Below are positions 1-64,000 of a DNA stretch of 64,000 nucleotides, one piece after another. The notes under the pieces were generated by a model. That model saw nothing but the letters and a program-made list of their open reading frames with translations. It made no database searches and had not been told where the DNA came from. The translations under genes were made by a program, and so were the position numbers. The stretch comes from Acidimicrobiia bacterium (GTDB lineage Bacteria > Actinomycetota > Acidimicrobiia > Acidimicrobiales > AC-14): positions 1-64,000 of the forward strand of contig JAHFUR010000015.1 of the NCBI GenBank assembly GCA_023264995.1, given 5' to 3'. Positions within the stretch are counted from its first letter, which is position 1, and the number at the start of each line of letters is the position of its first letter.

Positions 1-211
1 GTCCCTGCTGGCCCGGCCGGGCCGGGGCCTCGAACCGGCCGCGGCAGGGGCTGCCGTCGCCGGCGGGCACCAGGCCGGCGAAGTGCAGGCCCTTGGCCGG
101 CTGGTCCGGAGGGGCGGCGGTGGCGGGCCCGGCGGTGACGCCGACAGCCAGGGACGCGCAGAGGAGGGCGAGGGCAGCGACGACGGTGGGCGAGCGACGG
201 GACGCGAACAC
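1..211 (-). CDS. Secreted protein, N-terminal fragment (runs off the left edge)
   Basis: Reading the reverse strand from a GTG at 211 gives 70 codons without a stop up to the window edge. The N-terminus is a classical Sec signal peptide: basic VFASRRS, then a hydrophobic stretch (VVAALALLCASLAVGV), then an Ala-rich cleavage region ending about ATAA at residues 29-32. The mature part begins PPDQPAKGLHFAGLVPAG. An in-frame TGA lies 25 bases upstream of the start codon, so the start cannot be far away. The Shine-Dalgarno is weak. The body of the protein is outside the window, so no function is assigned. Confidence 0.55.
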   Translation of the reverse strand, partial: MFASRRSPTVVAALALLCASLAVGVTAGPATAAPPDQPAKGLHFAGLVPAGDGSPCRGRFEAPARPGQQG

Positions 212-282
212 CCACCCGTCTTCGGCCGGCTGTGCTCAGATCTTGACGGCCTTCCGCCGGCCGCAATCCGCCGGCGGCGAGG

Positions 283-525
283 TCAGTCGACCTCGATGAA
301 AATGCACTCCCCGGGGCACTCCTCGGCCGATTCGATGGTGCCGTCTTCCTGGCCTGCCGGCACCACGCCGAGGCCCTCGACGCCACCGGGGTCGCTGAAC
401 ACCTTGCTGCCTTCTTTGACGTAGGCCAGGCCGTCGTCGAGCAGCGTGAACACCTCGGGGGCGATCTCCTCGCAGAGACCGTCGCCGGTGCACAGATCCT
501 GGTCGATCCAGACCTTCATCGCCAT
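283..525 (-). CDS. Small ferredoxin (3Fe-4S/4Fe-4S type)
   Basis: 80-residue electron carrier. The start is the ATG at 525 because a purine-rich AGGAAGAGG lies just upstream. Cys12 and Cys18 form the CTGDGLC motif (C-x5-C), followed by the EEIAPEVF segment typical of actinobacterial ferredoxins. The C-terminal CPGEC supplies Cys70 and Cys74. Three of the four match the usual C-x5-C...C-P ligands of single-cluster 3Fe-4S ferredoxins; Cys74 could allow a fourth ligand. The protein is acidic and cytoplasmic. It is divergent from arc, and a ferredoxin gene beside arc is a common actinobacterial arrangement. Its redox partner (often a cytochrome P450 or reductase) is not visible here. Confidence 0.85.
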   Translation of the reverse strand: MAMKVWIDQDLCTGDGLCEEIAPEVFTLLDDGLAYVKEGSKVFSDPGGVEGLGVVPAGQEDGTIESAEECPGECIFIEVD

Positions 526-684
526 GGGGAGCCTCTTCCTTCTCACTCGGGTGGGTGCCCTCTGTGGGGCTGCGGGACTAATTTACCCGGAATCGGCCAG
601 GAAAACCAGTTCATCACCGGGTACCGTGGTTTCCGAGAGGCCCGGTGTACGGTGGTCTTCGATCGCGAGGGGTGACCCGAGGAG

Positions 685-2457
685 GTGAGTCCGACGTCCA
701 GTTCGGAGTACGAACGTCGGCTGTCAGCCTACGAGCAGCAGGTCGAAGGCCTGCTCGAGCAGGTCAAGTCGTTGGAGGAGGAGGTCATCGGCCTCCGTCG
801 CAAGCTGCAGGACGCCCCCAAGCGGGTGCGGACCCTGGAAGAGCGCCTCCTGGAGACCAAGGGCCAGCTGGCCCAGGCCACCTCGCAGAACGAGAAGCTC
901 TCCTACACGTTGCGGGAGGCCCGCGACCACATCGCCGAGCTGCGCCGCGAGGTCGAGAAGCTGACCCAGCCCCCCTCCGCGTACGGCACCCTCCTCTCCC
1001 GCAACGACGACGGCACGGTCGACGTGTTCTCGGCCGGGCGGAAGATGCGCGTGGCACTGCACCCAGAGCTGGAGGACATCGAGCTCACGCGCGGCCAGGA
1101 GGTCGTGCTCAACGAGTCGCTCAACGTCGTCCTGGCCCGGGCGGCCGAGCTGTCCGGTGAGGTCACCACCCTCAAGGAGCTCCTGGAGGACGGCCGGCGG
1201 GCCATCGTGGTCGGCCGGGCCGACGAGGAACGCGTGGTCGAGCTGGCCGAGTCGCTGATGGGCGAGAAGCTGCGGGCCGGCGACAGCATCCTGATGGACT
1301 CCCGCACCGGGCTGCTCCTGGAGCGCCTGCCCCGCCCCGAGGTCGAGGAGCTGATCCTGGAGGAGGTGCCCGACGTCTCCTACGAGGACGTGGGCGGCCT
1401 CGACGACCAGATCGAGCAGATCACCGACGCCGTCGAGCTGCCCTTCCTGCACCGCGACCTCTTCACCGAGCACAAGCTGCCGGCGCCCAAGGGCATCCTG
1501 CTGTACGGGCCCCCGGGCTGCGGCAAGACCCTGATCGCCAAGGCGGTGGCCAACTCCCTGGCCCAGAAGGTCAGCGAGGTCACCGGCAACAAGGCGGCCC
1601 GCAGCTACTTCCTGAACATCAAGGGCCCGGAGCTGCTGAACAAGTACGTGGGCGAGACCGAGCGCCAGATCCGCCTCGTGTTCCAGCGGGCCCGGGAGAA
1701 GGCCGAGGAAGGCGTGCCCGTGATCGTCTTCTTCGACGAGATGGACTCGCTGTTCCGTACGCGCGGCACCGGGATCTCCTCCGACATGGAGGCCACGATC
1801 GTCCCCCAACTCCTCGCCGAGATCGACGGTGTCGAGACACTGAAGAACGTCATCGTGATCGGCGCCTCGAACCGTGAGGACCTCATCGACCCGGCCATCC
1901 TGCGTCCCGGCCGCCTCGACGTGAAGATCAAGATCGAGCGGCCGAACATGACCGCGGCCACCCAGATCTTCAGCCGGTACCTCACCTCCGACCTGCCGTT
2001 GGACGAGGGCGAGGTGGCCAGCCTGGGCGGCGGCGACCGCGACAAGGCGGTCAAGGTGATGATCGAGCGCACCGTCGCCGAGATGTACAAGGACGACGAC
2101 GACAACCGCTTCCTGGAGGTCACCTACCAGAACGGCGACAAGGAGATCCTGTACTACAAGGACTTCTCTTCGGGCGCCATGATCGAGAACATCGTGCGCC
2201 GGGCCAAGAAGCTGGCCATCAAGCGGGTCATCGCCGGCGAGAGCCGGGGTATCCGCACCTCCGACCTGCTCGAGTCCATCAAGCAGGAGTACAAGGAGCA
2301 CGAGGACTTGCCCAACACCACCAACCCCGACGACTGGGCCAAGATCTCGGGCAAGAAGGGCGAGCGGATCGTCTACGTCCGCACGCTCATGTCCAAGGGC
2401 AAGGAAGCCACCGGGGGACGGGCCATCGAGCGTGTCGGCACCGGCCAGTACTTGTAG
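685..2457 (+). CDS. arc: Proteasome-associated AAA+ ATPase ARC/Mpa
   Basis: 590-residue ring ATPase that binds pupylated proteins, unfolds them and feeds them into the 20S proteasome. An N-terminal coiled coil (about residues 5-85) captures Pup. It is followed by OB-type domains (about 90-230) and an AAA+ module with Walker A GPPGCGKT and Walker [10 protein letters not shown]. The protein ends in GQYL, the C-terminal tail with a penultimate Tyr that docks into the proteasome alpha ring in Mpa. The start is GTG 685. A GAGGGG about 12 bases upstream is the likelier ribosome site, because the closer GAGGAG abuts the start codon. It heads the arc-dop-pup-prcB-prcA run. Confidence 0.96.
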
Positions 2458-2491
2458 GGGCCGCGCCCCGGCCAGAGGGTAGGGTCCCGCG

Positions 2492-4000
2492 ATGGCGATC
2501 AGGAAGGTCTGCGGGATCGAGACCGAGTACGGGATCATCCTGCGGGGGGCCGAGTCCAACCCCATCACCGTCTCGTCGCTGCTGATCAACGCCTACGTGT
2601 CTGCTCTGCGCCAGCAGTCGGCCACGAGCGGCAAGGTGGGGTGGGACTTCGAGGACGAGTCCCCGGGCCGGGATGCCCGGGGGTTCGCCCGGGAAGGGGC
2701 AATGGCCCCGGAGATCGAGACCCATCTCGTCAATGCGGTATTGACGAACGGTGCCCGGTACTACGTCGACCACGCCCACCCGGAGTACTCCTCGCCCGAG
2801 TGCTCCGACGCCATGGAGGCCGTCCTCTGGGACAAGGCCGGCGAGCGGATCCTGGCCCGCTCGATCGAAGCTGCGGCGGAGATGCTCCCTTCGGGCCAGG
2901 AGATCGTGGTCTACAAGAACAACTCGGACCGCAAGGGCAATTCCTACGGCTGCCACGAGAACTACCTACTCGACCGGGCCGTGCCCTTCGCTCGGCTGGC
3001 CGCCCAGGTCACCCCCCACTTCGTCTCCCGCCTGATCTACACCGGCGCCGGCAAGGTCGGCAGCGAGGTCGCCGGCCTGGGCCCCGACCGGGTGCCGTTC
3101 CAGCTCACCCAGCGGGCGGAGTTCTTCGAGGAGGAAGTCGGCCTCGAGACCACGCTCAAGCGGCCCCTGGTCAACACTCGCGACGAGCCCCACTCCGACT
3201 CCCAGAAGTACCGTCGGCTGCACGTCATTGTGGGCGACGCCAACCTGGCCGAAGTGTCCACGTTCCTCAAGGTCGGCGTCACCGCCCTCGTCCTGGCCAT
3301 GATCGAGGACGACGAGCTGGCCGGGCTGGATCTCTCCCTGGCCGCTCCCGTCCAGGCCCACCGCACCGTGTCCTACGACCTCACGCTGGCCGTGCCCCTC
3401 GAACTGGCCGACGGCCGGCGCATGACCGCCCTGGAGATGCAGTGGGAGCTGCTCGACCGAGGTCGCAAATACGCCGAGAGCCGCGGGCTCGAGGCCGTCG
3501 GCGAGGAGGTCGGTCACGACCTGCTGGCCCGCTGGGAGGCCGTCCTTCACGCCCTGGAGACCGACTTCATGAGCCTGGCCGGCCAGCTCGACTGGGTGGC
3601 CAAGTACCAGATGGTCTCCGGGTACCGCGACCGGCACGGGTTGGGCTGGGGCGACCACAAGCTGGCCGCCCTCGACCTCCAGTACCACGACGTGCGGCCC
3701 GGGCGGTCCCTCTACGAGAAGTGCGGGCTGGAGCGCCTCCTGGCCGAGGACGCCGTGTCCGCGGCGGTCACCAACCCGCCTACTACCACCCGCGCCTACT
3801 TCCGGGGCCGCTGCCTGCAGAAGTGGGCCGGCTCGATCGCCGCCGCCAACTGGGACTCCCTGGTCTTCGACCTCGGCTCCGACCCGCTCCGGCGAGTCCC
3901 GATGATGGAACCGCTCAAAGGAACAGCGGCACATGTCGATAGGTTGTTACACGAGTGTGAGACCCCAGCCCAGCTTCTCGAGGCGCTGGGGTCAACGTAG
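2492..4000 (+). CDS. dop: Pup deamidase / depupylase Dop
   Basis: 502-residue carboxylate-amine ligase-fold enzyme. It converts the C-terminal Gln of Pup to Glu and can also remove Pup from substrates. It begins MAIRKVCGIETEYGI and carries the metal/ATP-site glutamates of that segment. Asp93 in YYVDHAHPEY is the catalytic aspartate position. The stretch at about residues 40-78 (including the WDFEDESPGRDARGFARE segment) corresponds to the Dop loop, which PafA lacks, and this separates it from the paralogue at 6285. Pup follows after 14 bases. The protein matches the usual Dop length. Confidence 0.95.
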   Translation: MAIRKVCGIETEYGIILRGAESNPITVSSLLINAYVSALRQQSATSGKVGWDFEDESPGRDARGFAREGAMAPEIETHLVNAVLTNGARYYVDHAHPEYSSPECSDAMEAVLWDKAGERILARSIEAAAEMLPSGQEIVVYKNNSDRKGNSYGCHENYLLDRAVPFARLAAQVTPHFVSRLIYTGAGKVGSEVAGLGPDRVPFQLTQRAEFFEEEVGLETTLKRPLVNTRDEPHSDSQKYRRLHVIVGDANLAEVSTFLKVGVTALVLAMIEDDELAGLDLSLAAPVQAHRTVSYDLTLAVPLELADGRRMTALEMQWELLDRGRKYAESRGLEAVGEEVGHDLLARWEAVLHALETDFMSLAGQLDWVAKYQMVSGYRDRHGLGWGDHKLAALDLQYHDVRPGRSLYEKCGLERLLAEDAVSAAVTNPPTTTRAYFRGRCLQKWAGSIAAANWDSLVFDLGSDPLRRVPMMEPLKGTAAHVDRLLHECETPAQLLEALGST

Positions 4001-4014
4001 GAGGAAGCCAGTCC

Positions 4015-4209
4015 ATGGCAGAACGTGAACAGAAGAGGAAGCAGTCGACGGCTCGCAGCGACGAGGTGGTCGAGGCCGTTCCCACCACGACCAAGCAGGG
4101 CGACAAATTGAAGGCCGAGCTCGACGAGCTTTTGGACGAAATCGACGAAGTGCTCGAGGACAACGCCGAGGAGTTCGTTCGCTCTTATGTCCAAAAGGGC
4201 GGTCAATAG
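4015..4209 (+). CDS. pup: Prokaryotic ubiquitin-like protein Pup (Gln-terminal)
   Basis: 64-residue protein tag. It is highly charged, largely disordered at the N-terminus, has a helical/coiled-coil-forming segment at about residues 25-55 that binds the ARC coiled coil, and ends in Gly-Gly-Gln. The terminal Gln means Dop must deamidate it to Glu before PafA can ligate it to lysine side chains. A good Shine-Dalgarno (AGGAGGAAG) precedes ATG 4015. It lies between dop and prcB, as in most actinobacteria. Identification rests on the diagnostic C-terminus and on context. Confidence 0.97.
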   Translation: MAEREQKRKQSTARSDEVVEAVPTTTKQGDKLKAELDELLDEIDEVLEDNAEEFVRSYVQKGGQ

Positions 4210-4361
4210 ACCTTCGGCACACATGCAAAATGGTCTTGGGTAGAGAGCGCCCGTTCGCGCATCAAGCGGGTGGCGGATGACGTGCGCGGCGCAGATCGAG
4301 CAGGCTCGCCGCCGGGCCACCGCCCAGGTAGCCGGCGAGCGTCCACTAGCCTCGCTCGGCG

Positions 4362-5156
4362 ATGAGCCTCCCGATGTTCGCACCCGGCCAGGATCCCGGG
4401 CCCAGCTTCTCCGAGCTGTTGCGCCGGACGAACGGCGACCAGCCCCTGCTCCGGAACACGGGGGCGGTGGAGATCACCCACGGCACCACGATCGTGGCCC
4501 TGCGCTACGCCGAGGGCGTGGTCATGGCGGGCGACCGTCGGGCCACCGAGGGCTACAGCATCGCTTCCCGGGCCATTGACAAGGTGTTCCCGGCCGACGG
4601 CCACTCGGGCGTCGCCATTGCCGGTGCCGCCGGGCCAGCGGTCGAGATGGTCCGCCTCTTCCAGACCGAGCTCGAGCACTACGAGAAGGTCGAGGGCATG
4701 GCCCTCAGCCTGGAAGGCAAGGCCAACCAGCTCGGCGGGATGATCCGTCGCAACCTGCCCATGGCCATGGAGGGCCTGGCCGTGGTGCCGATCTACGCCG
4801 GCTACGACCTGCGCCGGCGCATCGGCCGCATCTTCAAGTACGACCTCACCGGCGGGCGCTACGAGGAGGGCGACTTCCACGCCACCGGCTCCGGCGGCCG
4901 GGACGCCCGGACCACCATCAAGCTCGGCTACCGCGACGGCCTCGACCGGGCCGCCGCCATCCAGCTGGCGGTCGAGGGCCTCTACCAGGCGGCCGACGAG
5001 GACTCGGCCACCGGCGGCCCCGACGTGGTCCGGGGCATCTACCCGACCGTGGCCACCATCACCGTCGCCGGCTTCGAGCGGGTGGAGGACACCGAGGTGG
5101 CCCAGCGTTTTGGCGAGCTCCTCCAGCGAAAGACCGCCGAAGGGCACCCTCGATGA
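4362..5156 (+). CDS. prcB: 20S proteasome beta subunit
   Basis: 264-residue catalytic subunit of the 20S core. It is made with a propeptide of about 41 residues. Autocleavage is expected between Gly41 and Thr42 in the THG/TTIVAL junction, freeing the N-terminal nucleophile threonine. Downstream motifs ([33 protein letters not shown]) are standard for the family. A 152-base gap separates it from pup, larger than the other gaps in this run; I see no clear promoter there. prcA follows 16 bases after the stop, consistent with coupled expression in equal amounts. Confidence 0.96.
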
Positions 5157-5172
5157 GCAAAGGCGCAACCCG

Positions 5173-5859
5173 ATGAGCATGCCGTTCTACGTCGCGCCCG
5201 AGCAGGTCATGAAGGACCGGGCCGACTACGCCCGGAAGGGCATCGCCCGGGGTCGCAGCCTGGTGGCGCTCAGCTACGACGAGGGCATCCTGATCTGCGC
5301 TGAGAACCCGTCGCGCACCCTCCACAAGGTGGCCGAGATCTACGACCGGATCGGCTTCGCCGGCGTGGGTAAGTTCAGCGAGTTCGACTCGCTGCGAACT
5401 CAGGGCATCCGCCTGGCCGACCTCAAGGGGTACACGTACTCCCGGGAGGACGTCGACGCCCGCTCCCTGGCCAACGCCTACGCCCAGCTCCTGGGCAACG
5501 TGTTCACTCACGAGATGAAGCCCATGGAGGTCGAGATCCTCGTGGCCGAGGTCGGGGTCGACAAGGACGCCGACCAGCTCTTCCGTATCTCCTACGAGGG
5601 CACGATCGTCGACGAGGACGGCTCCACTGTGCTGGGGGGCGACGCCGACACGGTCAACGAGCGCCTCAAGGCCAACCTCACCGGTACCCTCGACATGGGG
5701 GCCGCCCTCCGGGCCGCGGTGAGCGCACTAGCCGGCCCTGAGCGGGTGCTCGAGGCGAGCAACCTCGAAGTGGCCGTGCTGTGCCGCACCAGCGCCCGCC
5801 GGGCCTTCCGCCGGGTGCCGGTGGCCGAGCTCACGACGCTGCTGGTCGCTCCCGCGTAA
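5173..5859 (+). CDS. prcA: 20S proteasome alpha subunit
   Basis: 228-residue non-catalytic subunit of the outer proteasome rings, which gate the channel and dock ARC. I chose ATG 5173 ([20 protein letters not shown]) because the [10 protein letters not shown]-terminus is characteristic of actinobacterial PrcA and AAAGG lies upstream. The frame is open further 5' but only inside prcB. Conserved segments include [19 protein letters not shown] and [20 protein letters not shown]. It is the last gene of the co-directional arc-prcA run. The next gene is on the opposite strand. Confidence 0.95.
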
Positions 5860-5938
5860 GCCCTCAGAGGCCCGTGACCGTCGGCGGGGATGGCCCAGAC
5901 ATCCTCGACGGTGAGCGGGGTGCCGATCGGGAGGGCCA

Positions 5939-6259
5939 TCAGAAGGTCCGCGACAAGATCACGGCGGCCAAGCCGAGAATGGCGCCGACGACCAGCCACA
6001 GGGCCTTCGGCGCCCAGAGGTCGCCGGCCTCCTCGGGCTCGTCGAACGCCGATTCCACCTCGTCGACCATGAGGATCTCCTGGGCTTCGGCCAGGTCGTC
6101 GCTGTCGACGAAGACATGCACGTCACCGACCGGGTACAAGCCGTCGACATTGCCCCGCAGGTCGGTGACGATGCCTTCGGAACCGAGCCGGGCGGCGATG
6201 ACGCGGGCATGGAACGAGGTGCCCACCGTGGCCAAACGCACCATGCGCGTCTGTTGCAT
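5939..6259 (-). CDS. DUF2007 protein with a C-terminal membrane helix
   Basis: Small protein of unknown role. The start is set at ATG 6259 ([13 protein letters not shown]), giving about 106 residues. The frame continues upstream but would run into pafA. Residues 5-60 fit the DUF2007 'putative signal transducing protein' fold ([15 protein letters not shown]..., [25 protein letters not shown]). The C-terminus is one hydrophobic helix ([16 protein letters not shown]), so it is probably membrane-anchored by its tail. It separates prcA from pafA in the opposite orientation, and its start codon lies only 25 bases from that of pafA. Confidence 0.75.
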
Positions 6260-6284
6260 CGCCTCCAACGGTAGCTTGGCCCTT

Positions 6285-7643
6285 ATGGAGCGGCGCATCT
6301 TCGGGCTCGAGAACGAGTACGGCGTCACCTGCACTCTCCGCGGCCAGCGCCGGCTCAGCCCCGACGAGGTTGCCCGCTACCTGTTCCGGCGGGTCGTGTC
6401 GTGGGGCCGGAGCAGCAACGTGTTCCTCGAGAACGGGGCGCGGCTCTACCTCGATGTCGGCAGCCACCCGGAGTACGCCACCCCCGAGTGCGACTCGATC
6501 GAGGACCTCGTGGCCCACGACAAGGCCGGGGAGCGCATCCTCGAAAGCCTCCTGGCCAGCGCCGAGCAGCGGCTGCGGGAGGAAGGCATCCGGGGGATCG
6601 TCTACCTCTTCAAGAACAACACGGACTCGGCCGGCAACTCCTACGGCTGCCACGAGAACTACCTGACCAGCCGGCGCGACGACTTCGGCCATTACGCCGA
6701 GGTCCTCATCCCCTTCTTTGTGAGCCGGCAGATCTTCGCCGGCGCCGGCAAGGTGTTGAACACGGCCCGGGGGGCCACGTACTGCCTGAGCCAACGGGCC
6801 GAGCACATCTGGGAGGGCGTGTCCTCGGCCACGACCCGGAGCCGGCCCATCATCAACACCCGCGACGAGCCCCATGCCGATGCCGAGCGGTTCCGGCGCC
6901 TGCACGTGATCGTCGGCGACTCCAACATGAGCGAGTACGCCACGTTCATCAAGATGGGGACGACGAGCATCCTGCTGCGCATGCTCGAAGACCCGGGCGT
7001 CGTCCTGCGGGACATGACGCTCGACAACCCCATCCGGGCCATCCGGGAGATCAGCCACGACATCACCTGCACCCGCAAGGTGCGGTTGGAGAACGGGCGG
7101 GAGCTCTCGGCCCTCGAGATCCAGGGCGAGTACCTCAGCCGGGCCCTGCGCTACGCCGAGACCCGGGGCCTGAGCCCCATCGAGGAGCAGGCCCTCAAGA
7201 TGTGGGAGCACTGCCTCACCAAGATCCAGGTCGACCCCCTGAGCCTCGACCGGGAGTGCGACTGGGTCATCAAGTACAAGATGATCGAGGCCTATCGCGA
7301 GCGCCACGGGCTCAGCCTCACCAGCCCCAAGGTCGCCCTCCTCGACCTGCAGTACCACGACGTCAACCGCAAGCGCGGCCTGTACTACCTCCTCCAGGAC
7401 CGCGGCATGGTCGAGCGGATCGTCACCGACGAGGCCATCGACACCGCGGTGACCACCCCGCCCCAGACCACCCGGGCCCGGCTGCGGGGCGAGTTCATCC
7501 GCAAGGCCAAGGAGCGCAAGCGGGATTACACCGTCGACTGGGTCCACCTGAAGCTCAACGACCAGGCCCAGCGCACGGTCCTGTGCAAGGACCCCTTCAA
7601 GTCTCGCGACGAGCGCGTGGAGAAGCTCATCGCTTCTTTGTGA
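6285..7643 (+). CDS. pafA: Pup-protein ligase PafA
   Basis: 452-residue ligase that phosphorylates the C-terminal Glu of Pup with ATP and joins it to target lysines. The start is ATG 6285 ([14 protein letters not shown]). The preceding open frame belongs to no recognisable domain. Glu9 and Glu11 lie in the Mg/ATP motif, and Asp57 in [14 protein letters not shown] matches the catalytic Asp57 known from PafA. There is no Dop-loop insertion, which distinguishes it from the Dop at 2492. The stop codon lies inside a long perfect inverted repeat (7636-7678). Its promoter must overlap the divergent DUF2007 gene. Confidence 0.96.
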
Positions 7644-7678
7644 CCTCAGCTACCGCGACGGTGGCCCAGGTCACAAAG
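7636..7678 (+). terminator. Long hairpin spanning the pafA stop codon
   Basis: CTTTGTGACCT (7636-7646) is the exact reverse complement of AGGTCACAAAG (7668-7678). Between them GCTACCG and CGGTGGC pair over seven positions with one wobble, around a 3-base loop. The pafA stop TGA (7641-7643) is in the 5' arm. No U-tract follows, so simple intrinsic termination is not certain. Alternatives are an mRNA 3' processing or stability element, or a binding site for a dimeric regulator of the following gene. Confidence 0.5.
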
Positions 7679-7686
7679 ATGGGGCC

Positions 7687-8619
7687 ATGCCGAGCTTCGC
7701 CACCGCCGCCGTGACCGCCATCACCTCCGAGCGCGAGGGGCTGCAGCGGGTCGACCTCGACAACGGCCGGCGGGCCTACGTGCTGACCCAGCTCATCGGG
7801 CCGGTGGCCGCCGGCGACCGGGTCGTCGTCAACACCACCGCGGTCGACCTCGACCTGGGGACGGGTGGCTGGGACGTGGTGCACTGGAACCTGTCCCGTG
7901 AGGCCTGGTCGGCACCAGGCGGGGGCCACGTCATGAAGCTGCGGTACACCAGCCTCCAGGTCGACACCGGCGTATCGGTCGATGCCGGCGGCGACCTCGG
8001 TGGACGGCCGGTCGTGGCGTGCGACGTGCACAGCCAGCTCGCGCCCGTGGCGCTGGCCTTTGCGGATGCCGCGCCCGGCCGGCGTCTGTCGTATGTGATG
8101 ACCGATTCGGCGGCGCTGCCCATGGCCCTGTCCGAGCTGGTCGCCGACCTGGTGGACCGGGGCGTGCTGGCAGAGACCATCACCTGCGGGCAGGCGTTCG
8201 GCGGGCGGAGGGAGGCGGTGAACCTGCACTCGGCGCTGGTCCTGGCCGAGGGCGACGCCATCGTCGTCGCCCCTGGCCCCGGGGTCGTCGGCACCGGGAC
8301 GAGGCTGGGGTTCAGCGGGATCGAGGTGGCGGCGGTGATCGATGCCGTCGCCGCCCTCGGCGGGCGGCCGATCGTGGCCGTGCGCTGGTCGGGCGCCGAC
8401 GCCCGCCCCCGCCACCAGGGCCAGAGCCATCACACCACCACGGCGCTCGAACTGGCGTCGCACGCCGCCCTCACGCCGGCGCCGGCCGAGGCATGGCCCG
8501 GGCCCGACGCCGGCGGCGTCACCGTGATGGGCCGCACCCAGGCCATGGACCCAGAGTTCTTCCGGTACGCCGCCGCGGCCGGGCTGGCCGCGGCTCAGCT
8601 GGTCGTGGGCGCCAGGTGA
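7687..8619 (+). CDS. DUF3866 family protein
   Basis: 310-residue conserved actinobacterial protein of unknown biochemical function. It is often found beside pafA, which is why the neighbourhood supports the call. It has an N-terminal beta-rich part (residues 1-85: RRAYVLTQLIGPVAAGDRVVVNTTAVDLDLGTGG). A larger Rossmann-like half follows, with glycine-rich turns (CGQAFGGRREAVN, VVAPGPGVVGTGTRLGFSG). No signal peptide or membrane helix is seen. It begins 8 bases after the hairpin at the pafA end. A role linked to pupylation is inference from gene order only. Confidence 0.8.
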   Translation: MPSFATAAVTAITSEREGLQRVDLDNGRRAYVLTQLIGPVAAGDRVVVNTTAVDLDLGTGGWDVVHWNLSREAWSAPGGGHVMKLRYTSLQVDTGVSVDAGGDLGGRPVVACDVHSQLAPVALAFADAAPGRRLSYVMTDSAALPMALSELVADLVDRGVLAETITCGQAFGGRREAVNLHSALVLAEGDAIVVAPGPGVVGTGTRLGFSGIEVAAVIDAVAALGGRPIVAVRWSGADARPRHQGQSHHTTTALELASHAALTPAPAEAWPGPDAGGVTVMGRTQAMDPEFFRYAAAAGLAAAQLVVGAR

Positions 8620-8654
8620 GGGAGGGCCCCGGCTCGGGGGCGCCGGCGAGCGGG

Positions 8655-9275
8655 TCAGTCGCCGTGACGAGGGCGGACGCAGTAGGAGCACACCGCGTCG
8701 CCGGCCATGGCGTGGGACACCCGGCTCACCTCGACCTCCGGCCCCAAGGCCCGCCGTAGCAACGACAGCTCCAGCTCGCAGACGGCCGGGTGGTGCTCGG
8801 CCACGCGGTGGATGGCGCAGTTGTTCTCGGTGAGGACGTAGCTCCCGTCGTCCTCGGGGGCCCACTCGGCCTGGTACCCGGCCTGGTCGCGCAACCGGGC
8901 CACTTCGGCCACCTGGTCGCCGAGACTGTCGCAGGTGGCCACCACGGCCTGGTACTGGGCGACCTGGGTGTCGTTGCGCCGGGCCAGGGCACCGGCGGCC
9001 TCGTCCGGTGACAGTTCGTCGAGCAGGTCGAGGAGGAGGCTGTCGTAGCGGCGGGGGAACAGCTCCCGGCCCGAGGTACTGAGGCGCCAACCCGCCGGCG
9101 GGCGCCCCGCGCCGGCGTGGGGGCACTCCGACTGCTCGACCAGGCCCTCGGCGGCGAGGGCGGCCAGGTGCCGGCGGACGCCCATCCCGGAGATGGCCAT
9201 GTCACGCGCCAGCTCCGTCACAGTCACGCCCGGCCGCCTTCGGAGCAGGAGGAGGAGCCGGTGCCGGGAGCTCAC
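8655..9275 (-). CDS. SufR-like Fe-S transcriptional regulator
   Basis: 206-residue regulator with an N-terminal winged helix (HRLLLLLRRRPGVTVTELARDMAISGMGVRRHLAALAAEGLV) and a C-terminal sensor domain. Cys153 and Cys166 are spaced C-x12-C (NNC...AVC), and Cys196/Cys199 form CSYC near the end. C-x12-C plus a distal Cys is the cluster-binding pattern of SufR-type repressors, which sense Fe-S status with a [4Fe-4S] cluster. The start GTG 9275 gives the usual family length. It is divergent from pafB, not beside a suf operon, so the target genes are unknown. A generic ArsR/DeoR-like repressor is the alternative. Confidence 0.75.
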   Translation of the reverse strand: MSSRHRLLLLLRRRPGVTVTELARDMAISGMGVRRHLAALAAEGLVEQSECPHAGAGRPPAGWRLSTSGRELFPRRYDSLLLDLLDELSPDEAAGALARRNDTQVAQYQAVVATCDSLGDQVAEVARLRDQAGYQAEWAPEDDGSYVLTENNCAIHRVAEHHPAVCELELSLLRRALGPEVEVSRVSHAMAGDAVCSYCVRPRHGD

Positions 9276-9357
9276 CAACCCGAAGGTTACCGGAGGATGA
9301 AGATTGCCGGCGCACGACCGTCCTCCGGTGGCCGGGCCGGCCCCTAGCATCGGGCGG

Positions 9358-10341
9358 GTGCACCGGCTCGAGCGCCTGATCAACCTCGTGGCCGCCCTCC
9401 TCCACGCCGAGCGGCCGCTGACTGCCGACGAGCTCCGTCACCGCCTCCCCGGCTACGCCGCCGACCACGCCACGTTCCGGCGGGCCTTCGAGCGCGACAA
9501 GGAGGCGCTGCGCGACCTCGGCATCCCCGTGGTGGTGGAGCCCGTGGACGACGCCGCCCAGCCGAGTGCCATGGGGTACCGGATCCCGAAGGAGGCCTAC
9601 TACCTCAAGGATCCCGGCCTGGCCCCCGACGAGCTGGCCGCCCTCCACCTGGCCGCCTCGGCGGTCCGCCTGGAAGGGGCGAGCGGCGTGGAGGCGCTGT
9701 GGAAGCTGGGCGGGGAGCTGGCCGAAGAAGGGCCGAGCGGCCCCTTGAGCGGCTTCTCGAGCCCGAGCACCCTCGCCGGCCCCGCGGGCACCGCGATGGC
9801 CGCCCTGCCGGGGACGGCCAACTTGGCGCCAGTGTTCGCCGCCATCTCCGCCCGCCGGCGCATCGGCTTCACCTACCGGGGCCGGGCCCGGCGGGTCGAC
9901 CCTTGGCGGCTGTCGTTCCGCAACGGCCACTGGTACCTGGCCGGCTTCGACCACGACGCCGGCGAGGAGCGCATGTTCCGCCTCGACCGGGTGGAGTCCG
10001 AGGTGCTGGCCACCGGCGACGACGCCGCCTTCGAGCGGCCGCCTCACGCCGGCACGCAACCGCCGCCCTGGGAGCTCGGCGCCGACGAAGCGCTCACGGC
10101 CAGGCTCCGGGTCGACGCCGGCCAGGCGGCGTGGGCCGCGGGCCACGTCGGCCCCGAGGCCGTCGAGTCGTGGGACGAGGACGGCTCGGTGGTCCTGGCC
10201 GTCCGGGTGACCAACCGGGATGCGTTCCGGTCGTTCGTGCTGGGCTTCCTCGACCACGCCGAGGTGCTGTCGCCCGCGGTGCTGCGGGGCGAGATGGTCG
10301 AGTGGCTGGAAGCGTTGGCGGAGGCCCCATGCCTAAGGTGA
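9358..10341 (+). CDS. pafB: WYL-domain transcription activator subunit PafB
   Basis: 327-residue regulator. It has an N-terminal helix-turn-helix (RLERLINLVAALLHAERPLTADELRHRLPGY), a WYL sensor domain around residues 160-240 containing RRIGFTYRGRARRVDPWRLSFRNGHWYLAGFD, and a C-terminal WCX-type extension. In mycobacteria PafB and PafC act together to activate DNA-damage genes independently of LexA, and the WYL domain is thought to sense single-stranded DNA or another nucleic-acid signal. GTG 9358 (VHRLERLINLV) is chosen because it gives the standard N-terminus. The pafC start lies inside its 3' end (13-base overlap), implying translational coupling. Confidence 0.9.
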   Translation: MHRLERLINLVAALLHAERPLTADELRHRLPGYAADHATFRRAFERDKEALRDLGIPVVVEPVDDAAQPSAMGYRIPKEAYYLKDPGLAPDELAALHLAASAVRLEGASGVEALWKLGGELAEEGPSGPLSGFSSPSTLAGPAGTAMAALPGTANLAPVFAAISARRRIGFTYRGRARRVDPWRLSFRNGHWYLAGFDHDAGEERMFRLDRVESEVLATGDDAAFERPPHAGTQPPPWELGADEALTARLRVDAGQAAWAAGHVGPEAVESWDEDGSVVLAVRVTNRDAFRSFVLGFLDHAEVLSPAVLRGEMVEWLEALAEAPCLR

Positions 10342-11264
10342 GCGCCGACGAGCGCCTCCAGCGCCTGCTGGCGCTGATCCCGTGGGTCGCGTCGCGTGAC
10401 GGGCCCCGGGTCGACGACGTGTGTGCCCGCTTCGGGTGCACCCAGGCCGAGCTGGTGGCTGAGCTGGAGCTGCTCTTCTTGTGTGGGCTCCACCCCTATA
10501 CGCCCGACGTGCTCATCGACGTCGACATCGCCGACGGGCGGGTGTGGATCCGCTACGCCGAGTACTTCGAACGGCCCCTGCGGCTGACGCCGGCCGAAGG
10601 CCTGGCCCTCCTCGCCGCCGGGCGCACCGTGCTGGCCGGGTCGGGCGCCGACGAGGGTGGCCCGCTCGACCGCGGCCTGCACAAGCTGGCCGCGGCCATG
10701 GGCGTCGACGCCGGCGAAGCGGTGGAGATCGAGCTGGGCGCCGTCGCCGACGACCTTCTCCGGACGCTGCGGGCCGCCATCGGCGCATCCCGGCAGGTCG
10801 AGATCGACTACTACTCCTTCGGCCGCGACGAGCGGGCGTCGCGGGTCATCGACCCGTACGCGGTGTTCTCCGCCGGCGGGCAGTGGTACGTCTCCGGCTG
10901 GTGCCACCGGGCTGACGACGAGCGGCTGTTCCGGGTCGACCGGATCGCCACCGCCGCCTTGCTCGATAGCGGCTTCGACCCCCCGGCCCGGCCGCCCGAG
11001 CTGGCGTCGTACCGCCCCGGCGCTGACGACCCCAGGGTGACGCTCGACCTGGAGGCCTCGGCCCGCTGGGTGGCCGAGCAGTACCCGGTCGAGACGGTCG
11101 CCGAGCTCGAGAGCGGGGGCCTCCGGGTGACCCTCGTGGCCAGCCAGGCGGCATGGCTCGAACGGCTGCTGCTGCGCCTCGGTCCCCGGGCGAGCGTCGT
11201 GGGCGGGGACGCCGGCGTCACGTCATCCGCGGCTCGCCGACTCTTGGCCCGGTACCAGGGGTAG
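10329..11264 (+). CDS. pafC: WYL-domain transcription activator subunit PafC
   Basis: 311-residue partner of PafB. It begins MPKVSADERLQRLLALIPWVASRDGPRVDDVCARFGC, a winged-helix N-terminus. The WYL core reads RQVEIDYYSFGRDERASRVIDPYAVFSAGGQWYVSGWCHRA, and the RLFRVDRI segment is conserved. The start ATG 10329 overlaps the end of pafB. The frame is open upstream, but those codons only shadow pafB. PafB and PafC form the heterodimeric activator of the mycobacterial DNA-damage response. The presence of DNA-processing genes elsewhere in the window (60-64 kb) fits such a regulator, but no binding site could be assigned. Confidence 0.9.
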   Translation: MPKVSADERLQRLLALIPWVASRDGPRVDDVCARFGCTQAELVAELELLFLCGLHPYTPDVLIDVDIADGRVWIRYAEYFERPLRLTPAEGLALLAAGRTVLAGSGADEGGPLDRGLHKLAAAMGVDAGEAVEIELGAVADDLLRTLRAAIGASRQVEIDYYSFGRDERASRVIDPYAVFSAGGQWYVSGWCHRADDERLFRVDRIATAALLDSGFDPPARPPELASYRPGADDPRVTLDLEASARWVAEQYPVETVAELESGGLRVTLVASQAAWLERLLLRLGPRASVVGGDAGVTSSAARRLLARYQG

Positions 11265-11275
11265 CCTCGGGGCAG

Positions 11276-11920
11276 ATGTCGATCGAAGACGACCCCGTCC
11301 TGTCCGAGGCCGGCCGCCTCCCGGAAATGGGTGGGCCGCCGGTGGAAGTCGAAGCCAAGCCCTCGACGTTCCGCAACGTCGTCGAGTGGGCCGTGATCGC
11401 CGGCGGCGCGCTCCTGGTGGCCTTCGTCATCAAGACGTTCCTGCTGCAGGCCTTCTACATCCCCTCGCTGTCGATGGCGCCGACGCTCAAGATCAACGAC
11501 CGTGTCCTGGTCAACAAGCTCAGCTACGACCTCCACGACGTCCACCGCGGCGACGTGGTGGTCTTCGAGAGCCCGCCGAATGACGGTGCGGCCACGAAGG
11601 ACCTGATCAAGCGGGTCATCGGCCTGCCCGGAGAGACCGTGGAAGCTCGTGACGGGCACGTCCTGATCAACGGGCAGGTGCTTAACGAGCCCTGGTTGGA
11701 ACGCGGTGTGGAGACCCGAGGCGCGATCTGCCAATCCGACACGCTTCCCGGGTGTGTGGGCCAGGACAAGCTGGTCGTACCCGCGGACCGCTACTTCGTG
11801 CTCGGCGACAACCGGGGCAACTCACGGGACAGCCGCTTCATCGGGGCCATCTCTGGGTCCTTGATCATCGGCCGGGCATTCGTCCGGGTCTGGCCGGTGA
11901 CGGCCATCAGCCTGCTCTAG
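11276..11920 (+). CDS. lepB: Signal peptidase I
   Basis: 214-residue membrane protease that removes signal peptides after Sec or Tat export. A single N-terminal transmembrane helix (about residues 36-56, VVEWAVIAGGALLVAFVIKTF) anchors it. The catalytic Ser66 is in IPSLSMAPTL and the general-base Lys112 is in KRVIGLPGE. Box E appears as VLGDNRGNSRDSRFIG. The short insert with two cysteines (CQSDTLPGC) may form a disulfide outside the cell. ATG 11276 is preferred; the longer open frame upstream overlaps pafC. It starts 11 bases after pafC and converges with the next gene. Confidence 0.94.
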   Translation: MSIEDDPVLSEAGRLPEMGGPPVEVEAKPSTFRNVVEWAVIAGGALLVAFVIKTFLLQAFYIPSLSMAPTLKINDRVLVNKLSYDLHDVHRGDVVVFESPPNDGAATKDLIKRVIGLPGETVEARDGHVLINGQVLNEPWLERGVETRGAICQSDTLPGCVGQDKLVVPADRYFVLGDNRGNSRDSRFIGAISGSLIIGRAFVRVWPVTAISLL

Positions 11921-11929
11921 GCCAGCGGC

Positions 11930-12703
11930 CTAGCCGGCGGGCGCGAACATCCCTTCGAGGCGCTCGGCCAGCCGCCCGATGGCCTGGACCGCCTCGCAGT
12001 CGGGGGCGCTGTCGAGGACACAGCGCGACGCCCGGTCGGCGGCGGGGACCGAGGGGTCCTCGGGGATGGCCACGAGGAGCTCGCAGCCGCGCTCGGCGGC
12101 GAACGCCTCCATCCGTTCGACGTCGGCCGGCCCGGTGGCCCGGTTGCCGATGAACGCGACGCGGGGGATCCCCAGCTCAAGGGCCAGCTTGTGGGTGCGG
12201 TCGGCGGTCATCATCACCTTCGCCGTCGGTTGGACGACGACGAGGAGGATGTCGACGTAGCGCAGAGTGCCGCCGGCCCAGGAGAGGTGCTCGAGGCCGG
12301 CCTCCATGTCGGCGACGACGAACGTGCCCGGAAGGTCCTTCTCTATCCGTTCGATGAAGTCACGCACGGTGACATGGGCGGTACCCGTTCAGCCGGAGCC
12401 GGCCTTCTCGGCCATCGCCCCCAGCAGGATGGTGATGCCGTCGGGGCCGGGTGTGCCGTACTGCTCCAGGAGCTGGGTGGGCGACAGCCCCTCCGGCACC
12501 CGCCGGCGGGGGCCGGACTGGTCGAGGAACGGGCGCAGCTTGGCCGCACCCTCCTCGCCCAGGCCGATGTTGGCGCCCAGGTTCGGGTCTGAGTCACAGT
12601 CGATGGCGATCACCCGGTGGCCCCGACGGGCCAGGGTGCGGGACAACACGGCGGAGGTGGTGGTCTTGCCCACCCCGCCCTTGCCGGAGATGCCGAGGCG
12701 CAT
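11930..12703 (-). CDS. CooC/ParA-type nucleotide-binding ATPase with one in-frame TGA (selenoprotein candidate or nonsense-interrupted gene)
   Basis: Reading from ATG 12703, the frame encodes a deviant-Walker P-loop ATPase (SGKGGVGKTTT at about residues 6-16, IDCDSDPNLG at about 34-43). It stops at TGA 12391-12389 (codon 105, after AEKAGSG). It resumes in the same frame with TGTAHVTVRDFIERI and continues to TAG 11930, including VVADMEAGLEHLSWAGG and VVVQPTAKVMMTADRT. The total is 257 codons, the normal size for the family. There is no frameshift or other lesion. Relatives that I recall carry cysteines in a C-x-C motif near this site; here the first position is TGA and the third is Gly. Either the TGA is recoded or the gene is freshly broken. 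The physiological role is unknown; CooC itself inserts nickel. Confidence 0.72.
12359..12373 (-). promoter_or_regulatory. SECIS-like hairpin downstream of the in-frame TGA
   Basis: On the coding (reverse) strand GTCAC-CGTGC-GTGAC forms a perfect 5-bp stem with a 5-base loop. The loop begins 21 bases after the TGA at 12391-12389. Bacterial selenocysteine insertion elements generally place a small apical loop about 16-37 bases after the UGA, with a G among the first two loop bases. Here the second loop base is G. A lower pairing of TGAA with TTCA just outside the stem is possible. A short hairpin like this also occurs by chance, so it is suggestive only. Confidence 0.3.
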
Positions 12704-12746
12704 GGGCCGAGGCTAGCGACAATCGTGGCTACTGGCGCGGCCTTGG

Positions 12747-12885
12747 CGCCGGCGGTTCGGGCAGAGGCGGTTACGGCAGCAGGCGGCGGATGGGGTCGAC
12801 GGCCGGCATCTATGGGTGGAGCTGGGTCGACCGTTGCCGCTGCCTGCGCCGGCGGTTACGGCAGCAGGCGGCGGATGGGGTCGAC
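12747..12885. repeat. Partial duplication of the 3' end of the following reverse-strand gene
   Basis: A 35-base sequence is present twice in direct orientation, at 12766-12800 and 12851-12885, 85 bases apart. The second copy is the C-terminal coding end (VDPIRRLLP plus stop) of the gene ending at 12856. The first is a non-coding duplicate downstream of it. A third fragment, 12747-12765, matches 12847-12865 at 17 of 19 positions. This looks like a local tandem duplication by slippage or unequal recombination. Confidence 0.8.
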
Positions 12886-13632
12886 CCAGGTGTCGGTGTT
12901 GGTGGGGTCGAGGGCGATGTCGGCGCCCAGCGGCACCTGGGCGTCCGAGGTGACGGCTGCGACGGGCAGGAACCGGCCGCACGCCACGGCCCGGAGCTCC
13001 ATGACGAACTCCTTCCCCGTCGGCCCGCTGGCGTCGATCAGCACGACCGTCGGGATGATCCCGCCGCACATCTCGGGGGTGATGCTGTCGAAGTCGCGGG
13101 TAATGAACCGGCAGTCGGGGAGGTTGCCTTCGAGGGCACGGGTGCGGTCCTCGTCGACACCGATGGTGAGGACGATCGATGGGGGCAGGCCGGCGTTGCG
13201 CCGGGCCCCTCCCATCTCGGCGGTGTAGTCGGGCTCCTTGAAGGGCTCGTCGGTGGCGTAGTCGCCGAGGAAGGCGTCAGCCCCGGCTCGGGCGCTGATG
13301 GCCGCCTCCGCCGTCTTCGCGTCCGCGGCCCACACCTCCCACTGGACGATGCCCAGGGCGATCTCGGTGTAGGTGATGGCGTAGAGCAGCGGCGGGTTGG
13401 TGGCCACCGGCTGCATGCCCGAGACCGAGAGCTCCAGGGTCACCTGGTCGACGATGTCGGTGTCCCGGGGTGGGGCGTCCCGCCGGACGGAGAACACGTC
13501 CGGGGACACCCGGAAGCAGATTTGCCACCACCCGTCGAGGAACAGGCAGTCGCCTTCCAGGTGAGTGCTCGGGCCGAACGCAGTGCGGGCGCCGTCGTGC
13601 AGAAACGCGGCGATTACCTCGCGGTCTTCCAT
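12856..13632 (-). CDS. Unknown protein with a possible receiver-like C-terminal domain
   Basis: 258 residues from ATG 13632 (MEDREVIAAFLHDGARTAFG). I do not recognise the N-terminal half, which contains WWQICFRVSPDVFSVRRD and a predicted alpha/beta region. The C-terminal about 110 residues resemble a CheY fold. PSIVLTIGVDEDRTRALE gives the first strand and helix, IPTVVLIDAS places an Asp where the phospho-acceptor would be, LPVAAVTSD is strand 4, and ADIALDP is strand 5. The usual Lys after strand 5 is absent, so if it is a receiver it is a non-phosphorylatable type. The start lies 3 bases from the divergent neighbour's proposed start. Its 3' end is duplicated downstream. Confidence 0.6.
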   Translation of the reverse strand: MEDREVIAAFLHDGARTAFGPSTHLEGDCLFLDGWWQICFRVSPDVFSVRRDAPPRDTDIVDQVTLELSVSGMQPVATNPPLLYAITYTEIALGIVQWEVWAADAKTAEAAISARAGADAFLGDYATDEPFKEPDYTAEMGGARRNAGLPPSIVLTIGVDEDRTRALEGNLPDCRFITRDFDSITPEMCGGIIPTVVLIDASGPTGKEFVMELRAVACGRFLPVAAVTSDAQVPLGADIALDPTNTDTWVDPIRRLLP

Positions 13633-13635
13633 GGG

Positions 13636-14016
13636 TTGCAGAGTACCGGCGCCGGCTACCGTTCGGGCATCGACGAGGCGTTCTGCTACATCACCACCAC
13701 CGGCCGGCGGACGGGCCGGGCGCATCGCATCGAGATCTGGTTCGCCGCCGCCCCGGGCACCCGCACGATCTACGTCCTCGCCGGCGGCCGGGAGCGGGCC
13801 GACTTCGTCCGCAATGCCATGGCCGACCCCCGGGTGACGGTGCGCATCGGCGCGACCGAAAGCGACGCCACGGCCCGGGTGGTCGCGCCGGGTACTGCCG
13901 AGGACGCCCTGGCCCGGCGCCTCCTTCTGGCCAAGTACGCCCAGCCGGGTGGCACCGACGATCTGAGCGGCTGGGGCGCCACCGCCCTGCCGGTGGCGTT
14001 CGACCTCGATTTCTGA
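13636..14016 (+). CDS. Nitroreductase/deazaflavin-dependent oxidoreductase family protein
   Basis: About 126 residues of a split-barrel flavin-binding fold related to Ddn/F420-dependent enzymes. Diagnostic are ITTTGRRTGRAHRIEIWF near the N-terminus and IYVLAGGRERADFVRNAMADPRVTVRIG. Members use F420H2 or FMN to reduce small molecules. No ATG is available before the conserved TTTGRRTG motif. TTG 13636 is a best guess, leaving almost no space to the divergent gene (start 13632). Either both promoters lie inside the opposite coding regions or one start is misplaced. No transmembrane segment is present. Confidence 0.7.
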   Translation: MQSTGAGYRSGIDEAFCYITTTGRRTGRAHRIEIWFAAAPGTRTIYVLAGGRERADFVRNAMADPRVTVRIGATESDATARVVAPGTAEDALARRLLLAKYAQPGGTDDLSGWGATALPVAFDLDF

Positions 14017-14185
14017 TGGGTACGCCCGCGGCGGGGTGACGGGAGGTACACCGTAGGGTGACGTATGGCTCGTCCCGCCGGCGCAACGTCGGAGGGTGAC
14101 GGTGGCAGCGCATCGGCTGGGCGAGCTGGGCCGCGCTTCGCTGGTCCGGCCGCCGGGCCGCCCCGCCGGCGACGGGACCGGTCTC

Positions 14186-14566
14186 ATGAAGCGCCTGCTC
14201 GTCGCTGCCGCGCTCCTGTTCACCGCGTGCGCCGGCCCTCGCAACAGCCTGAACACGCCGGCCAGCACCTGCTTCCGGGGCCTGCCCGCCGCCGCAGCGG
14301 CCGTCGGTGGCAAGGCCGAGCTGGTGGGGGTGCGCCGGGTGCCGACCCATGACCTCGTCGACAAGGTCCTCCAGGCCGGGCGAGTCCCGCCCGGCGAGGT
14401 CTGCCTCGTCGCCTACCGAGGCCCCTTCGCCGGTGGCGAGGTGGCCGGCGCTGACCCCGCGGGGCCGGGCACCTACGCCGTCGTCGCCCTCGACGACCGG
14501 GGCTCGCGTGTCCTGGCCACGTTCGTGCTCGACCAGTTGCCCGTCCGGTTCCGCCACAAGATCTGA
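14186..14566 (+). CDS. Small lipoprotein of unknown function
   Basis: 126 residues from ATG 14186. A short basic start MKR, a hydrophobic core LLVAAALLF and the lipobox-like TAC place the lipidated Cys at about residue 15 (MKRLLVAAALLFTAC). The exported part contains two further cysteines (TCFRGL, VCLVAYRG), which could form a disulfide. The remaining sequence (AELVGVRRVPTHDLVDKVLQAG; TYAVVALDDRGSRVLATFVL) is not recognised. The frame extends 90 bases upstream, but that extension is Arg/Pro-rich and would hide the signal peptide. It is convergent with the GNAT gene. Confidence 0.6.
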   Translation: MKRLLVAAALLFTACAGPRNSLNTPASTCFRGLPAAAAAVGGKAELVGVRRVPTHDLVDKVLQAGRVPPGEVCLVAYRGPFAGGEVAGADPAGPGTYAVVALDDRGSRVLATFVLDQLPVRFRHKI

Positions 14567-14581
14567 CTGGGGGCCATCACC

Positions 14582-15031
14582 TCAGGCGGCTGGGACCATC
14601 ACCGCCATGATGACGTGGAGGCCGAAGCCGGGGAGGTCGAACTCGTCGCTCACCACCTCGAGGCCGGCCCGCTTGTAGAACCCGACGGCGGCGAGGCGGG
14701 CGTTGCACCACAGCTCGCCCCCACCCATGGCCCCGACATGGCCGACGCAGGCGGCGAGGAGGGCAGCGCCGAAGCCGGTGCCCCGGACGTCGGCGTCGGT
14801 TGCCATGCCCCGGAGGCGCCATCCGGGGCCACCGTCACGGCCTTCCCGGTACAGCGAGGCGATGCCCACCAGGCGGTCGCCGGCGAAGGCGCCGAAGTGG
14901 ACAGAGCCGGCGGCGAGGTCGCCGGCGTAGGCGGTCTTGTCGTACCCCTCGCCGGGCCGGAGGACCCGGTGGCGGAGGGGACGGACCTCCTCGGCGGTAA
15001 CGGGGCGGATCAGGGCAGGGTCGGCATCCAC
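14582..15031 (-). CDS. GNAT-family N-acetyltransferase
   Basis: 149-residue acetyl-CoA-dependent acetyltransferase fold. The acetyl-CoA pyrophosphate loop is RGMATDADVRGTGFGAALLAACV (the R-G-x-G-x-G/A type motif A), and the C-terminal beta-bulge region is ARLAAVGFYKRAGLEVVSDEF, typical of GNAT motif B. The substrate cannot be predicted. It starts 22 bases inside the 3' end of leuD on the same strand, so it is probably translated from the leuCD message. There is no signal peptide. Confidence 0.85.
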   Translation of the reverse strand: MDADPALIRPVTAEEVRPLRHRVLRPGEGYDKTAYAGDLAAGSVHFGAFAGDRLVGIASLYREGRDGGPGWRLRGMATDADVRGTGFGAALLAACVGHVGAMGGGELWCNARLAAVGFYKRAGLEVVSDEFDLPGFGLHVIMAVMVPAA

Positions 15032-15597
15032 GCCGGCCGGGAGGCCTCATAGGCCACGATCTCGTCCTCGTTGCGCAGGCTCAGCCCGATGTCGTCGAGG
15101 CCTTCGAGGAACCGCCACTGGGTGAAGTCGTCGAGCGGGAAGGTGGCGGACACGCCGGCGCCACCCACCGTGCGGGCCGCGACGTCGATGGTGATCACCA
15201 CCGACGGGTCGGCCTCGACCGCGGCCAGTAGCGCATCGCCCACCTCGGCCGGGACCTGGACGGGCACCATGCCGGCCTTGGTGCAGTTGGTCCGGAAGAT
15301 GTCGGCGAAGCTCGGGGAGACCACGGCGGCGAAGCCGTAGTCCAGCAGGGCCCACACCGCGTGCTCGCGCGACGAGCCGGTACCGAAATTCGGCCCGGTC
15401 ACCAGTACGGCGGCGCCGGCGAACCGCGGCTGGTTCAGGACGAACTCGGGGTCGGCCCGCCACTCGGAGAAGAGGCCCTGCCCGAAGCCGGTGCGCTCCA
15501 CCCGCTTGAGCCATTTGGCCGGGATGATCTGGTCGGTGTCGACGTCGGACCGGCGCAGGGGCACGGCGGTACCGGTGACGGTGCGGACAGGCTCCAT
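15010..15597 (-). CDS. leuD: 3-isopropylmalate dehydratase small subunit
   Basis: 195-residue swivelling subunit of isopropylmalate isomerase, which with LeuC converts 2-isopropylmalate to 3-isopropylmalate in leucine synthesis. Diagnostic segments are SDVDTDQIIPAKWLKRVERTGF, GPNFGTGSSREHAVWAL and SFADIFRTNCTKAGMVPV. The start ATG 15597 follows the leuC stop by two bases, so translation is coupled. The longer open frame upstream is a shadow of leuC. Family length is normal. Confidence 0.95.
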   Translation of the reverse strand: MEPVRTVTGTAVPLRRSDVDTDQIIPAKWLKRVERTGFGQGLFSEWRADPEFVLNQPRFAGAAVLVTGPNFGTGSSREHAVWALLDYGFAAVVSPSFADIFRTNCTKAGMVPVQVPAEVGDALLAAVEADPSVVITIDVAARTVGGAGVSATFPLDDFTQWRFLEGLDDIGLSLRNEDEIVAYEASRPAWMPTLP

Positions 15598-15599
15598 GG

Positions 15600-16985
15600 C
15601 TACAGATCCTCCGGGGTGGCGAAGTGGCCGGCGACGGCGGTGGCGGCGGCGACGGCGGGGGAGACCAGATGGGTGCGCCCGCCCGGGCCCTGGCGACCCT
15701 CGAAGTTGCGGTTCGAGGTGGACGCGCACCGCTCCTGGGGGCTGAGCTGGTCGGGGTTCATGCCCAGGCACATGGAGCAGCCCGCCGCCCTCCACTCGAA
15801 GCCGGCGGCGGTGAAGATGCGGTCGAGGCCCTCGGCCTCAGCCTCGGCCTTCACCCGCATTGAGCCGGGCACGACCATGGCCCGCATCCCGGCCGCCACG
15901 TGCCGGCCGTCGACCACGGCGGCGGCCGCCCGGAGGTCGGCGAGCCGCGAGTTGGTGCAGGAGCCGATGAACACCGTGTCGACACGGATCTCGCGTACCG
16001 GTGTGCCGGCGGCCAGGCCCATGTAGGTCAGGGCCCGGCGGGCCGACTCGGCCTGGCCGGCGTCGGTGAGGATGTCCGGGTCGGGCACGACCCCGTCGAT
16101 GGCGACGACCTGCGAGGGGTTTGTACCCCAGGTGACATGGGGCCGGAGCGCGGTGGCGTCGATCACGACCTCCTTGTCGAACACCGCGCCCTCGTCGGTG
16201 GCCAGGCTGCGCCAGTGCTCCACGGCGGCGCCCCAGTCGACGTCGGACGGGGCATGCGGCCGGCCGGCGAGCCACGCGAAGGTCGTCTCGTCGGGGGCCA
16301 CCAGGCCGGCCCGGGCCCCGGCCTCGATCGACATGTTGCAGATCGTCATGCGGCCTTCCATCGACAGTGACCGGACGGTCGAGCCCCGGTACTCGATGAC
16401 ATGGCCGGCGCCGCCGCCGGTGCCGATGCGCCCGATGAGGGCCAGGATGACGTCCTTGGCGGTGACGCCAGCCGGCAGGTCGCCCTCGATGGTGACGGCC
16501 ATGTTGGCCGGCCGGTGCTGGGGGAGGGTCTGGGTGGCCAGGACGTGCTCGACCTCGCTGCTGCCGATGCCGAAGGCCAGGGCGCCGAAGGCCCCGTGGG
16601 TGGACGTGTGGCTGTCACCACAGACGATGGTCATGCCCGGCTGGGTGAGGCCCTGCTCGGGGCCGATCACGTGGACGATCCCTTGGTTGGCGTGGCCCAT
16701 GGGGTAAAGGGTGATGCCGAACTCGGCGCAGTTGGTGGCCAGCGCGGCGATCTGCTTGGCCGAGATGGGATCGGCCAGGGGCAGGTCGAGGCCGATGGTG
16801 GGGGTGTTGTGGTCCATGGTGGCGACGGTGAGGTCGGGCCGGCGCACGCCTCGCCCGGCCAGCCGGAGGCCGTCGAAGGCCTGGGGTGTGGTGACCTCGT
16901 GGATCAGGTGCAGGTCGATGTAGAGCAGGTCGGGCTGACCCTCGGCGTGGTGCACGACGTGGCTGTCCCACACCTTGTTGGCCAT
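15600..16985 (-). CDS. leuC: 3-isopropylmalate dehydratase large subunit
   Basis: 461-residue catalytic, [4Fe-4S]-containing subunit of isopropylmalate isomerase. The N-terminus [11 protein letters not shown] and motifs [42 protein letters not shown] and [17 protein letters not shown] (cluster Cys), together with [10 protein letters not shown] (remaining two cluster Cys), are all present. ATG 16985 is the first sensible start and lies 45 bases from the divergent IclR-family regulator, its likely controller. leuD follows directly. In actinobacteria leuCD and this regulator type are commonly paired. Confidence 0.96.
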
Positions 16986-17030
16986 CGTCCGCGGTGGCCA
17001 TCCCACATTGTGAGAAGATAATCTCTCCAT
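16986..17030. promoter_or_regulatory. leuC / IclR-regulator divergent control region
   Basis: The 45-base gap is strikingly AT-richer than its surroundings and holds AGATAATCT (17016-17024), a perfect 4+1+4 palindrome. GATAAT (17017-17022) resembles a -10 element for the rightward gene and ends only 8 bases before its ATG, so that message would be nearly leaderless. The same spot is a plausible operator through which the IclR-family protein controls leuCD and itself. Assignment is from position and composition, not a known consensus. Confidence 0.4.
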
Positions 17031-17654
17031 ATGGACACTGTAAGCGGGATCGGGGTGCTCGACAAGGCAATATCGGTCCTGGACGCCGTCGAGGCCGGCC
17101 CGCAGACGCTGGCCGCGCTGGTCGACGCCACCGGGCTGTCGCGTGCAACGGCCCACCGGCTGGCGTCGGCCCTGGTCGTGCACGGGCTGCTGGGGCGCGA
17201 CGGCGCCGGGCGGTTCGTGATCGGTCCCCGCCTTACCGGCCTCGAGTTGGCCGCCCTGGCCCGGCCGGCGCTGGCCGCCCTGCGCGACGCCACGGGGGAG
17301 AGCACTCAGCTCTACGTGCGCCGGGGAGACCGGCGGCTGTGCGTGGCGTCGCTGGAGTCGCCCCACGGCCTCCGCACGATCGTGCCGGTGGGTATGTCGC
17401 TGCCCCTCGACGCCGGGTCGGCCGGCAAGGTCCTGCTGGGCGGTCCGGACGTGGTTGACCGGGGCTGGGCCGAGAGCGTCGAGGAGCGGGAGCGGGGGGT
17501 GGCGTCGGTGAGCGCCCCGGTGCTCGACCGAGCCGGGCAGGTGGTTGCTGCGGTATCGGTCTCGGGGCCGATCGAGCGCACGTCGCGCGCGCCCGGCCGG
17601 CGCTATGCCAACGCCGTGCTCGACGCGGCGGCGACGGTGGCCGCCGCCCTGTAG
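17031..17654 (+). CDS. IclR-family regulator of leuCD (NdgR/LtbR type)
   Basis: 207-residue regulator. It has an N-terminal winged helix ([49 protein letters not shown]) and a C-terminal IclR effector domain ([57 protein letters not shown]). Its position head-to-head with leuCD is the hallmark of NdgR of Streptomyces and LtbR of Corynebacterium, which repress leucine and sometimes tryptophan synthesis. It is slightly short compared with those homologues. The ligand is not known from the sequence. Autoregulation through the short intergenic region is likely. Confidence 0.85.
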
Positions 17655-17690
17655 ACCGGCTCAACGCCGACCACCGTCAGCACCGTCGGG

Positions 17691-18263
17691 TTAGCGACAG
17701 GCGTCGTCGGGCTGTGACCCGTCGTTCTGGACGCCGTCGTAGAGCATGGCCCACGGGGTGGGGTTCAGGTGCTTGGGGTCGTCGGTCTCGTCCTTGGTGA
17801 CGAGGACGACGTAGAGCGACGCCGGCCTCGGAGGCGGCCCCGCGGTGGTCGGGCCGTAGTCGCGGGTGACCTCGGCGAAGATGCAGATCTGGCTCACCGT
17901 GATGAGGCGGGAGACGGTCGTGACCCGGTTGCCCGGCGGGTCCTTGTACCCCACGAGCCCGTTGGCCAGGTCGGCGCGGAAGGCATCGACCTGGCTGAGC
18001 AGCTCGGGGCCGGTGTAGATGGCGCGCAGCCGGTCGGTCACCTCGGCCGTGATGCGCCGGTCGCGGACGAGGGCGCGCTCAAGGTCGCCCATGACCCCGT
18101 CGAGGCCGGCGAGGATGCGGTTGATGGTGGCGGCCTGCTCGCCGCCCACCGTCGGGGTGGGGACGGTGGCCGTGGCCGGGCCCTCGGCGGAGCGGACGGC
18201 CGAGCAGGCCGGCACGATGAGGAGCAGGACGAGCACGAGGACAGCGGTCAGCCTTCGCATCAT
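17691..18263 (-). CDS. Lipoprotein of unknown function
   Basis: 190 residues. MMRR plus a strongly hydrophobic stretch (LTAVLVLVLLLIV) ends in the lipobox PAC at about residues 18-20, so it is predicted to be lipidated on the outer face of the membrane. A Thr/Pro-rich linker precedes a helical domain (INRILAGLDGVMGDLERALVRDRRITAEVTDRLRAIYTGPELLSQVDAFRADL). The C-terminal region contains two cysteines. The family is not recognised. It lies downstream of greA on the same strand (24-base gap) and may share its transcript. Confidence 0.65.
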   Translation of the reverse strand: MMRRLTAVLVLVLLLIVPACSAVRSAEGPATATVPTPTVGGEQAATINRILAGLDGVMGDLERALVRDRRITAEVTDRLRAIYTGPELLSQVDAFRADLANGLVGYKDPPGNRVTTVSRLITVSQICIFAEVTRDYGPTTAGPPPRPASLYVVLVTKDETDDPKHLNPTPWAMLYDGVQNDGSQPDDACR

Positions 18264-18287
18264 CTCATGCTATCTCATATGTTCAGG

Positions 18288-18755
18288 CTACGCTTCGATC
18301 TCCACGATCTCGACCTTCAGCATCCCGCCCGGCGCCTGGTAGGAGACCACGTCGCCCTTGCGGTGGCCGAGGAGGGCCTGGCCCAGCGGCGACGCCGGCG
18401 AGACCACGGCGACGTCGGATCGGCGCTCCTCGATGGAGCCGACCAGGTACCGGTCGGCATCGTCGTCGCCCTCGTAGCGCAGGGCGACGACGCTGCCCGC
18501 GGCCACCGTGTCGGACGATGCGTTGCCGTCGACGATCACCGCGTGGTCCACCAGTGACTGGAGCTGGCGGATCCGGGCCTCCATCCGGCCCTGGTCGTCA
18601 CGGGCGGCGTGGTAGTCGGCGTTCTCCTTGAGGTCGCCGAGCTCGCGCGCCGTCTCGATGGTCTGGGCGATGTCGACGCGCCCACGCGTGGTCAGGTCCT
18701 CCAGCTCGGCCTGGAGCCGCTCGTAGGCTTCTCGCGAAAGGTGGGTCTCTGACAT
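18288..18755 (-). CDS. greA: Transcript cleavage factor GreA
   Basis: 155-residue elongation factor that rescues backtracked RNA polymerase by stimulating transcript cleavage. It has an N-terminal coiled-coil hairpin (residues 1-75; THLSREAYERLQAELEDLTTRGR...) with the acidic tip GDLKENADYHAARDDQ carrying the catalytic D/E pair. A C-terminal FKBP-like domain follows (GSVVALRYEGDDDADRYLVG, SPASPLGQALLGHRKGDVV). ATG 18755 is chosen because the MSETHLSREAYERL start is typical. It diverges from the leuB leader. Confidence 0.95.
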   Translation of the reverse strand: MSETHLSREAYERLQAELEDLTTRGRVDIAQTIETARELGDLKENADYHAARDDQGRMEARIRQLQSLVDHAVIVDGNASSDTVAAGSVVALRYEGDDDADRYLVGSIEERRSDVAVVSPASPLGQALLGHRKGDVVSYQAPGGMLKVEIVEIEA

Positions 18756-18840
18756 GGGCCGAAGGCTACCCCTCTCGGCCTTGACGCAGACCGGAACGCA
18801 ATTGCGCCGGGCGGGGGAGCGGGGCACACTTGCAGGAGGC

Positions 18841-18873
18841 ATGTCCCCCCGTTCGATTTCCGTACTGCACTGA
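18841..18873 (+). CDS. Putative branched-chain leader peptide before leuB
   Basis: Ten-codon open frame MSPRSISVLH, preceded immediately by GCAGGAGGC. It contains Ile-Ser-Val-Leu encoded by ATT, TCC, GTA, CTG; ATT and GTA are rare codons in this GC-rich genome. Its stop TGA (18871-18873) overlaps the 5' arm of the first of two strong hairpins before leuB. This is the layout of a ribosome-mediated transcription attenuator for branched-chain amino-acid genes. The ribosome site sits unusually close to the ATG (one base), which is the main doubt. Confidence 0.5.
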   Translation: MSPRSISVLH

Positions 18874-18929
18874 GCCCACGCCGTTGAGGCGTGTGCTCCT
18901 GACCGCCCACCTGGGCGGTCTTTCTATTT
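18872..18929 (+). promoter_or_regulatory. Attenuator hairpins upstream of leuB
   Basis: Two successive hairpins. First, 18872-18898: GAGC-c-CACGCC pairs with GGCGTG-t-GCTC around GTTGA (10 bp with one internal mismatch). Second, 18901-18920: GACCGCCC pairs perfectly with GGGCGGTC around a 4-base loop and is followed by TTTCTATTT, a good intrinsic terminator. The leuB GTG is 29 bases beyond the T-run. Placed between a leader peptide and leuB, the terminator is probably conditional. Confidence 0.7.
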
Positions 18930-18957
18930 CCGGTCGAGGTCTGAGAGGCACTGCAAC

Positions 18958-19920
18958 GTGGGTTACAAGGTCGGCGTCATCGGAGGCGACGGGATCGGTC
19001 CAGAGGTCGTGGCCGAGGCCCTCAAGGTCGTGCGCGCCGTCGGTGTCGACCTCGACACGGTCGACTTCGACCTGGGCGGGGCCCGGTACCTCCGCGACGG
19101 CGAGGTGCTCTCCGACGCCGTTCTCGATGAGCTCCGCGGCCTCGACGCCATCCTCCTCGGCGCCGTCGGCGACCCCCGGGTGGCCCCGGGCCTGATCGAG
19201 CGGGGCCTCCTCCTACGCATGCGCTTCGCCCTCGACCTGTACGTGAACCTGCGACCGTTCGGAGCGTTCTCGGTGGTCCGGGAGAACACCGAAGGGTCCT
19301 ACGCCGGCGAGGGCGGCTTCCTGCGCAAGGGGACGCCGGCGGAGGTGGCCACCCAGGGGTCGGTGAACACGCGCATGGGCGTCGAGCGGTGCGTGCGCTT
19401 CGCCTTCGACCTGGCCCGGGCCCGGCCCCGCCGCCACCTCACCCTGGTGCACAAGACCAACGTGCTGACCTTCGCCGGCGACCTCTGGCAGCGCACCTTC
19501 GACGAGGTGGCGGCCGAATACCCCGAGGTGGCCACCGCCTACTGCCACGTCGACGCGGCCTGCATCCATCTCGTGGAGGGCCCGGCCCGGTTCGACGTCA
19601 TCGTCACCGACAACCTCTTTGGCGACATCCTCACCGACCTGGCCGGCGCGGTCAGCGGGGGCATCGGCCTGGCCGCCTCGGCCAACCTGAACCCCGAGCG
19701 CACCGGCCCGTCGCTGTTCGAGCCGGTCCACGGCTCGGCACCCGACATCGTCGGCACCGGCCGGGCCAACCCCCTCGCCGCCATCCGATCGGCGGCCATG
19801 ATGCTGGAGTTCCTGGGTGAGGCCGATGCCGCGGCCCGGGTGGAAGGAGCCTGCGCGGCGGTCAGCGGCCGGGCCGGTACAACTGTTGAGCTCGGCGACG
19901 CCGTCGCAGAAAGGGTCTAG
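18958..19920 (+). CDS. leuB: 3-isopropylmalate dehydrogenase
   Basis: 320-residue NAD-dependent beta-decarboxylating dehydrogenase; it oxidises 3-isopropylmalate to 2-ketoisocaproate (after decarboxylation) in leucine synthesis. [21 protein letters not shown] opens the fold. Substrate/metal motifs are [39 protein letters not shown] and the NAD loop [18 protein letters not shown]. The start GTG 18958 has GAGAGG nine bases upstream. ilvE follows six bases after the stop, so both are transcribed through the attenuator. The short actinobacterial form of LeuB fits this length. Confidence 0.95.
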
Positions 19921-19926
19921 GGCGAC

Positions 19927-20847
19927 ATGCCACTGCAAAAGGTCGACAAGATTTGGATGGACGGGCAGCTCGTTGCATGGGACGACGCCAAAGTTCACAT
20001 CCTCACCCACACGATGCACTACGGCAGCGGGGTCTTCGAGGGCATCCGCGCCTACGCCACCGCTCAGGGGCCGGCCGTCTTCCGCCTGACCGACCACATC
20101 AACCGCCTGTTCAACAGCGCCAAGGTGTACCTGATCGACATCCCCTACACGCCTGACGAGCTGGTCGACGCGGTGAAGGAGACGGTGCGGGTCAACGGCC
20201 TCGACTCCTGCTACATCCGGCCGCTGGTGTACCTGGGCTACGGCGAGATGGGCCTCAACCCGCTCCCGTGCCCGGTCAACGTGTCGATCGCCGTCTGGCC
20301 ATGGGGCTCCTACCTGGGCGACGAGGGGGTCAAGCACGGGGTGCGCCTGAAGATCTCCACCTGGCAGCGGCACGACCCCAACGCGGTGCCGGTGGCGGCC
20401 AAGGGCGTGGGGATGTACGTCAACTCCTCCATGGCCAAGGTCGAGGCCCTGAAGGCCGGGTACGACGAGGCCATCCTGCTGTCGCCCCAGGGCTATGTGA
20501 GCGAGTGCACCGGCGAGAACCTGTTCATCGTCAAGCACGGCCGCCTGCTCACCCCGCCGGTGTCGGCCGGCGCCCTCGAGGGCATCACCCAGCACTCGGT
20601 CATGACGATCGCCCGCGACCTCGGCTACGAGGTGGCCGAGTGCAACCTGCTGCGCACGGATCTCTACCTGGCCGAGGAAGCCTTCCTCACCGGCACGGCC
20701 GCCGAGGTCGTGCCCATCCGCTCGGTCGACGACCGGGTGATCGGTGAGCCCGGCCCGTTGACCAAGGCCATCCAACAGACCTACTTCGCGACTGTGAGGG
20801 GCGAGGTCGACCAGTACAAGGACTGGCTCGACTATGTCGCCGGCTGA
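19927..20847 (+). CDS. ilvE: Branched-chain amino-acid aminotransferase
   Basis: 306-residue PLP fold-type IV transaminase catalysing the last step of leucine, isoleucine and valine synthesis. MHYGSGVFEGIRAY near residue 35 is the family N-terminal motif. The PLP lysine is in AAKGVGMYVNSS (about residue 160). GYDEAILLSPQGYVSECTGENLF and GALEGITQHSVMTIARDLG complete the family signature. It resembles the short archaeal/bacterial IlvE rather than the long fungal type. It sits directly downstream of leuB in what looks like one operon. Confidence 0.95.
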   Translation: MPLQKVDKIWMDGQLVAWDDAKVHILTHTMHYGSGVFEGIRAYATAQGPAVFRLTDHINRLFNSAKVYLIDIPYTPDELVDAVKETVRVNGLDSCYIRPLVYLGYGEMGLNPLPCPVNVSIAVWPWGSYLGDEGVKHGVRLKISTWQRHDPNAVPVAAKGVGMYVNSSMAKVEALKAGYDEAILLSPQGYVSECTGENLFIVKHGRLLTPPVSAGALEGITQHSVMTIARDLGYEVAECNLLRTDLYLAEEAFLTGTAAEVVPIRSVDDRVIGEPGPLTKAIQQTYFATVRGEVDQYKDWLDYVAG

Positions 20848-20890
20848 ACCGGCGGGCCTGTCAGACTCACGTCGATGAGGAGGAGCTCCA

Positions 20891-21397
20891 ATGGCCGCGC
20901 CTGAGTACGTTCCCGTCGCCCAAGGCGACCGCCCGCGCCAGGCGCTCGGCACACCCGGTCACGGCGGCTGGACCGCCACCCGTCCCGGCGACCTCGCCGG
21001 TCGCCAACCCAGCGGGCGGCTGTTCGGCCACCAGGGCCCCGACCAGGGCTATGCGCTCACGCTGGCCGAGCGGTTCCACGGCCGCCTGGTGCTGGCCGCC
21101 GGCGACGACGCCCACGACGTCGAGGCCGGGTGCCTCGGGGTGGCCACGGCCCGGGCGTCGCTATTCGGCCGGGCACCTGTGGTCCACGACCTGGAGCTGG
21201 CGTACGGGCTCTGGGGCTTCCTCGACCCGGCGCCGGCCGATCTGGTGGCCTTCCGCACCCCTTTGTTCGCCGGCGCCTCGCACGCCTACTGGGACCAGCG
21301 GGCCATCGTCGGCCTGGTGCCCGAGGCCACGCTGCGGCTCACGCCGGCGGAGGTCCGCCGGCGGGTGGGGGAGTGGCGGTCGCTGCTGTCCGTGTGA
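20891..21397 (+). CDS. Conserved hypothetical protein
   Basis: 168-residue soluble protein with no domain I recognise. A strong AGGAGGAGC precedes ATG 20891, so it is very probably translated. Features are HGGWTATRPGDLAGRQPSGRLFGHQGPDQGYALTLAERF in the N-terminal half, an aromatic/acidic middle (DLELAYGLWGFLDPAPADLVAFRTPLFAG) and a basic C-terminus (RLTPAEVRRRVGEWRSLL). It follows ilvE on the same strand after 43 bases and ends before a strong convergent hairpin. Confidence 0.65.
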   Translation: MAAPEYVPVAQGDRPRQALGTPGHGGWTATRPGDLAGRQPSGRLFGHQGPDQGYALTLAERFHGRLVLAAGDDAHDVEAGCLGVATARASLFGRAPVVHDLELAYGLWGFLDPAPADLVAFRTPLFAGASHAYWDQRAIVGLVPEATLRLTPAEVRRRVGEWRSLLSV

Positions 21398-21431
21398 TCA
21401 GAGTGGCCTGACGGGCGCCGTCGCCCCAGGA

Positions 21432-21471
21432 GTGGTCAATTCGCGGTCAACTACGACCGCGGATTGACCAC
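21432..21471. terminator. Convergent hairpin terminator between the hypothetical gene and proS
   Basis: GTGGTCAAT-t-CGCGGTC (21432-21448) pairs with GACCGCG-g-ATTGACCAC (21455-21471) around AACTAC: 16 pairs with one mismatch. It lies 34 bases after the rightward gene and 14 bases after the leftward proS stop, so it can serve both strands. There is no T-run on either side. Confidence 0.65.
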
Positions 21472-21485
21472 ACCCGGAGACAGTG

Positions 21486-22895
21486 TCAGTACGCCTTGGC
21501 CACCGTGGCGATGAGGCCCGGCTCGGCCGACGAGCTGGGGATGGTGCCGTCGGCCCGTTGCAGGCAGCGGACAGTGAGGGCGTCGCCGGCCAGCGCCACC
21601 TCGGAGTCGCGGACGGAGTCCCACGAGACGCGGGCGAACCCCCGCTGGGCTGCGTCACGCACCTCGGCCAGGCCGCCGGCATCGATGGTGTTGGCCTCCC
21701 GTCGGTTGAGGGCCTGCCGGTAGAGCGACGCTTGGATCTCGCCGAGCAGGCCGGCGACCCGGGCGCCCAGGCCGTCCACCGACACGGTGGTCTTGTCGCC
21801 GGCGGCGTCGCGCCGCACGAGCGTGACCGTGCCGGCGGCCAGGTCGCGGGGGCCGACCTCGATGCGGACGGGGACGCCCTTGAGCTCCCACTCCACCGCC
21901 CGCCGGCCGAACCCGGTGTCGAGGCGGTCGTCGAGCTGGACGCGCACGCCGGCGCCCCGCAGCTCGGCGACCATCGCCGCGGCCCGTTCGCCGGCGCCGT
22001 CCTCGTCGCGCACGAGGAGCACCACGGCCTGGACGGGTGCAAGGGCAGGGGGGACGCGCAGGCCGGCGTCGTCGCCGTGGCCCATGATCAGGGCGCCGAC
22101 CAGGCGGGTCGACACGCCCCACGACGTCTGCCAGGCGTGCTCGGTGGTGCCCGTCGAGGACTGGAAGGTGATGTCGAAGGCCTTGGCGAAGTTCTGGCCC
22201 AGCTCGTGGCTGGTGCCCATCTGTAGCGCCTTCCCATCGCCCATCATGCCTTCGAGGGTGTAGGTGGCATCGGCGCCGGCGAAACGCTCGCGCTCGGTCT
22301 TGCGGCCCACCAGCACGGGCAGGGCCATGACCTCGCGGGCGAAGTCCTCGTAGACCTCGTGGAGGATGCGCAGCGCGTAGGCGCGGGCGTCGTCCTGGGT
22401 GGCGTGGGCGGTGTGGCCTTCCTGCCAGAGGAACTCGGTGGTGCGCAGGAAGACGCGGGGCCGCAGCTCCCAGCGGACGACGTTGGCCCACTGGTTGATG
22501 AGAAGGGGCAGGTCGCGGTGGCTCTGGACCCATTTGGAGAAGAACGAGTTGATGATCGTCTCGCTGGTGGGGCGGACGACGACGGGCTCTTCCAGCTCCT
22601 TGCCGCCGGCGTGGGTGACGACGGCCAGCTCGGGGCTGAAGCCCTCGACGTGCTCGGCTTCCTTGCGCAGGTAGGACTCGGGGATGAACAGAGGGAAGTA
22701 GGCGTTTTGCGCGCCCGCGTCCTTGATCCGCCGGTCGAGCTCGGCCTGCATCCGCTCCCAGATGGCGTACCCGTAGGGCCGGATCACCATGGTGCCGCGG
22801 ACCGGGCCGTTGTCGGCCAGCTCCGCCTTGGCCACCACGTCCTGGTACCACTTGGGAAAGTCGTCGGACTTCGAGGTCAATACCGCTTTGGCCAT
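21486..22895 (-). CDS. proS: Prolyl-tRNA synthetase (archaeal/eukaryal-type, no insertion domain)
   Basis: 469-residue class II synthetase charging tRNA-Pro. MAKAVLTSKSDDFPKWYQDVVAKAELADNGPVRGTMVIRPYGYAIWE is the N-terminus typical of the ProS type 3 (archaeal/eukaryal-like) group. Motif 2 is LRPRVFLRTTEFLWQEGHTAHAT and motif 3 is GVSTRLVGALIMGHGDD. The editing insertion domain of typical bacterial ProRS is missing. The C-terminal domain ends in Ala-Tyr, and this group characteristically ends in Tyr. The gene diverges from gltX with 17 bases between the start codons. Confidence 0.95.
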   Translation of the reverse strand: MAKAVLTSKSDDFPKWYQDVVAKAELADNGPVRGTMVIRPYGYAIWERMQAELDRRIKDAGAQNAYFPLFIPESYLRKEAEHVEGFSPELAVVTHAGGKELEEPVVVRPTSETIINSFFSKWVQSHRDLPLLINQWANVVRWELRPRVFLRTTEFLWQEGHTAHATQDDARAYALRILHEVYEDFAREVMALPVLVGRKTERERFAGADATYTLEGMMGDGKALQMGTSHELGQNFAKAFDITFQSSTGTTEHAWQTSWGVSTRLVGALIMGHGDDAGLRVPPALAPVQAVVLLVRDEDGAGERAAAMVAELRGAGVRVQLDDRLDTGFGRRAVEWELKGVPVRIEVGPRDLAAGTVTLVRRDAAGDKTTVSVDGLGARVAGLLGEIQASLYRQALNRREANTIDAGGLAEVRDAAQRGFARVSWDSVRDSEVALAGDALTVRCLQRADGTIPSSSAEPGLIATVAKAY

Positions 22896-22912
22896 GGGAC
22901 GCCGAGGCTACC

Positions 22913-24310
22913 GTGGCGGAGGTGACTGTCCGGGTCCGTTTCTCACCTGCGCCGACCGGGTTCCTCCATGTCGGCGGGGCTCGGACCGCGTTGTTCAACT
23001 GGCTGTACGCCCGCCATGTGGGGGGTACGTTCATCCTGCGCATCGAGGACACCGATGCCGCCATGTCGCGCGACGACCTCGTCGACGGGATCCTGCGCAC
23101 ACTGCGTTGGCTCGGGATCGACTGGGACGAAGGCCCGTTCCGCCAGTCGCAGCGAGCCGACGCCTACCGACGGGCCGCCGACCATCTGCGGGACACCGGC
23201 CACGCCTACTACTGCGACTGCACCCGCGACCAGGTACTGGCCCGCACCAAGGGCGAGAGCGGGTACGACGGGTGGTGCCGCGACCGGGGGCTGAGCGCCG
23301 GCGTCCTGCGGTTCCGCTCGCCGCGTGATGGCCAGACCGTGGTCCGCGACCTGATCCGAGGCGACGTCACCTTCGACCATGTCACGCTCGAGGACTTCGT
23401 GGTCCGCCGCACGGATGGCTCAGCCGTCTTCCTCCTGGCCAACGCGGTCGACGACGTCGACATGGCCGTGACCCACGTGATCCGGGGCGAGGATCTCCTC
23501 CCGTCCACCCCGAAGGTCCTGCTCCTGCGGGCCGCCCTGGGTGACACCGCCGTGCCGGTCTTCGCCCACCTTCCCCTGATCGTGAACGAGAAGCGCCAGA
23601 AGCTTTCAAAGCGGCGCGACGACGTGGCGGTTGAGGAGTTCCGGGAACGGGGCTACCTCCCCGAGGCCATGCGGAACTACCTGGCCCTGCTGGGCTGGTC
23701 GCCGGCCAACGACCAGGAGATCCTGCCGATCGAGGACATGGTCGCCCAGTTCGACATCGGCGCCGTGAAAGCGTCCCCAGCCTTCTTCGACGTGAAGAAG
23801 CTCGATGCCGTCAACGCCGAGTACATCCGGGCCCTCCCGGTGGCGACGTTTGTCAGGGAGTCGCTCCCGTGGCTGGAGACCGACCCGCCCTGGCCCCCGG
23901 AGCGGTTCGACCTGGCCCGTTTCGAGGCCGTCGCCCCGATGGTCCAAGAGCGGGCTCGCACCCTGGCCGAGGTGCCGGGCCTGGTGGACTTCCTGTTCCT
24001 CGAGGAGCCGGAGATCGACGAGGCCGCGTGGGACAAGGCCGTCGTCCGAGCGCCCGGCGCCGCCGCGCTGCTCGACGATGCCATCAAGCTCTACCGGGAC
24101 TGCCACTGGGACACCGGGGAGCTGCACCGGGTCACGGCGACAATGGCGGAGCGCCACGGCGTGAAGCTGGCCAAGGCCCAGGCGCCGGTCCGGGTGGCGG
24201 TCACCGGGCGGTCGGTGGGCCCGCCGCTGTTCGAATCGTTGCAAGTACTGGGCCGGCGGCGCACGCTGGAACGGTTGGAGCGAGCAAAGGACCGCCTGTC
24301 GTCGTCGTGA
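22913..24310 (+). CDS. gltX: Glutamyl-tRNA synthetase
   Basis: 465-residue class I synthetase. The HIGH-type motif is PAPTGFLHVGGARTALF (about residues 13-29), the adenylate site includes FILRIEDTDA, and KMSKS appears as KLSKRR (about residues 228-233). A C-terminal helical anticodon-binding half follows. GTG 22913 is used; a second GTG at 22922 is also possible. No Gln-tRNA synthetase is visible, and tRNA-Gln and tRNA-Glu lie 0.7 kb downstream. It may therefore be non-discriminating and work with GatCAB, but this is inference. The stop overlaps the next start (GTGA). Confidence 0.95.
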   Translation: MAEVTVRVRFSPAPTGFLHVGGARTALFNWLYARHVGGTFILRIEDTDAAMSRDDLVDGILRTLRWLGIDWDEGPFRQSQRADAYRRAADHLRDTGHAYYCDCTRDQVLARTKGESGYDGWCRDRGLSAGVLRFRSPRDGQTVVRDLIRGDVTFDHVTLEDFVVRRTDGSAVFLLANAVDDVDMAVTHVIRGEDLLPSTPKVLLLRAALGDTAVPVFAHLPLIVNEKRQKLSKRRDDVAVEEFRERGYLPEAMRNYLALLGWSPANDQEILPIEDMVAQFDIGAVKASPAFFDVKKLDAVNAEYIRALPVATFVRESLPWLETDPPWPPERFDLARFEAVAPMVQERARTLAEVPGLVDFLFLEEPEIDEAAWDKAVVRAPGAAALLDDAIKLYRDCHWDTGELHRVTATMAERHGVKLAKAQAPVRVAVTGRSVGPPLFESLQVLGRRRTLERLERAKDRLSSS

Positions 24311-24930
24311 GGCTGGCCCTGAAGGTCGCGGCCGGCCTCGTCCTGGCGGCCCTCGTGTACCTGGGTGTGACGTTCGCCCAGGTGTGGCGGGCGGCGCACC
24401 ACGACGAGGCCCGGCCCGCCGAGGCCATCGTCGTCTTCGGGACGGCGCAGTACAACGGGGTGCCGTCGCCGGTGCTGGCCGCCCGCCTCGACCACGCCAT
24501 CGACCTGTACCGCCGACGGCTGGCCCCGGTGATCGTCGTGACCGGCGGGAACCAACCGGGGGACCGCTACACGGAAGCCACGGCGTCGGCCAACTACCTG
24601 ATCCAGCGGGGGGTGCCCGACAAGGACGTGCTCCGGGAGGTCTCGGGCACGTCGTCGTGGCAATCGCTGGCCGCGGCGGCCAACTTCCTCGACGACCGTT
24701 CCATCACTGACGTACTGCTCGTCTCCGACCCGTTCCACTCCCTGCGCATCCGGGCCATGGCCGCCGAGCTGGGCCTCGACGGTCATTCCTCGCCGACGAG
24801 GACCAGTCCCATCCGCGGGATGACCGAAGCCCGCTACATGGCCCGGGAAACCGTCGCCGTTGCCGTCGGCCGGGTGATCGGGTTCCGGAGGCAGGCCAGC
24901 ATCGAAAACGTGGTGAAGGCCCGGACCTGA
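24307..24930 (+). CDS. YdcF/SanA-like DUF218 membrane protein
   Basis: 207 residues from GTG 24307, which overlaps the gltX stop. One N-terminal membrane anchor (LALKVAAGLVLAALVYLGVTF) is followed by a DUF218 Rossmann-like domain: AEAIVVFGTAQYNGVPSPVLAARLDHAIDLY, VIVVTGGNQPG, TEATASANYLIQRGVP and VLLVSDPFHSLRI. The family includes E. coli SanA, linked to envelope barrier function. The exact reaction is unknown; some members bind nucleotide cofactors. Its active domain should face outside the cytoplasm if the anchor is an uncleaved signal. Confidence 0.8.
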   Translation: MRLALKVAAGLVLAALVYLGVTFAQVWRAAHHDEARPAEAIVVFGTAQYNGVPSPVLAARLDHAIDLYRRRLAPVIVVTGGNQPGDRYTEATASANYLIQRGVPDKDVLREVSGTSSWQSLAAAANFLDDRSITDVLLVSDPFHSLRIRAMAAELGLDGHSSPTRTSPIRGMTEARYMARETVAVAVGRVIGFRRQASIENVVKART

Positions 24931-24964
24931 GCTTCGCGGGGACGCGCTAGGCTGACCAGGCCTT

Positions 24965-25036
24965 TCGGGGGTGGTGTAATCGGTAACACAGCAGGTTCTG
25001 GTCCTGTCGTTGGGGGTTCGAGTCCTCCCCCCCGAG
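24965..25036 (+). tRNA. tRNA-Gln (CTG)
   Basis: A 72-base cloverleaf. Acceptor TCGGGGG pairs with CCCCCGA, discriminator G. Anticodon stem GCAGG/CCTGT encloses loop TTCTGGT with anticodon CTG (reads CAG). The T-arm GGGGG-TTCGAGT-CCTCC carries the TTCGA loop with one wobble in the stem. CCA is not encoded. Confidence 0.95.
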
Positions 25037-25060
25037 CTAGTAGGGTGGCGCTCCGGTCAC

Positions 25061-25133
25061 GGCCCCATCGTCTAGTGGCCTAGGACACCACCCTCTCAAG
25101 GTGGCGACACGGGTTCGAATCCCGTTGGGGCTG
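25061..25133 (+). tRNA. tRNA-Glu (CTC)
   Basis: A 73-base cloverleaf. Acceptor GGCCCCA pairs with TGGGGCT (one G-T), discriminator G. The anticodon stem CCACC/GGTGG encloses the loop carrying anticodon CTC (reads GAG). T-arm ACGGG-TTCGAAT-CCCGT. The D-arm region TCGTCTAGTGGCCTAGGACA is characteristic of tRNA-Glu. It is paired with tRNA-Gln 24 bases upstream. Confidence 0.97.
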
Positions 25134-25326
25134 CAAGACAACAGCGCTGCTTTCATGGGGATCCTCCGCCACACGCGGGCGCTTCGGGGTGCACGCCAGG
25201 TGGTGACGTCGAACTCATGTGGCCGGCGGGCGTTCCGCGCACTCGGGGCGTCGAGCGGCAGGCACCCGAGCCGTCGTTCCGTCGCGAGGCGGCGGCCGAC
25301 GGGCCAGGGCAGATCACGTCAATCCA

Positions 25327-25887
25327 TCACTCGCGGGGCCGGTACCGCAGGGCGACCGCCCCCGACTGGAACTCATGGCGGTCCACCAGCTCGAGCTGGA
25401 CGCGCTCGCGCAGACCGGCGAGCAACGTCGGCCCGTGCCCGGCGAGGACCGGCTGCACGACGAACTCGTACTCGTCGATCAGCCCCAGAGCTGCCAACGC
25501 GAGGGGGAGGGTCACGCCACCCACGGACAGGCCCTCGCCTGGCTCTTGCTTGAGCCGCTGCACCGCTTGCCCCACGTCGCCTCGCACCAGTTCGGCATTC
25601 CAATCGACTCCGCTCAGCGTGCTCGACACCACGTACTTCTTCGCTCGGTCGATGGCCTCGGCGAACGGGATCTCCCACTCGTTCATCCATTCGGGCCACG
25701 TGCCCGTGGCCGGCTGCCGCCACGCCGACTCCATCATCTCGTAGGTCACCCGGCCGAACAGCAGGGCATCGGCTCGTTCCATCCGGGCGGTCCAGTAGCG
25801 CATCGACTCCTCGTCCGGGGGGAGCCCTGCCTCGTGGTGGCAGCACCCGTCGAGCGTGACGTTGATCGAGTATCGAAGTGGTCTCAT
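25327..25887 (-). CDS. Dihydrofolate reductase/RibD C-terminal-fold protein
   Basis: 186 residues from ATG 25887 (MRPLRYSINVTLDGCCHH), with GGAAGACC about ten bases upstream. It belongs to the RibD_C/DHFR-like superfamily: an N-terminal strand with SINVTLDG, a nucleotide-binding turn ADALLFGRVTYEMM, and a C-terminal region with GLSVGGVTLPLALAALGLIDEYEFVVQPVLAGHGPTLL. Such stand-alone proteins are common in actinobacteria and probably reduce an unidentified substrate with NADPH. The upstream extension of the frame is Arg/Ser-rich and unlikely to be coding. The 193 bases between tRNA-Glu and this gene show nothing recognisable. Confidence 0.82.
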   Translation of the reverse strand: MRPLRYSINVTLDGCCHHEAGLPPDEESMRYWTARMERADALLFGRVTYEMMESAWRQPATGTWPEWMNEWEIPFAEAIDRAKKYVVSSTLSGVDWNAELVRGDVGQAVQRLKQEPGEGLSVGGVTLPLALAALGLIDEYEFVVQPVLAGHGPTLLAGLRERVQLELVDRHEFQSGAVALRYRPRE

Positions 25888-26034
25888 CTCGGTGGTCTTC
25901 CCTGGTGCGCCGCGCGTCCACCGGAGCGTACTCAGACGACGGCCGGCGCCAGCCGTCGTCGGCGCCCCCGATCGCACCTACCCAACGCCGTCGTGGTACC
26001 CGCTGGGGCGGCCAGGACGGGCCGGTTGCGTCGA

Positions 26035-26421
26035 TCAGTGGGGCGCGCCCGCCTGAAGCGCCTCGAGGTTCTGGCCGACGACGGCCATCGTCTGCTGGAG
26101 CTCCACCGAGGGGCTGAACTCGATGATCTCGCTGCCGGCGAACAGCAGCGGAAGGTGGTCGGGCGCGCCGTAGTAGGCATCGCCGGCCTCGAAGGTCTCC
26201 TCGAAGTCGGCGTAGCGGAAGACGATCTTGCCCTTCACGACGATGCCCCAGTGCGGGCACTGGCAGCGGTCCGAGGGCAGGCCCTCGAAGAGCGGGGCGG
26301 GGTCGAAATCGGCCCGGTGGGTCTCGTAGGCGACGGTATAGCCGTCGAGCTCCACGTAGCGACCCTCGATCACATCCTCGTCAAGCATGACGGGTGCGTC
26401 CAACTTTGTCGTGCGCGGCAT
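26035..26421 (-). CDS. Cupin-domain protein
   Basis: 128 residues from ATG 26421 (MPRTTKLDAPVMLDEDVIEG), preceded by a clear AGGAGG. A cupin-like barrel is indicated by CQCPHWGIVVKGKIVFRYADFEETFEAGDAYYGAPDHLPLLFAGSEIIEFSP. The His in CPHWG and that in APDHLP could bind a metal, and the CQC pair beside them is unusual. No catalytic assignment is possible. The C-terminal helix (VELQQTMAVVGQNLEAL) may serve dimerisation. The upstream region contains GTGTACAC (26438-26445) and CTCGCA-G-TGCGAG (26465-26477), palindromes that could be operators. Confidence 0.7.
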   Translation of the reverse strand: MPRTTKLDAPVMLDEDVIEGRYVELDGYTVAYETHRADFDPAPLFEGLPSDRCQCPHWGIVVKGKIVFRYADFEETFEAGDAYYGAPDHLPLLFAGSEIIEFSPSVELQQTMAVVGQNLEALQAGAPH

Positions 26422-26486
26422 CTGTGCCTCCTTGTGTGTGTACACGTGAGGCGCGAGATCGGTCCTCGCAGTGCGAGACAGCCGAG

Positions 26487-26545
26487 GGCATCCCCCGTCC
26501 GGGCCGGTAGGGGCCGGCCCCGAGAACCGGCCCGGCGGGGATGCC
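26487..26545. terminator. Large imperfect inverted repeat (terminator-like) after the 68-aa gene
   Basis: Arm 26487-26508 and arm 26526-26545 pair over about 19 positions with a small bulge (GGCATCCCC...CCGGGCCGGT against ACCGGCCCGG...GGGGATGCC). Inside is the self-complementary GGGGCCGGCCCC (26510-26521). It starts 20 bases beyond the stop of the leftward small gene. The stability is far above that needed for termination, and no T-run follows. Confidence 0.55.
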
Positions 26546-26564
26546 GCAGTCCCGTGCGGGTGGG

Positions 26565-26771
26565 CTACTTGCCCAGGACGTTGATGGCTTGGGCCCAGAG
26601 CACGAACTTGTTGGTGGCCAGGTCGCGGATGGTGTCGATGCCGAAGGCGGCCTTCAGGTGCTCGGCATCACCGTCGGACACGCCTTGCAGCGCGGCGACG
26701 GGGGCGTTGGCGAGCTCACTGAACTCCATGCCCTCGTAAGCCTTGTCCAAGAACTTTGCGATGTCTGCCAT
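26565..26771 (-). CDS. 68-residue HhH-like small protein
   Basis: Begins MADIAKFLDKAYEGMEF after a strong GAGGAGGAGC ribosome site and ends INVLGK. The middle, APVAALQGVSDGDAEHLKAAFGIDTIRDLATNKFVLWAQAI, resembles a helix-hairpin-helix repeat of the type used for non-specific DNA or protein contacts (L-x-G-V-x-x-x-x-A-x-x-L-x-x-x-F-G-I-x-T-I-x-D-L). It stands alone, followed by a very stable hairpin. Function unknown; translation is likely from the good ribosome site. Confidence 0.65.
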   Translation of the reverse strand: MADIAKFLDKAYEGMEFSELANAPVAALQGVSDGDAEHLKAAFGIDTIRDLATNKFVLWAQAINVLGK

Positions 26772-26845
26772 GGCTCCTCCTCTGGTCGGTCGCGCCGCCG
26801 CGCCACGGTAGCCCTGCCGTCCCGGCCGCGCGTCATGATGGCGTC

Positions 26846-27529
26846 ATGGTCGACGTGCTCCTGCTCGATCTCGGCGGCACCCTGGTCGACGGTGCCAGGC
26901 CCTTCGCCCACGTCGACGAGGCCCTCGTCGCGCTGCGGAAGTTCACCGGCACATCGGGGCGCGCCCTGCAGCTGGCGGTGGTCTCCGACTTCCCCCCCGC
27001 CGACCCGCCCACCCCGGCCGGGCAGAAGGCTCGGTTCGCCGAGTACCTGAGCCTCCTCGGGGGGTTCGGGCTCCGCCGCCACTTCCAGCCCGCCGGCCGC
27101 CGCGTCACCCTGTCGACCCAGGTGGGGGTGAACAAGCCGGACCGGCGCGTCTACGAGCTGGCGCTCGAGCGGCTCAACGTCGGCGCGACCTTCGGCGACT
27201 GCCTCTCAGTCACCGAGGATGCCGGCCACGTGGCCGCATGCCGGGCGCTCGGCATGTCGGCCTTGCGCTTCGGTGGCGACTTCACCGACTGGTCCGAGGT
27301 GCCGCTCATGGTGCGCCACCTCGTCGACCCGGCCAACGGGCCCAATTCCACGGTGGCCCTCCGGCTCTGGCTGGCGGCCCACCATGGCCGGGCCCTCGCC
27401 GGCCTGGTCGGCGCCCCGACGAGCAGCGGGGCGCGCCTCCGGCTCCGTCCTCCGGGGCCGCTCGGCGCCCGGGTGGCCTTCGGCCCCGATGGGCGGGTCG
27501 TCGACCTCACGTGGGACGGCGCCGGGTAG
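26846..27529 (+). CDS. HAD-superfamily hydrolase-like protein
   Basis: 227 residues from ATG 26846. Motif I is LLLDLGGTLVDG: the nucleophile Asp is present, but the second Asp of D-x-D, which acts as general acid/base, is Gly. Motif II/III regions are LQLAVVSDFPP and VGVNKPDRRVYELALERL, and motif IV reads CLSVTEDAGHVAACRALGMSALRF. D-x-G variants exist in HAD subfamilies that are not ordinary phosphatases. The C-terminal 60 residues (after about residue 165) are an extra domain of unknown type. It converges with the dioxygenase-like gene (3 bases apart). Confidence 0.75.
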   Translation: MVDVLLLDLGGTLVDGARPFAHVDEALVALRKFTGTSGRALQLAVVSDFPPADPPTPAGQKARFAEYLSLLGGFGLRRHFQPAGRRVTLSTQVGVNKPDRRVYELALERLNVGATFGDCLSVTEDAGHVAACRALGMSALRFGGDFTDWSEVPLMVRHLVDPANGPNSTVALRLWLAAHHGRALAGLVGAPTSSGARLRLRPPGPLGARVAFGPDGRVVDLTWDGAG

Positions 27530-27532
27530 GCG

Positions 27533-28267
27533 TCAGCCGTTGAGGACGAACGTGAACGCGGCGTTCTTCCCGTCGACCGCGTCGGCGATGGTGACCTCGC
27601 ACTCCTTGCGGTAGATGCCGTCCGAAGCGTTCCGGGGCTCGCCCGGGAAGTAGAGCTGCGTGGTCAGGATCTTCCCACCGGGGGCCTGCACCTTGACGTG
27701 GATGTGGCGGGTCCGTCCCGGGTAAAGGCCGGGGATGACCGTCTCGATGTGGTAGCGGCCCTGGGCGTCGGTGAACTGGTGACCGCGGAACCCGAAGCCG
27801 GAGTTGTCGTAGTTGCCGCCCGTGTCGGCCTGCCAGACGTCGACGAGCGCCTTGGCCACCGGCCGGCATGAGGTGGTCACCACGGTGCCGGTGAGGAGCA
27901 GCTTGGTACCGGCCGCTCCGCCTCGGATGTCGGTGCGCTCCGGCGAGTTGGGCTTGAAGTACGGGCCCTCGGTCTGTTCCGGCGTGACGTCGTCGTCGTC
28001 GACGCACGCCGGCGTGGCCGCCAGGGTCGTGGCCGCTGCCGCCGGCGCCGACGTGGCGGTTGTGGCGGCCGCCGGCGCCGTCGTCGCCGTCGCCCTGGCG
28101 GTCGTCGATGGCGACGTCGTTGGCGCGGCGGCCTGGGCTGCCGCGCCGGTGGTGTCGGCGCTGCGGTTGCGGCCGCATGCGGCCAGGAGGGCGGCCGCCG
28201 CCGCGCCCAGCCCGGTGAGGACGACCCGGCGGCGGGAGAGCTCGAGGTGGTCGGTGCTGTCGGTCAT
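27533..28267 (-). CDS. Exported intradiol ring-cleavage dioxygenase-like lipoprotein
   Basis: 244 residues. The twin-arginine-like SRRRVVLTGLGAAAAALLAAC ends in a lipobox, so it is probably exported by Tat and lipidated. A 55-residue Ala/Thr linker follows. The catalytic fold has CVDDDDVTPEQTEGPYFKP, ALVDVWQADTGGNYDN, HQFTDAQGRYHIETVIPGLYPGRTRHIHVKV and QLYFPGEP. The Tyr pair and the HIH histidines are the non-haem Fe(III) ligands of catechol/protocatechuate dioxygenases. Extracytoplasmic members of this family are common in actinobacteria; their substrates are mostly unknown. Confidence 0.85.
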   Translation of the reverse strand: MTDSTDHLELSRRRVVLTGLGAAAAALLAACGRNRSADTTGAAAQAAAPTTSPSTTARATATTAPAAATTATSAPAAAATTLAATPACVDDDDVTPEQTEGPYFKPNSPERTDIRGGAAGTKLLLTGTVVTTSCRPVAKALVDVWQADTGGNYDNSGFGFRGHQFTDAQGRYHIETVIPGLYPGRTRHIHVKVQAPGGKILTTQLYFPGEPRNASDGIYRKECEVTIADAVDGKNAAFTFVLNG

Positions 28268-28366
28268 GGTGAAGATCCTCGCCGCTCAGACTGGGAGGTA
28301 CCTGGGAGCCTGCTGGTGATGTGGTGGGCCTGCGGCCGTACCGCGACGGCGTTACCGTGGCACGCA

Positions 28367-29206
28367 ATGACGGCGAACTCCTGGCTGGCGCGACGGGTCT
28401 TCCACTGGGCCCACCAGGGGGGCGCACGCGAGGGGCCGTCGAACACCCTGTGCGCCATGCGCCGGGGCCTGGCCGCCGGCGCCCACGGGTTGGAGCTCGA
28501 CGTGCACCGGACGAGGGACGGCCACCTCGTGGTCGCCCACGACGACGATGTGCAGCGCATGACCGGGTCCTCCGGGCGTATTGCCACCAGCACGCTGGAA
28601 CAGCTCCGCATGCTCGACGCCGCCCATCAGTGGGCGCCCGGGGAGGTGACCCTGGCCTCGGGCCCCGACGACGCCTACCCGTTGCGCCACCAGGGCCCGG
28701 GGCCGGTCGATCCCGAGCTGCGCATCCCGACGCTCCAGGAGGTGTTCGACGCCTTTCCCGGGGTCCCCCTGAACCTCGAGATCAAGCGGTGGCGGGCCGC
28801 GTTGCCGCTGGCCAAGGTGGTCAAAGGACTGGCCCGTGACGACGTCATCGTGGTCTCGATCCGGCCCTGGGCACTGTGGCTGTTCCGCCGCCGGGCCGGC
28901 GCCGCCCCCTTCGCCCCCAGCCCCATAGGGCTGGTGCTGATCTGGCTGGCGTCGCGCGCCGGGCTCTCCCTCCCGAACCGGGGGGCGGTGGCCATCCAGG
29001 TGCCGCTGGAGCTGATGGGCCGCAAGGTCACCGACCGGAGGCTGGTCAAGGCGGCGCGCCGGGCAGGTCTGGCAGTGCACGTCTGGACCCTCGACGAGCC
29101 GGCCCTGGTCCGCCGGGCGCTCGATCTCGATGTCGACGGGATCATGACCGACCGCCCGTCGGTGGTGGCCGCCGTGCTGGCCGAGCGCGGCGTTGCCTGG
29201 CGGTAG
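28367..29206 (+). CDS. Glycerophosphodiester phosphodiesterase
   Basis: 279-residue TIM-barrel phosphodiesterase releasing glycerol 3-phosphate from phospholipid head-group diesters. The catalytic first His is in VFHWAHQGGAREGPSNTL. The metal Glu/Asp and second His are in GLELDVHRTRDGHLVVAHDDDVQRMTGSSG. FPGVPLNLEIKRW is the next conserved strand, and the C-terminal VHVWTLDEPALVRRALDLDVDGIMTDRP is standard. The His-Arg-Gly-Gly usually found at the first site reads His-Gln-Gly-Gly. ATG 28367 is chosen near the conserved start. There is no signal peptide. Confidence 0.88.
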   Translation: MTANSWLARRVFHWAHQGGAREGPSNTLCAMRRGLAAGAHGLELDVHRTRDGHLVVAHDDDVQRMTGSSGRIATSTLEQLRMLDAAHQWAPGEVTLASGPDDAYPLRHQGPGPVDPELRIPTLQEVFDAFPGVPLNLEIKRWRAALPLAKVVKGLARDDVIVVSIRPWALWLFRRRAGAAPFAPSPIGLVLIWLASRAGLSLPNRGAVAIQVPLELMGRKVTDRRLVKAARRAGLAVHVWTLDEPALVRRALDLDVDGIMTDRPSVVAAVLAERGVAWR

Positions 29207-29212
29207 GTCGCC

Positions 29213-30058
29213 TCAGCCCAGGGCGAAGATGGCGCCGACGTTCGGCAGGGCCCGGTAGCGGGCTTCGTCGAAGGGCGGCGCAGCCAGCGCCGGGCCTCGG
29301 GCCGGCGGCGGGGGGACGCGGTTGGCGGCGGCGATCTCGGCCATGGCCGACGGGGCCAGCCCGAGCTGGCGGCCCGTGAGCTGGGCGCTCTCGGCCCCGC
29401 AGATCACGCCCTCACCCTGGTTGTGGATGTTGGCGCCGTAGGCGTAGGCCGCGGCCTCGTCGGTGGTGATCGAGGTCGACCGGGCGCAGGCGCCGGCCAG
29501 GAAGACGGCATCGAGCTGGGGCCCGGTCGGCAGGGCGTCGAAGGGCGCGGTCAGGGAAAAGGGCTTGGCGGCGACGCGGATCACGGTGACGGCATGGTCG
29601 ACGTTGACCGGCCGGGTCGAGGCGAACGAGCGGCCCTCCTCCGGGCGTCCGGCCCAGCGGGGGAGCGGCGCCCCGTCGGGCACGATCACGACGTAGCGCT
29701 GGGGGTAGTTCCGCGGCCGCACGTGGTAGGTGAGCGTCGTCGCCTCCCCCTGTACCTCGAGGCCGACCTCCTGGCGCAGCCCTTCGAAGTAACGGAGCGC
29801 GGCGGTGGCCGCCCTCTGGTCGACACGGAGGCCGTCGACGAACGACAGCACGTGGGTCAGGTGCTCCCCCGTGTCGAGGAGGTAGGACGTCTTCAGACCG
29901 TCGACCGGCAGCTCGGGGTACTGCGAGTTGACCAGCACCGCCGCCGGGTCCTCGGCCGTCGTCACCGGGTCAAAGCCCTTGCTGCCCACCGACGCTCCGC
30001 CACAGGCGCCGGCGGCGAGGGCCATCACCACCAACGCCGCCCGCCCGGCCCGCACCAT
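29213..30058 (-). CDS. Lipoprotein of unknown function coupled to an M15 peptidase
   Basis: 281 residues from ATG 30058 with signal MVRAGRAALVVMALAAGAC (lipobox AGAC). ATG 30058 shares its A with the upstream TGA (TGATG), so it is re-initiated from the preceding peptidase gene. The mature part contains NSQYPELPVDGLKTSYLLDTGEHLTHVLSFVDGLRVDQRAATAALRYFEGLRQE and a C-terminal Pro-rich end. Cysteines (GACARS, VICGAES) may form a disulfide. I do not recognise the family. The link to cell-wall metabolism is inferred from its partner. Confidence 0.6.
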   Translation of the reverse strand: MVRAGRAALVVMALAAGACGGASVGSKGFDPVTTAEDPAAVLVNSQYPELPVDGLKTSYLLDTGEHLTHVLSFVDGLRVDQRAATAALRYFEGLRQEVGLEVQGEATTLTYHVRPRNYPQRYVVIVPDGAPLPRWAGRPEEGRSFASTRPVNVDHAVTVIRVAAKPFSLTAPFDALPTGPQLDAVFLAGACARSTSITTDEAAAYAYGANIHNQGEGVICGAESAQLTGRQLGLAPSAMAEIAAANRVPPPPARGPALAAPPFDEARYRALPNVGAIFALG

Positions 30059-30825
30059 CAGTTCCCCGTCGCCGAGAAGTGCTGGTAGTCGGAGTCGGCC
30101 CAGACGCCGCCCCACGACCAGCCGGCGGCGGCGAAGGCGGCAACCAGCTCGCCGCCCCGCACGGCCATGCCCGGCCGGACGTTCGACCGGTCCGTGTACG
30201 CGGCGCCGGCCGGCGGCAGGACCGCGCCGTCGAGGAGGTATGGGTTCTCCACCGGGTTGACGTCGATGGCCAAGCCGTAGGCGTGGGCCGACCAGTGCGG
30301 GGGCCCGGTTGTCACCGCATTACGGCAGTTGAAGCCGGCGGTGTTGTCGGCGGCGATCGAGGCGTCATCGCTGCCGCCGTAGGCGTCGATCGGCTCCATC
30401 CGCCTGATGGGGAAGCGCCTCTCGTAGAGGCGGCGGAAGACGCCGATGATGGCATCGGCGTGGGCCGCGTTCACCACGAGGGCGCCGGAGTGGGCTCGGT
30501 CGTCGAACCCCCAGTAGCTCAGCTCCAGGCGACGCAGGTCGGATGGCGCCACCGGGCAGCCGGCGCGCCACGACGAGGGCAGGTCGGCGGCGGTGACCCG
30601 GACGGCCGTACCGGCAAAGGCGGGGATGGTGAGCGCCACGGCGGACGTCACGGTACCGGGTACGAGGGTTGTCGCCGCGGTGGGCGCCGGTGCGGGGCTC
30701 GGGGCCGTCGCGGCCCGGATGGTCGTCGTCGGGGCGGCGATCGAGCCGGCGCCCTGGGGTGACGAGGCACAGCCGGCGACCACCACCATCACGACGGCGA
30801 CCCAGGGGGTCCGGCGGGCGCTCAC
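30058..30825 (-). CDS. M15-family peptidase (VanY/CwlK-like), lipoprotein
   Basis: 255 residues. The signal MSARRTPWVAVVMVVVAGC ends in a lipobox, then comes an Ala/Pro/Thr linker to about residue 75. The zinc-peptidase core has SAHAYGLAIDVNPVENPYL (His and Asp ligands) and WADSDYQHFS (third His ligand), the M15 pattern S-x-H-x-x-G-x-A-x-D-[IVL]-N...W-x-x-x-x-D-x-x-H-F. It is expected to cut peptide stems of peptidoglycan (D-Ala-D-Ala or L-Ala-D-Glu bonds) outside the membrane. It is divergent from an L,D-transpeptidase, 21 bases away. Confidence 0.85.
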   Translation of the reverse strand: MSARRTPWVAVVMVVVAGCASSPQGAGSIAAPTTTIRAATAPSPAPAPTAATTLVPGTVTSAVALTIPAFAGTAVRVTAADLPSSWRAGCPVAPSDLRRLELSYWGFDDRAHSGALVVNAAHADAIIGVFRRLYERRFPIRRMEPIDAYGGSDDASIAADNTAGFNCRNAVTTGPPHWSAHAYGLAIDVNPVENPYLLDGAVLPPAGAAYTDRSNVRPGMAVRGGELVAAFAAAGWSWGGVWADSDYQHFSATGN

Positions 30826-30846
30826 TGCTCCGTAAGGTACCGACCA

Positions 30847-31716
30847 ATGGGACGGGTGCTGCGGGCGGCGGTGAATCTGGTGGTGGCGGCCATGGTCCTC
30901 GCCGCCTGCGCTCCCGGCGCCTCGGACGCGGCTGGCCCGTCGACACTGGTGACGACGACGCCGGCCACCACCGCGCCCCCGCCCACCGCCCCGACTGCCA
31001 CGACCTCCCCGCCGGCGACCTCTCCGCCGGCGACGACCCTGCCGCCGGCGACCACCGCGGTGCCGCCGGCCCCAACCGGGCCGCGCGTCACGGCGGCGCC
31101 GCCGACCACCGCCGCCCTACCGGACCGCCTCCTCGCCCAAGCCGGTGACGCCGGCCAGGTGATCGTGGTGACCTCCCCCAGCGCGGGCGCCACGACGGCC
31201 ACGCTGACCGGGTACGCAAGGGGCGCCGACGGGTGGCACCCCGTCTTCGGGCCGTGGGCGGCCCGCGTCGGGGCTCGCGGCGTGGCGCCGGCGGGGGAGA
31301 AGCGCGAGGGCGACGGCCGGACGCCGGCGGGCGTGTTCGGCTTCGACTTCCTGTTCGGGGTGGCGCCGGACCCGGGCGTGCTGCTGCCGTACCGGCGGGT
31401 CACCAGCCGGTCCATCGTCTGGGACGACGACCCGGCCAGCCCGCTCTACAACACCTGGGTCGACCTCGACCGCCAACCGGGCGGCGCCGGCGCCGACCCC
31501 GAGCCGATGTACGTCACGCCGGCCTACGACTACGGCGCGGTGATCGCCTATAACTCGGCCCGCACGCCGGGCCTGGGCAGCGCCATCTTCCTCCATGTCG
31601 CCACCGGCGGGGCCACGGCCGGGTGCGTGTCGTTGCCCGCCGGCCAGCTCGTCGAGGTGCTGCGCTGGCTGGATCCGGCCCTCGCCCCGAGGATCGCCAT
31701 TGGTATTTCCTCCTGA
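30847..31716 (+). CDS. L,D-transpeptidase-like (YkuD-type) lipoprotein
   Basis: 289 residues. The signal [21 protein letters not shown] carries a lipobox. A 65-residue Thr/Pro-rich linker spans the wall. The catalytic domain ends with [21 protein letters not shown], where His250 and Cys260 fit the H...G-C-V-S-L active site of L,D-transpeptidases; the [16 protein letters not shown] segment matches the conserved region. It would make 3-3 cross-links or attach proteins to peptidoglycan. With the divergent M15 peptidase it forms a cell-wall remodelling locus. Confidence 0.87.
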
Positions 31717-31832
31717 GCCGGCGGGAATACAGGTTTCATTCAGCATCCCTTCACCTTGGTGCAATCACGCCGATGTCGAGGTGCAACGTCGGGTTCGTAG
31801 GTTCGCCTCATCGTCTAGGGAGGGGATTCGAC

Positions 31833-33080
31833 TTGAGAGCAAAGAAATCGCGGGCGTGGGTCGGCGGCGTCATGCTGCTGGCGCTGGTTGCCGGGGCATG
31901 CGGCAGCTCGACGAAGGACTCGACGAGCGGTGGGACCGCAACCACGAGTGGGGGTTCGGCCACGGGGAGCACCATCAAGGTGGGCATCCTGCACTCGCTG
32001 AGCGGCACCATGGCCATCAGCGAGGTGTCGGTGCGTGACGCCGAGCTGCTGGCCATCGAGGAGATCAACGCCAAGGGTGGCGTCCTGGGCAAGAAGCTCG
32101 AGGCCAAGGTCGAGGACGGCGCGTCCGACTGGCCCACCTTCGCCGAGAAGGCCCAGAAGCTGATCTCGGTCGACAAGGTCGCCACCGTCTTCGGTGGGTG
32201 GACGTCGGCCAGCCGCAAGGCCATGCTGCCGGTCTTCGAGAAGAACAAGGCGCTGCTGTGGTACCCGGTGCAGTACGAGGGCCTGGAGACGTCGCCCTAC
32301 ATCTTCTACTCGGGCGCCACGACCAACCAGCAGATCATCCCCGGCCTCGAGTACCTCAAGGCCCAGGGCAAGAAGAACATCTTCCTGGTCGGCAGCGACT
32401 ACGTGTTCCCCCGCACCGCCAACAAGGAGATCAAGGCCTACGCGGCGGCGAACGGGCTGAACATCGTGGGCGAGGAGTACACGCCCCTGGGCCACACCGA
32501 GTACTCCACTGTGGTCAACAAGCTGAAGGACGCCAAGCCCGACGCCGTCTTCAACACATTGAACGGTGACAGCAACGTGGCCTTCTTCAAGCAGTTCAAG
32601 GCCGCCAACCTGACCGCCGCCACCATGCCGGTGATGTCGGTGTCCGTGGCCGAGGAAGAGGTCCGGGGCATCGGCGCCGAGAACATTGCCGGTCACCTGG
32701 TGGCGTGGAACTACTACCAGACCACCGACCTGCCGGCGAACAAGACGTTCGTCGCCGCCTACAAGGCCAAGTACGGCGCCAACCGGGTCACCGACGACCC
32801 CATCGAGGCCGGCTACACCCAGGTCTACCTGTGGGCCGCAGCGGTCACCAAGGCGGGGACGACCGAGGTCGAGGCGGTCAAGAAGGCGGCGGACGGCATC
32901 ACCTTCGACGCCCCCGAGGGCAAGGTGACGATCGACGGCGCCACCCAGCACCTCTACAAGACGGCCCGCATCGGCCAGATCACCCCGGACGGCCAGATCA
33001 AGGAGATCTCCAACTCGGGGTCGCCGATCAAGCCCGACCCGTACCTGAAGAGCTACCCCTGGGCCGCGGGCCTCTCCTAG
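31833..33080 (+). CDS. urtA: Urea ABC transporter, substrate-binding lipoprotein
   Basis: 415-residue periplasmic-type binding protein of the Urt (urea/short-chain amide) importer. TTG 31833 is chosen because GGGAGGGG lies eight bases upstream and no ATG lies nearby. The signal ends in the lipobox VAGAC. Family-typical segments are [90 protein letters not shown] and [11 protein letters not shown]. The first gene of urtABCDE, 7 bases before urtB. The nearby urease makes urea the probable substrate. Confidence 0.95.
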
Positions 33081-33087
33081 TTCTCCA

Positions 33088-33969
33088 GTGGATATCTACC
33101 TCTCGCAGGCCTTCACCGGGCTGAGCGTCGGTTCGGTCCTGCTGCTCATCGCACTGGGACTGACGTTCACGTTCGGCCAGATGGGTGTGATCAACCTCGC
33201 CCACGGCGAGCTGATCATGGCCGGGGCCTACACCGCCTACATGGTGGGCGGGCCGATCGGCGAGAGCGCAGGCTTGCTCGTGGCCCTGCCGGTGGCGTTC
33301 GCCCTGGCAGGGACCATGGGCCTCATCCTCGAACGGGTGCTGATCCGCCGCCTCTACGGGCGGCCCCTCGACACCCTCCTCGTCACCTGGGGGGTCAGCC
33401 TGGTCCTCCAGCAACTGGCCCGTGACATCTTCGGCGCCCCGAACGTGAACGCCAAGGCGCCGGCGTGGCTGGGGGGTGGGGTTTCCGTCGCGGGGACCAT
33501 CCTGCCCTACGCCCGGCTGTTCATCATCGCCCTGGTGGCCCTCTCGGTCACCGGGATCTGGCTGTACATGACCCGCCTACCGCAGGGCCGGCGCATGCGG
33601 GCCGTGATGCAGAACCGCCAGCTGGCCGCCTGCAGCGGCATCGCCACCCAAGGCGTCGACCAGCGCACCTTCTTCATCGGCTCGGGCCTGGCCGGCATGG
33701 CCGGTGTGGCCCTGACCCTGCTCGGGCCGATCGGGCCGAGCCTGGGGACGGCGTACATCGTCGACGCCTTCCTGGTGGTGGTGGCCGGCGGCCTCGGCCA
33801 GCTTCGCGGCGCGGTGCTCGCCGCCATCGGGCTGGGCGTGCTCCAGTCCTTCGTCGAGTTCAAGACCCAGGCCAGCCTGGCCAAGGTCATCTGCTTCGTC
33901 GCCGTCATCGCCCTCTTGCAGGTCCGCCCGCAGGGCCTCGTGTCCGTCCGTAGCCGGGCTTTGACGTGA
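33088..33969 (+). CDS. urtB: Urea ABC transporter, permease UrtB
   Basis: 293-residue LivH-like permease with about eight transmembrane helices. The conserved opening is GLTFTFGQMGVINLAHGELIMAGAYTAY, and LPQGRRMRAVMQNRQLAACSGIATQGVDQRTFFIGSGLAGMAGVAL is the cytoplasmic coupling region. The start GTG 33088 gives VDIYLSQAFTGLSVGSV. Some UrtB proteins carry a large N-terminal extracytoplasmic domain; this one does not. The stop overlaps the urtC start by four bases. Confidence 0.93.
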   Translation: MDIYLSQAFTGLSVGSVLLLIALGLTFTFGQMGVINLAHGELIMAGAYTAYMVGGPIGESAGLLVALPVAFALAGTMGLILERVLIRRLYGRPLDTLLVTWGVSLVLQQLARDIFGAPNVNAKAPAWLGGGVSVAGTILPYARLFIIALVALSVTGIWLYMTRLPQGRRMRAVMQNRQLAACSGIATQGVDQRTFFIGSGLAGMAGVALTLLGPIGPSLGTAYIVDAFLVVVAGGLGQLRGAVLAAIGLGVLQSFVEFKTQASLAKVICFVAVIALLQVRPQGLVSVRSRALT

Positions 33970-35081
33970 CCGCCGTCGTGAGCCGGCTGAAGGCGCCCGG
34001 GTGGCGGGGCAAGGCCCTCTTCCTGGGCATCGCCTTTGTCGGCCTCGTCGTCCTTCCCTCGGTGATGTCGGAGTTCCGGCTCGGCCTGCTGGCCAAGTAC
34101 CTGTGCTTCGCCATCGTCGCCGTCGGCATCGACCTGGCATGGGGCTACGGCGGCATGCTCACCCTGGGCCAGGGCCTCTTCTTCGGCCTCGGCGGCTACT
34201 CCATGGGCATGTTCCTGAAGCTGCAGGAGGCCGGCCCGAAGGGGCTGCCCGACTTCATGTCCTACAACGGGCTGACGAAGGTGCCGGCGTTCTGGCAGCC
34301 CTTCCGCCACGCTTGGTTCGCCCTGCCGGCGGTCCTGATCGTCCCGATGGCCGTGGCCGCCGGCCTGGGGGCGCTGGTGTTCCGCCAGCGCATCCGGGGG
34401 GCGTACTTCGCCATCCTCACCCAGGCCCTGGCCGCCGCCTTCGTGATCCTGCTCATCGGCCAGCAGGGCTACACCGCCGGCACCAACGGCCTCACCAACA
34501 TGAAGTCCATGTTCGGCTACGACCTGAACGACCCGGTCAACCAGCGCAACGTGTACCTGGCCGTCGCCATCTGCCTGGGCATCGTTTTCCTCCTGGCCCG
34601 CCAGCTCGTGTCCAGCCGGTACGGCCGTCTCCTTATCGCCGTGCGTGACGGTGAGGACCGGGCCCGGTTCCTCGGCTACAACCCCACGGTCGTGAAGGTG
34701 TTGGCCTTCACCGTCTCGGCGGGCATGGCCGGCTTGGCCGGCGCCCTGTTCGTGCCGGTCGTAGGGATCATGTCGCCGGCGGCGCTGGGCATCGTCCCCT
34801 CGCTAGAGTTACTGATCGGCGTGGCCGTCGGTGGCCGGGCCACCCTGATCGGAGCCGTCGTGGGTACCGTCCTGGTCAACTACGCGAAGACCGGGCTGTC
34901 GGAGCATTTCGCGTCGGGATGGTTGTACTTCCAGGGCGCCCTCTTCATCCTGGTCGTCGCCTTCGCCCCCAAGGGCCTGGCCGGCATCCGCGACATGGTG
35001 CGCCGGGGCCGGTCGACCGGCCCGGCCGGCGGGCTCGCCAGCCCGATGAACGCGGCCCAGGTCCTGGAGGTGCTGGCGTGA
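33966..35081 (+). CDS. urtC: Urea ABC transporter, permease UrtC
   Basis: 371-residue LivM-like permease with about ten helices, the partner of UrtB. Typical segments are GYGGMLTLGQGLFFGLGGYSMGMFLKL, the long loop GLPDFMSYNGLTKVPAFWQPF (a UrtC hallmark), GQQGYTAGTNGLTN and YGRLLIAVRDGEDRARFLGYNPT. It starts GTG 33966, overlapping urtB, and ends in a GTGA overlap with urtD. Confidence 0.93.
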   Translation: MTAVVSRLKAPGWRGKALFLGIAFVGLVVLPSVMSEFRLGLLAKYLCFAIVAVGIDLAWGYGGMLTLGQGLFFGLGGYSMGMFLKLQEAGPKGLPDFMSYNGLTKVPAFWQPFRHAWFALPAVLIVPMAVAAGLGALVFRQRIRGAYFAILTQALAAAFVILLIGQQGYTAGTNGLTNMKSMFGYDLNDPVNQRNVYLAVAICLGIVFLLARQLVSSRYGRLLIAVRDGEDRARFLGYNPTVVKVLAFTVSAGMAGLAGALFVPVVGIMSPAALGIVPSLELLIGVAVGGRATLIGAVVGTVLVNYAKTGLSEHFASGWLYFQGALFILVVAFAPKGLAGIRDMVRRGRSTGPAGGLASPMNAAQVLEVLA

Positions 35082-35839
35082 GCACGCTGCTCGAGGTCCG
35101 CGACCTGGAAGTCGTCTTCGACGGCTTTCGGGCCATCGACAAGCTCGACCTCACAGTGGCCGAGGGTGAGGTCCGCTTCCTCATCGGCCCGAACGGCGCC
35201 GGGAAGACCACGCTGATCGATGTCATCACCGGGCTGACCAAGCCGGCCGCCGGCACGGTCACCTTTGCCGGCGAGTCGCTCCTCGGCCGCCCGGAGCACA
35301 AGATCGTGCGCATGGGGGTGGGCCGCACGTTCCAGACGGCCACCGTGTTCGAGCAGCTCACCGTGGTCGAGAACCTCGACCTGGCCGCCACCTTCCGCCA
35401 GCCGATGCGGGCGTTGCTCCGCCGGCGCAAGGGGATCGGCGACGCGGTGGCCGCCGCCCTCGACACAGTCGGCCTGCACGACCAGGCCGGGTCGTTGGCC
35501 GAGGTGCTCTCCCACGGCCAAAAGCAGTGGCTGGAGATCGGGATGCTCCTGGTCCAGGACCCCCACCTGCTGCTCCTCGACGAGCCGGTGGCCGGCATGA
35601 GCAAGGACGAGCGGGCGCGCACGGGCGAGCTCCTCCACCAGATCGCCGAGACCAAGACGGTGGTCGTCGTCGAGCACGACATGGAGTTCCTCCGGCGGTT
35701 CGCCAACCAGGTGACGGTGATGCACGAAGGCACGGTCCTCTGCGAGGGCACCGTCGCCCAGGTCCAGGCCGACGAGCGGGTCCAGGAGGTCTACCTCGGC
35801 CGCAGCCGGGACAAGCGCAGCACCGCGGAGGTGAGCTGA
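35078..35839 (+). CDS. urtD: Urea ABC transporter, ATPase UrtD
   Basis: 253-residue LivG-like ATPase. Walker A is GPNGAGKTT (about residues 37-45), the Q-loop region is GVGRTFQTATVFEQLTVVENLDLA, the signature segment LSHGQKQWLEIGMLL replaces LSGGQ (as usual for UrtD), and Walker B is LLLLDEPVAGM. The start GTG 35078 overlaps urtC. Two bases separate it from urtE, the second ATPase of the heterodimer. Confidence 0.95.
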   Translation: MSTLLEVRDLEVVFDGFRAIDKLDLTVAEGEVRFLIGPNGAGKTTLIDVITGLTKPAAGTVTFAGESLLGRPEHKIVRMGVGRTFQTATVFEQLTVVENLDLAATFRQPMRALLRRRKGIGDAVAAALDTVGLHDQAGSLAEVLSHGQKQWLEIGMLLVQDPHLLLLDEPVAGMSKDERARTGELLHQIAETKTVVVVEHDMEFLRRFANQVTVMHEGTVLCEGTVAQVQADERVQEVYLGRSRDKRSTAEVS

Positions 35840-35841
35840 GG

Positions 35842-36546
35842 GTGCTGGTCGTGGAGCACCTCGACGTCGCCTACCGGCGGACCCAGGTCCTGTTCGACGT
35901 CTCCCTGGAGGTCCCCGACGGCGGCCTGGTGTGCGTCATGGGCCGCAACGGCGTCGGGAAGACCACCCTGCTCAACACCGTCATGGGTGTGCTCAAGCCG
36001 TCGGCCGGCCGGGTCACCTGGGACGGCCAGGACATCACGGCCATGCGCCCCCACGAGCGGGTCCGGGCCGGCATCGGCTACGCCCCGCAGGGCCACCCCA
36101 CGTTCCCCCAGCTGACCGTGGCCGAGAACCTGGCCGTGGTCATGGAGTCCAGTGGCGCCGCTGCAGCCGGCCAGGCCGCGATCGACGAGGCCCTCGACCT
36201 GTTCCCCCGGCTCAAGGACCTGCTCGGCCGCAAGGCCGGGTTCCTCTCCGGGGGCCAGGCCCAGCAGCTGGCCCTGGCCCGGGCCCTGGTGACCCGGCCC
36301 CGCCTCCTCGTGCTCGACGAGCCCACCGAGGGCATCCAGCCGTCGATCATTCTCGAGATCGAGGACGCCATCGCCCAGCTCCACGCCAGCCGGGGCCTGT
36401 CGATCCTCCTGGTCGAGCAGTACGTGGAGTTCGCCCTGCGCCTGGCCGACAGGTACGTGGTGCTCGACGCTGGCGAGGTGGTGGCCAGCGGCGTGACCTC
36501 GGAGCTGGCCGACGACTCCTCGGTGCGCCGGCTGCTGGCGGTCTAA
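35842..36546 (+). CDS. urtE: Urea ABC transporter, ATPase UrtE
   Basis: 234-residue LivF-like ATPase. Walker A GRNGVGKTT, Q-loop GYAPQGHPTFPQLTVAENLAV, signature LSGGQAQQLALARAL, Walker B LLVLDEPTEGIQP and switch LLVEQYVEFALRLADRYVVLD. GTG 35842 is used (VLVVEHLDVAYRRTQVLFDV); the GTG at 35851 is also possible. It completes the five-gene importer. The urease genes follow after 143 bases that contain a short upstream frame. Confidence 0.94.
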   Translation: MLVVEHLDVAYRRTQVLFDVSLEVPDGGLVCVMGRNGVGKTTLLNTVMGVLKPSAGRVTWDGQDITAMRPHERVRAGIGYAPQGHPTFPQLTVAENLAVVMESSGAAAAGQAAIDEALDLFPRLKDLLGRKAGFLSGGQAQQLALARALVTRPRLLVLDEPTEGIQPSIILEIEDAIAQLHASRGLSILLVEQYVEFALRLADRYVVLDAGEVVASGVTSELADDSSVRRLLAV

Positions 36547-36645
36547 GCCGGACCGGTGACGCATGATGTGGAGGAAGCTGTCTGCTGGGAACAGGGGACC
36601 GACGTCCGGTCGTCGCACCCGCGCTGGGTGATGGAGGAGGTTGCC

Positions 36646-36693
36646 GTGCTGTTCCCTGTCCCTCGGACCGCCGCCGCCCTCCCGCCGGCATGA
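36646..36693 (+). CDS. Putative 15-codon upstream frame coupled to ureA
   Basis: A strong ribosome site GGAGGAGG (36633-36640) lies five bases before GTG 36646. The frame encodes [15 protein letters not shown] and stops at TGA 36691-36693, which overlaps the ureA ATG (ATGA). ureA itself has no Shine-Dalgarno, so ribosomes probably load here and re-initiate at ureA. The same frame can also start at ATG 36631 (20 codons). The peptide has no obvious function; it may just be a loading device. Confidence 0.4.
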
Positions 36694-36992
36694 GGATCAG
36701 CCTCCATGAGCAGGAGCGGCTGCTGGTCCACGTGGCCGCCGGCCTGGCTCGCGACCGGCGGGCCCGTGGCCTGCGCCTGAACCACCCCGAAGCCGTTGCG
36801 CTGCTCACGTCGTTCGTCCTCGAAGGCGCGCGTGACGGGCGGTCGGTGGCCGACCTCATGGAGGCGGGCCGCGCCGTCCTGTCCCGTGACGACGTGATGG
36901 ACGGAGTGCCCGAGATGATCGCCGAGGTCCAGGTGGAAGCCACCTTCCCCGACGGCACCAAGCTGGTGACCGTGCACCACCCCATCCCGTGA
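36690..36992 (+). CDS. ureA: Urease subunit gamma
   Basis: 100-residue small structural subunit of urease, which hydrolyses urea to ammonia and carbamate. [50 protein letters not shown], then [45 protein letters not shown], matches the family throughout. No ribosome site precedes ATG 36690, which overlaps the stop of a short upstream frame. The stop overlaps the ureB start (GTGA). Confidence 0.97.
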
Positions 36993-37355
36993 CCCCCGCG
37001 ACCGGTGACGATCGGACAGGTGGGGGCGTGTCGAACCGTCACCAGTTGAAGGGGGTGCCCGGCGAGATCGTCCTCGGTCATGGCCCCGTCGTGATCAACG
37101 CCGGCCGGCCGCTGACCACCATGATCGTCACGAACACGGGGGACCGCCCGGTGCAGGTCGGGTCGCACTACCACTTCGCCGAGGCCAACCCGGCGCTGGC
37201 GTTCGACCGCCAGGCGGCCTGGGGCCAGCGGCTGGCCGTGCCCGCCGGCACCGCCGTCAGGTTCGAGCCGGGCATCGAGCGCGAGGTCGACTTGGTGCCG
37301 CTGGCCGGCGCCCGCATCGTCCCCGGCCTCCGGGGCGAGGCGGGGGGGCCCCTGG

Positions 37356-37363
<8 letters not shown>
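36989..37363 (+). CDS. ureB: Urease subunit beta
   Basis: 124-residue beta subunit. After an N-terminal tail of about 22 residues, the conserved core reads [50 protein letters not shown], then [25 protein letters not shown]. The start GTG 36989 overlaps ureA. An internal GTG at 37028 ([12 protein letters not shown]) would remove the tail and is also plausible. It overlaps the ureC start by eight bases. Confidence 0.96.
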
Positions 37364-39068
<1,705 letters not shown>

Positions 39069-39069
39069 C

Positions 39070-39708
39070 GTGAACCTGCTGCTCCTCACCGACGGGAGGT
39101 TCCCCGCCGGCGGCCACGCCCACTCCGGCGGCATCGAGGCGGCCGTCATGGCCGGGCGGGTCACCGGCGTCGACACCCTCGCCGTCTTCCTGGCCGGGAG
39201 GCTCACCACCGCCGGCCGGGTGGCCGCCGCCCTGGCCGCAGCCGCGGCGAGCGGGGCTCACGACCTGGTTGAGCTCGACGCCGAGGCCGCGGCCCGGATC
39301 CCGTCGCCGGCGCTGCGGGCTGCGTCCCGCACGCTGGGCCGTCAGCTCCTCCGCACCGCTCGTTCCGTCCTCGACGCTGCCGACCTGCCCGACGACCTCC
39401 ATCACCCGGTGGCCATGGGCGTGGTGTGCGCGGCCACCAGCGGGCTGGGCCCGGCCGACGCGGCCCGCTGGGCGGCCTACGACGCCATCTCCGGGCCGGC
39501 CAGCGCCGCCGTCCGCCTGCTTGGCCTCGACCCGTTCCGGGCCTGGGGCGTCGTGGCCGCGCTCATGCCCGAGGCCGACGCCATCGCCGCCGGCGCCGCC
39601 GCCGGCGCGGCCCGGCCGCTCACCCACCTGCCGTCGTGCTCGGCGCCGCTCCTCGACATCGGCGCGGAGCACCACGCCGCCTCGGAGGTGCGTCTCTTTG
39701 CGTCCTGA
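39070..39708 (+). CDS. ureF: Urease accessory protein UreF
   Basis: 212-residue all-helical maturation factor that links UreD and the GTPase UreG during nickel loading. [31 protein letters not shown] corresponds to the conserved D-x-x-[LF]-P-x-G-x-x-x-x-S-x-G-x-E motif. GTG 39070 is chosen one base after the ureC stop. The C-terminus ([27 protein letters not shown]) overlaps ureG by 11 bases. It is divergent in detail from enterobacterial UreF, as usual in actinobacteria. Confidence 0.88.
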
Positions 39709-40309
39709 CGACAGGCCGGTCCGTATCGGCATCGGTGGGCCGGTGGGCAGCGGCAAGACCGCGCTGGTGGCCGCCCTGTGCCGGGCGCTGGGCGCCGAGC
39801 TGGAGCTGGCCGTCGTCACCAACGACATCTACACCGACGAGGACGCCGAGTTCCTGAAGCGGGCCGGCGTGCTCGACCCGGCGCGCATCACCGCCGTGCA
39901 GACCGGGTGCTGCCCCCACACCGCGATCCGCGACGACATCTCCGCCAACCTTGCCGCCGTCGAGGATCTCGAGGCCCGGTGGAAGGCCCTCGACCTGGTG
40001 CTCGTCGAGAGCGGGGGCGACAACCTCACGGCCACGTTCAGCTACGGCCTGGTCGACCACCAGGTGTTCGTCCTCGACGTGGCCGGTGGCGACAAGGTGC
40101 CTCGGAAGGGCGGCCCGGGGGTGACCAATGCCGACCTGCTGGTCATCAACAAGACCGACCTGGCCCCCCTGGTGGGAGCCGACCTGGGCGTGATGGCCGG
40201 CGACGCGGCCGTGAAGCGGGGGGAGCGGCCGGTGATCCTGTGCTCCCTCGTCGATGACCCCGGCGCGGCCGATGTGGCCGGGTGGGTGCGGGCGCAGCTG
40301 GCTCGGTGA
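39698..40309 (+). CDS. ureG: Urease accessory GTPase UreG
   Basis: 203-residue SIMIBI GTPase that supplies energy for nickel insertion. P-loop [29 protein letters not shown], the nickel-binding CPH in [42 protein letters not shown] (guanine specificity NKTD). TTG 39698 follows a GGAGG by nine bases inside the ureF end. There is no His-rich N-terminus. No ureE lies in the window. The stop overlaps ureD (GTGA). Confidence 0.97.
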
Positions 40310-41058
40310 AGGCCCGTGCCCGGGTCGTCGCCGCCGGCGACGGCGCCGGCGGCACCAGGCTGACCACGCTCCGGTCCGAAGCGCCGCTCGTGCTCCGGGA
40401 CACGCCGGGCGGGCTCTACCTGGTGGGCGGCGCCGGCGGCCCACTGGGCGGTGACGACCTTGCGATCGAGATCGAGGTCGGCGCCGGCGCCCGGTTGACG
40501 ATCAGGACGGCGGCAGCGTCGATCGTCCTCCCGGGCCGGCCGGGAGACGGGCCGTCGAACCTCCACGTCGATGCCCGCGTTGCCGCCGGCGGCGAGCTGC
40601 GGTGGCTGCCCGGTCCGGTCGTCGCCGTGCAGGGGTGCGTGCACCACGTGGAGATGGTGGTGGCACTCGAGGAGGGGGCCGCCCTGATGTGGCGGGAGGA
40701 GGTGGTCCTCGGTCGCCATGGCGAGCCGCCGGGTTCGGTGCGGTCACGGGCAACCGTCGACGTCGGCGGCCGCCCCCTCCTACGCCACGAGCTGGCCCTG
40801 GGCCCCGGGCACCCCGGCGCGGCCAGCCCGGCGGTGACCGCCGGCGCCCGGGCCGTCGGGTCGGTGTTGCTGGCCGGCCCGGAGTGGGCCACCGGTGCCG
40901 GGTCGACCGTCGTCGGGGACCGGGCCGTCGTCCTGCCCCTCGCCGGCCCGGGGTGGCAGGTCCTGGCCCTGGCCGACGACGCGCCGGCGCTGCGCCGCCA
41001 GCTCATCGCCGGCATTGAGGCTGCGGCGCGACATACAGCGGGTCGGGCCGCGCCGTAG
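40306..41058 (+). CDS. ureD: Urease accessory protein UreD
   Basis: 250-residue beta-rich maturation scaffold (also called UreH). Conserved features include [77 protein letters not shown] and a C-terminal helix. It forms the UreD-UreF-UreG complex on apo-urease. GTG 40306 overlaps the ureG stop. Sequence conservation in UreD is always low, so context carries part of the call. A membrane-protein gene begins eight bases later. Confidence 0.88.
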
Positions 41059-41065
41059 AACGGGC

Positions 41066-41464
41066 ATGCAACGGATCGCACGTGTCGCCGCCGCCACCTT
41101 CCTCGTTGTCGGGGGCGGAATCCATCTCAACCTGTGGCGGGGTGGGTACCGCGGTATCCGGTACATCGGGCCCCTGTTCCTCGCCAACGTGGCCGTCTCC
41201 GCCCTCCTCGTGCTCGCCCTGCTGATCAGGCCAGACGCGAGGGTGGCCGCCGCCGGCATCCTCTTCTCGGTCGGGTCGGCCGGCGCCCTGCTGATGAGCC
41301 GTACCACCGGGATCCTGGGGTTCACCGAGCGGGCCTGGACCGACATGGCTGTGCAGGCGACAACGGCGGAGATCGGTGCCGTCGTCGCCATCGCGTTCAT
41401 GCTCGTGGCCGGCGCCCGGCCGGTGCCCGTCCCCCTGCCGGAGCGGAGCGGCCGCCGAGGCTGA
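41066..41464 (+). CDS. Small four-helix membrane protein after ureD
   Basis: 132 residues with four predicted membrane helices: RIARVAAATFLVVGGGIHLNL, IGPLFLANVAVSALLVLALL, VAAAGILFSVGSAGALLMSR and AEIGAVVAIAFMLVAGA. It begins a few bases after ureD on the same strand, so it could belong to the urease transcript. His19 lies in the first helix. I do not recognise a nickel-transporter signature (no HX4DH), so a role in nickel or ammonia traffic is speculation. Confidence 0.6.
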   Translation: MQRIARVAAATFLVVGGGIHLNLWRGGYRGIRYIGPLFLANVAVSALLVLALLIRPDARVAAAGILFSVGSAGALLMSRTTGILGFTERAWTDMAVQATTAEIGAVVAIAFMLVAGARPVPVPLPERSGRRG

Positions 41465-41492
41465 CCGGCCCCAAGGCCACCCGGCCCTGGCG

Positions 41493-41990
41493 TTAGCGCA
41501 AGAGGCGGTCGAGGAGGCCGTCCCGACGCAGCTCGAGGTCCTTGACCAGGCGGACGACCGTCCCGTCCGCGGGTTGGGACTCGAAGCACACCGAGTCGAC
41601 CACGGCGGCCATGAGCGCCATGCCCCGTCCCCGCTCGGCCCCCGGCGGGGCCATGGCCGTACCGATCAAGGCCGGGTCGAAGCCCCGGCCGCGGTCGGCG
41701 ACGCAGATCTCACAGACGTGGTCGTCGAGGACGAGCCGAACCTCGTACCCGGCGTCGGCCCCGGCGTGCTTGACCACGTTGGCCACCGCCTCGGTCAGCG
41801 CCAGGGCCACGTCGTCGATCGAGCTCGGGGCCACGCCGAGCTCGCCCAGCGCCGCCGCGGTGAGGTGACGGACGAACGGCAGGGTCGACGGAGCGCTCGG
41901 CAGGGAGAGGGTCAAGGAGATCCGCACCCCCGGGCCTTTCGACGCCGGGCGGCGGTCCCGGACGAGCGCACCAGGACCACGGGGTTCCAT
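41493..41990 (-). CDS. RsbW-like anti-sigma/ATPase regulator
   Basis: 165 residues from ATG 41990 (MEPRGPGALVRDRRPASKG). After a short linker comes an HATPase_c domain of the anti-sigma type: SIDDVALALTEAVANVVKHAG (N box), VCEICVADRGRGFDPALIG (G1 box) and GAERGRGMALMAAVVDSVCFESQPADGTVVRLVK (G2 and C-terminal strand). Such proteins phosphorylate anti-anti-sigma factors or bind sigma factors. The PP2C phosphatase gene immediately upstream on the same strand fits a partner-switching module, though no STAS partner or sigma factor is in the window. Confidence 0.83.
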   Translation of the reverse strand: MEPRGPGALVRDRRPASKGPGVRISLTLSLPSAPSTLPFVRHLTAAALGELGVAPSSIDDVALALTEAVANVVKHAGADAGYEVRLVLDDHVCEICVADRGRGFDPALIGTAMAPPGAERGRGMALMAAVVDSVCFESQPADGTVVRLVKDLELRRDGLLDRLLR

Positions 41991-42078
41991 GCAGGCGTCT
42001 CCTCTGGTCGACGACCTCAGGATGGTTCTTCCGTCCCGGGGGCTCATCGAAACCCCGGAGGCCTCTCCCCGGTCCAGT

Positions 42079-44652
42079 TCACGCCGGCTGCACGCGCACG
42101 ACGAGCACTGCCATGTCGTCGTGGGGCTTGTCGTCGAAGAAGATCCGGGCCTCCTGCTCGATGCGCGCCGCCAGCGTGGCCGCGTCGGCGCCGGCGGAGT
42201 CGGCGAGGACCCGCTCGACGCCACGCTCGTCGAAGAACTCCCGGCCGCGGTGGCGCTCGACGATGCCGTCGGTGAAGCAGACCAGCGCGTCCCCGGGCCC
42301 GAGCTCGAAGGCCACGTCGGAGAGGTCGACGTCAGCCGACGCCCCGAGGAGGCTGCCGGGACGGCCGACGGTCTCGCAGGTGCCGGCCGCCCGGGCCACG
42401 AGGGGTAGCGGATGGCCGCCCGAGCAGACGACCCCGCTGGCGCCGCCGCCGGCCCGGGGCTCGATCACGGCCAGGGCCACGGTGCAGAACCGCGGTTCGG
42501 TGAGCTCCCATGGTGTGTCGATGCAGGCCGGGACGGCGGCCACCCGGTCGGCTTCGCCGGCCAGGAGGACCCGGTTGAGGTGGGCCAGGATGGCCCGCGG
42601 CCGGGCCTCGTACATGGCGATCGACCGGATCGTGTGGCGGGCCAGGCCGGTGACGGCGGCCGCGTCGACGCCCTTGCCCTTGACGTCGCCCACGACGAGC
42701 AGCCAGCGGCCGCCGTCGATGGCGAAGGCGTCGTAGAAATCGCCGCCGACCTCCACGCCCTCGCCGGCGGGCGCGTACCGGGCGCCGATCTCCAGGCCGG
42801 GGATGGACGGCAGGCTGGGCGGCAGGAGGCTGGCCTGGAGGCTCCGGGCCACCCGGCTCCGTTCGGCGAAGAGGCGGGCGTTCTCGACGGCCGTGCTGGC
42901 CCGGACGGCGAGCTGTTCGGCGAGCTGGATGTCGGCGTCGTGGAAGCGCCGGGGCGGGTGGACGACAAGGGTGAGCAGGCCGACGTCGCGGCTCTGGGAG
43001 CGCAACGGGAAGGTTGCTGCGGTCCATGGCGGCCCGCCGCCCGGGTCGTCCTCGCCCTCGCCCAGCCGGCGAAGCCGGTTGACTTGGGCTCGGTCGACGT
43101 GCGATGCCGTGGCCGGGTGGGGCTGGCCCCGCTCGTCGACCAGCCGGATGGCGCAGCCGTCGGCCAGCCTGGGCACCGCCAGGTCGACCACCTGGGCCAG
43201 CGTGGTCTCGAGGTCGAGGACCGAGGAGGCCAGCGTGGACGATGCCTCAGCCAGGAAGGCGAGCCGTTCCTGCGCCCGCTCGGCCGTCATCCGGGCCTCG
43301 CGCTCGGCCTCAGCCGACTGCCGAGCGTCCTCGTACAGGGCAGCGCGGCGGAGCGCGGTGGCGCACTGGGCGGCGAGGGCGGAGACGACCCGCTGCTCGG
43401 CGTCGGTGAACTGCCGCGGCTCGGGGAACCCGACCACCATGGCGCCGAAGGCCGTCCCGTCCTCGTCGATGAGCGGGGCGATGGCGACGGCCAGGTCACC
43501 CACCATCGGCGCATCGCTGAGGGCCGGGTACCGGCTGTCCCGGTCGGCCGGGCCGTTGAGGAGCACGAGGCGGCCGGAACGGATGGCGTCGGAGGCCGGG
43601 AGGGGCGCAGCCAACGAAAAGCTGCCCCAGTGACGGGCCAGCTCGTCGCTGTAGCCGACGTGGTGCACGATCTCGACCGTCTCGCCGTCGTCGGCGACGA
43701 GCAGAATGGAGCCGGTGTGCCCGCCGAGTGCCGGTACGCCCTCGGTGAGCACGGCCTGGCCGACCGAATGGACGTCGACGGCCCGGAGGAGCGACGTCGT
43801 GACGTCCTGCAGGCCCCGGAGGCGGGTGGCGACGGTCTCGGCCTCGGCCCGGGTGGCCCGCTCGACGGCCAGGAGGTGGGCCCGCTCCTCGTCGGCCAGG
43901 CGTCGGGCGGTGATGTCGGCCATGCACCCGATCCGCCCGGTCACCGTGCCGTCGTCGCCCAGGGTGACCTGGCCGCGGCCCTGGAGCCAGTGGACCGACC
44001 CGTCGGGCCAAAGGACGCGGTACTCGAGGTCGTAGGAGCCCCGGGTGTCCACGGCGCGGTCGAGCATGGTCAGCACCCGGTCGCGGTCGTCGGGGTGGAG
44101 CATGTCGGCCCACATCCTGAACGTGCCGTCGAACTCGCCCGGGCCCAGGCCGAGCAGGTCCTCGGCGGTCTCGTCGAGCGTGACGAGGGTGGTGGCCCGG
44201 TCCCACCTGAGGATGCCCAACCGCCCGGCGACCAGCGCCAGGCGCTGTTCGTCCCGGGTGGCACGAAGCTCGGCCTGGAGGCGGCGCTCGACCGAGACGT
44301 CCTCGGACTCTCCGACGATCGCCACGACGTTGCCGTCCTCGTCGAGGACGGCCCGGTCGTCGACGACCACCTTGAGCGCCCGGCCGTCCTTGTGGTGGAC
44401 GAGGATCTCGCCCGACCACATCTCGCCGCCACCGACCCGTCGCAGGATGGCCGCCGCCTCCCCGGGCTGCTCGCCCGGGTCGAGCACGTCGAGCACGTTG
44501 CCGCCGATCACCTCTTCGGCGGACCAGCCGTAGAGCATCTCCGCGCCCCGGTTCCACGTGAGGATCGTGCCCTCGGGGTCGGTGGCGATCACCGCTCTGC
44601 TGACTGCGTCGAGCACCGACGCCGGCGTCAGGACCAGCACGCGGTCAGCCAC
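42079..44652 (-). CDS. PAS-PAS-GAF-GAF-PP2C (SpoIIE-type) phosphatase
   Basis: 857 residues. Two PAS domains (about 8-125 and 135-255; DPEGTILTWNRGAEMLYGWSAEEVIGG and YRVLWPDGSVHWLQGRGQV), a GAF domain (about 285-445), a second GAF (about 480-625), then a SpoIIE/RsbU PP2C phosphatase (about 635-857; GGDFYDAF, LLVVGDVKGKGVDAA, CSGGHPLPL, DALVCFTDGIVERH, DDMAVLVVRV). No membrane helix, so it is a cytosolic sensor of light, redox or small ligands through PAS/GAF. It should dephosphorylate an anti-anti-sigma partner. Start GTG 44652. The anti-sigma-like kinase gene follows. Confidence 0.9.
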   Translation of the reverse strand: MADRVLVLTPASVLDAVSRAVIATDPEGTILTWNRGAEMLYGWSAEEVIGGNVLDVLDPGEQPGEAAAILRRVGGGEMWSGEILVHHKDGRALKVVVDDRAVLDEDGNVVAIVGESEDVSVERRLQAELRATRDEQRLALVAGRLGILRWDRATTLVTLDETAEDLLGLGPGEFDGTFRMWADMLHPDDRDRVLTMLDRAVDTRGSYDLEYRVLWPDGSVHWLQGRGQVTLGDDGTVTGRIGCMADITARRLADEERAHLLAVERATRAEAETVATRLRGLQDVTTSLLRAVDVHSVGQAVLTEGVPALGGHTGSILLVADDGETVEIVHHVGYSDELARHWGSFSLAAPLPASDAIRSGRLVLLNGPADRDSRYPALSDAPMVGDLAVAIAPLIDEDGTAFGAMVVGFPEPRQFTDAEQRVVSALAAQCATALRRAALYEDARQSAEAEREARMTAERAQERLAFLAEASSTLASSVLDLETTLAQVVDLAVPRLADGCAIRLVDERGQPHPATASHVDRAQVNRLRRLGEGEDDPGGGPPWTAATFPLRSQSRDVGLLTLVVHPPRRFHDADIQLAEQLAVRASTAVENARLFAERSRVARSLQASLLPPSLPSIPGLEIGARYAPAGEGVEVGGDFYDAFAIDGGRWLLVVGDVKGKGVDAAAVTGLARHTIRSIAMYEARPRAILAHLNRVLLAGEADRVAAVPACIDTPWELTEPRFCTVALAVIEPRAGGGASGVVCSGGHPLPLVARAAGTCETVGRPGSLLGASADVDLSDVAFELGPGDALVCFTDGIVERHRGREFFDERGVERVLADSAGADAATLAARIEQEARIFFDDKPHDDMAVLVVRVQPA

Positions 44653-44736
44653 CGACGGGCCTCCCTGGCGGGGTGGGGACGCCGGACCTCGCCACGGCCT
44701 CCAGTCTACGGCCCGGCCCCGGCTGGCGGGGCCGCC

Positions 44737-46569
44737 TTACCAGGATCCTCCACCCCCTCCACCACCGCCGCCGCCCGAGAACCCACCGGAGAAGCCGCTC
44801 GAGCCCGACCCCGCCGGCGTGGAGGTGATGGTGCCCGACGTGGTGACGGCGAACCCGTCGATGGAGTGCGAGAAGCCGATGGCCGTGAAGGCCCCTGAGC
44901 CGCCGTACCAGTTGGGCTGAGGCAGCTCGCCGTCGATGCCGGCGAAGGCGCGGGCCCACTTCTCGGTGGCGCCGAAGACGATCGCGTAGGGCAGGTACTC
45001 CGAGAACAGGTGCTGCTGTTCGGCGAACCGGGCCCGGTCCTTCTCCGACTCCAGGATGAACCGGCGGAAGCCCTGCACGCGGCGCAAGGCCCCGGTGCCC
45101 TTGGCCGTGCGCCGAGGCATGCGCTTGGCCGACGCCAGGAGCGCCAGCGCCGTCACCACGAGCGGGACGGCCACCAGGCCGGCGTGGGTGGCGGCGGCCA
45201 GGACGCCCAGGACGACGAGTGACAGCACCAGGGCGAACGAGGCGATGACCCGCCAGCGCAGCCGGACCTTGTCCGGTCGGCCGACGAACCAGCCCTGGGT
45301 GATGGCGTCGTCGTAGAGCGCGTCCTCCACCAGCTTGAGCCGGGCGGAGAAGGTGTTGCGCAGGGAGGAGAGGTTGACCTCGGTCCCGGTCTTGAACAGG
45401 CCTTCCAGCAGGCTGCGCTCGTAGAGGCGGAGGTCGTCGCCCGCCTTGAGGCTGGTGAGCTTCCAGTCGGGCTTCCCGAAGAAGCCCTTCTTGGGGATCT
45501 CGTCGATGCGGAGGTACCCCCGGACGGCCAGGTCGACGATGGTGGCCGTGACGTCGAGGGTGTTGGCCGCCTCGTCAACCAGGGTGCCCACCTGGCCGGG
45601 CCGCAGACCATCGGGTGGGACGAACTCGACCGGGGTCTCCTCGCGACCGAAGGGGCCGAAGGAGGGGCGGACGGGCTCCTCCTGGCCGGCGGTCGCGAAC
45701 GCCGCGTCCACGGGCGAGCCCGAGAACTGCCGGTCGCGCCCCTTGCGCCAGGCGAGCTGGCCGACCCCGACCATTCCGAGCAGTAGCAACACCAGGCTGG
45801 TGGCGACGGTCGCCGGCGTCGCCGCGAAGGCCCGGGAGACGGCCCACCGCTCGTCGAGCACCGGCATCGGCTCGGGTACCGCCCCCTTGGCGAAGCCGAC
45901 CACCACGGTGAGGCCCTCGCCGGCGCTGAGCCCGGACTGGGAGAACCCGCTGACCCGGCCGGCGCGGTCGGCGTTGGCGCAGGCCAGGCGGGAGCCGAGG
46001 CCCCCGCCGAAGCAGGCGACGTCGGTGATGTCCGACGGGGTCGTGACCCGGACGGTGGCCTTGTCGATCGGGACCGACCACTCGGTGCCGATGGCGTTCC
46101 AGTAGAGCTCGTCGTGTTCGGGGAAGCCGTTGAGCGCGGCCTTCACCCGGTAGACGATCGTGTAGCGGTGGGCGCCGGTGATCGTCTTCTTACTGTCGCC
46201 GATCTTCAGCCGCTTCGAGTTGCCGGCGTTCTCCTCCTCAAACTTGGCCGGGGTGCCGGGCGACCCGTCGACCGACACGACCGACAGCGGGTAGATGCGC
46301 TCGTAGCGGCTGTCGTAGTTGAACCGGACGGGGATGTCCCGGTAGATGCCGTGGCGGCTGGCGAAGCCGAAGTCGTAGTCGATGGTCTCTGTCACCAGCA
46401 GGGAGCCGGTGGGCTCGACGGCGAGGTTCACGTCGTAGGCGGCGATGTGCTCGCGGCCGATCTGGGTGAGCTGCCCGGCCGGGGCGGCGCCGGCGGAGGC
46501 GAAGAGGCCCGCGATCGCGGCCAGGGCCGACCAGGCGGCCCGGCGGGTGCGCCGGTCAGCCACCGGCAT
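44737..46569 (-). CDS. DUF2207 membrane protein
   Basis: 610 residues from ATG 46569. Signal peptide (RRAAWSALAAIAGLFASAGAAPA), an extracytoplasmic beta-rich DUF2207 domain (YDVNLAVEPTGSLLVTETIDYDFGFASRHGIYRDIP), one helix at about 260-280, a cytoplasmic winged-helix-like part (AANTLDVTATIVDLAVRGYLRIDE), two further helices and a C-terminal domain. The tail is Gly/Ser-rich, ending in a run of ten Gly then Ser-Trp. The pattern is standard for this widespread family of unknown function. It starts 14 bases inside the upstream yceH-like gene. Confidence 0.87.
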   Translation of the reverse strand: MPVADRRTRRAAWSALAAIAGLFASAGAAPAGQLTQIGREHIAAYDVNLAVEPTGSLLVTETIDYDFGFASRHGIYRDIPVRFNYDSRYERIYPLSVVSVDGSPGTPAKFEEENAGNSKRLKIGDSKKTITGAHRYTIVYRVKAALNGFPEHDELYWNAIGTEWSVPIDKATVRVTTPSDITDVACFGGGLGSRLACANADRAGRVSGFSQSGLSAGEGLTVVVGFAKGAVPEPMPVLDERWAVSRAFAATPATVATSLVLLLLGMVGVGQLAWRKGRDRQFSGSPVDAAFATAGQEEPVRPSFGPFGREETPVEFVPPDGLRPGQVGTLVDEAANTLDVTATIVDLAVRGYLRIDEIPKKGFFGKPDWKLTSLKAGDDLRLYERSLLEGLFKTGTEVNLSSLRNTFSARLKLVEDALYDDAITQGWFVGRPDKVRLRWRVIASFALVLSLVVLGVLAAATHAGLVAVPLVVTALALLASAKRMPRRTAKGTGALRRVQGFRRFILESEKDRARFAEQQHLFSEYLPYAIVFGATEKWARAFAGIDGELPQPNWYGGSGAFTAIGFSHSIDGFAVTTSGTITSTPAGSGSSGFSGGFSGGGGGGGGGGSW

Positions 46570-47230
46570 CGTCGTCGGCCTCGCCCAGCCGGGCGGCGAG
46601 CCGGCGGTGGGCGGCGCGGAGCAGGTCGAGCTCGGCGCGCAGCTCGGCCACCGCGTCCTCGAGCACGGCCAACCGGTCGGCCCGCTGGGTGGGCCGGGCG
46701 TCGTCGCCGTCATCGTTGTCGCCGGCCAGGACCTCGGCCAGGTCCCCGCCCAGGAGGTGGGCCCAGCGGTTCTCCTTCTGGCCGGGCCGCCGTTCGAGCC
46801 GGGCGGTCAGGGGCTCGCCGCGTGACGCCAGGTGGCGGAGGGCGCCGTCGACCTCGTCGAGCGTCTCGAACGGGTGGAGGCGTTCGGTGCGGGCCCGCAG
46901 CTCGCTGGTGGTCTGTGCGCCGCGCAGCATGAGGACCGACAGGATGGCCATGTGCTCCGGTCCCAGGCCCAGCATCTCGTCGAGGACGTGACGGAACTTG
47001 TCGGCCCGGTTCGACCGGCTGTAGACGATCCGTACCACCTGCATGGCCCGGAGGTTCTCCAGGGCGTTGCTCACGGTGGGCTCTTCCAGCTTGGTGACCG
47101 GGTTCCGGTTCGACGTCTGGTTGCAGGCTGCCAGCAGGGCGTTCATGGTGAGCGGGTAGTTGTCGGGGGTCGCCATCTCCTTCTCGATCAGGCAACCCAC
47201 GATCCGCGACTGCACCGGCGTCAGGTTCAC
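46556..47230 (-). CDS. YceH-family (DUF480) winged-helix protein
   Basis: 224 residues from GTG 47230. Tandem winged helices: LTPVQSRIVGCLIEKEMATPDNYPLTMNALLAACNQTSNRNPV (the DUF480 hallmark) and HMAILSVLMLRGAQTTSELRARTERLHPFETLDEVDGALRHLASR. A C-terminal coiled coil (RLAVLEDAVAELRAELDLLRAAHRRLAARLGEA) may dimerise it. The molecular role is unknown, possibly DNA binding. The gene is divergent from the luciferase-like oxidoreductase with 40 bases between starts. Confidence 0.88.
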   Translation of the reverse strand: MNLTPVQSRIVGCLIEKEMATPDNYPLTMNALLAACNQTSNRNPVTKLEEPTVSNALENLRAMQVVRIVYSRSNRADKFRHVLDEMLGLGPEHMAILSVLMLRGAQTTSELRARTERLHPFETLDEVDGALRHLASRGEPLTARLERRPGQKENRWAHLLGGDLAEVLAGDNDDGDDARPTQRADRLAVLEDAVAELRAELDLLRAAHRRLAARLGEADDDAGG

Positions 47231-47270
47231 GGGTGCCAGGCTACGACGCCGGCCGGGCGATGATGCGGTC

Positions 47271-48281
47271 GTGGCCCTCGTCCTCAGCGTGCTCGACCAG
47301 TCGCCGGTGCCCGACGGCTCGACGCCTGCCGAGGCCCTGCGCTCCTCCATCGCCCTGGCCCGGGCGGCCGAGGGCATGGGGTACCGCCGCTACTGGGTGG
47401 CCGAGCACCACGGCACCGGGTCGCTGGCCGCGACCGCCCCCGAGGTCGTCATCGGTGCCGTGGCCGCGGCCACGACGACGATCCGCGTCGGCGCGGGCGG
47501 GGTGCTGCTCTCGCACTACAGCCCGCTGAAGGTGGCCGAGGTCTTCCGTACCCTCTCGGCGTTCTACCCGGGCCGGATCGACCTCGGGGTCGGGCGGACA
47601 CCCGGTGCCGACCCGGTCACCGAGGCCGCGCTCCAGTACCTACCCGGGGTGCCGGGCGACGAGCGCTACGTCGACAAGGTGGTCGACCTGGTCGGCTTCC
47701 TGCACGACCGGCTCGACCCGGGGCACCCCTTCGAAGCGGTCAGGGCCATGCCCGGCGGCGGCGTGGCGCCGGCGGTGTGGATGCTGGGGTCGAGCAGCCA
47801 CAGCGGAGCGGTCGCCGCCTACCTGGGCCAGCGCTTCGCCTTCGCCCACTTCATCACCTCGGCGTTCGGCCCCCAGGTCCTCGCCGCCTACCGCCGGGGG
47901 TTCCAGCCGTCGGCGGAGGTGCCGGCGCCCGAGGCGATGGTGGCAGTGGCCGTGATGTGCGCCGAGACCGACGCCGAGGCCGAGCGGTTGGCCCTGCCGG
48001 CGGCGGTCTGGAAGCTCCGTCCCGAAGGGACTGCGCGCGGCGCCCTGGTGTCGCCGGAAGAGGCAGCCGCCCGGCCGCTCACCGCCCTGGAGGAGGCGAA
48101 GCTGGCCCAGAGCCGCGCCGCGACCGTCGTCGGCAGCCCGCGGCGGGTGCGCCAGGAGCTGACCGCCATCGCCACAGGGTTCGGCGTCGACGAGCTGGTC
48201 GTCCTGACCGTCTGCCACGACCCCCTGGCCCGGCTGCGGTCCTACGAGCTGCTGGCCGAGGTGTTCACTCCCGACCGGTGA
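47271..48281 (+). CDS. LLM-class flavin-dependent oxidoreductase (luciferase-like)
   Basis: 336-residue TIM barrel of the bacterial luciferase superfamily, MsnO8-like subgroup. VLDQSPVPDGSTPAEALRSSIALARAAEGMGYRRYWVAEHHGTGSLAATAPEVVIGAVAAATTTIRVGAGGVLLSHYSPLKVAEVFRTLSAFYPGRIDLGVGRTPG carries the FMN/F420 pocket; VWMLGSSSHSGAVAAYLGQRFAFAHF is the second half. Members oxidise diverse substrates using FMNH2 or F420. The start is GTG 47271; longer frames overlap the divergent gene. The substrate is unknown. Confidence 0.88.
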   Translation: MALVLSVLDQSPVPDGSTPAEALRSSIALARAAEGMGYRRYWVAEHHGTGSLAATAPEVVIGAVAAATTTIRVGAGGVLLSHYSPLKVAEVFRTLSAFYPGRIDLGVGRTPGADPVTEAALQYLPGVPGDERYVDKVVDLVGFLHDRLDPGHPFEAVRAMPGGGVAPAVWMLGSSSHSGAVAAYLGQRFAFAHFITSAFGPQVLAAYRRGFQPSAEVPAPEAMVAVAVMCAETDAEAERLALPAAVWKLRPEGTARGALVSPEEAAARPLTALEEAKLAQSRAATVVGSPRRVRQELTAIATGFGVDELVVLTVCHDPLARLRSYELLAEVFTPDR

Positions 48282-48338
48282 GGCCGGCCCGGGCCACGGC
48301 CACCAGCTGTGTCACTGGCTCGGCTGGAGCGCCCGCCC

Positions 48339-48680
48339 CTACTTCTTGCGCAGGCGCTTCCACCAGGGCGCCTTCTCCCGGTCGCGGTCGACGCCCAGTT
48401 CGGCCATGATCCGCGGCCCGGCGGCGTTGACGATCTCCTCGGCCTCGTCGAGCAGCTCGGCGGCCCCGTTGTCGAGGCCGGGCGGCTCCGGCGGCGTCGG
48501 CGGCGACAGGAGGTTGCCGTGCGCCCAGTTCACGTCGGCCAGCCGGGGGGCGAACCCGGCGCAGTTCTGGGGGCACCGCCAGGGCGCCTCGGGGGCCAGG
48601 TCGATGTTGCACTTCCTCACCGTCTCGCCGGTGGGGTAGGTCCGGCTCTCGTAGTTCTTGCAGTCGGTCCGCATCGGCAT
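48339..48680 (-). CDS. Small four-cysteine protein
   Basis: 113 residues from ATG 48680 (MPMRTDCKNYESRTY); ATG 48674 is an alternative and MNCWEDGR upstream is unlikely. Four cysteines within 40 residues (DCKNY, RKCNIDL, WRCPQNCAGF) suggest a zinc or Fe-S site. The remainder is acidic, with a Pro-rich linker and a basic end (WWKRLRKK). I do not know the family. It is divergent from the whiB7 leader and shares its regulatory space. Confidence 0.65.
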   Translation of the reverse strand: MPMRTDCKNYESRTYPTGETVRKCNIDLAPEAPWRCPQNCAGFAPRLADVNWAHGNLLSPPTPPEPPGLDNGAAELLDEAEEIVNAAGPRIMAELGVDRDREKAPWWKRLRKK

Positions 48681-48705
48681 GCGCCCATCTTCCCAGCAAT
48701 TCACC

Positions 48706-48743
48706 TAAATCGGTTGACGGGCGGCGCGTCGGGCGGACACCAT
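48706..48743 (+). promoter_or_regulatory. Candidate whiB7 promoter with upstream A/T element
   Basis: TAAAT (48706-48710), three bases CGG, then TTGACG (48714-48719) as -35, and CACCAT (48738-48743) as a weak -10 at 18-base spacing. WhiB7-activated promoters in mycobacteria have an A/T-rich element three bases upstream of the -35, exactly the arrangement seen. Transcription would start near 48750. This supports autoregulation but the -10 is poor. Confidence 0.5.
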
Positions 48744-48749
48744 GGGCGC

Positions 48750-48932
48750 ATGCGAGTACTGGACTGGCGCGCGAGCAAGCCGATGGGCGGCGACTGCGGC
48801 GCGGCACGCCTGCGCCCGGCCATGGCCATCGCTACGACGACCATCGCATCGCACGCCGCCGAGCGGTCGTTCGGCCTTCACCACAACTACATCCAGCGGC
48901 CAAGGGGCCATGGAGGGAGTACACCGGGGTAG
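48750..48932 (+). CDS. Candidate upstream ORF in the whiB7 leader
   Basis: Sixty codons from ATG 48750 (MRVLDWRASKPMGG) to TAG 48930-48932. The ATG coincides with the start site predicted from the -10 at 48738-48743, so translation could be leaderless; later in-frame ATGs at 48783 and 48822 are alternatives. The stop lies within a hairpin (48915-48937; GGGAG-TAC pairing with GTA-g-CTCCC). whiB7 genes in other actinobacteria are induced by ribosome stalling on such an upstream frame. The peptide has no recognised domain. Confidence 0.4.
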   Translation: MRVLDWRASKPMGGDCGAARLRPAMAIATTTIASHAAERSFGLHHNYIQRPRGHGGSTPG

Positions 48933-48961
48933 CTCCCGAAACCACCTCCGCAGAAGGCCCC

Positions 48962-48997
48962 AAGGCCGCCGGGAACCTCCCGGCGGCCTTTCTCATT
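48962..48997 (+). terminator. Intrinsic terminator/attenuator upstream of whiB7
   Basis: AAGGCCGCCGGG (48962-48973) and CCCGGCGGCCTT (48979-48990) form a perfect 12-bp stem around AACCT, followed by TCTCATT. It lies 30 bases after the upstream frame and 55 bases before the whiB7 ribosome site. Position and strength fit the conditional terminator known from whiB7 leaders. The rest of the 372-base gap (48681-49052) is this leader. Confidence 0.8.
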
Positions 48998-49052
48998 GCC
49001 CAGAACCCCAACGACACGACACCGGAGCAGGAAGACAGAGAGGAGCGAGCAG

Positions 49053-49391
49053 ATGCTGGCCGAGCGGCGGGACAACGAGGAGTTCGACCAGGGCGACGAG
49101 GCCTGGCTGTGGGCGAACGCCCGCTGCAACGACGGGAGCGGGGCCTTGGTGGCCCTGTTCTTCTCTGAACAGCTCGACGACATCGCCCGGGCCAAGGCCT
49201 TCTGCGGTGGGTGCCCGGTCCGGGAGGCCTGCTTTGAGGCCGCCCTGGTCCGGCGCGAGCCCTACGGGGTCTGGGGTGGGCGCCTGTTCTTCAAGGGCAA
49301 GGTGCTGGCGGTCAAGCGGCCCCGGGGTCGGCCCCCCAAGACCCCGCGCCCCGAGCTCGTGGTCTCCGAGGCCGCCAGCCTCATCGCCTGA
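49053..49391 (+). CDS. whiB7: WhiB-family Fe-S regulator, WhiB7 type
   Basis: 112 residues from ATG 49053 with GAGAGGAG upstream. The WhiB [4Fe-4S] ligands are Cys25 (ARCNDGSG) and FCGGCPVREAC (C-x2-C-x5-C). GVWGG is the sigma-A-contacting turn. The C-terminal KRPRGRPPK is an AT-hook, specific to WhiB7 among WhiB proteins. WhiB7 activates intrinsic antibiotic-resistance genes with the primary sigma factor. The leader contains a promoter, an upstream frame and a terminator, as in other whiB7 genes. The 3' end overlaps the convergent membrane-protein gene by 11 bases. Confidence 0.85.
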   Translation: MLAERRDNEEFDQGDEAWLWANARCNDGSGALVALFFSEQLDDIARAKAFCGGCPVREACFEAALVRREPYGVWGGRLFFKGKVLAVKRPRGRPPKTPRPELVVSEAASLIA

Positions 49392-50832
49392 CCCCGGATG
49401 GCCGGCACACCTGCTGGCGGGCGTCCGCCGCCCGCCAGCGGGAGGTGTTGGCCGCCGCCCAGCCCGCGAACGGTGGCTCGATCCCATCGCACACCGCGGC
49501 GAGGACCTGGGCCCGGGCCGGGTCCGGCAGGCGGGGCAGGGCCCGGACCAGGTCAGGGACGGCGTCGTCGGAGAGCTCGGCCAGATAGCTGGGGTCGACC
49601 TTCTGGGTGTGGACGGCCCGGTCGACGTTGTGGCGGACCACGATGGCCTCGGGGTTGGCCACGTTGAGCCCGAGGAGCAGGACGAGCCCGGCCACGAGCG
49701 CCGCGGCGGGGAGCCATGCCCGTCCTGCAGCGATGCCGGCCAAGCTGGCCCCGGCCGCCAGGAGCACGGCGCCCACCCACACGGCGAACACCGTGCTGGA
49801 AAGGCGGAGCATGGTCAGCCCGTACGCCTGCTCGTACAGGCCCAGCCGCCGCAGGGCCACGGCGACGATCACCAGCGTCAGGGCGACGGCGGCCTCGGCC
49901 ATGACGGTGAACCGCCGGCGGTGGCGCGGGTCGCCCAGGTCCGTCGCCGCCCGCAGCCCGACGAGGGTGACGAGGGTGATGGCCGCCACGGCCAGAAGCT
50001 GGAAGAAGCCGGTGCGGGCGTACTCGGCATAGGTGAGCCCAGCGGTCTCGATCACGTGCCGCCCGCCGGCCGAGAGGGCGACGAGCTGGGCCGCCGCGAA
50101 CGCGGTGAACAGGCTGAGCAGGGACCCGAGGATGACGGTGGCCTCGACGTGCCCGAGCCGGTACGACACCTCCGGCGGCGCCGGCGCCGGCTCGGCCGAA
50201 CGAAGCCGCAGGAGCCCGCCCATGCCCCACGCGCCGATGCCCAGGAGCACGACGTGGCTGATGACCGTGGCCGGCGGCCACCACCGGAAGAAGCCGGCAA
50301 AGACGGCGTCGGCCGAGGCCAGCAGGAGCCCGAGCACGACGAGGAGCGGAAGGGCGATGCCGAGGCCCCGCAGAAGGGCGGCCGGCCGCCGGCGTTCCAA
50401 CGGGGCGGCCAGGTACGCGGGGGCGGCCAGCCCGTGCCCGAGGGCGTGGAGGGCGCGCACGGCCAACGACGGCAGGGGGAGGCCGAGCAGGCTCCCTCCG
50501 GCGGCGAGCGATGTGCCGAGGAGGAGCAGGCCGCCGATGGCCGCGATGTCGAGGGGCAGCAGCCATGGGCTCATGCGGACGGACAGACAGAGGCCGAAGG
50601 GCAGTGCCGACGCGACCACGCCCGCCGCCTGCACGCCCATGCCCCGGCCGCTGGCCAGCACGCCGGCGACCACGGCGACCACGAGCAGCGTGCCGGCCAC
50701 GCCGGCCACGCCGGAGCGCACGGCCAGGTCGGTCAGGAACGCGGCACAGCCGGCCCAGACGAGGGCCCGGGCGTCGGCCCGTCGGCGGACGCCCATTCCC
50801 AGTGACCGGGCCGGCCCCTGGACCGTGTTCAT
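49381..50832 (-). CDS. DUF4173/DUF4153-like polytopic membrane protein
   Basis: 483 residues from ATG 50832, which overlaps the histidine kinase stop (ATGA). About eleven or twelve hydrophobic helices; the region ASADAVFAGFFRWWP and LTYAEYARTGFFQLLAVAAITLVTLVGLRAATDLG is typical of DUF4173, and LLGLNVANPEAIVVRHNVDRA near the C-terminus matches its conserved exit loop. The last 80 residues are soluble (LSDDAVPDLVRALPRLPDPARAQVLAAVCDGI). Coupling to the two-component genes suggests it is their output or a sensing partner; biochemical function is unknown. Confidence 0.8.
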   Translation of the reverse strand: MNTVQGPARSLGMGVRRRADARALVWAGCAAFLTDLAVRSGVAGVAGTLLVVAVVAGVLASGRGMGVQAAGVVASALPFGLCLSVRMSPWLLPLDIAAIGGLLLLGTSLAAGGSLLGLPLPSLAVRALHALGHGLAAPAYLAAPLERRRPAALLRGLGIALPLLVVLGLLLASADAVFAGFFRWWPPATVISHVVLLGIGAWGMGGLLRLRSAEPAPAPPEVSYRLGHVEATVILGSLLSLFTAFAAAQLVALSAGGRHVIETAGLTYAEYARTGFFQLLAVAAITLVTLVGLRAATDLGDPRHRRRFTVMAEAAVALTLVIVAVALRRLGLYEQAYGLTMLRLSSTVFAVWVGAVLLAAGASLAGIAAGRAWLPAAALVAGLVLLLGLNVANPEAIVVRHNVDRAVHTQKVDPSYLAELSDDAVPDLVRALPRLPDPARAQVLAAVCDGIEPPFAGWAAANTSRWRAADARQQVCRPSGVRR

Positions 50833-51830
50833 GCCTTCACCACCGGCAGGACGACGACCATCCGGCACCCGTGGGGCTGGCGGGCCTCGACCCGGATGTC
50901 GCCGCCGTGGAGGTCGACGATCCAGCGGGCGATGGCCAGGCCGAGCCCGGCGCCGCCGTCCTTCGACGACCGGGCCGAGTCCGACCGGTAGAAGCGCTCG
51001 AACACCATGCTCTTCTCCTCCTCGCTGATGCCGGGGCCCTCGTCGGAGACCTCGATGGTGACGCCGGCCCGGCTCCGGGTGGCCCGGAGCTCCACCGTCC
51101 CGCCGGCGGGGGAGTGGCGCACCGCGTTGTCGAGCAGGTTGCTCACGACCTGATGGACCCGGGCCGGGTCGCCGTCCGCCGTGGCCCCGACGGGGTCCAC
51201 ACTGACCGCCACCCGCACGTCGGTCGTCCGCAGGCGGGTCTCGCCCGCGGCGTCGTCGAGGAGTGGGCGGAGCTCGAACGACCGGCGCTGCAACGGCACC
51301 GCGCCGGACTCCAACCGGGACAGGTCGAGCAGTTGGGCCACGAGCGCGCCGAGCCGCTCGACCTGGCGCAGCATGGTGCGCAGCGTCTCCGGGTCGGCCG
51401 GCTCCACGCCGTCGACCAGGTTTTCCAGCACGGCGTGGAGGGACGTGATCGGGGTGCGCAGCTCGTGGGAGACGTTGGCGACGAGCTCCCGGCGCACCCG
51501 GTCCACCTCGGCGAGCTGGGTGGCCATGGCGTTGAAGGCCCGGGCCAGCTCGCCCACCTCGTCGTGGGAGCTGGCCGTGACCCGCCGGCCGTAGTCGCCC
51601 CGGGCCATGGCCTTGGCAGCGGCGGCCATCTCCCGCAGCGGTGACGTCATGCCGTGGGCCAGCAGCTGCACCAGGCCGAGCGAGAGGGCGCCGGCCGCCA
51701 GGGCGCTCACCACCGGCGAGGCGCCGGCGCCCGTGCCGACCGAGACGACCAGCACGGTGACGGCGACCGCGGCCACGATGACTGCGCCGAGCTTCATTTT
51801 GATCGACGACAGCGGGTCGAGGGGCCTCAT
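50829..51830 (-). CDS. Sensor histidine kinase
   Basis: 333 residues. Two membrane helices (about 13-33 and 40-60) separated by a very short extracellular loop, a HAMP domain (MTSPLREMAAAAKAMARGDYGRRV), HisKA with the phospho-acceptor His in NVSHELRTPITSLHAVLENL, and HATPase (NLLDNAVRHSPAGG, SDEGPGISEEEKSMVFERFYR, GGAGLGLAIARWIVDLHGG). With almost no sensory loop it probably senses membrane state or needs a partner such as the following membrane protein. It lies 3 bases after the response regulator gene. Confidence 0.93.
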   Translation of the reverse strand: MRPLDPLSSIKMKLGAVIVAAVAVTVLVVSVGTGAGASPVVSALAAGALSLGLVQLLAHGMTSPLREMAAAAKAMARGDYGRRVTASSHDEVGELARAFNAMATQLAEVDRVRRELVANVSHELRTPITSLHAVLENLVDGVEPADPETLRTMLRQVERLGALVAQLLDLSRLESGAVPLQRRSFELRPLLDDAAGETRLRTTDVRVAVSVDPVGATADGDPARVHQVVSNLLDNAVRHSPAGGTVELRATRSRAGVTIEVSDEGPGISEEEKSMVFERFYRSDSARSSKDGGAGLGLAIARWIVDLHGGDIRVEARQPHGCRMVVVLPVVKA

Positions 51831-51833
51831 GGG

Positions 51834-52526
<693 letters not shown>

Positions 52527-52599
52527 GTCCCTCAGGATAAGAACCGGATGTGCAGGAGTCCTGCGCAGCGCGTGGAGATTCTGTGCAGGGCGGCCCGCA

Positions 52600-53064
52600 T
52601 CAGCTCCCCCGGCCCAGGCGCACGCGGTTGCCGCCGGGGTCGACGACGGAGAACTCGCGCATGCCCGACGGCGCATCGCCCACGGCGGAGACCTCGACGC
52701 CGGCGGCGCGCCACTCGGCGTGGAGGGCGTCGACGTCGCGGGCGTGGAGGTAGGCGCCCCCCGCCACTTCGCCGTCGCGGGCCACGAGATGGAGCTCGAC
52801 CCCGTCGAGCCGGGCCAGGGCGAAACCGGTACCGAACCGTTGCACGTCGAAGCCCGCCAACGTCCAGAAGGCGATGGACGCGGCCAGGTCGTCGGTGGGG
52901 AGCACCGGCACGGCGCGGCCGATAGGCCTGGTCTTGCCGGCGAGCCAGTCGGCGCAGCCGCTGCAGATGGCGATCTCGGCGTGGCAGCTCAACCGGGCCA
53001 GGCGCTCGGGCGGGAAGGGCCGGCCGCAGCAGGAACAGGGCGCCGGCGCCTCGCCCCCGTCCAC
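52600..53064 (-). CDS. Glyoxalase/bleomycin-resistance fold protein with N-terminal Cys-rich segment
   Basis: 154 residues from GTG 53064, which shares its G with the preceding TAG (TAGTG). Residues 9-40 contain CSCCGRPFPPERLARLSCHAEIAICSGCADWL, a probable zinc-binding knuckle (C-x-C-C...C...C-x2-C). Residues 45-150 are a vicinal-oxygen-chelate domain (AVPVLPTDDLAASIAFWTLAGFDVQRFGTGFALARLDGVELHLV; REFSVVDPGGNRVRL). Stand-alone domains of this type can bind drugs rather than catalyse. The combination with a zinc knuckle is unusual. Confidence 0.75.
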   Translation of the reverse strand: MDGGEAPAPCSCCGRPFPPERLARLSCHAEIAICSGCADWLAGKTRPIGRAVPVLPTDDLAASIAFWTLAGFDVQRFGTGFALARLDGVELHLVARDGEVAGGAYLHARDVDALHAEWRAAGVEVSAVGDAPSGMREFSVVDPGGNRVRLGRGS

Positions 53065-53723
53065 TACCGCGGCTCCGGCGGCGGCGCCGTCGACGGGCCG
53101 ACGTGGCTGGCCAGCCAACCGTTCATGGCCGCCCCGCCCCGCCAGACATCGACGATGCGCTCCGCCGCCGCCGGCGTCCCGAGCCAGGGCGCGGGTGGGA
53201 ACCGGCGCATGACCGCCAGGCCCTTCCGGCGGAGGAGCTCGATACGAGGGTGGTCCCGGGGGTACCCGCGGGGCGCGGTCTTGAGGCTCGCCCCCTCGAC
53301 ATCGAGATCGCGGGCGCGTAGGTCGGCCACGATGCGCTCGAGCGACGGGCCGGCTACCCCGTCATCGACGCCGGCCCGGTACCGGGCCAGCTGGTCGTCG
53401 GCCATCATCCAGTAGCCGGTGGCCGCCACCAGGCCCTGGGCCGAGACCTCGACGTAGTACGCCTCGCCGCCGTCGCCCTCGGTGGCCGCGTAGCACCTGG
53501 TCTTGTAGGGCGACTTGTCCTTGCTGAAGCGCACGTCGCGGTTGGGGCGGAAGACCCGCAAGGGGCCGAACTCGTCCTGGACCAGCTCGCTCAGCGCGTC
53601 GAAGGGGGCCCTGACCTCGGTGTCGTACACCGGCTTGTGGGCCAACCAGAAGGCGCGGTCGTTCTGGGCCTCGAGCTGGCGGTAGAAGTCGAGGGCGGCG
53701 TCGGACCACCCGTGGAAACCCAC
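53064..53723 (-). CDS. DUF2461 family protein
   Basis: 219 residues. GTG 53723 gives VGFHGWSDAALDFYRQLEAQNDRAFWLAHKPVYDTEVRAPFDAL, the conserved start of TIGR02453/DUF2461. FRPNRDVRFSKDKSPYKTRCYAATEG and YVEVSAQGLVAATGYWMMADDQLARYRAGV are further family signatures; RGYPRDHPRIELLRRKGLAVMRRF follows. Function unknown. A longer frame to 53777 adds only a Gly/Ser/Arg tail. Its stop overlaps the next gene. Confidence 0.87.
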   Translation of the reverse strand: MGFHGWSDAALDFYRQLEAQNDRAFWLAHKPVYDTEVRAPFDALSELVQDEFGPLRVFRPNRDVRFSKDKSPYKTRCYAATEGDGGEAYYVEVSAQGLVAATGYWMMADDQLARYRAGVDDGVAGPSLERIVADLRARDLDVEGASLKTAPRGYPRDHPRIELLRRKGLAVMRRFPPAPWLGTPAAAERIVDVWRGGAAMNGWLASHVGPSTAPPPEPR

Positions 53724-53764
53724 AGCCCAAGGGTAGCGGCCGGCGCCGCTGGCCCCGCCCGGCG

Positions 53765-53813
53765 ACCGTTTGGACAATCCGTGGTCTCTCCCGCCTCCAA
53801 TTGACCAAACGGT
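53765..53813. terminator. Hairpin between the radical SAM and DUF2461 genes
   Basis: ACCGTTTGG-a-CAAT (53765-53778) pairs with ATTG-a-CCAAACGGT (53800-53813): thirteen pairs and one A-A mismatch around a 21-base loop. It sits 22 bases past the stop of the leftward radical SAM gene, a position suited to ending that transcript. It has no T-run. Confidence 0.5.
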
Positions 53814-53834
53814 GCACGGCGGAGCCCGTGGTGG

Positions 53835-54851
53835 TCACCCCAACAGGCGGAGCTGGTCGGGCGGCGCCGGCTTCGCCGCCGGCGCCACGGCCCGGGCCTG
53901 GTGGGGCCGGGCCGACCGGCCGCCGTGGCGGGCGACGAGGTCGTGCACGAGGGCGGCGAGGGCATTCTGGGCCCGGGCTGGGGCGTAGGCCCGCGGGTAC
54001 AGGTCGGTGTAGCGGGCCACGAGGTCGGGGCGGTAGCCGGCCAGCCAGTCGAGGTAGTGCTCGCGCACGCCCGGGCGGAGGTGGAGCAGGAGGGGCGTGA
54101 TCGACCGCGCGCCGGCCTCGACGCACGCCTTGACCACCGCCTCCAGCTGGTCGGGACCGTCGGAAAGGCCGGGGAGGACGGGCGCGACGAGCACGCCGCA
54201 GGGGATGCCGGCGTCGTTGAGCCGGGCCACGGCCTCGACCCGCCGCAGGGGATGGGGGGTGCCCGGCTCGGTGGCGCGCCACACGCCGTCGTCGAGGGTG
54301 CCGATGGAGAAGTTGGCCCGCACCTGGGTCCTCCGGGCCGCGTCGGCCAGCAGGTCGAGGTCGCGAAGGATCAGGGTGGACTTGGTCAGGACCGAGAAGG
54401 GGTTGCCCGCCGCGGCCAGTTCGCCCACGATCCCCTGGGTGAGGCGGTACTTGCCCTCGCAGCGCTGGTACGGGTCGGTGTTGGTGCCCATGGCGATGTG
54501 GTCGCCCGTCCACCGGCTCGGCGCCAGCTCGGCCCGCACCCGCTCCACCGCGTTGACCTTCACCACGATGCGCCGGTCGAAGTCGTCGCCGGCGTTCATG
54601 CCGAGGTACTCATGGGTGGGCCTGGCGAAGCAGTAGGTACAGGCATGGGAGCAACCGCGGTAGGCGTTGATCGTCCAGCGGAAGGGCATGCTCGACGCCT
54701 TCGGCACCTCGTTGATGACCCGGCGAGCCTCGACGTGGAGGAACTCCATGCCGCGGAACTCGCCGCGGCCGACGTGGCGCTCCACCTCGCGCTCGAAGAG
54801 CTCCCCCTGCCCGCCGGCCTCGTCGGCCAGCCGCCAGCGCATCCCGGTCAC
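53835..54851 (-). CDS. Radical SAM protein (Rv2578c/SplB-like family)
   Basis: 338 residues. The [4Fe-4S]/SAM motif is CSHACTYC (C-x3-C-x2-C) within WTINAYRGCSHACTYCFARPTHEYLG. The TIM-barrel continues with GTNTDPYQRCEGKYRLTQGIVGELAAAGNPFSVLTKSTLILRDLDLL and IPCGVLVAPVLPGLSDGPDQLE. The family is related to spore-photoproduct-lyase-like proteins and is widespread in actinobacteria; the substrate is not established. A LexA-box-like palindrome lies 13 bases upstream of its start, suggesting DNA-damage control. ATG 54851 or ATG 54842 could start it. Confidence 0.88.
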   Translation of the reverse strand: MTGMRWRLADEAGGQGELFEREVERHVGRGEFRGMEFLHVEARRVINEVPKASSMPFRWTINAYRGCSHACTYCFARPTHEYLGMNAGDDFDRRIVVKVNAVERVRAELAPSRWTGDHIAMGTNTDPYQRCEGKYRLTQGIVGELAAAGNPFSVLTKSTLILRDLDLLADAARRTQVRANFSIGTLDDGVWRATEPGTPHPLRRVEAVARLNDAGIPCGVLVAPVLPGLSDGPDQLEAVVKACVEAGARSITPLLLHLRPGVREHYLDWLAGYRPDLVARYTDLYPRAYAPARAQNALAALVHDLVARHGGRSARPHQARAVAPAAKPAPPDQLRLLG

Positions 54852-54863
54852 CGTGGGAGTGTA

Positions 54864-54879
54864 GCGAACATACGTTCCC
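54864..54879. promoter_or_regulatory. SOS (LexA) box-like site
   Basis: gCGAACatacGTTCcc. The actinobacterial LexA consensus is TCGAAC-N4-GTTCGA; the left half matches five of six bases and the right half four of six, with the required N4 spacing. It lies between the radical SAM gene (13 bases from its start) and the divergent dienelactone hydrolase gene (36 bases). Likely controls the former. Confidence 0.5.
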
Positions 54880-54915
54880 TACCGCGGGCCGTTGATAGCC
54901 GCCTAGGCTTCCGGG

Positions 54916-55845
54916 ATGGACCATTTCAAGGAGTACCTTGCGGCCGAGGTCGCCCTTGACCATGCCGACGGGCAGCTGACCCGCCGAGAGGCCCTGCGCC
55001 GGATGGGCATGATGGGCATCTCCCTGACTGCGGCATCGGCGATCCTCGCTGCCTGCGGCAACGACAAGAAGACCGAGTCAACGTCGCCCGACCCGGTGGC
55101 GCCGCTGGTCCAGACCACCACCACGGCTGTGGCTCTTGTGACGGTCCCGTCCGGTGGAGCGCCCCGCGCCGCGACGACGCCGGTCCCGAGCCAGGAGATC
55201 ACCTACCCCGGGCCCAACAGCACGCTGATGGGCGCCTACGCAGCCGCGGCCGGAGCCAAAGGGGCGGTCGTCGTGATCCACCAGAACCAGGGGCTGGTCG
55301 ACAACATCCGGGCCGTCGTCAGCCGGCTGGCGGGTGACGGGTACAGCGCCCTGGCCGTCGACCTGCTCTCCGAGGAGGGGGGCACGGCGAAGGTGCCGAC
55401 GGCCGAGGTGAGCGCCGCGCTCACGAACGCCGGCCCGTCGCGCATGCGCGACGACATCGTGGCCAGCATCGACGAGCTGCTCAAGCGCAACGCCGGCGCC
55501 AAGATCGGCCTGATCGGGTTCTGTTTCGGCGGCACCGTGGCGTGGGACTTCGTCACGGTCGGCGACGCCCGGCTGGCCGCGGCATCGCCGTTCTACGGCA
55601 CGGTGCCCGACCCGGTGAACTTCGCCAAGAACAAGGCGGCGGTGCTGGGCGTCTACGGCGAGACCGACAGCCGGGTCAACGCCACCCGGGAGGCGGCCAA
55701 GACCGGCCTTGACAAGACCTCCGTGCCTCACGAGCTCAAGACCTACGCCGGCGTCGGCCACGGCTTCTACACCCAGGTCGACACTGACCAGTCCAAGCTG
55801 GCCTATTCCGACGTGCTGACCTGGTTCGGGCGCTACCTGAAGTAG
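54916..55845 (+). CDS. Exported dienelactone hydrolase-family protein
   Basis: 309 residues. The N-terminal 50 residues include a twin-arginine-type signal (LTRREALRRMGMMGISLTAASAILAAC) ending in a lipobox; the 20 residues before it form a helix. A Thr-rich linker precedes the alpha/beta-hydrolase: nucleophile Cys at about residue 203 in GLIGFCFGGTVAWDF, Asp in GVYGETDSRV and His in YAGVGHGFYTQ, the Cys-Asp-His triad of dienelactone hydrolases. HQNQGLVDNIRAVVSRLAGDGYSALAVDLLSEEGG is typical. Probably Tat-exported; substrate unknown. Confidence 0.87.
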   Translation: MDHFKEYLAAEVALDHADGQLTRREALRRMGMMGISLTAASAILAACGNDKKTESTSPDPVAPLVQTTTTAVALVTVPSGGAPRAATTPVPSQEITYPGPNSTLMGAYAAAAGAKGAVVVIHQNQGLVDNIRAVVSRLAGDGYSALAVDLLSEEGGTAKVPTAEVSAALTNAGPSRMRDDIVASIDELLKRNAGAKIGLIGFCFGGTVAWDFVTVGDARLAAASPFYGTVPDPVNFAKNKAAVLGVYGETDSRVNATREAAKTGLDKTSVPHELKTYAGVGHGFYTQVDTDQSKLAYSDVLTWFGRYLK

Positions 55846-55868
55846 GCCAGCGCCTACCCTTGCCGGAC

Positions 55869-57038
55869 ATGCCCGGTGACGTCGACGGTCCGCAGCGGTA
55901 CCGCCGAGCCCTTGAAGGGCTGCTCGGCGTGCCGGCCACCGAGGGCAACGCGGTCGACGTCCTCCGCAACGGCGACCAGATCTTCCCGGCCCTGTTCGAA
56001 GCCATCGCCGCCGCCACCTCGACGATCGACTTCCTGACCTTCGTGTACTGGGAGGGCTCGATCGGCCGCGAGCTTGCCGCGCTCCTAGCCGAACGGGCCG
56101 CAGCCGGCGTGCGGGTCCGGGTGGTTCTCGACGCCATCGGCGCCATCAGCATGGACCGGGATCTGGTGGGCCGGATGGCCGCCGCCGGCGCCCAGGTCGA
56201 GTGGTTCCGGCCGGTGAACAAGGCCCGGTTCTGGGAGTCCAACCACCGCAGCCACCGCAAGGTGCTGATCTGCGACGAGGAAGTGGCCTTCACCGGCGGG
56301 ATCGGCATCGCCGACGAATGGCGGGGTGACGCCCGTGGCCCGCACGAGTGGCGGGACACCCATTTCCGTCTACGGGGGCCGGCCGTCGACGGGCTGCGGG
56401 CCGCCTTCGTGCAGAACTGGGTCGAGACGGGCCGCCCCCTCCTGGAGGCCGGCGTCGACCGCTTCCCCACCCAGCCGGAGGCCGGCTCGACCGTCGCCCA
56501 GGTCGTCCGGGGCGCGGCCCAGACCGGCTGGAGTGACGTGGCCACCCTCGTTCACTCCCTGCTGGCCCTGGCTCGCGAGCGCGTCCGCATCACGACCGCC
56601 TACTTCGTGCCCGACGAGGCCACCTGCCGGGAACTGGCGGCCACCGCCCGTCGGGGCGTCGAGGTCGACGTGCTGCTCCCCGGACCCCATGTCGACAAGC
56701 GGTTCGTGCAGCTGGCCAGCCAGGCCCAGTACGAGGTGCTCCTGGCCGCCGGCGTGCGCCTGTGGTCCTACCAGACCAGCATGTTGCACGCCAAGGTCCT
56801 GACCGTCGACGGGGTAGTGGCCAGTGTCGGCTCGGCCAACTTCACCAGCCGCTCGCTCACCCTCGACGATGAGGTCAACGTGGTCGTGTTCGACCCTGAG
56901 GTGGTGGGCATCCTCGACGGGCACTTCGAGGCCGACCTCGAGATGTCCGAGCGGGTGGACCCGCGAGCCTGGCCGGACCGTGGCCTGGCCCAGCGGGCGT
57001 TCGAGGTGGTGGCCGGCCTCGGCGGCCGGCACATGTAG
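55869..57038 (+). CDS. Phospholipase D-family protein (cardiolipin synthase-like)
   Basis: 389 residues from ATG 55869. Two HKD motifs: HRSHRKVLICDEEVAFTGG (about residue 128) and LHAKVLTVDGVVASVGSANFTSRSL (about residue 302). DFLTFVYWEGSIGRELAALLAERAAAGVRVRVVLDAIGA opens the fold. No membrane helices at the N-terminus, unlike classical cardiolipin synthase, so it is a soluble or peripheral enzyme of phospholipid transfer or hydrolysis. It starts 23 bases after the hydrolase gene and converges with the cupredoxin gene (2 bases). Confidence 0.87.
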   Translation: MPGDVDGPQRYRRALEGLLGVPATEGNAVDVLRNGDQIFPALFEAIAAATSTIDFLTFVYWEGSIGRELAALLAERAAAGVRVRVVLDAIGAISMDRDLVGRMAAAGAQVEWFRPVNKARFWESNHRSHRKVLICDEEVAFTGGIGIADEWRGDARGPHEWRDTHFRLRGPAVDGLRAAFVQNWVETGRPLLEAGVDRFPTQPEAGSTVAQVVRGAAQTGWSDVATLVHSLLALARERVRITTAYFVPDEATCRELAATARRGVEVDVLLPGPHVDKRFVQLASQAQYEVLLAAGVRLWSYQTSMLHAKVLTVDGVVASVGSANFTSRSLTLDDEVNVVVFDPEVVGILDGHFEADLEMSERVDPRAWPDRGLAQRAFEVVAGLGGRHM

Positions 57039-57040
57039 CC

Positions 57041-57493
57041 CTACTTGACGATGAAGGTGCCCGACATCAGGCCGGGGTGGATCTTGCAGTGGAAGGCGAA
57101 CGTGCCGGCCTTGAGGGCGGGGACGTTGAGGGTCTTGGTGGCCGGGCCCTGGATAACGCCGGCGTCGAACAGCGCCTCGGTGGCGGCGTGGCTCTCCAGG
57201 ATGGTCAGGTTGTGGGTGATCGAGTCCTTGTTGTCAAAGGTGACCGTGAACGCCTGGCCGGCCGGGGCGGCCAGGCAGTCGGTGTTGAACTTGGTGCCGC
57301 TGGCGGTGATGGCGAGGGTCGTACCGGACGGGGAGCACGTCGAGGTGGCGTTCCCGGTGTGGTCGGTGGGGCCGGCGTGGTCCATCGTCGTCGTGCCTGT
57401 CCCGCCGGCGAGAGGATCCGAGTTGTCGCTGCCGCCGCCGCAGCCCACCAGGACCAGCCCCAGCACAGCCGCGAGAACCAAGAGCCTTCTCAT
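57041..57493 (-). CDS. Cupredoxin-domain lipoprotein
   Basis: 150 residues from ATG 57493. Signal MRRLLVLAAVLGLVLVGC with lipobox, then a Gly/Thr/His-rich spacer (TTTMDHAGPTDHTG) that could itself bind metal. The cupredoxin fold has type 1 copper ligands His in DSITHNLTIL and Cys, His and Met in FHCKIHPGLMSG. It should carry single electrons at the membrane surface, plausibly to or from the divergent multicopper oxidase. The 172 bases between the two starts contain a palindrome. Confidence 0.87.
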   Translation of the reverse strand: MRRLLVLAAVLGLVLVGCGGGSDNSDPLAGGTGTTTMDHAGPTDHTGNATSTCSPSGTTLAITASGTKFNTDCLAAPAGQAFTVTFDNKDSITHNLTILESHAATEALFDAGVIQGPATKTLNVPALKAGTFAFHCKIHPGLMSGTFIVK

Positions 57494-57602
57494 GCGATCT
57501 CCTCCTCGGTGACGGCCCGGGTCGACCGTGGTCCCGCGGCGGTAGCTTACGCGCCGAGGTCGTCGGCGACCTCGGGGTTGGCAACCGGGTATGGGTGGTG
57601 GG

Positions 57603-57620
57603 GTCAGGGTTTTCCCTGAC
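57603..57620. promoter_or_regulatory. Palindrome upstream of the multicopper oxidase
   Basis: GTCAGGG-TTTT-CCCTGAC: a perfect 7-bp inverted repeat with a 4-base centre, 46 bases before the oxidase start. On RNA it is a hairpin; on DNA it is an operator-like dyad. It could serve a copper-responsive regulator or modulate translation. No known consensus is claimed. Confidence 0.35.
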
Positions 57621-57665
57621 GCCGGCGAGGTCATCGGCGGCCGCCGCTATGCGATGCTGGCGGCC

Positions 57666-59231
57666 ATGCCGGCGCCGTCGCTCTCCCGCCGCGGGTTCCT
57701 GGCCCTCGCCGGCGCCGGTTCGGCCGGGCTGGCCCTGGCGTCATGTGGTGGCTCGACCAAGCCGTCGGCCGTGCCGTCGGGCGGGCCGGAGGTGGCGGCC
57801 GCCGAGGCCAAGCGCCGGCGGGCAGGCGCGCCCGTGAAGGACGTCGCCCTGGTGGCGGCGCCCCTTACCATCGACCTGGGCGGCGGCCTCAAGGTGCCGA
57901 CCTGGGCCTATGGCGCCTCGGTGCCCGGCGCGGAGATCCGGGTCAAGGCCGGCGACGTGGTCCGGGCCCAGTTCACCAACAAGCTGGCGGAAGCCACCAC
58001 CATCCATTGGCACGGGCTGGCACTTCGCAACGACATGGACGGCGTGCCAGGGATGACGCAGGAGCCGGTCGCCCCCCAGGGCACCTTCACCTACGAGTTC
58101 GCCACCTCGAACCCCGGCACCTACTGGTTCCACCCCCACGTCGGCCTGCACCTCGACCGGGGGCTGTACGCCCCCCTCATCATCGAGGACCCGGCTGAGC
58201 CCGGCCGCTACGACCGGGAGTACGTCGTCGTCCTCGACGACTGGAGCGACGGGCTCGGCCAGGCTCCCGAGGCCGCCCTGGAGGACCTGAAGGACGGCAA
58301 AGGCCCCCACGCCGAGCACACCAAGGGCGGCGGGCCGCACAGCGACGCCCTCAACAGCGCCGGCGGCGACGTCAGCTACCCGGTGTTCCTGGTCAACGGC
58401 CGCCAGCCCGGCGCCCCGGCGGAGTTCGTGGCCAAGAAGGGCGAACGGATCCGCTTCCGCATCATCAACGCCGCCGCCGACACACCGTTCCGGGTGGCCC
58501 TGGGCGGCCACCAACTGACCGTGACCCACGCCGACGGGTTCCCGGTCGTGCCGGTGACGGTCGACACGCTCATGATCGCCATGGCCGAGCGTTACGACGT
58601 GACGGTCACTGTTGCCGGGGAGGGTGTGTTCCCCTTCATGGCCGTGGCCGAGGCCAAGGCCGACGAGGCCATGGCCGTCCTGCGCTCCGGACCGGGGGCC
58701 ATCCCCGACTCCAACGCCCGCCCGCCTGAGCTGAGCGGCAAGATGCTGCAGCGGGCCGACCTGGTGGCGGCTGAGTCAGTCCGGCTGCCTGCCGGCCGCC
58801 CCGACCGCACCTACAAGATCGCCCTCGGCGGCGGCGGGCCGGGCTACGTCTGGACCCTGAACGGCAAGCCGCACGGGCAGAACAAGCCGCTCGTGGTCCG
58901 CCAGGGTGAGCGGATCCGCCTCGACTTCGAGAACACGACGACGATGTTCCACCCCATGCACCTCCATGGGCACACCTTCCAGGTCATCAACCCGGGCGGA
59001 GCGGCCGGCGCCCGCAAGGACACCACCATCGTGCGGCCCAACGAGCCGGTGTCGGTGGAGTTTGTGGCCGACAACCCGGGGCAGTGGATGATCCACTGCC
59101 ACAACAACTACCACCAGGTCATGGGCATGATGCTGACCCTGTCCTACGAGACGGACCGCAAGCTGAGCTCGGCCGAGCGGGCGTCGCCCCTCGGGCTGGT
59201 CTGTGACTGGTTGTCGCCCAACATCAGCTGA
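57666..59231 (+). CDS. Multicopper oxidase
   Basis: 521 residues from ATG 57666 (ATG 57654 is also possible). Tat signal SLSRRGFLALAGAGSAGLALASC, perhaps lipidated. Copper sites are clear: HWHGLALRND and WFHPHVGLH (trinuclear), HPMHLHGHTFQV, and HCHNNYHQVMGMML carrying the HCH of the type 1/3 sites with an axial Met. Three cupredoxin domains are expected. Such enzymes oxidise Cu(I), phenols or metals with O2. Context with a cupredoxin suggests copper redox chemistry. The stop overlaps the convergent gene by 8 bases. Confidence 0.9.
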   Translation: MPAPSLSRRGFLALAGAGSAGLALASCGGSTKPSAVPSGGPEVAAAEAKRRRAGAPVKDVALVAAPLTIDLGGGLKVPTWAYGASVPGAEIRVKAGDVVRAQFTNKLAEATTIHWHGLALRNDMDGVPGMTQEPVAPQGTFTYEFATSNPGTYWFHPHVGLHLDRGLYAPLIIEDPAEPGRYDREYVVVLDDWSDGLGQAPEAALEDLKDGKGPHAEHTKGGGPHSDALNSAGGDVSYPVFLVNGRQPGAPAEFVAKKGERIRFRIINAAADTPFRVALGGHQLTVTHADGFPVVPVTVDTLMIAMAERYDVTVTVAGEGVFPFMAVAEAKADEAMAVLRSGPGAIPDSNARPPELSGKMLQRADLVAAESVRLPAGRPDRTYKIALGGGGPGYVWTLNGKPHGQNKPLVVRQGERIRLDFENTTTMFHPMHLHGHTFQVINPGGAAGARKDTTIVRPNEPVSVEFVADNPGQWMIHCHNNYHQVMGMMLTLSYETDRKLSSAERASPLGLVCDWLSPNIS

Positions 59232-60186
59232 GCGCCTCTGAGGCCACCACCGGGCGGAGGAGCCAGCCGTCGGCCTCGCCGGCCGGGTCGACCGCGCGCC
59301 ACGTGCCGGCGAGGGCCGGCAGGCGGCGCGACAGCAGCAGCCGGAAGGCGTCGTGCAGGTCGATCAACGCCCGGCGCACCACCACCCCGTCGGCGAAGGC
59401 CGTGCGGCCCGGGTGGGCCACGAGGTGGCGGGCGGCGTCCCAGCTGAACATGGCGCCGGCGCCGTCCTCGCGGATCCGGCGAGCGCGCGTCGGGTCCCGG
59501 CTGTCGGCGGTCTTGGCGCTCGGCGCCACGCCGGCGGCGACGACGCACTCCCGGAACTCGGGGTCGTCGCCGAGCCGCCAGGTGCGGTCGAGAGCGGGCT
59601 GGGCCGGGCCGAAGGTCAGCGCCGTGAAGCGCTCGACCGCCGACCACAGCAGGAGGTAGGCGGACTGCAGCCCGTAGAAGCGGTCCCACATCCCGGTCTC
59701 GTCGACGCCGGTCGTGGGGAACGGGGCAGTGGCGTGATCGACGGCGGCCCGGCGGACGGTGCAGAGCCCGAACCGGAGGAGCGGGTCGTCGCCGGCCGAC
59801 CATGTGGTGAACCACTCGTCGGAGCTGCCCCGGTCGGGGTGACGGCCGCGGAGGAGATTGACCCGCCCGGGCCGGCCGTCGACCCGCATCTCGGTCATGT
59901 CCCACCGGTAGTGCTGGCGGGGGGCGACCGAGCAGATCGCGGTGTACGCGTCCTTCTCCCGCCCGACGGCGAAGGTGAGGAGGACGCCGCGGACGCCGAC
60001 CGTGCCGTCGGGGTCGAACAGGGGCAACCCGTCGCGCACCCGCAGGCCCCCGCCCACCGTCGTGGCCACCTCGGTGTGGACGACGTAGCCGGCGAGCTGC
60101 TCGTAGGCCGGCTGGTCGGGCTTGTCCGGGCCGTAGGTGAACATCGGCAGGTCGAGCCGGGGCGGCGGCGCCAGGAGATCAGGCAT
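59224..60186 (-). CDS. Conserved hypothetical protein
   Basis: 320 residues from ATG 60186 (MPDLLAPPPRLDLPMFTYGPDKPDQPAYEQLAGYVV). I recognise no domain. It has FAVGREKDAYTAICSVAPRQHYRWDMTEMRVDGRPGRVNLLRGRHPDRGSSDEWFTTWSAG and a helical C-terminal half (GLQSAYLLLWSAVERFTALTFG; FSWDAARHLVAHPGRTAFADGVVVRRALIDLHDAFRLLLSRR) reminiscent of HEPN-like helical proteins. No signal or membrane helices. It is divergent from the nurA operon and shares its 79-base control region. Confidence 0.6.
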   Translation of the reverse strand: MPDLLAPPPRLDLPMFTYGPDKPDQPAYEQLAGYVVHTEVATTVGGGLRVRDGLPLFDPDGTVGVRGVLLTFAVGREKDAYTAICSVAPRQHYRWDMTEMRVDGRPGRVNLLRGRHPDRGSSDEWFTTWSAGDDPLLRFGLCTVRRAAVDHATAPFPTTGVDETGMWDRFYGLQSAYLLLWSAVERFTALTFGPAQPALDRTWRLGDDPEFRECVVAAGVAPSAKTADSRDPTRARRIREDGAGAMFSWDAARHLVAHPGRTAFADGVVVRRALIDLHDAFRLLLSRRLPALAGTWRAVDPAGEADGWLLRPVVASEALS

Positions 60187-60235
60187 CCGCTCAGTGTCCC
60201 TCGCGCGGGGGCACCCGCTCACGCGCTCCCGAATG

Positions 60236-60245
60236 ACAAGCTTGT
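60236..60245. promoter_or_regulatory. Palindrome in the nurA divergent promoter region
   Basis: ACAAGCTTGT is a perfect 10-base palindrome in an unusually A/T-rich patch (AATGACAAGCTTGTAACTG) midway between the two divergent starts (60186 and 60266). It may be an operator controlling the DNA-processing operon. Confidence 0.3.
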
Positions 60246-60265
60246 AACTGTCGCAGGGGCTTGGG

Positions 60266-61261
60266 ATGCTGGGGGACATGGTCCTCGGCGCGCTCCAGCA
60301 GGGTTCGTCGCTCTCGGCCGCGGCCGACCGGCTGGCCGCCCTGCTCACCGGCGGGGGCGGGGGCCTGGCCGACGCCGGCGGCGGCCGTCTGGAGTTCGAG
60401 GCCGACGTCGCCCTCCGGCCCCTGGTCCGGGCCGAGGTGGCGCCGGCGGAGGTGTGGGCGGTCGACGGCGGCCAGGCCGTGGTGGCTGACGCCCGCTGCC
60501 TCCAGCTGGTGGTGGCCCGGGCCGCCCGGGTCTGCTTCCGTGATGGCGCCTGCGAACTGGAGGACGAGGGTGAGCTCGGAGCCTGGCTCCTCGGGGGCGA
60601 CGAGGACCGGGCCGTGGCCGCCGGCCTGGGCCTGGGCGTGGCCGCCGACGCCGCCGTCGACCTGAACCTGCTTCGCGACGTGCAGGAGTGGCGGGCCATC
60701 GAGCGGTGCGTCGCCGAGGCCGGGCCGGGCGCGGTGGTCCTGGTCGACGGGGATCTCGAACCCGATTGGCGGGTGGCGCCGTGGTGGTTCGCCGAGCTGC
60801 TGGCGCTCGCCGCCGCCCGGGGCGTGGTCCTCGCTGCAGTCACGAAGCGGTCGTCGCTCTCCCGAGGCGGCGCGCCGCTCCTGGGGTGCCTGGAGCTCGA
60901 GGGCGCCCTGGCCTTCGGCCCGCGTGGCCTGTGGTGGGCGCCGGTGGCCCGGAGCCGGGCCGGCGCCCGGGTCGTCGCCGCCCGCCTCGACCCCGACGCG
61001 CCATACGCCTTCCGGGTCGACCTGTCGCCGGGCGTCGACCCGGAGCCGGCGCTCGGTCTCCTGGCCGCGGTCTGCGACGACGCCGGCTTCCCCGGGTACC
61101 CCTACCCCCTCACCGTCGGCGACCGCCTGGCCGCCTGCCCGTCGTGGCTGCGCCAGGACACCTGGTTCGAGCTCGACGACCTGCTTGACCGGGCCGGCGT
61201 GCCCGCCGAGGTCCGCGAACGGGCTTTCGCCGACCGCCACGACCTCATGGAGCGCTTCTGA
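60266..61261 (+). CDS. nurA: NurA-domain 5'-3' nuclease
   Basis: 331 residues. The NurA fold, an RNase H-like nuclease, is indicated by AEVWAVDGGQAVV (first metal Asp, about residue 67), PGAVVLVDGDLE (second Asp, about residue 163) and the C-terminal PYPLTVGDRLAAC segment. NurA works as a dimer on the HerA hexamer to resect DNA ends. The start ATG 60266 follows AGGGG. The stop TGA overlaps the herA ATG (TGATG), so the two are coupled. Sequence conservation in NurA is low; the herA neighbour strongly supports the call. Confidence 0.82.
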   Translation: MLGDMVLGALQQGSSLSAAADRLAALLTGGGGGLADAGGGRLEFEADVALRPLVRAEVAPAEVWAVDGGQAVVADARCLQLVVARAARVCFRDGACELEDEGELGAWLLGGDEDRAVAAGLGLGVAADAAVDLNLLRDVQEWRAIERCVAEAGPGAVVLVDGDLEPDWRVAPWWFAELLALAAARGVVLAAVTKRSSLSRGGAPLLGCLELEGALAFGPRGLWWAPVARSRAGARVVAARLDPDAPYAFRVDLSPGVDPEPALGLLAAVCDDAGFPGYPYPLTVGDRLAACPSWLRQDTWFELDDLLDRAGVPAEVRERAFADRHDLMERF

Positions 61262-62820
61262 TGTCCACCGGCCGGCTCTTTGGCAAGAACGTCCTGGAGG
61301 GCACGTTCCGGGCTGCTCCCGACGAGGACCTGTTCCTCGGCGAGCTGCTGGTGGCGGTCGACGAGGCCACCGGCCGGCGTTACCTGTTCCGCATCGTCGA
61401 CGTCACCTACGGCACCGAGCACCGGGAGCCGGGCTGGGCCGAGCGGGTGGCGGGCACGCTCCTCGTCGACGACGCCCGGGGTGACGCCGGCCTCCACCGC
61501 CTCTACGAGCAGTCCCGGCGCACCTATCGGGTGGCCAGCTGCCGGTGCCTCGGGTACCTCACGCCCGACGGGCTCGATTTCCGCCGGCCCAAGAGCCTCC
61601 CCACCCAGTTCTCCCGGGTGGTGGCCCCCGAGCCCGCCGACTTCGCCTTCCTGCGCACCCGCATGGGCGACCTCCCGGTCGGCACGCTGCGCAGCGGCGA
61701 GACGGTGGTCGACTTCGAGGTCGGCATCTCGGGCAGGAGCCTGGCCAGCCACGTCGGCATCTTCGCCACCACGGGCATGGGCAAGTCCAACCTGATGATG
61801 GTGCTGGCCGGCGATGTCATGCGGTCGGCCGGCCGCTACGGCCTCGTCCTCGTCGACCCCCACGGCGAGTACCGCACCGAGCTGGCCCGCCACCCATGGG
61901 CCGGGGAACGGTTGCGCACCTATGCAGCCCGCCGGTTGCCCAACACCACGTCGCTCCGTGTCGGCCTGGCCGAGCTGTCGGTCGACGACCTCCGCACCGC
62001 CTACGACTGGACCCGCCCGCAGGAGGAAGCCCTCTACGAGCTGGAGAAGAAGTTCGGCGGCGAGGGCCTGTCGTGGCTGCTGGCGTTCGCCAAGGTCGAG
62101 GACCTGCCCGGGTTCCGCGACGTGGAGCTGGGCAACCGGGTGGCGCTCAATACGCTCCAGGTTCTCCACCGGCGGGCCCGGCGCATCGTGGAGCTGCCGT
62201 GCGTCGCGGCCGACGCCCACGTCTCGGTCGGCGCCGCCGTGCTCCGCGACCTGCGTGAGGGCCGGGTCGTGCTGGTCGATGTCAGTGGGCTGGGTTCTAC
62301 CGAAGAGCTGCTGGTGGCCTCGTTCCTCACCCGCCGGGTGCTGGAGGAGTGGTCCAACGCCTACCTGGAAGACCCCGACGCCCACGAGCGGCTTCCTGTC
62401 GTGGCCGTCGTGCTCGAGGAGGCCCAGCGGGTGCTGGCCGCCAGCAAGGACCGTGATTCGAATGTCTTCCCCCGGGTGGCCCGCGAGGGCCGCAAGTTCA
62501 AGGTCGGCCTGTGCGCGGTCACCCAGCAGCCCAAGCTGCTCGACGGCGAACTGCTCAGCCAGTTCAACACCTTCTTCATCCTCGGCCTCGCCGACGAGAA
62601 GGACCGCACCATCCTGCGCTCGTCCTCGAAGCAGGACATCGCCGCGTTGGGCCCGGAGATCCAGACGCTGATGCCGGGCGAGTGCCTCCTGGCCAACCTC
62701 GACGCCCCCTTCGCCGTCCCGGCCAAGATCCACCTCTGGGCCGACGTCGTCCGGGCCTGCCCGCCGCCGCCGGCGCCCCGCCCTGTCGCCGCCGCCAATG
62801 TGTCAGCGATGGTGGACTGA
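61261..62820 (+). CDS. herA: HerA-type DNA translocase
   Basis: 519-residue hexameric FtsK/HerA ATPase. An N-terminal HAS barrel (about 1-125), Walker A ATTGMGKSNLMMVLAG (about residue 171), AGRYGLVLVDPHGEYR, Walker B VVAVVLEEAQRVL (about residue 380), sensor and arginine-finger regions VAREGRKFKVGLCAVTQQPKLLDGELLSQFNTFFILGLADEKDR. It pumps DNA into NurA during end resection in archaea. The C-terminus is Pro-rich. mre11 follows after 51 bases. Confidence 0.93.
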   Translation: MSTGRLFGKNVLEGTFRAAPDEDLFLGELLVAVDEATGRRYLFRIVDVTYGTEHREPGWAERVAGTLLVDDARGDAGLHRLYEQSRRTYRVASCRCLGYLTPDGLDFRRPKSLPTQFSRVVAPEPADFAFLRTRMGDLPVGTLRSGETVVDFEVGISGRSLASHVGIFATTGMGKSNLMMVLAGDVMRSAGRYGLVLVDPHGEYRTELARHPWAGERLRTYAARRLPNTTSLRVGLAELSVDDLRTAYDWTRPQEEALYELEKKFGGEGLSWLLAFAKVEDLPGFRDVELGNRVALNTLQVLHRRARRIVELPCVAADAHVSVGAAVLRDLREGRVVLVDVSGLGSTEELLVASFLTRRVLEEWSNAYLEDPDAHERLPVVAVVLEEAQRVLAASKDRDSNVFPRVAREGRKFKVGLCAVTQQPKLLDGELLSQFNTFFILGLADEKDRTILRSSSKQDIAALGPEIQTLMPGECLLANLDAPFAVPAKIHLWADVVRACPPPPAPRPVAAANVSAMVD

Positions 62821-62871
62821 ACTGGTGACGATCGAACACGCCCTAGCCTGCCCGACCGTCACCGGGGCGCC

Positions 62872-63996
62872 GTGAGGGTCGCGGCCCTGGGCGACGCCCA
62901 CCTCGGGCGCTCGTACTACTCGTACACGACGCCCGACGGCTTCAACCAGCGCGAGCGCGACTTCGAGGAGTCGTTCACCCGGGCGGTGGAGCTGGCCCTG
63001 GCCCAGTCGCCGGACCTGGTCGTCTGGCTGGGCGACATCTTCGACCACCCCCGGCCCACCTACCGGTCCTACCGCATCGCCCAGCGGGCGCTGGTGCGTA
63101 TCCGTGACCACGGCGTGCCTCTCGTCGTCATCACCGGCAACCACGACACGCCGCGGCTGCCCGGCACGGGCAGCCCGTACTCGGCGCTCGCCGACCTGTT
63201 CCCAGAGGTCCGCTTCGCCCACCGCATGGGCTACGAGCGGTTCATCTTCCCCGGCCTGGTCGTCCACGCCGTGCCCCAGATGCTCACGGTCGACGCCACG
63301 CTCGCCGCCCTCGCCGAGGCCCGCATCAGCCGTGCCGCCGACGCCACCAACCTGCTGTTGACCCACCCGCGCGTCCCCCAGGTGGAGCCCCACCACGCCG
63401 ACATCAACGAGATCGAGGTCGACGCCGGCCTGCTCAAGGCCTCGGCCGACCTGGCCCTGCTCGGGCACTACCACTTCCACACCAAGGTGGATACGGGCAT
63501 CTGGTACGCCGGCTCCACCGACACGTTCTCCTACGCCGACGACCCGGATGTGGCCAAGGGCATCGTCATGCTCGACACCGACTCCGGCCAGATCGCCCAC
63601 GTCCCCCTCACGGGCCAGCGGCCGCTGCTGACGCTGCCGTCGGTGCACGCGCTGGGGCTCTCGCCGGCGGAGGTGCAGGAGCGGGTGCTCGACCGGGTGG
63701 CGGCCGTGCCGGCGGGAGCGGTGGTCCGGTTGTTCCTCGAAGGCGTCGACGCCGAGGCATACCGGATGCTGGACATGGAGGCGGTGCGGGCCGCGTCGGC
63801 GCACGCCCTCCACCTGAAGCTCCAACCCGATTTCGCCGGCTCCCACACCAACGTGGAGCTGCCCGACCTGGCGTCGCTGCCGGTCCAGTGGGCCAACTAC
63901 ATCGACGGCCAGGACCTGGTCGGCTTCGATCGCGACCGTATCCGCCAGCGGGGCGACGAGTACCTGGCCCGCGCCGTCGAAGAGGCCGTCGACTAG
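62872..63996 (+). CDS. Mre11-type DNA double-strand-break nuclease
   Basis: 374 residues from GTG 62872. All calcineurin-like phosphoesterase motifs are present: GDAHLG (Asp8, His10), WLGDIFDH, GNHDTP (about residue 88), LLTHPRVPQ and LLGHYHFH (about residue 199). A C-terminal capping domain follows. Mre11/SbcD enzymes nick and resect DNA ends with Rad50/SbcC. The co-operonic herA and nurA point to the archaeal-style set. A rad50/sbcC gene would be expected immediately after the stop (window edge at 64000, beginning GTGA), but cannot be seen. Confidence 0.9.
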   Translation: MRVAALGDAHLGRSYYSYTTPDGFNQRERDFEESFTRAVELALAQSPDLVVWLGDIFDHPRPTYRSYRIAQRALVRIRDHGVPLVVITGNHDTPRLPGTGSPYSALADLFPEVRFAHRMGYERFIFPGLVVHAVPQMLTVDATLAALAEARISRAADATNLLLTHPRVPQVEPHHADINEIEVDAGLLKASADLALLGHYHFHTKVDTGIWYAGSTDTFSYADDPDVAKGIVMLDTDSGQIAHVPLTGQRPLLTLPSVHALGLSPAEVQERVLDRVAAVPAGAVVRLFLEGVDAEAYRMLDMEAVRAASAHALHLKLQPDFAGSHTNVELPDLASLPVQWANYIDGQDLVGFDRDRIRQRGDEYLARAVEEAVD

Positions 63997-64000
63997 GTGA

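Follow-up and report, generated by a model that had tools for sequence, protein, structure and literature searches.

A predicted selenocysteine-containing CooC-like ATPase and its possible role in nickel handling for [NiFe]-hydrogenases

CobW proteins are P-loop GTPases of the G3E metallochaperone kind, another NTPase branch than MinD/CooC/NifH, and NifH-type reductases carry two cluster cysteines per subunit. In dimers of CooC1, zinc, and nickel competing with it, is held at the interface by Cys112 and Cys114 (PMC6006190), and HypB, likewise a P-loop NTPase, has a metal site that is coupled to its nucleotide (PMC9164220). A Sec-bearing relative of what we take to be a metal-handling NTPase has already been listed: Table 1 of PMC13188914 holds a CobW-related selenoprotein (NF041053, U-x-x-C). 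The protein described below would resemble the selenoproteins of that 2026 inventory in having a UGA-encoded selenocysteine (Sec, U) and Cys homologues; the 119 prokaryotic selenoprotein families and subfamilies in its Table 1 include no MinD/CooC/NifH-type ATPase. A term search of a 2025 prediction paper (PMC12013277) gave no mention of ATPase, CooC or MinD, and the full-text literature, among the matches listed and with few subscription journals covered, held nothing on Sec in MinD/CooC/NifH-type ATPases. Fold and recoding mechanism are both known; it is their combination that appears to be new, in an apparently undescribed group. With it, the selenoproteins would gain a MinD/CooC/NifH-branch ATPase whose Sec occupies a metal-ligand position, and motifs with two Sec (U-x-U) would be among its forms. 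Gene callers that treat TGA as a stop split such genes in two, as our own caller did, so that they are easily missed.

The window analysed here is the whole stretch of 64,000 nucleotides, which is contig C21:1-64000 of the genome that we labelled G000. Reading its minus strand from 12703 to 11930 with TGA as U gave a single frame of 257 residues, from an ATG at 12703 to a TAG at 11932-11930, in which the only internal TGA, at 12391-12389, is codon 105 (...AEKAGSG-U-TGTAHVTVRDFIE...). The original prediction had found both halves of an ATPase in one frame, joined at this TGA with frameshift absent, and translation agrees; its positions and description of the TGA and of a hairpin downstream also proved correct on re-reading. 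It had proposed a selenoprotein candidate, and the Sec machinery of the genome, the conserved TGA at a Cys position, a covarying hairpin and purifying selection all agree with that proposal. Judged from these sequence data, the gene almost certainly encodes a selenoprotein in which UGA105 is decoded as Sec, with a SECIS hairpin 15 nt downstream. The codon would be read by SelA, SelB, SelD and tRNA-Sec, steered by this hairpin.

Pfam models scoring over their cut-offs for the product were CbiA, Fer4_NifH and related P-loop models, and no NCBIfam model, those of NifH type included, exceeded its cut-off. The best PDB sequence match was CooC1 of Carboxydothermus hydrogenoformans (3kje, E 9.6e-20), and Foldseek with the AlphaFold model (pLDDT 83 overall) ranked MinD first and CooC1 second (TM 0.74). 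Shared with CooC1 are the MinD-type fold, a deviant Walker A motif (GKGGVGKTT, residues 7-15, 12659-12685 on the minus strand), which is invariant in a 10-row orthologue alignment, and the place of Sec105, which was aligned to the metal-ligand Cys112 of the CooC1 motif C112-x-C114. A Cys at or beside codon 105 had been expected for the family in the original prediction, and such a Cys is present both in CooC1 and in homologues. The window protein differs from CooC1 in having Sec for Cys, no second Cys and a His five residues on, where CooC1 has C-x-C-P-E-N; in place of the C-x-C metal motif of CooC, U-T-G or U-T-W was found in 10/10 rows. As the subfamily of the window protein retains one C-x-C position only, its motif by itself cannot supply the four ligands of a site like that of CooC.

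Further differences from CooC1 concern phylogeny and genomic setting. In a quick tree, made without bootstrapping from 142 motif-bearing homologues of the first set only, one half of 68 rows (branch support 92) held all the Sec proteins, and the remaining 74 rows, Cys throughout, held the CooC-type proteins; the window ATPase falls outside the 74-row half, which holds the C-x-C-P-E type. The Sec/Cys label changes five times on this tree, with at least four of the changes forced by well-supported branches. Because the Sec proteins form a separate half, we regard the window protein as a CooC-like ATPase, within the MinD/NifH (SIMIBI) group, and not as CooC. Ni-CODH (CooS) was absent from 31 of the 32 genomes tested, and a role in CODH maturation was rejected on this ground; in the sole genome with CooS (G068), about 230 bp separate cooS from a Cys gene of the CooC type. 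The first description as a CooC/ParA-type ATPase stands as far as fold and nearest solved relative are concerned, but does not extend to CooC orthology, given the place of the protein in the tree. NifH, BchL and CfbC share the same fold, and in an alignment with 1cp2 Sec105 falls on the Cys of the NifH motif G-x-G-C-x-G. Unlike NifH with its two cysteines, the window ATPase has Ala135 at what we take to be the position of the second cluster Cys.

By analogy with CooC1, Sec105 would replace the first Cys of C-x-C, the interface ligand of Zn or Ni in CooC1 dimers. Homology further suggests that the protein most likely dimerises with nucleotide, and that the dimer would hold a soft metal ion, of which Ni(II) is the likeliest, by two selenolates and other ligands and release it on ATP binding or hydrolysis. 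Candidates for these other ligands are His110 and Cys228, both invariant in the 10-row alignment. His110 (12376-12374, minus strand) also occurs at the same offset in C-x-C-x-x-H paralogues and is our candidate for a second metal ligand; Cys228 (12022-12020, minus strand) is a candidate partner of Sec105. The metal site may consist of two Se and two His or may include Cys228, or Sec may instead be redox-active. In the maturation of [NiFe]-hydrogenases the protein would deliver or store nickel, and a Sec CooC-like ATPase with this job is in our judgement the best explanation overall and a fairly probable one.

It seems unlikely that Sec105 is instead a redox or regulatory residue of the selenoprotein, for example one that forms a selenenylsulfide with Cys228 or with Cys36 (DCDSDP; 12598-12596, minus strand) and thereby switches the ATPase, rather than a metal ligand. 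Such a function would fit the invariance of both Cys36 and Cys228 in the 10-row alignment, where the second C-x-C residue is lost, and the statement that most uncharacterised selenoprotein families are probably redox proteins (PMC13188914 section 7), but it fits less well with a position that is a metal ligand in CooC1, with paralogues that retain U-x-C, C-x-U and U-x-U, and with a hydrogenase context that suggests metal handling. The AlphaFold model offers no distance argument for partners of Sec105, since residues 101-110 have a mean pLDDT of only 52.

A nickel role of the ATPase in hydrogenase maturation is suggested by the co-occurrence of the family with [NiFe]-hydrogenases, its presence in their gene clusters and its partial complementarity with HypA. 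The first homologue search covered 118 genomes (own included), of which 18 had CooC-like matches at 1e-10 and 25 had a hydrogenase large subunit, called from a match over 100 bits (our own cut). Genomes with a large subunit included 16 of the 18 with CooC-like ATPases (one-sided p 1e-11, relatedness ignored) and 10/10 with the window subfamily (one-sided p 3e-8, relatedness again ignored). In 13 of these 18 genomes, no more than 8 kb lay between a CooC-like gene and a large-subunit match, although in two of the 13 (G000 and G001) the nearby match covered just a short C-terminal part at the end of a contig and was under the cut-off. CooC-like genes of several genomes were clustered with predicted hydrogenase subunits, HypD, HypE, HypF, HycI and a NifU-domain protein, and the same clusters held small membrane proteins and peptide/nickel-type importers (the importers under NCBIfam cut-offs); gene names were transferred by BLAST from references, several being given by eye. 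A named Actinomycetota MAG (L076) had a U-x-U gene with a hydrogenase small subunit, HypD and HypE, and an 11 kb stretch of Pseudonocardia (L087) had HycI and other accessory genes and no hydrogenase subunit. The window subfamily itself was not found in any hydrogenase cluster, such clustering being known only for its paralogues, so that for this subfamily the link is phyletic only and the proposed nickel role weaker. [NiFeSe]-hydrogenase as the user of selenium was considered and rejected, as the four large subunits inspected had Cys at all four of the positions that we take to be Ni ligands. Beside the CooC-like ATPases of the hydrogenase clusters L240, L241, L244, L033 and others, small membrane proteins (about 80-90 aa) recurred together with other uncharacterised proteins; one of the small membrane proteins was searched and gave no Pfam match.

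HypA was over its cut-off in 14 of the 25 hydrogenase genomes, with G111, whose match of 21 bits is under the cut-off, counted as lacking it. CooC-like ATPases were present in 10/11 hydrogenase genomes without HypA as against 6/14 with HypA (p 0.03, relatedness ignored); eight genomes had HypA only, and the single one with neither (G071) is 78% complete. This suggests that the CooC-like family partly complements HypA. HypB was lacking in 16 of the 25, ten with and six without CooC-like matches, which alone is not informative, and HypA and HypB were also both present in 4/10 genomes of the window subfamily. Likeness to HypB and HypA lies in the proposed role, delivery of nickel to [NiFe]-hydrogenase; HypB is a GTPase, whereas the window protein is an ATPase. 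The family might represent a new route of nickel insertion into [NiFe]-hydrogenases that may complement HypA/HypB. The stronger proposal, that the actinobacterial Sec CooC-like ATPases are a nickel-insertion system for [NiFe]-hydrogenases, selenolate-based and ATP-driven, which can replace HypA/HypB while the hydrogenase keeps its Cys ligands, appears to us about as plausible as its opposite.

The window ATPase gene was found near proteasome, signal peptidase, leucine-biosynthesis and other genes, read by eye. By eye from translations we also noted an apparent Pup-proteasome locus at 685-7643 on the plus strand of the window. The upstream neighbour of the ATPase gene in our own gene calls (12856-13632, minus strand) had no match in Pfam or NCBIfam; G002, G005 and G006 have the same neighbour next to their ATPase genes. 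G000 alone has four Sec members of the family, as three further Sec-type CooC-like ATPases are encoded on other contigs: a U-x-C form (L033:5764-6531, C5), a U-x-U form (L036:4970-5710, C34) and a U-G-G form (L037:5696-6424, C10), the latter two in tandem with an ATPase without the motif. Across the family we observed one-Sec forms (U-x-G/W, U-x-C and C-x-U) and a two-Sec form (U-x-U), and most of the C-x-U and U-x-U forms were paired in tandem with an ATPase that lacks the motif. Also in G000, a Cys-type CooC-like pair (L035:4826-7201, C81) lies beside genes read by eye as cobalamin adenosyltransferase and cobalamin synthesis genes and may be a cobalt counterpart. In G592 (L250:3915-8123) the orthologue starts about 10 bp after an importer of periplasmic-binding protein, FecCD permease and ATPase, which together with it might form an operon for uptake of a metal chelate or cobalamin.

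More unlikely still than a redox Sec is a selenoprotein metallochaperone for another metal or cofactor, be it cobalt, a corrinoid or a NifH-like iron-sulfur cluster. The cobalamin genes beside the Cys-type pair of G000 and the importer of BtuCD or siderophore kind just ahead of the G592 orthologue would be in line with it, but such an importer stands beside the window subfamily in that one genome only; similarly, Sec105 aligns with the NifH cluster Cys, but Ala135 occupies the presumed place of the second one. The phyletic link of the family, moreover, is to [NiFe]-hydrogenase.

Looking up selA, selB, selC and selD had been proposed together with the original prediction, and all four are present in G000. 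A search of the genome gave SelA (337 bits), SelB directly beside it (269 bits, cut-off 242) and SelD (359 bits), which has one in-frame TGA of its own (L056, G000:C36:4151-5071) and is probably itself a selenoprotein; a tRNA-Sec with anticodon TCA was found as well (66 bits), and ARAGORN agreed. The absence of Sec machinery, named there as an argument against recoding, does not hold for this genome. SelB was over its cut-off in 10/10 genomes with the window's ATPase subfamily (own included) vs 63/118 overall, and of the 30 genomes in a second set, SelA was found in 13/13 with Sec-type ATPases vs 11/17 with Cys-type ones only; G049 belongs both to the ten and to the 13. G054, one of the 17 Cys-only genomes, has SelA and no SelB over the cut-off. 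Its class-C counterpart is Cys-x-Cys, and the TGA seen in the first homologue search turned out on reading to be the terminal stop. In G106, a draft of 520 contigs, a C-x-U ATPase gene (L047:3414, minus strand) and SelA were seen, yet SelB had no match over the cut-off, probably because the draft is incomplete.

The hairpin downstream of codon 105 consists of GTCAC (12373-12369), the loop CGTGC (12368-12364) and GTGAC (12363-12359) on the minus strand, in accord with the 5-bp stem and 5-base loop with G as second base first reported for it. It starts 15 nt after the TGA and its apical loop 20 nt after it. The rules for bacterial SECIS elements quoted in PMC13188914 include a stem of 4-16 bp, an apical loop of 3-9 nt with G in the first two loop positions and 16-37 nt from UGA to loop; the window hairpin, with 5 bp, 5 nt and 20 nt, agrees with these values. 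An Rfam search over the gene gave four chance-level matches and no SECIS. Among Sec genes of the same layout, meaning a His five residues after Sec, nucleotides 16-20 and 26-30 after the TGA pair fully in 18/18, compared with 0/27 Cys homologues of that layout (Fisher 6e-13, a value that overstates the case, as the register was fixed after inspecting Sec sequences and the genes are related). These 18 genes have four different stems, with two-sided changes at three of the five pairs: 17-29 (CG, TA, TG), 18-28 (CG, TA) and 19-27 (AT, GC). Genes of the U-x-U/C-x-U/U-G-G type have the loop AGTT in 18/18 and a complete 6-bp stem in 15/18. With registers fixed, the first hairpin was recovered in 9/18 Sec genes of a later set, the three orthologues of the phylum-wide sample (below) among them, vs 0/11 Cys genes (p 0.005), and the second hairpin in 9/9 and 6/6 Sec genes of two later sets.

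The nine later Sec genes without the first hairpin are of one protein type with the motif GULC[AG]AHARVRGLL (L212-L218, L220, L225). By eye and afterwards, an alternative perfect stem, GCGCAC/GTGCGC, was seen in these genes, with a 6-nt loop that has G first and lies 15 nt from the TGA, slightly under the usual SECIS spacing; covariation was absent. Folding energy did not discriminate: for the window gene it was -5.5 kcal/mol against a shuffle mean of -5.2, with 44% of synonymous shuffles of this GC-rich stretch as low, and z values against such shuffles ranged from -2.1 to +0.2 across Sec genes. What exceeds chance in the hairpin is its position, base pairing and codon choice, and not its energy alone. 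The codon of Arg114, for instance, is CGT in 10/10 alignment rows, and CGT makes up 5.2% of Arg codons in the genes of the window.

A reading of UGA105 as another amino acid, through an altered code or a suppressor tRNA, or a leaky regulatory readthrough is highly improbable next to Sec insertion, as homologues have Cys at this position and the genome combines a full Sec machinery with a hairpin confined to TGA genes. TGA is also the commonest stop in the window (32/56 genes scored by our own simple gene caller), and an altered genetic code was rejected on this ground.

In the window gene and in each of the nine orthologues nearest to it (55-95% identity) there is a single internal TGA, always at the same codon; a TAG also listed in one orthologue match was its terminal stop. 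The TGA at codon 105 was retained in 9/9 orthologues from the other 117 genomes, and it is also present in three further orthologues, recognised by their similarity and motif in a phylum-wide sample (396 genomes, own included). The alignment at codon 105 that had been recommended for the candidate gives TGA in 12/12 orthologues from genomes other than G000, the most distant of them at 47-50% identity. Relatives with the same TGA plus further disabling mutations, which would have weakened the case, were looked for and not encountered among the orthologues. The original prediction had also worried that Gly at the second Cys of C-x-C might point to a recent mutation; as Gly or Trp stands there in the gene and in all 12 orthologues, the substitution is stable and no sign of decay.

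The coding stretch past the TGA has also been maintained. The dN/dS values before and after the TGA were 0.08 and 0.10 against two congeners (L002-L003, L002-L004), 0.07-0.15 and 0.19-0.48 for three other pairs, and 0.29-0.30 and 0.43-0.66 for two distant pairs. The stretch past the TGA is under purifying selection, weaker than that on the P-loop half, with the downstream value the higher in 7/7 pairs. A recent nonsense mutation or sequencing error has next to no probability, for although the sequence rests on one assembly, the TGA in 12/12 orthologues in practice rules out error or pseudogene and purifying selection continues past it.

More widely, 165 CooC-like homologues above 100 bits were harvested from the examined loci, and 37 of them passed a scripted rule for internal TGAs that excluded the last 8 residues of the matched stretch; L170 (TGA position 257) was discarded as a C-terminal stop, which left 36. 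Internal TGAs were present in 36/165, 27/59 and 6/14 homologues of our three sets, fractions that are not rates because some regions were chosen for their TGA, and in all three sets they occurred only at position 1 and/or 3 of C-x-C. The 36 comprised 13 with Sec first and no Cys in third place, 8 U-x-C, 4 C-x-U and 11 U-x-U. A scan of named genomes with two general P-loop peptides yielded mostly distant CooC-type proteins among the matches listed, and two of the 80 loci listed gave Sec ATPases (L076 and L087). The second of these loci is from Pseudonocardia kunmingensis DSM 45301 (NZ_VFPA01000002.1, L087:3668-9452), where a C-x-U ATPase and its partner were found with Cys-type paralogues and a HycI-type protease gene; SelA is encoded elsewhere in this genome, and the strain would be a practical test organism.
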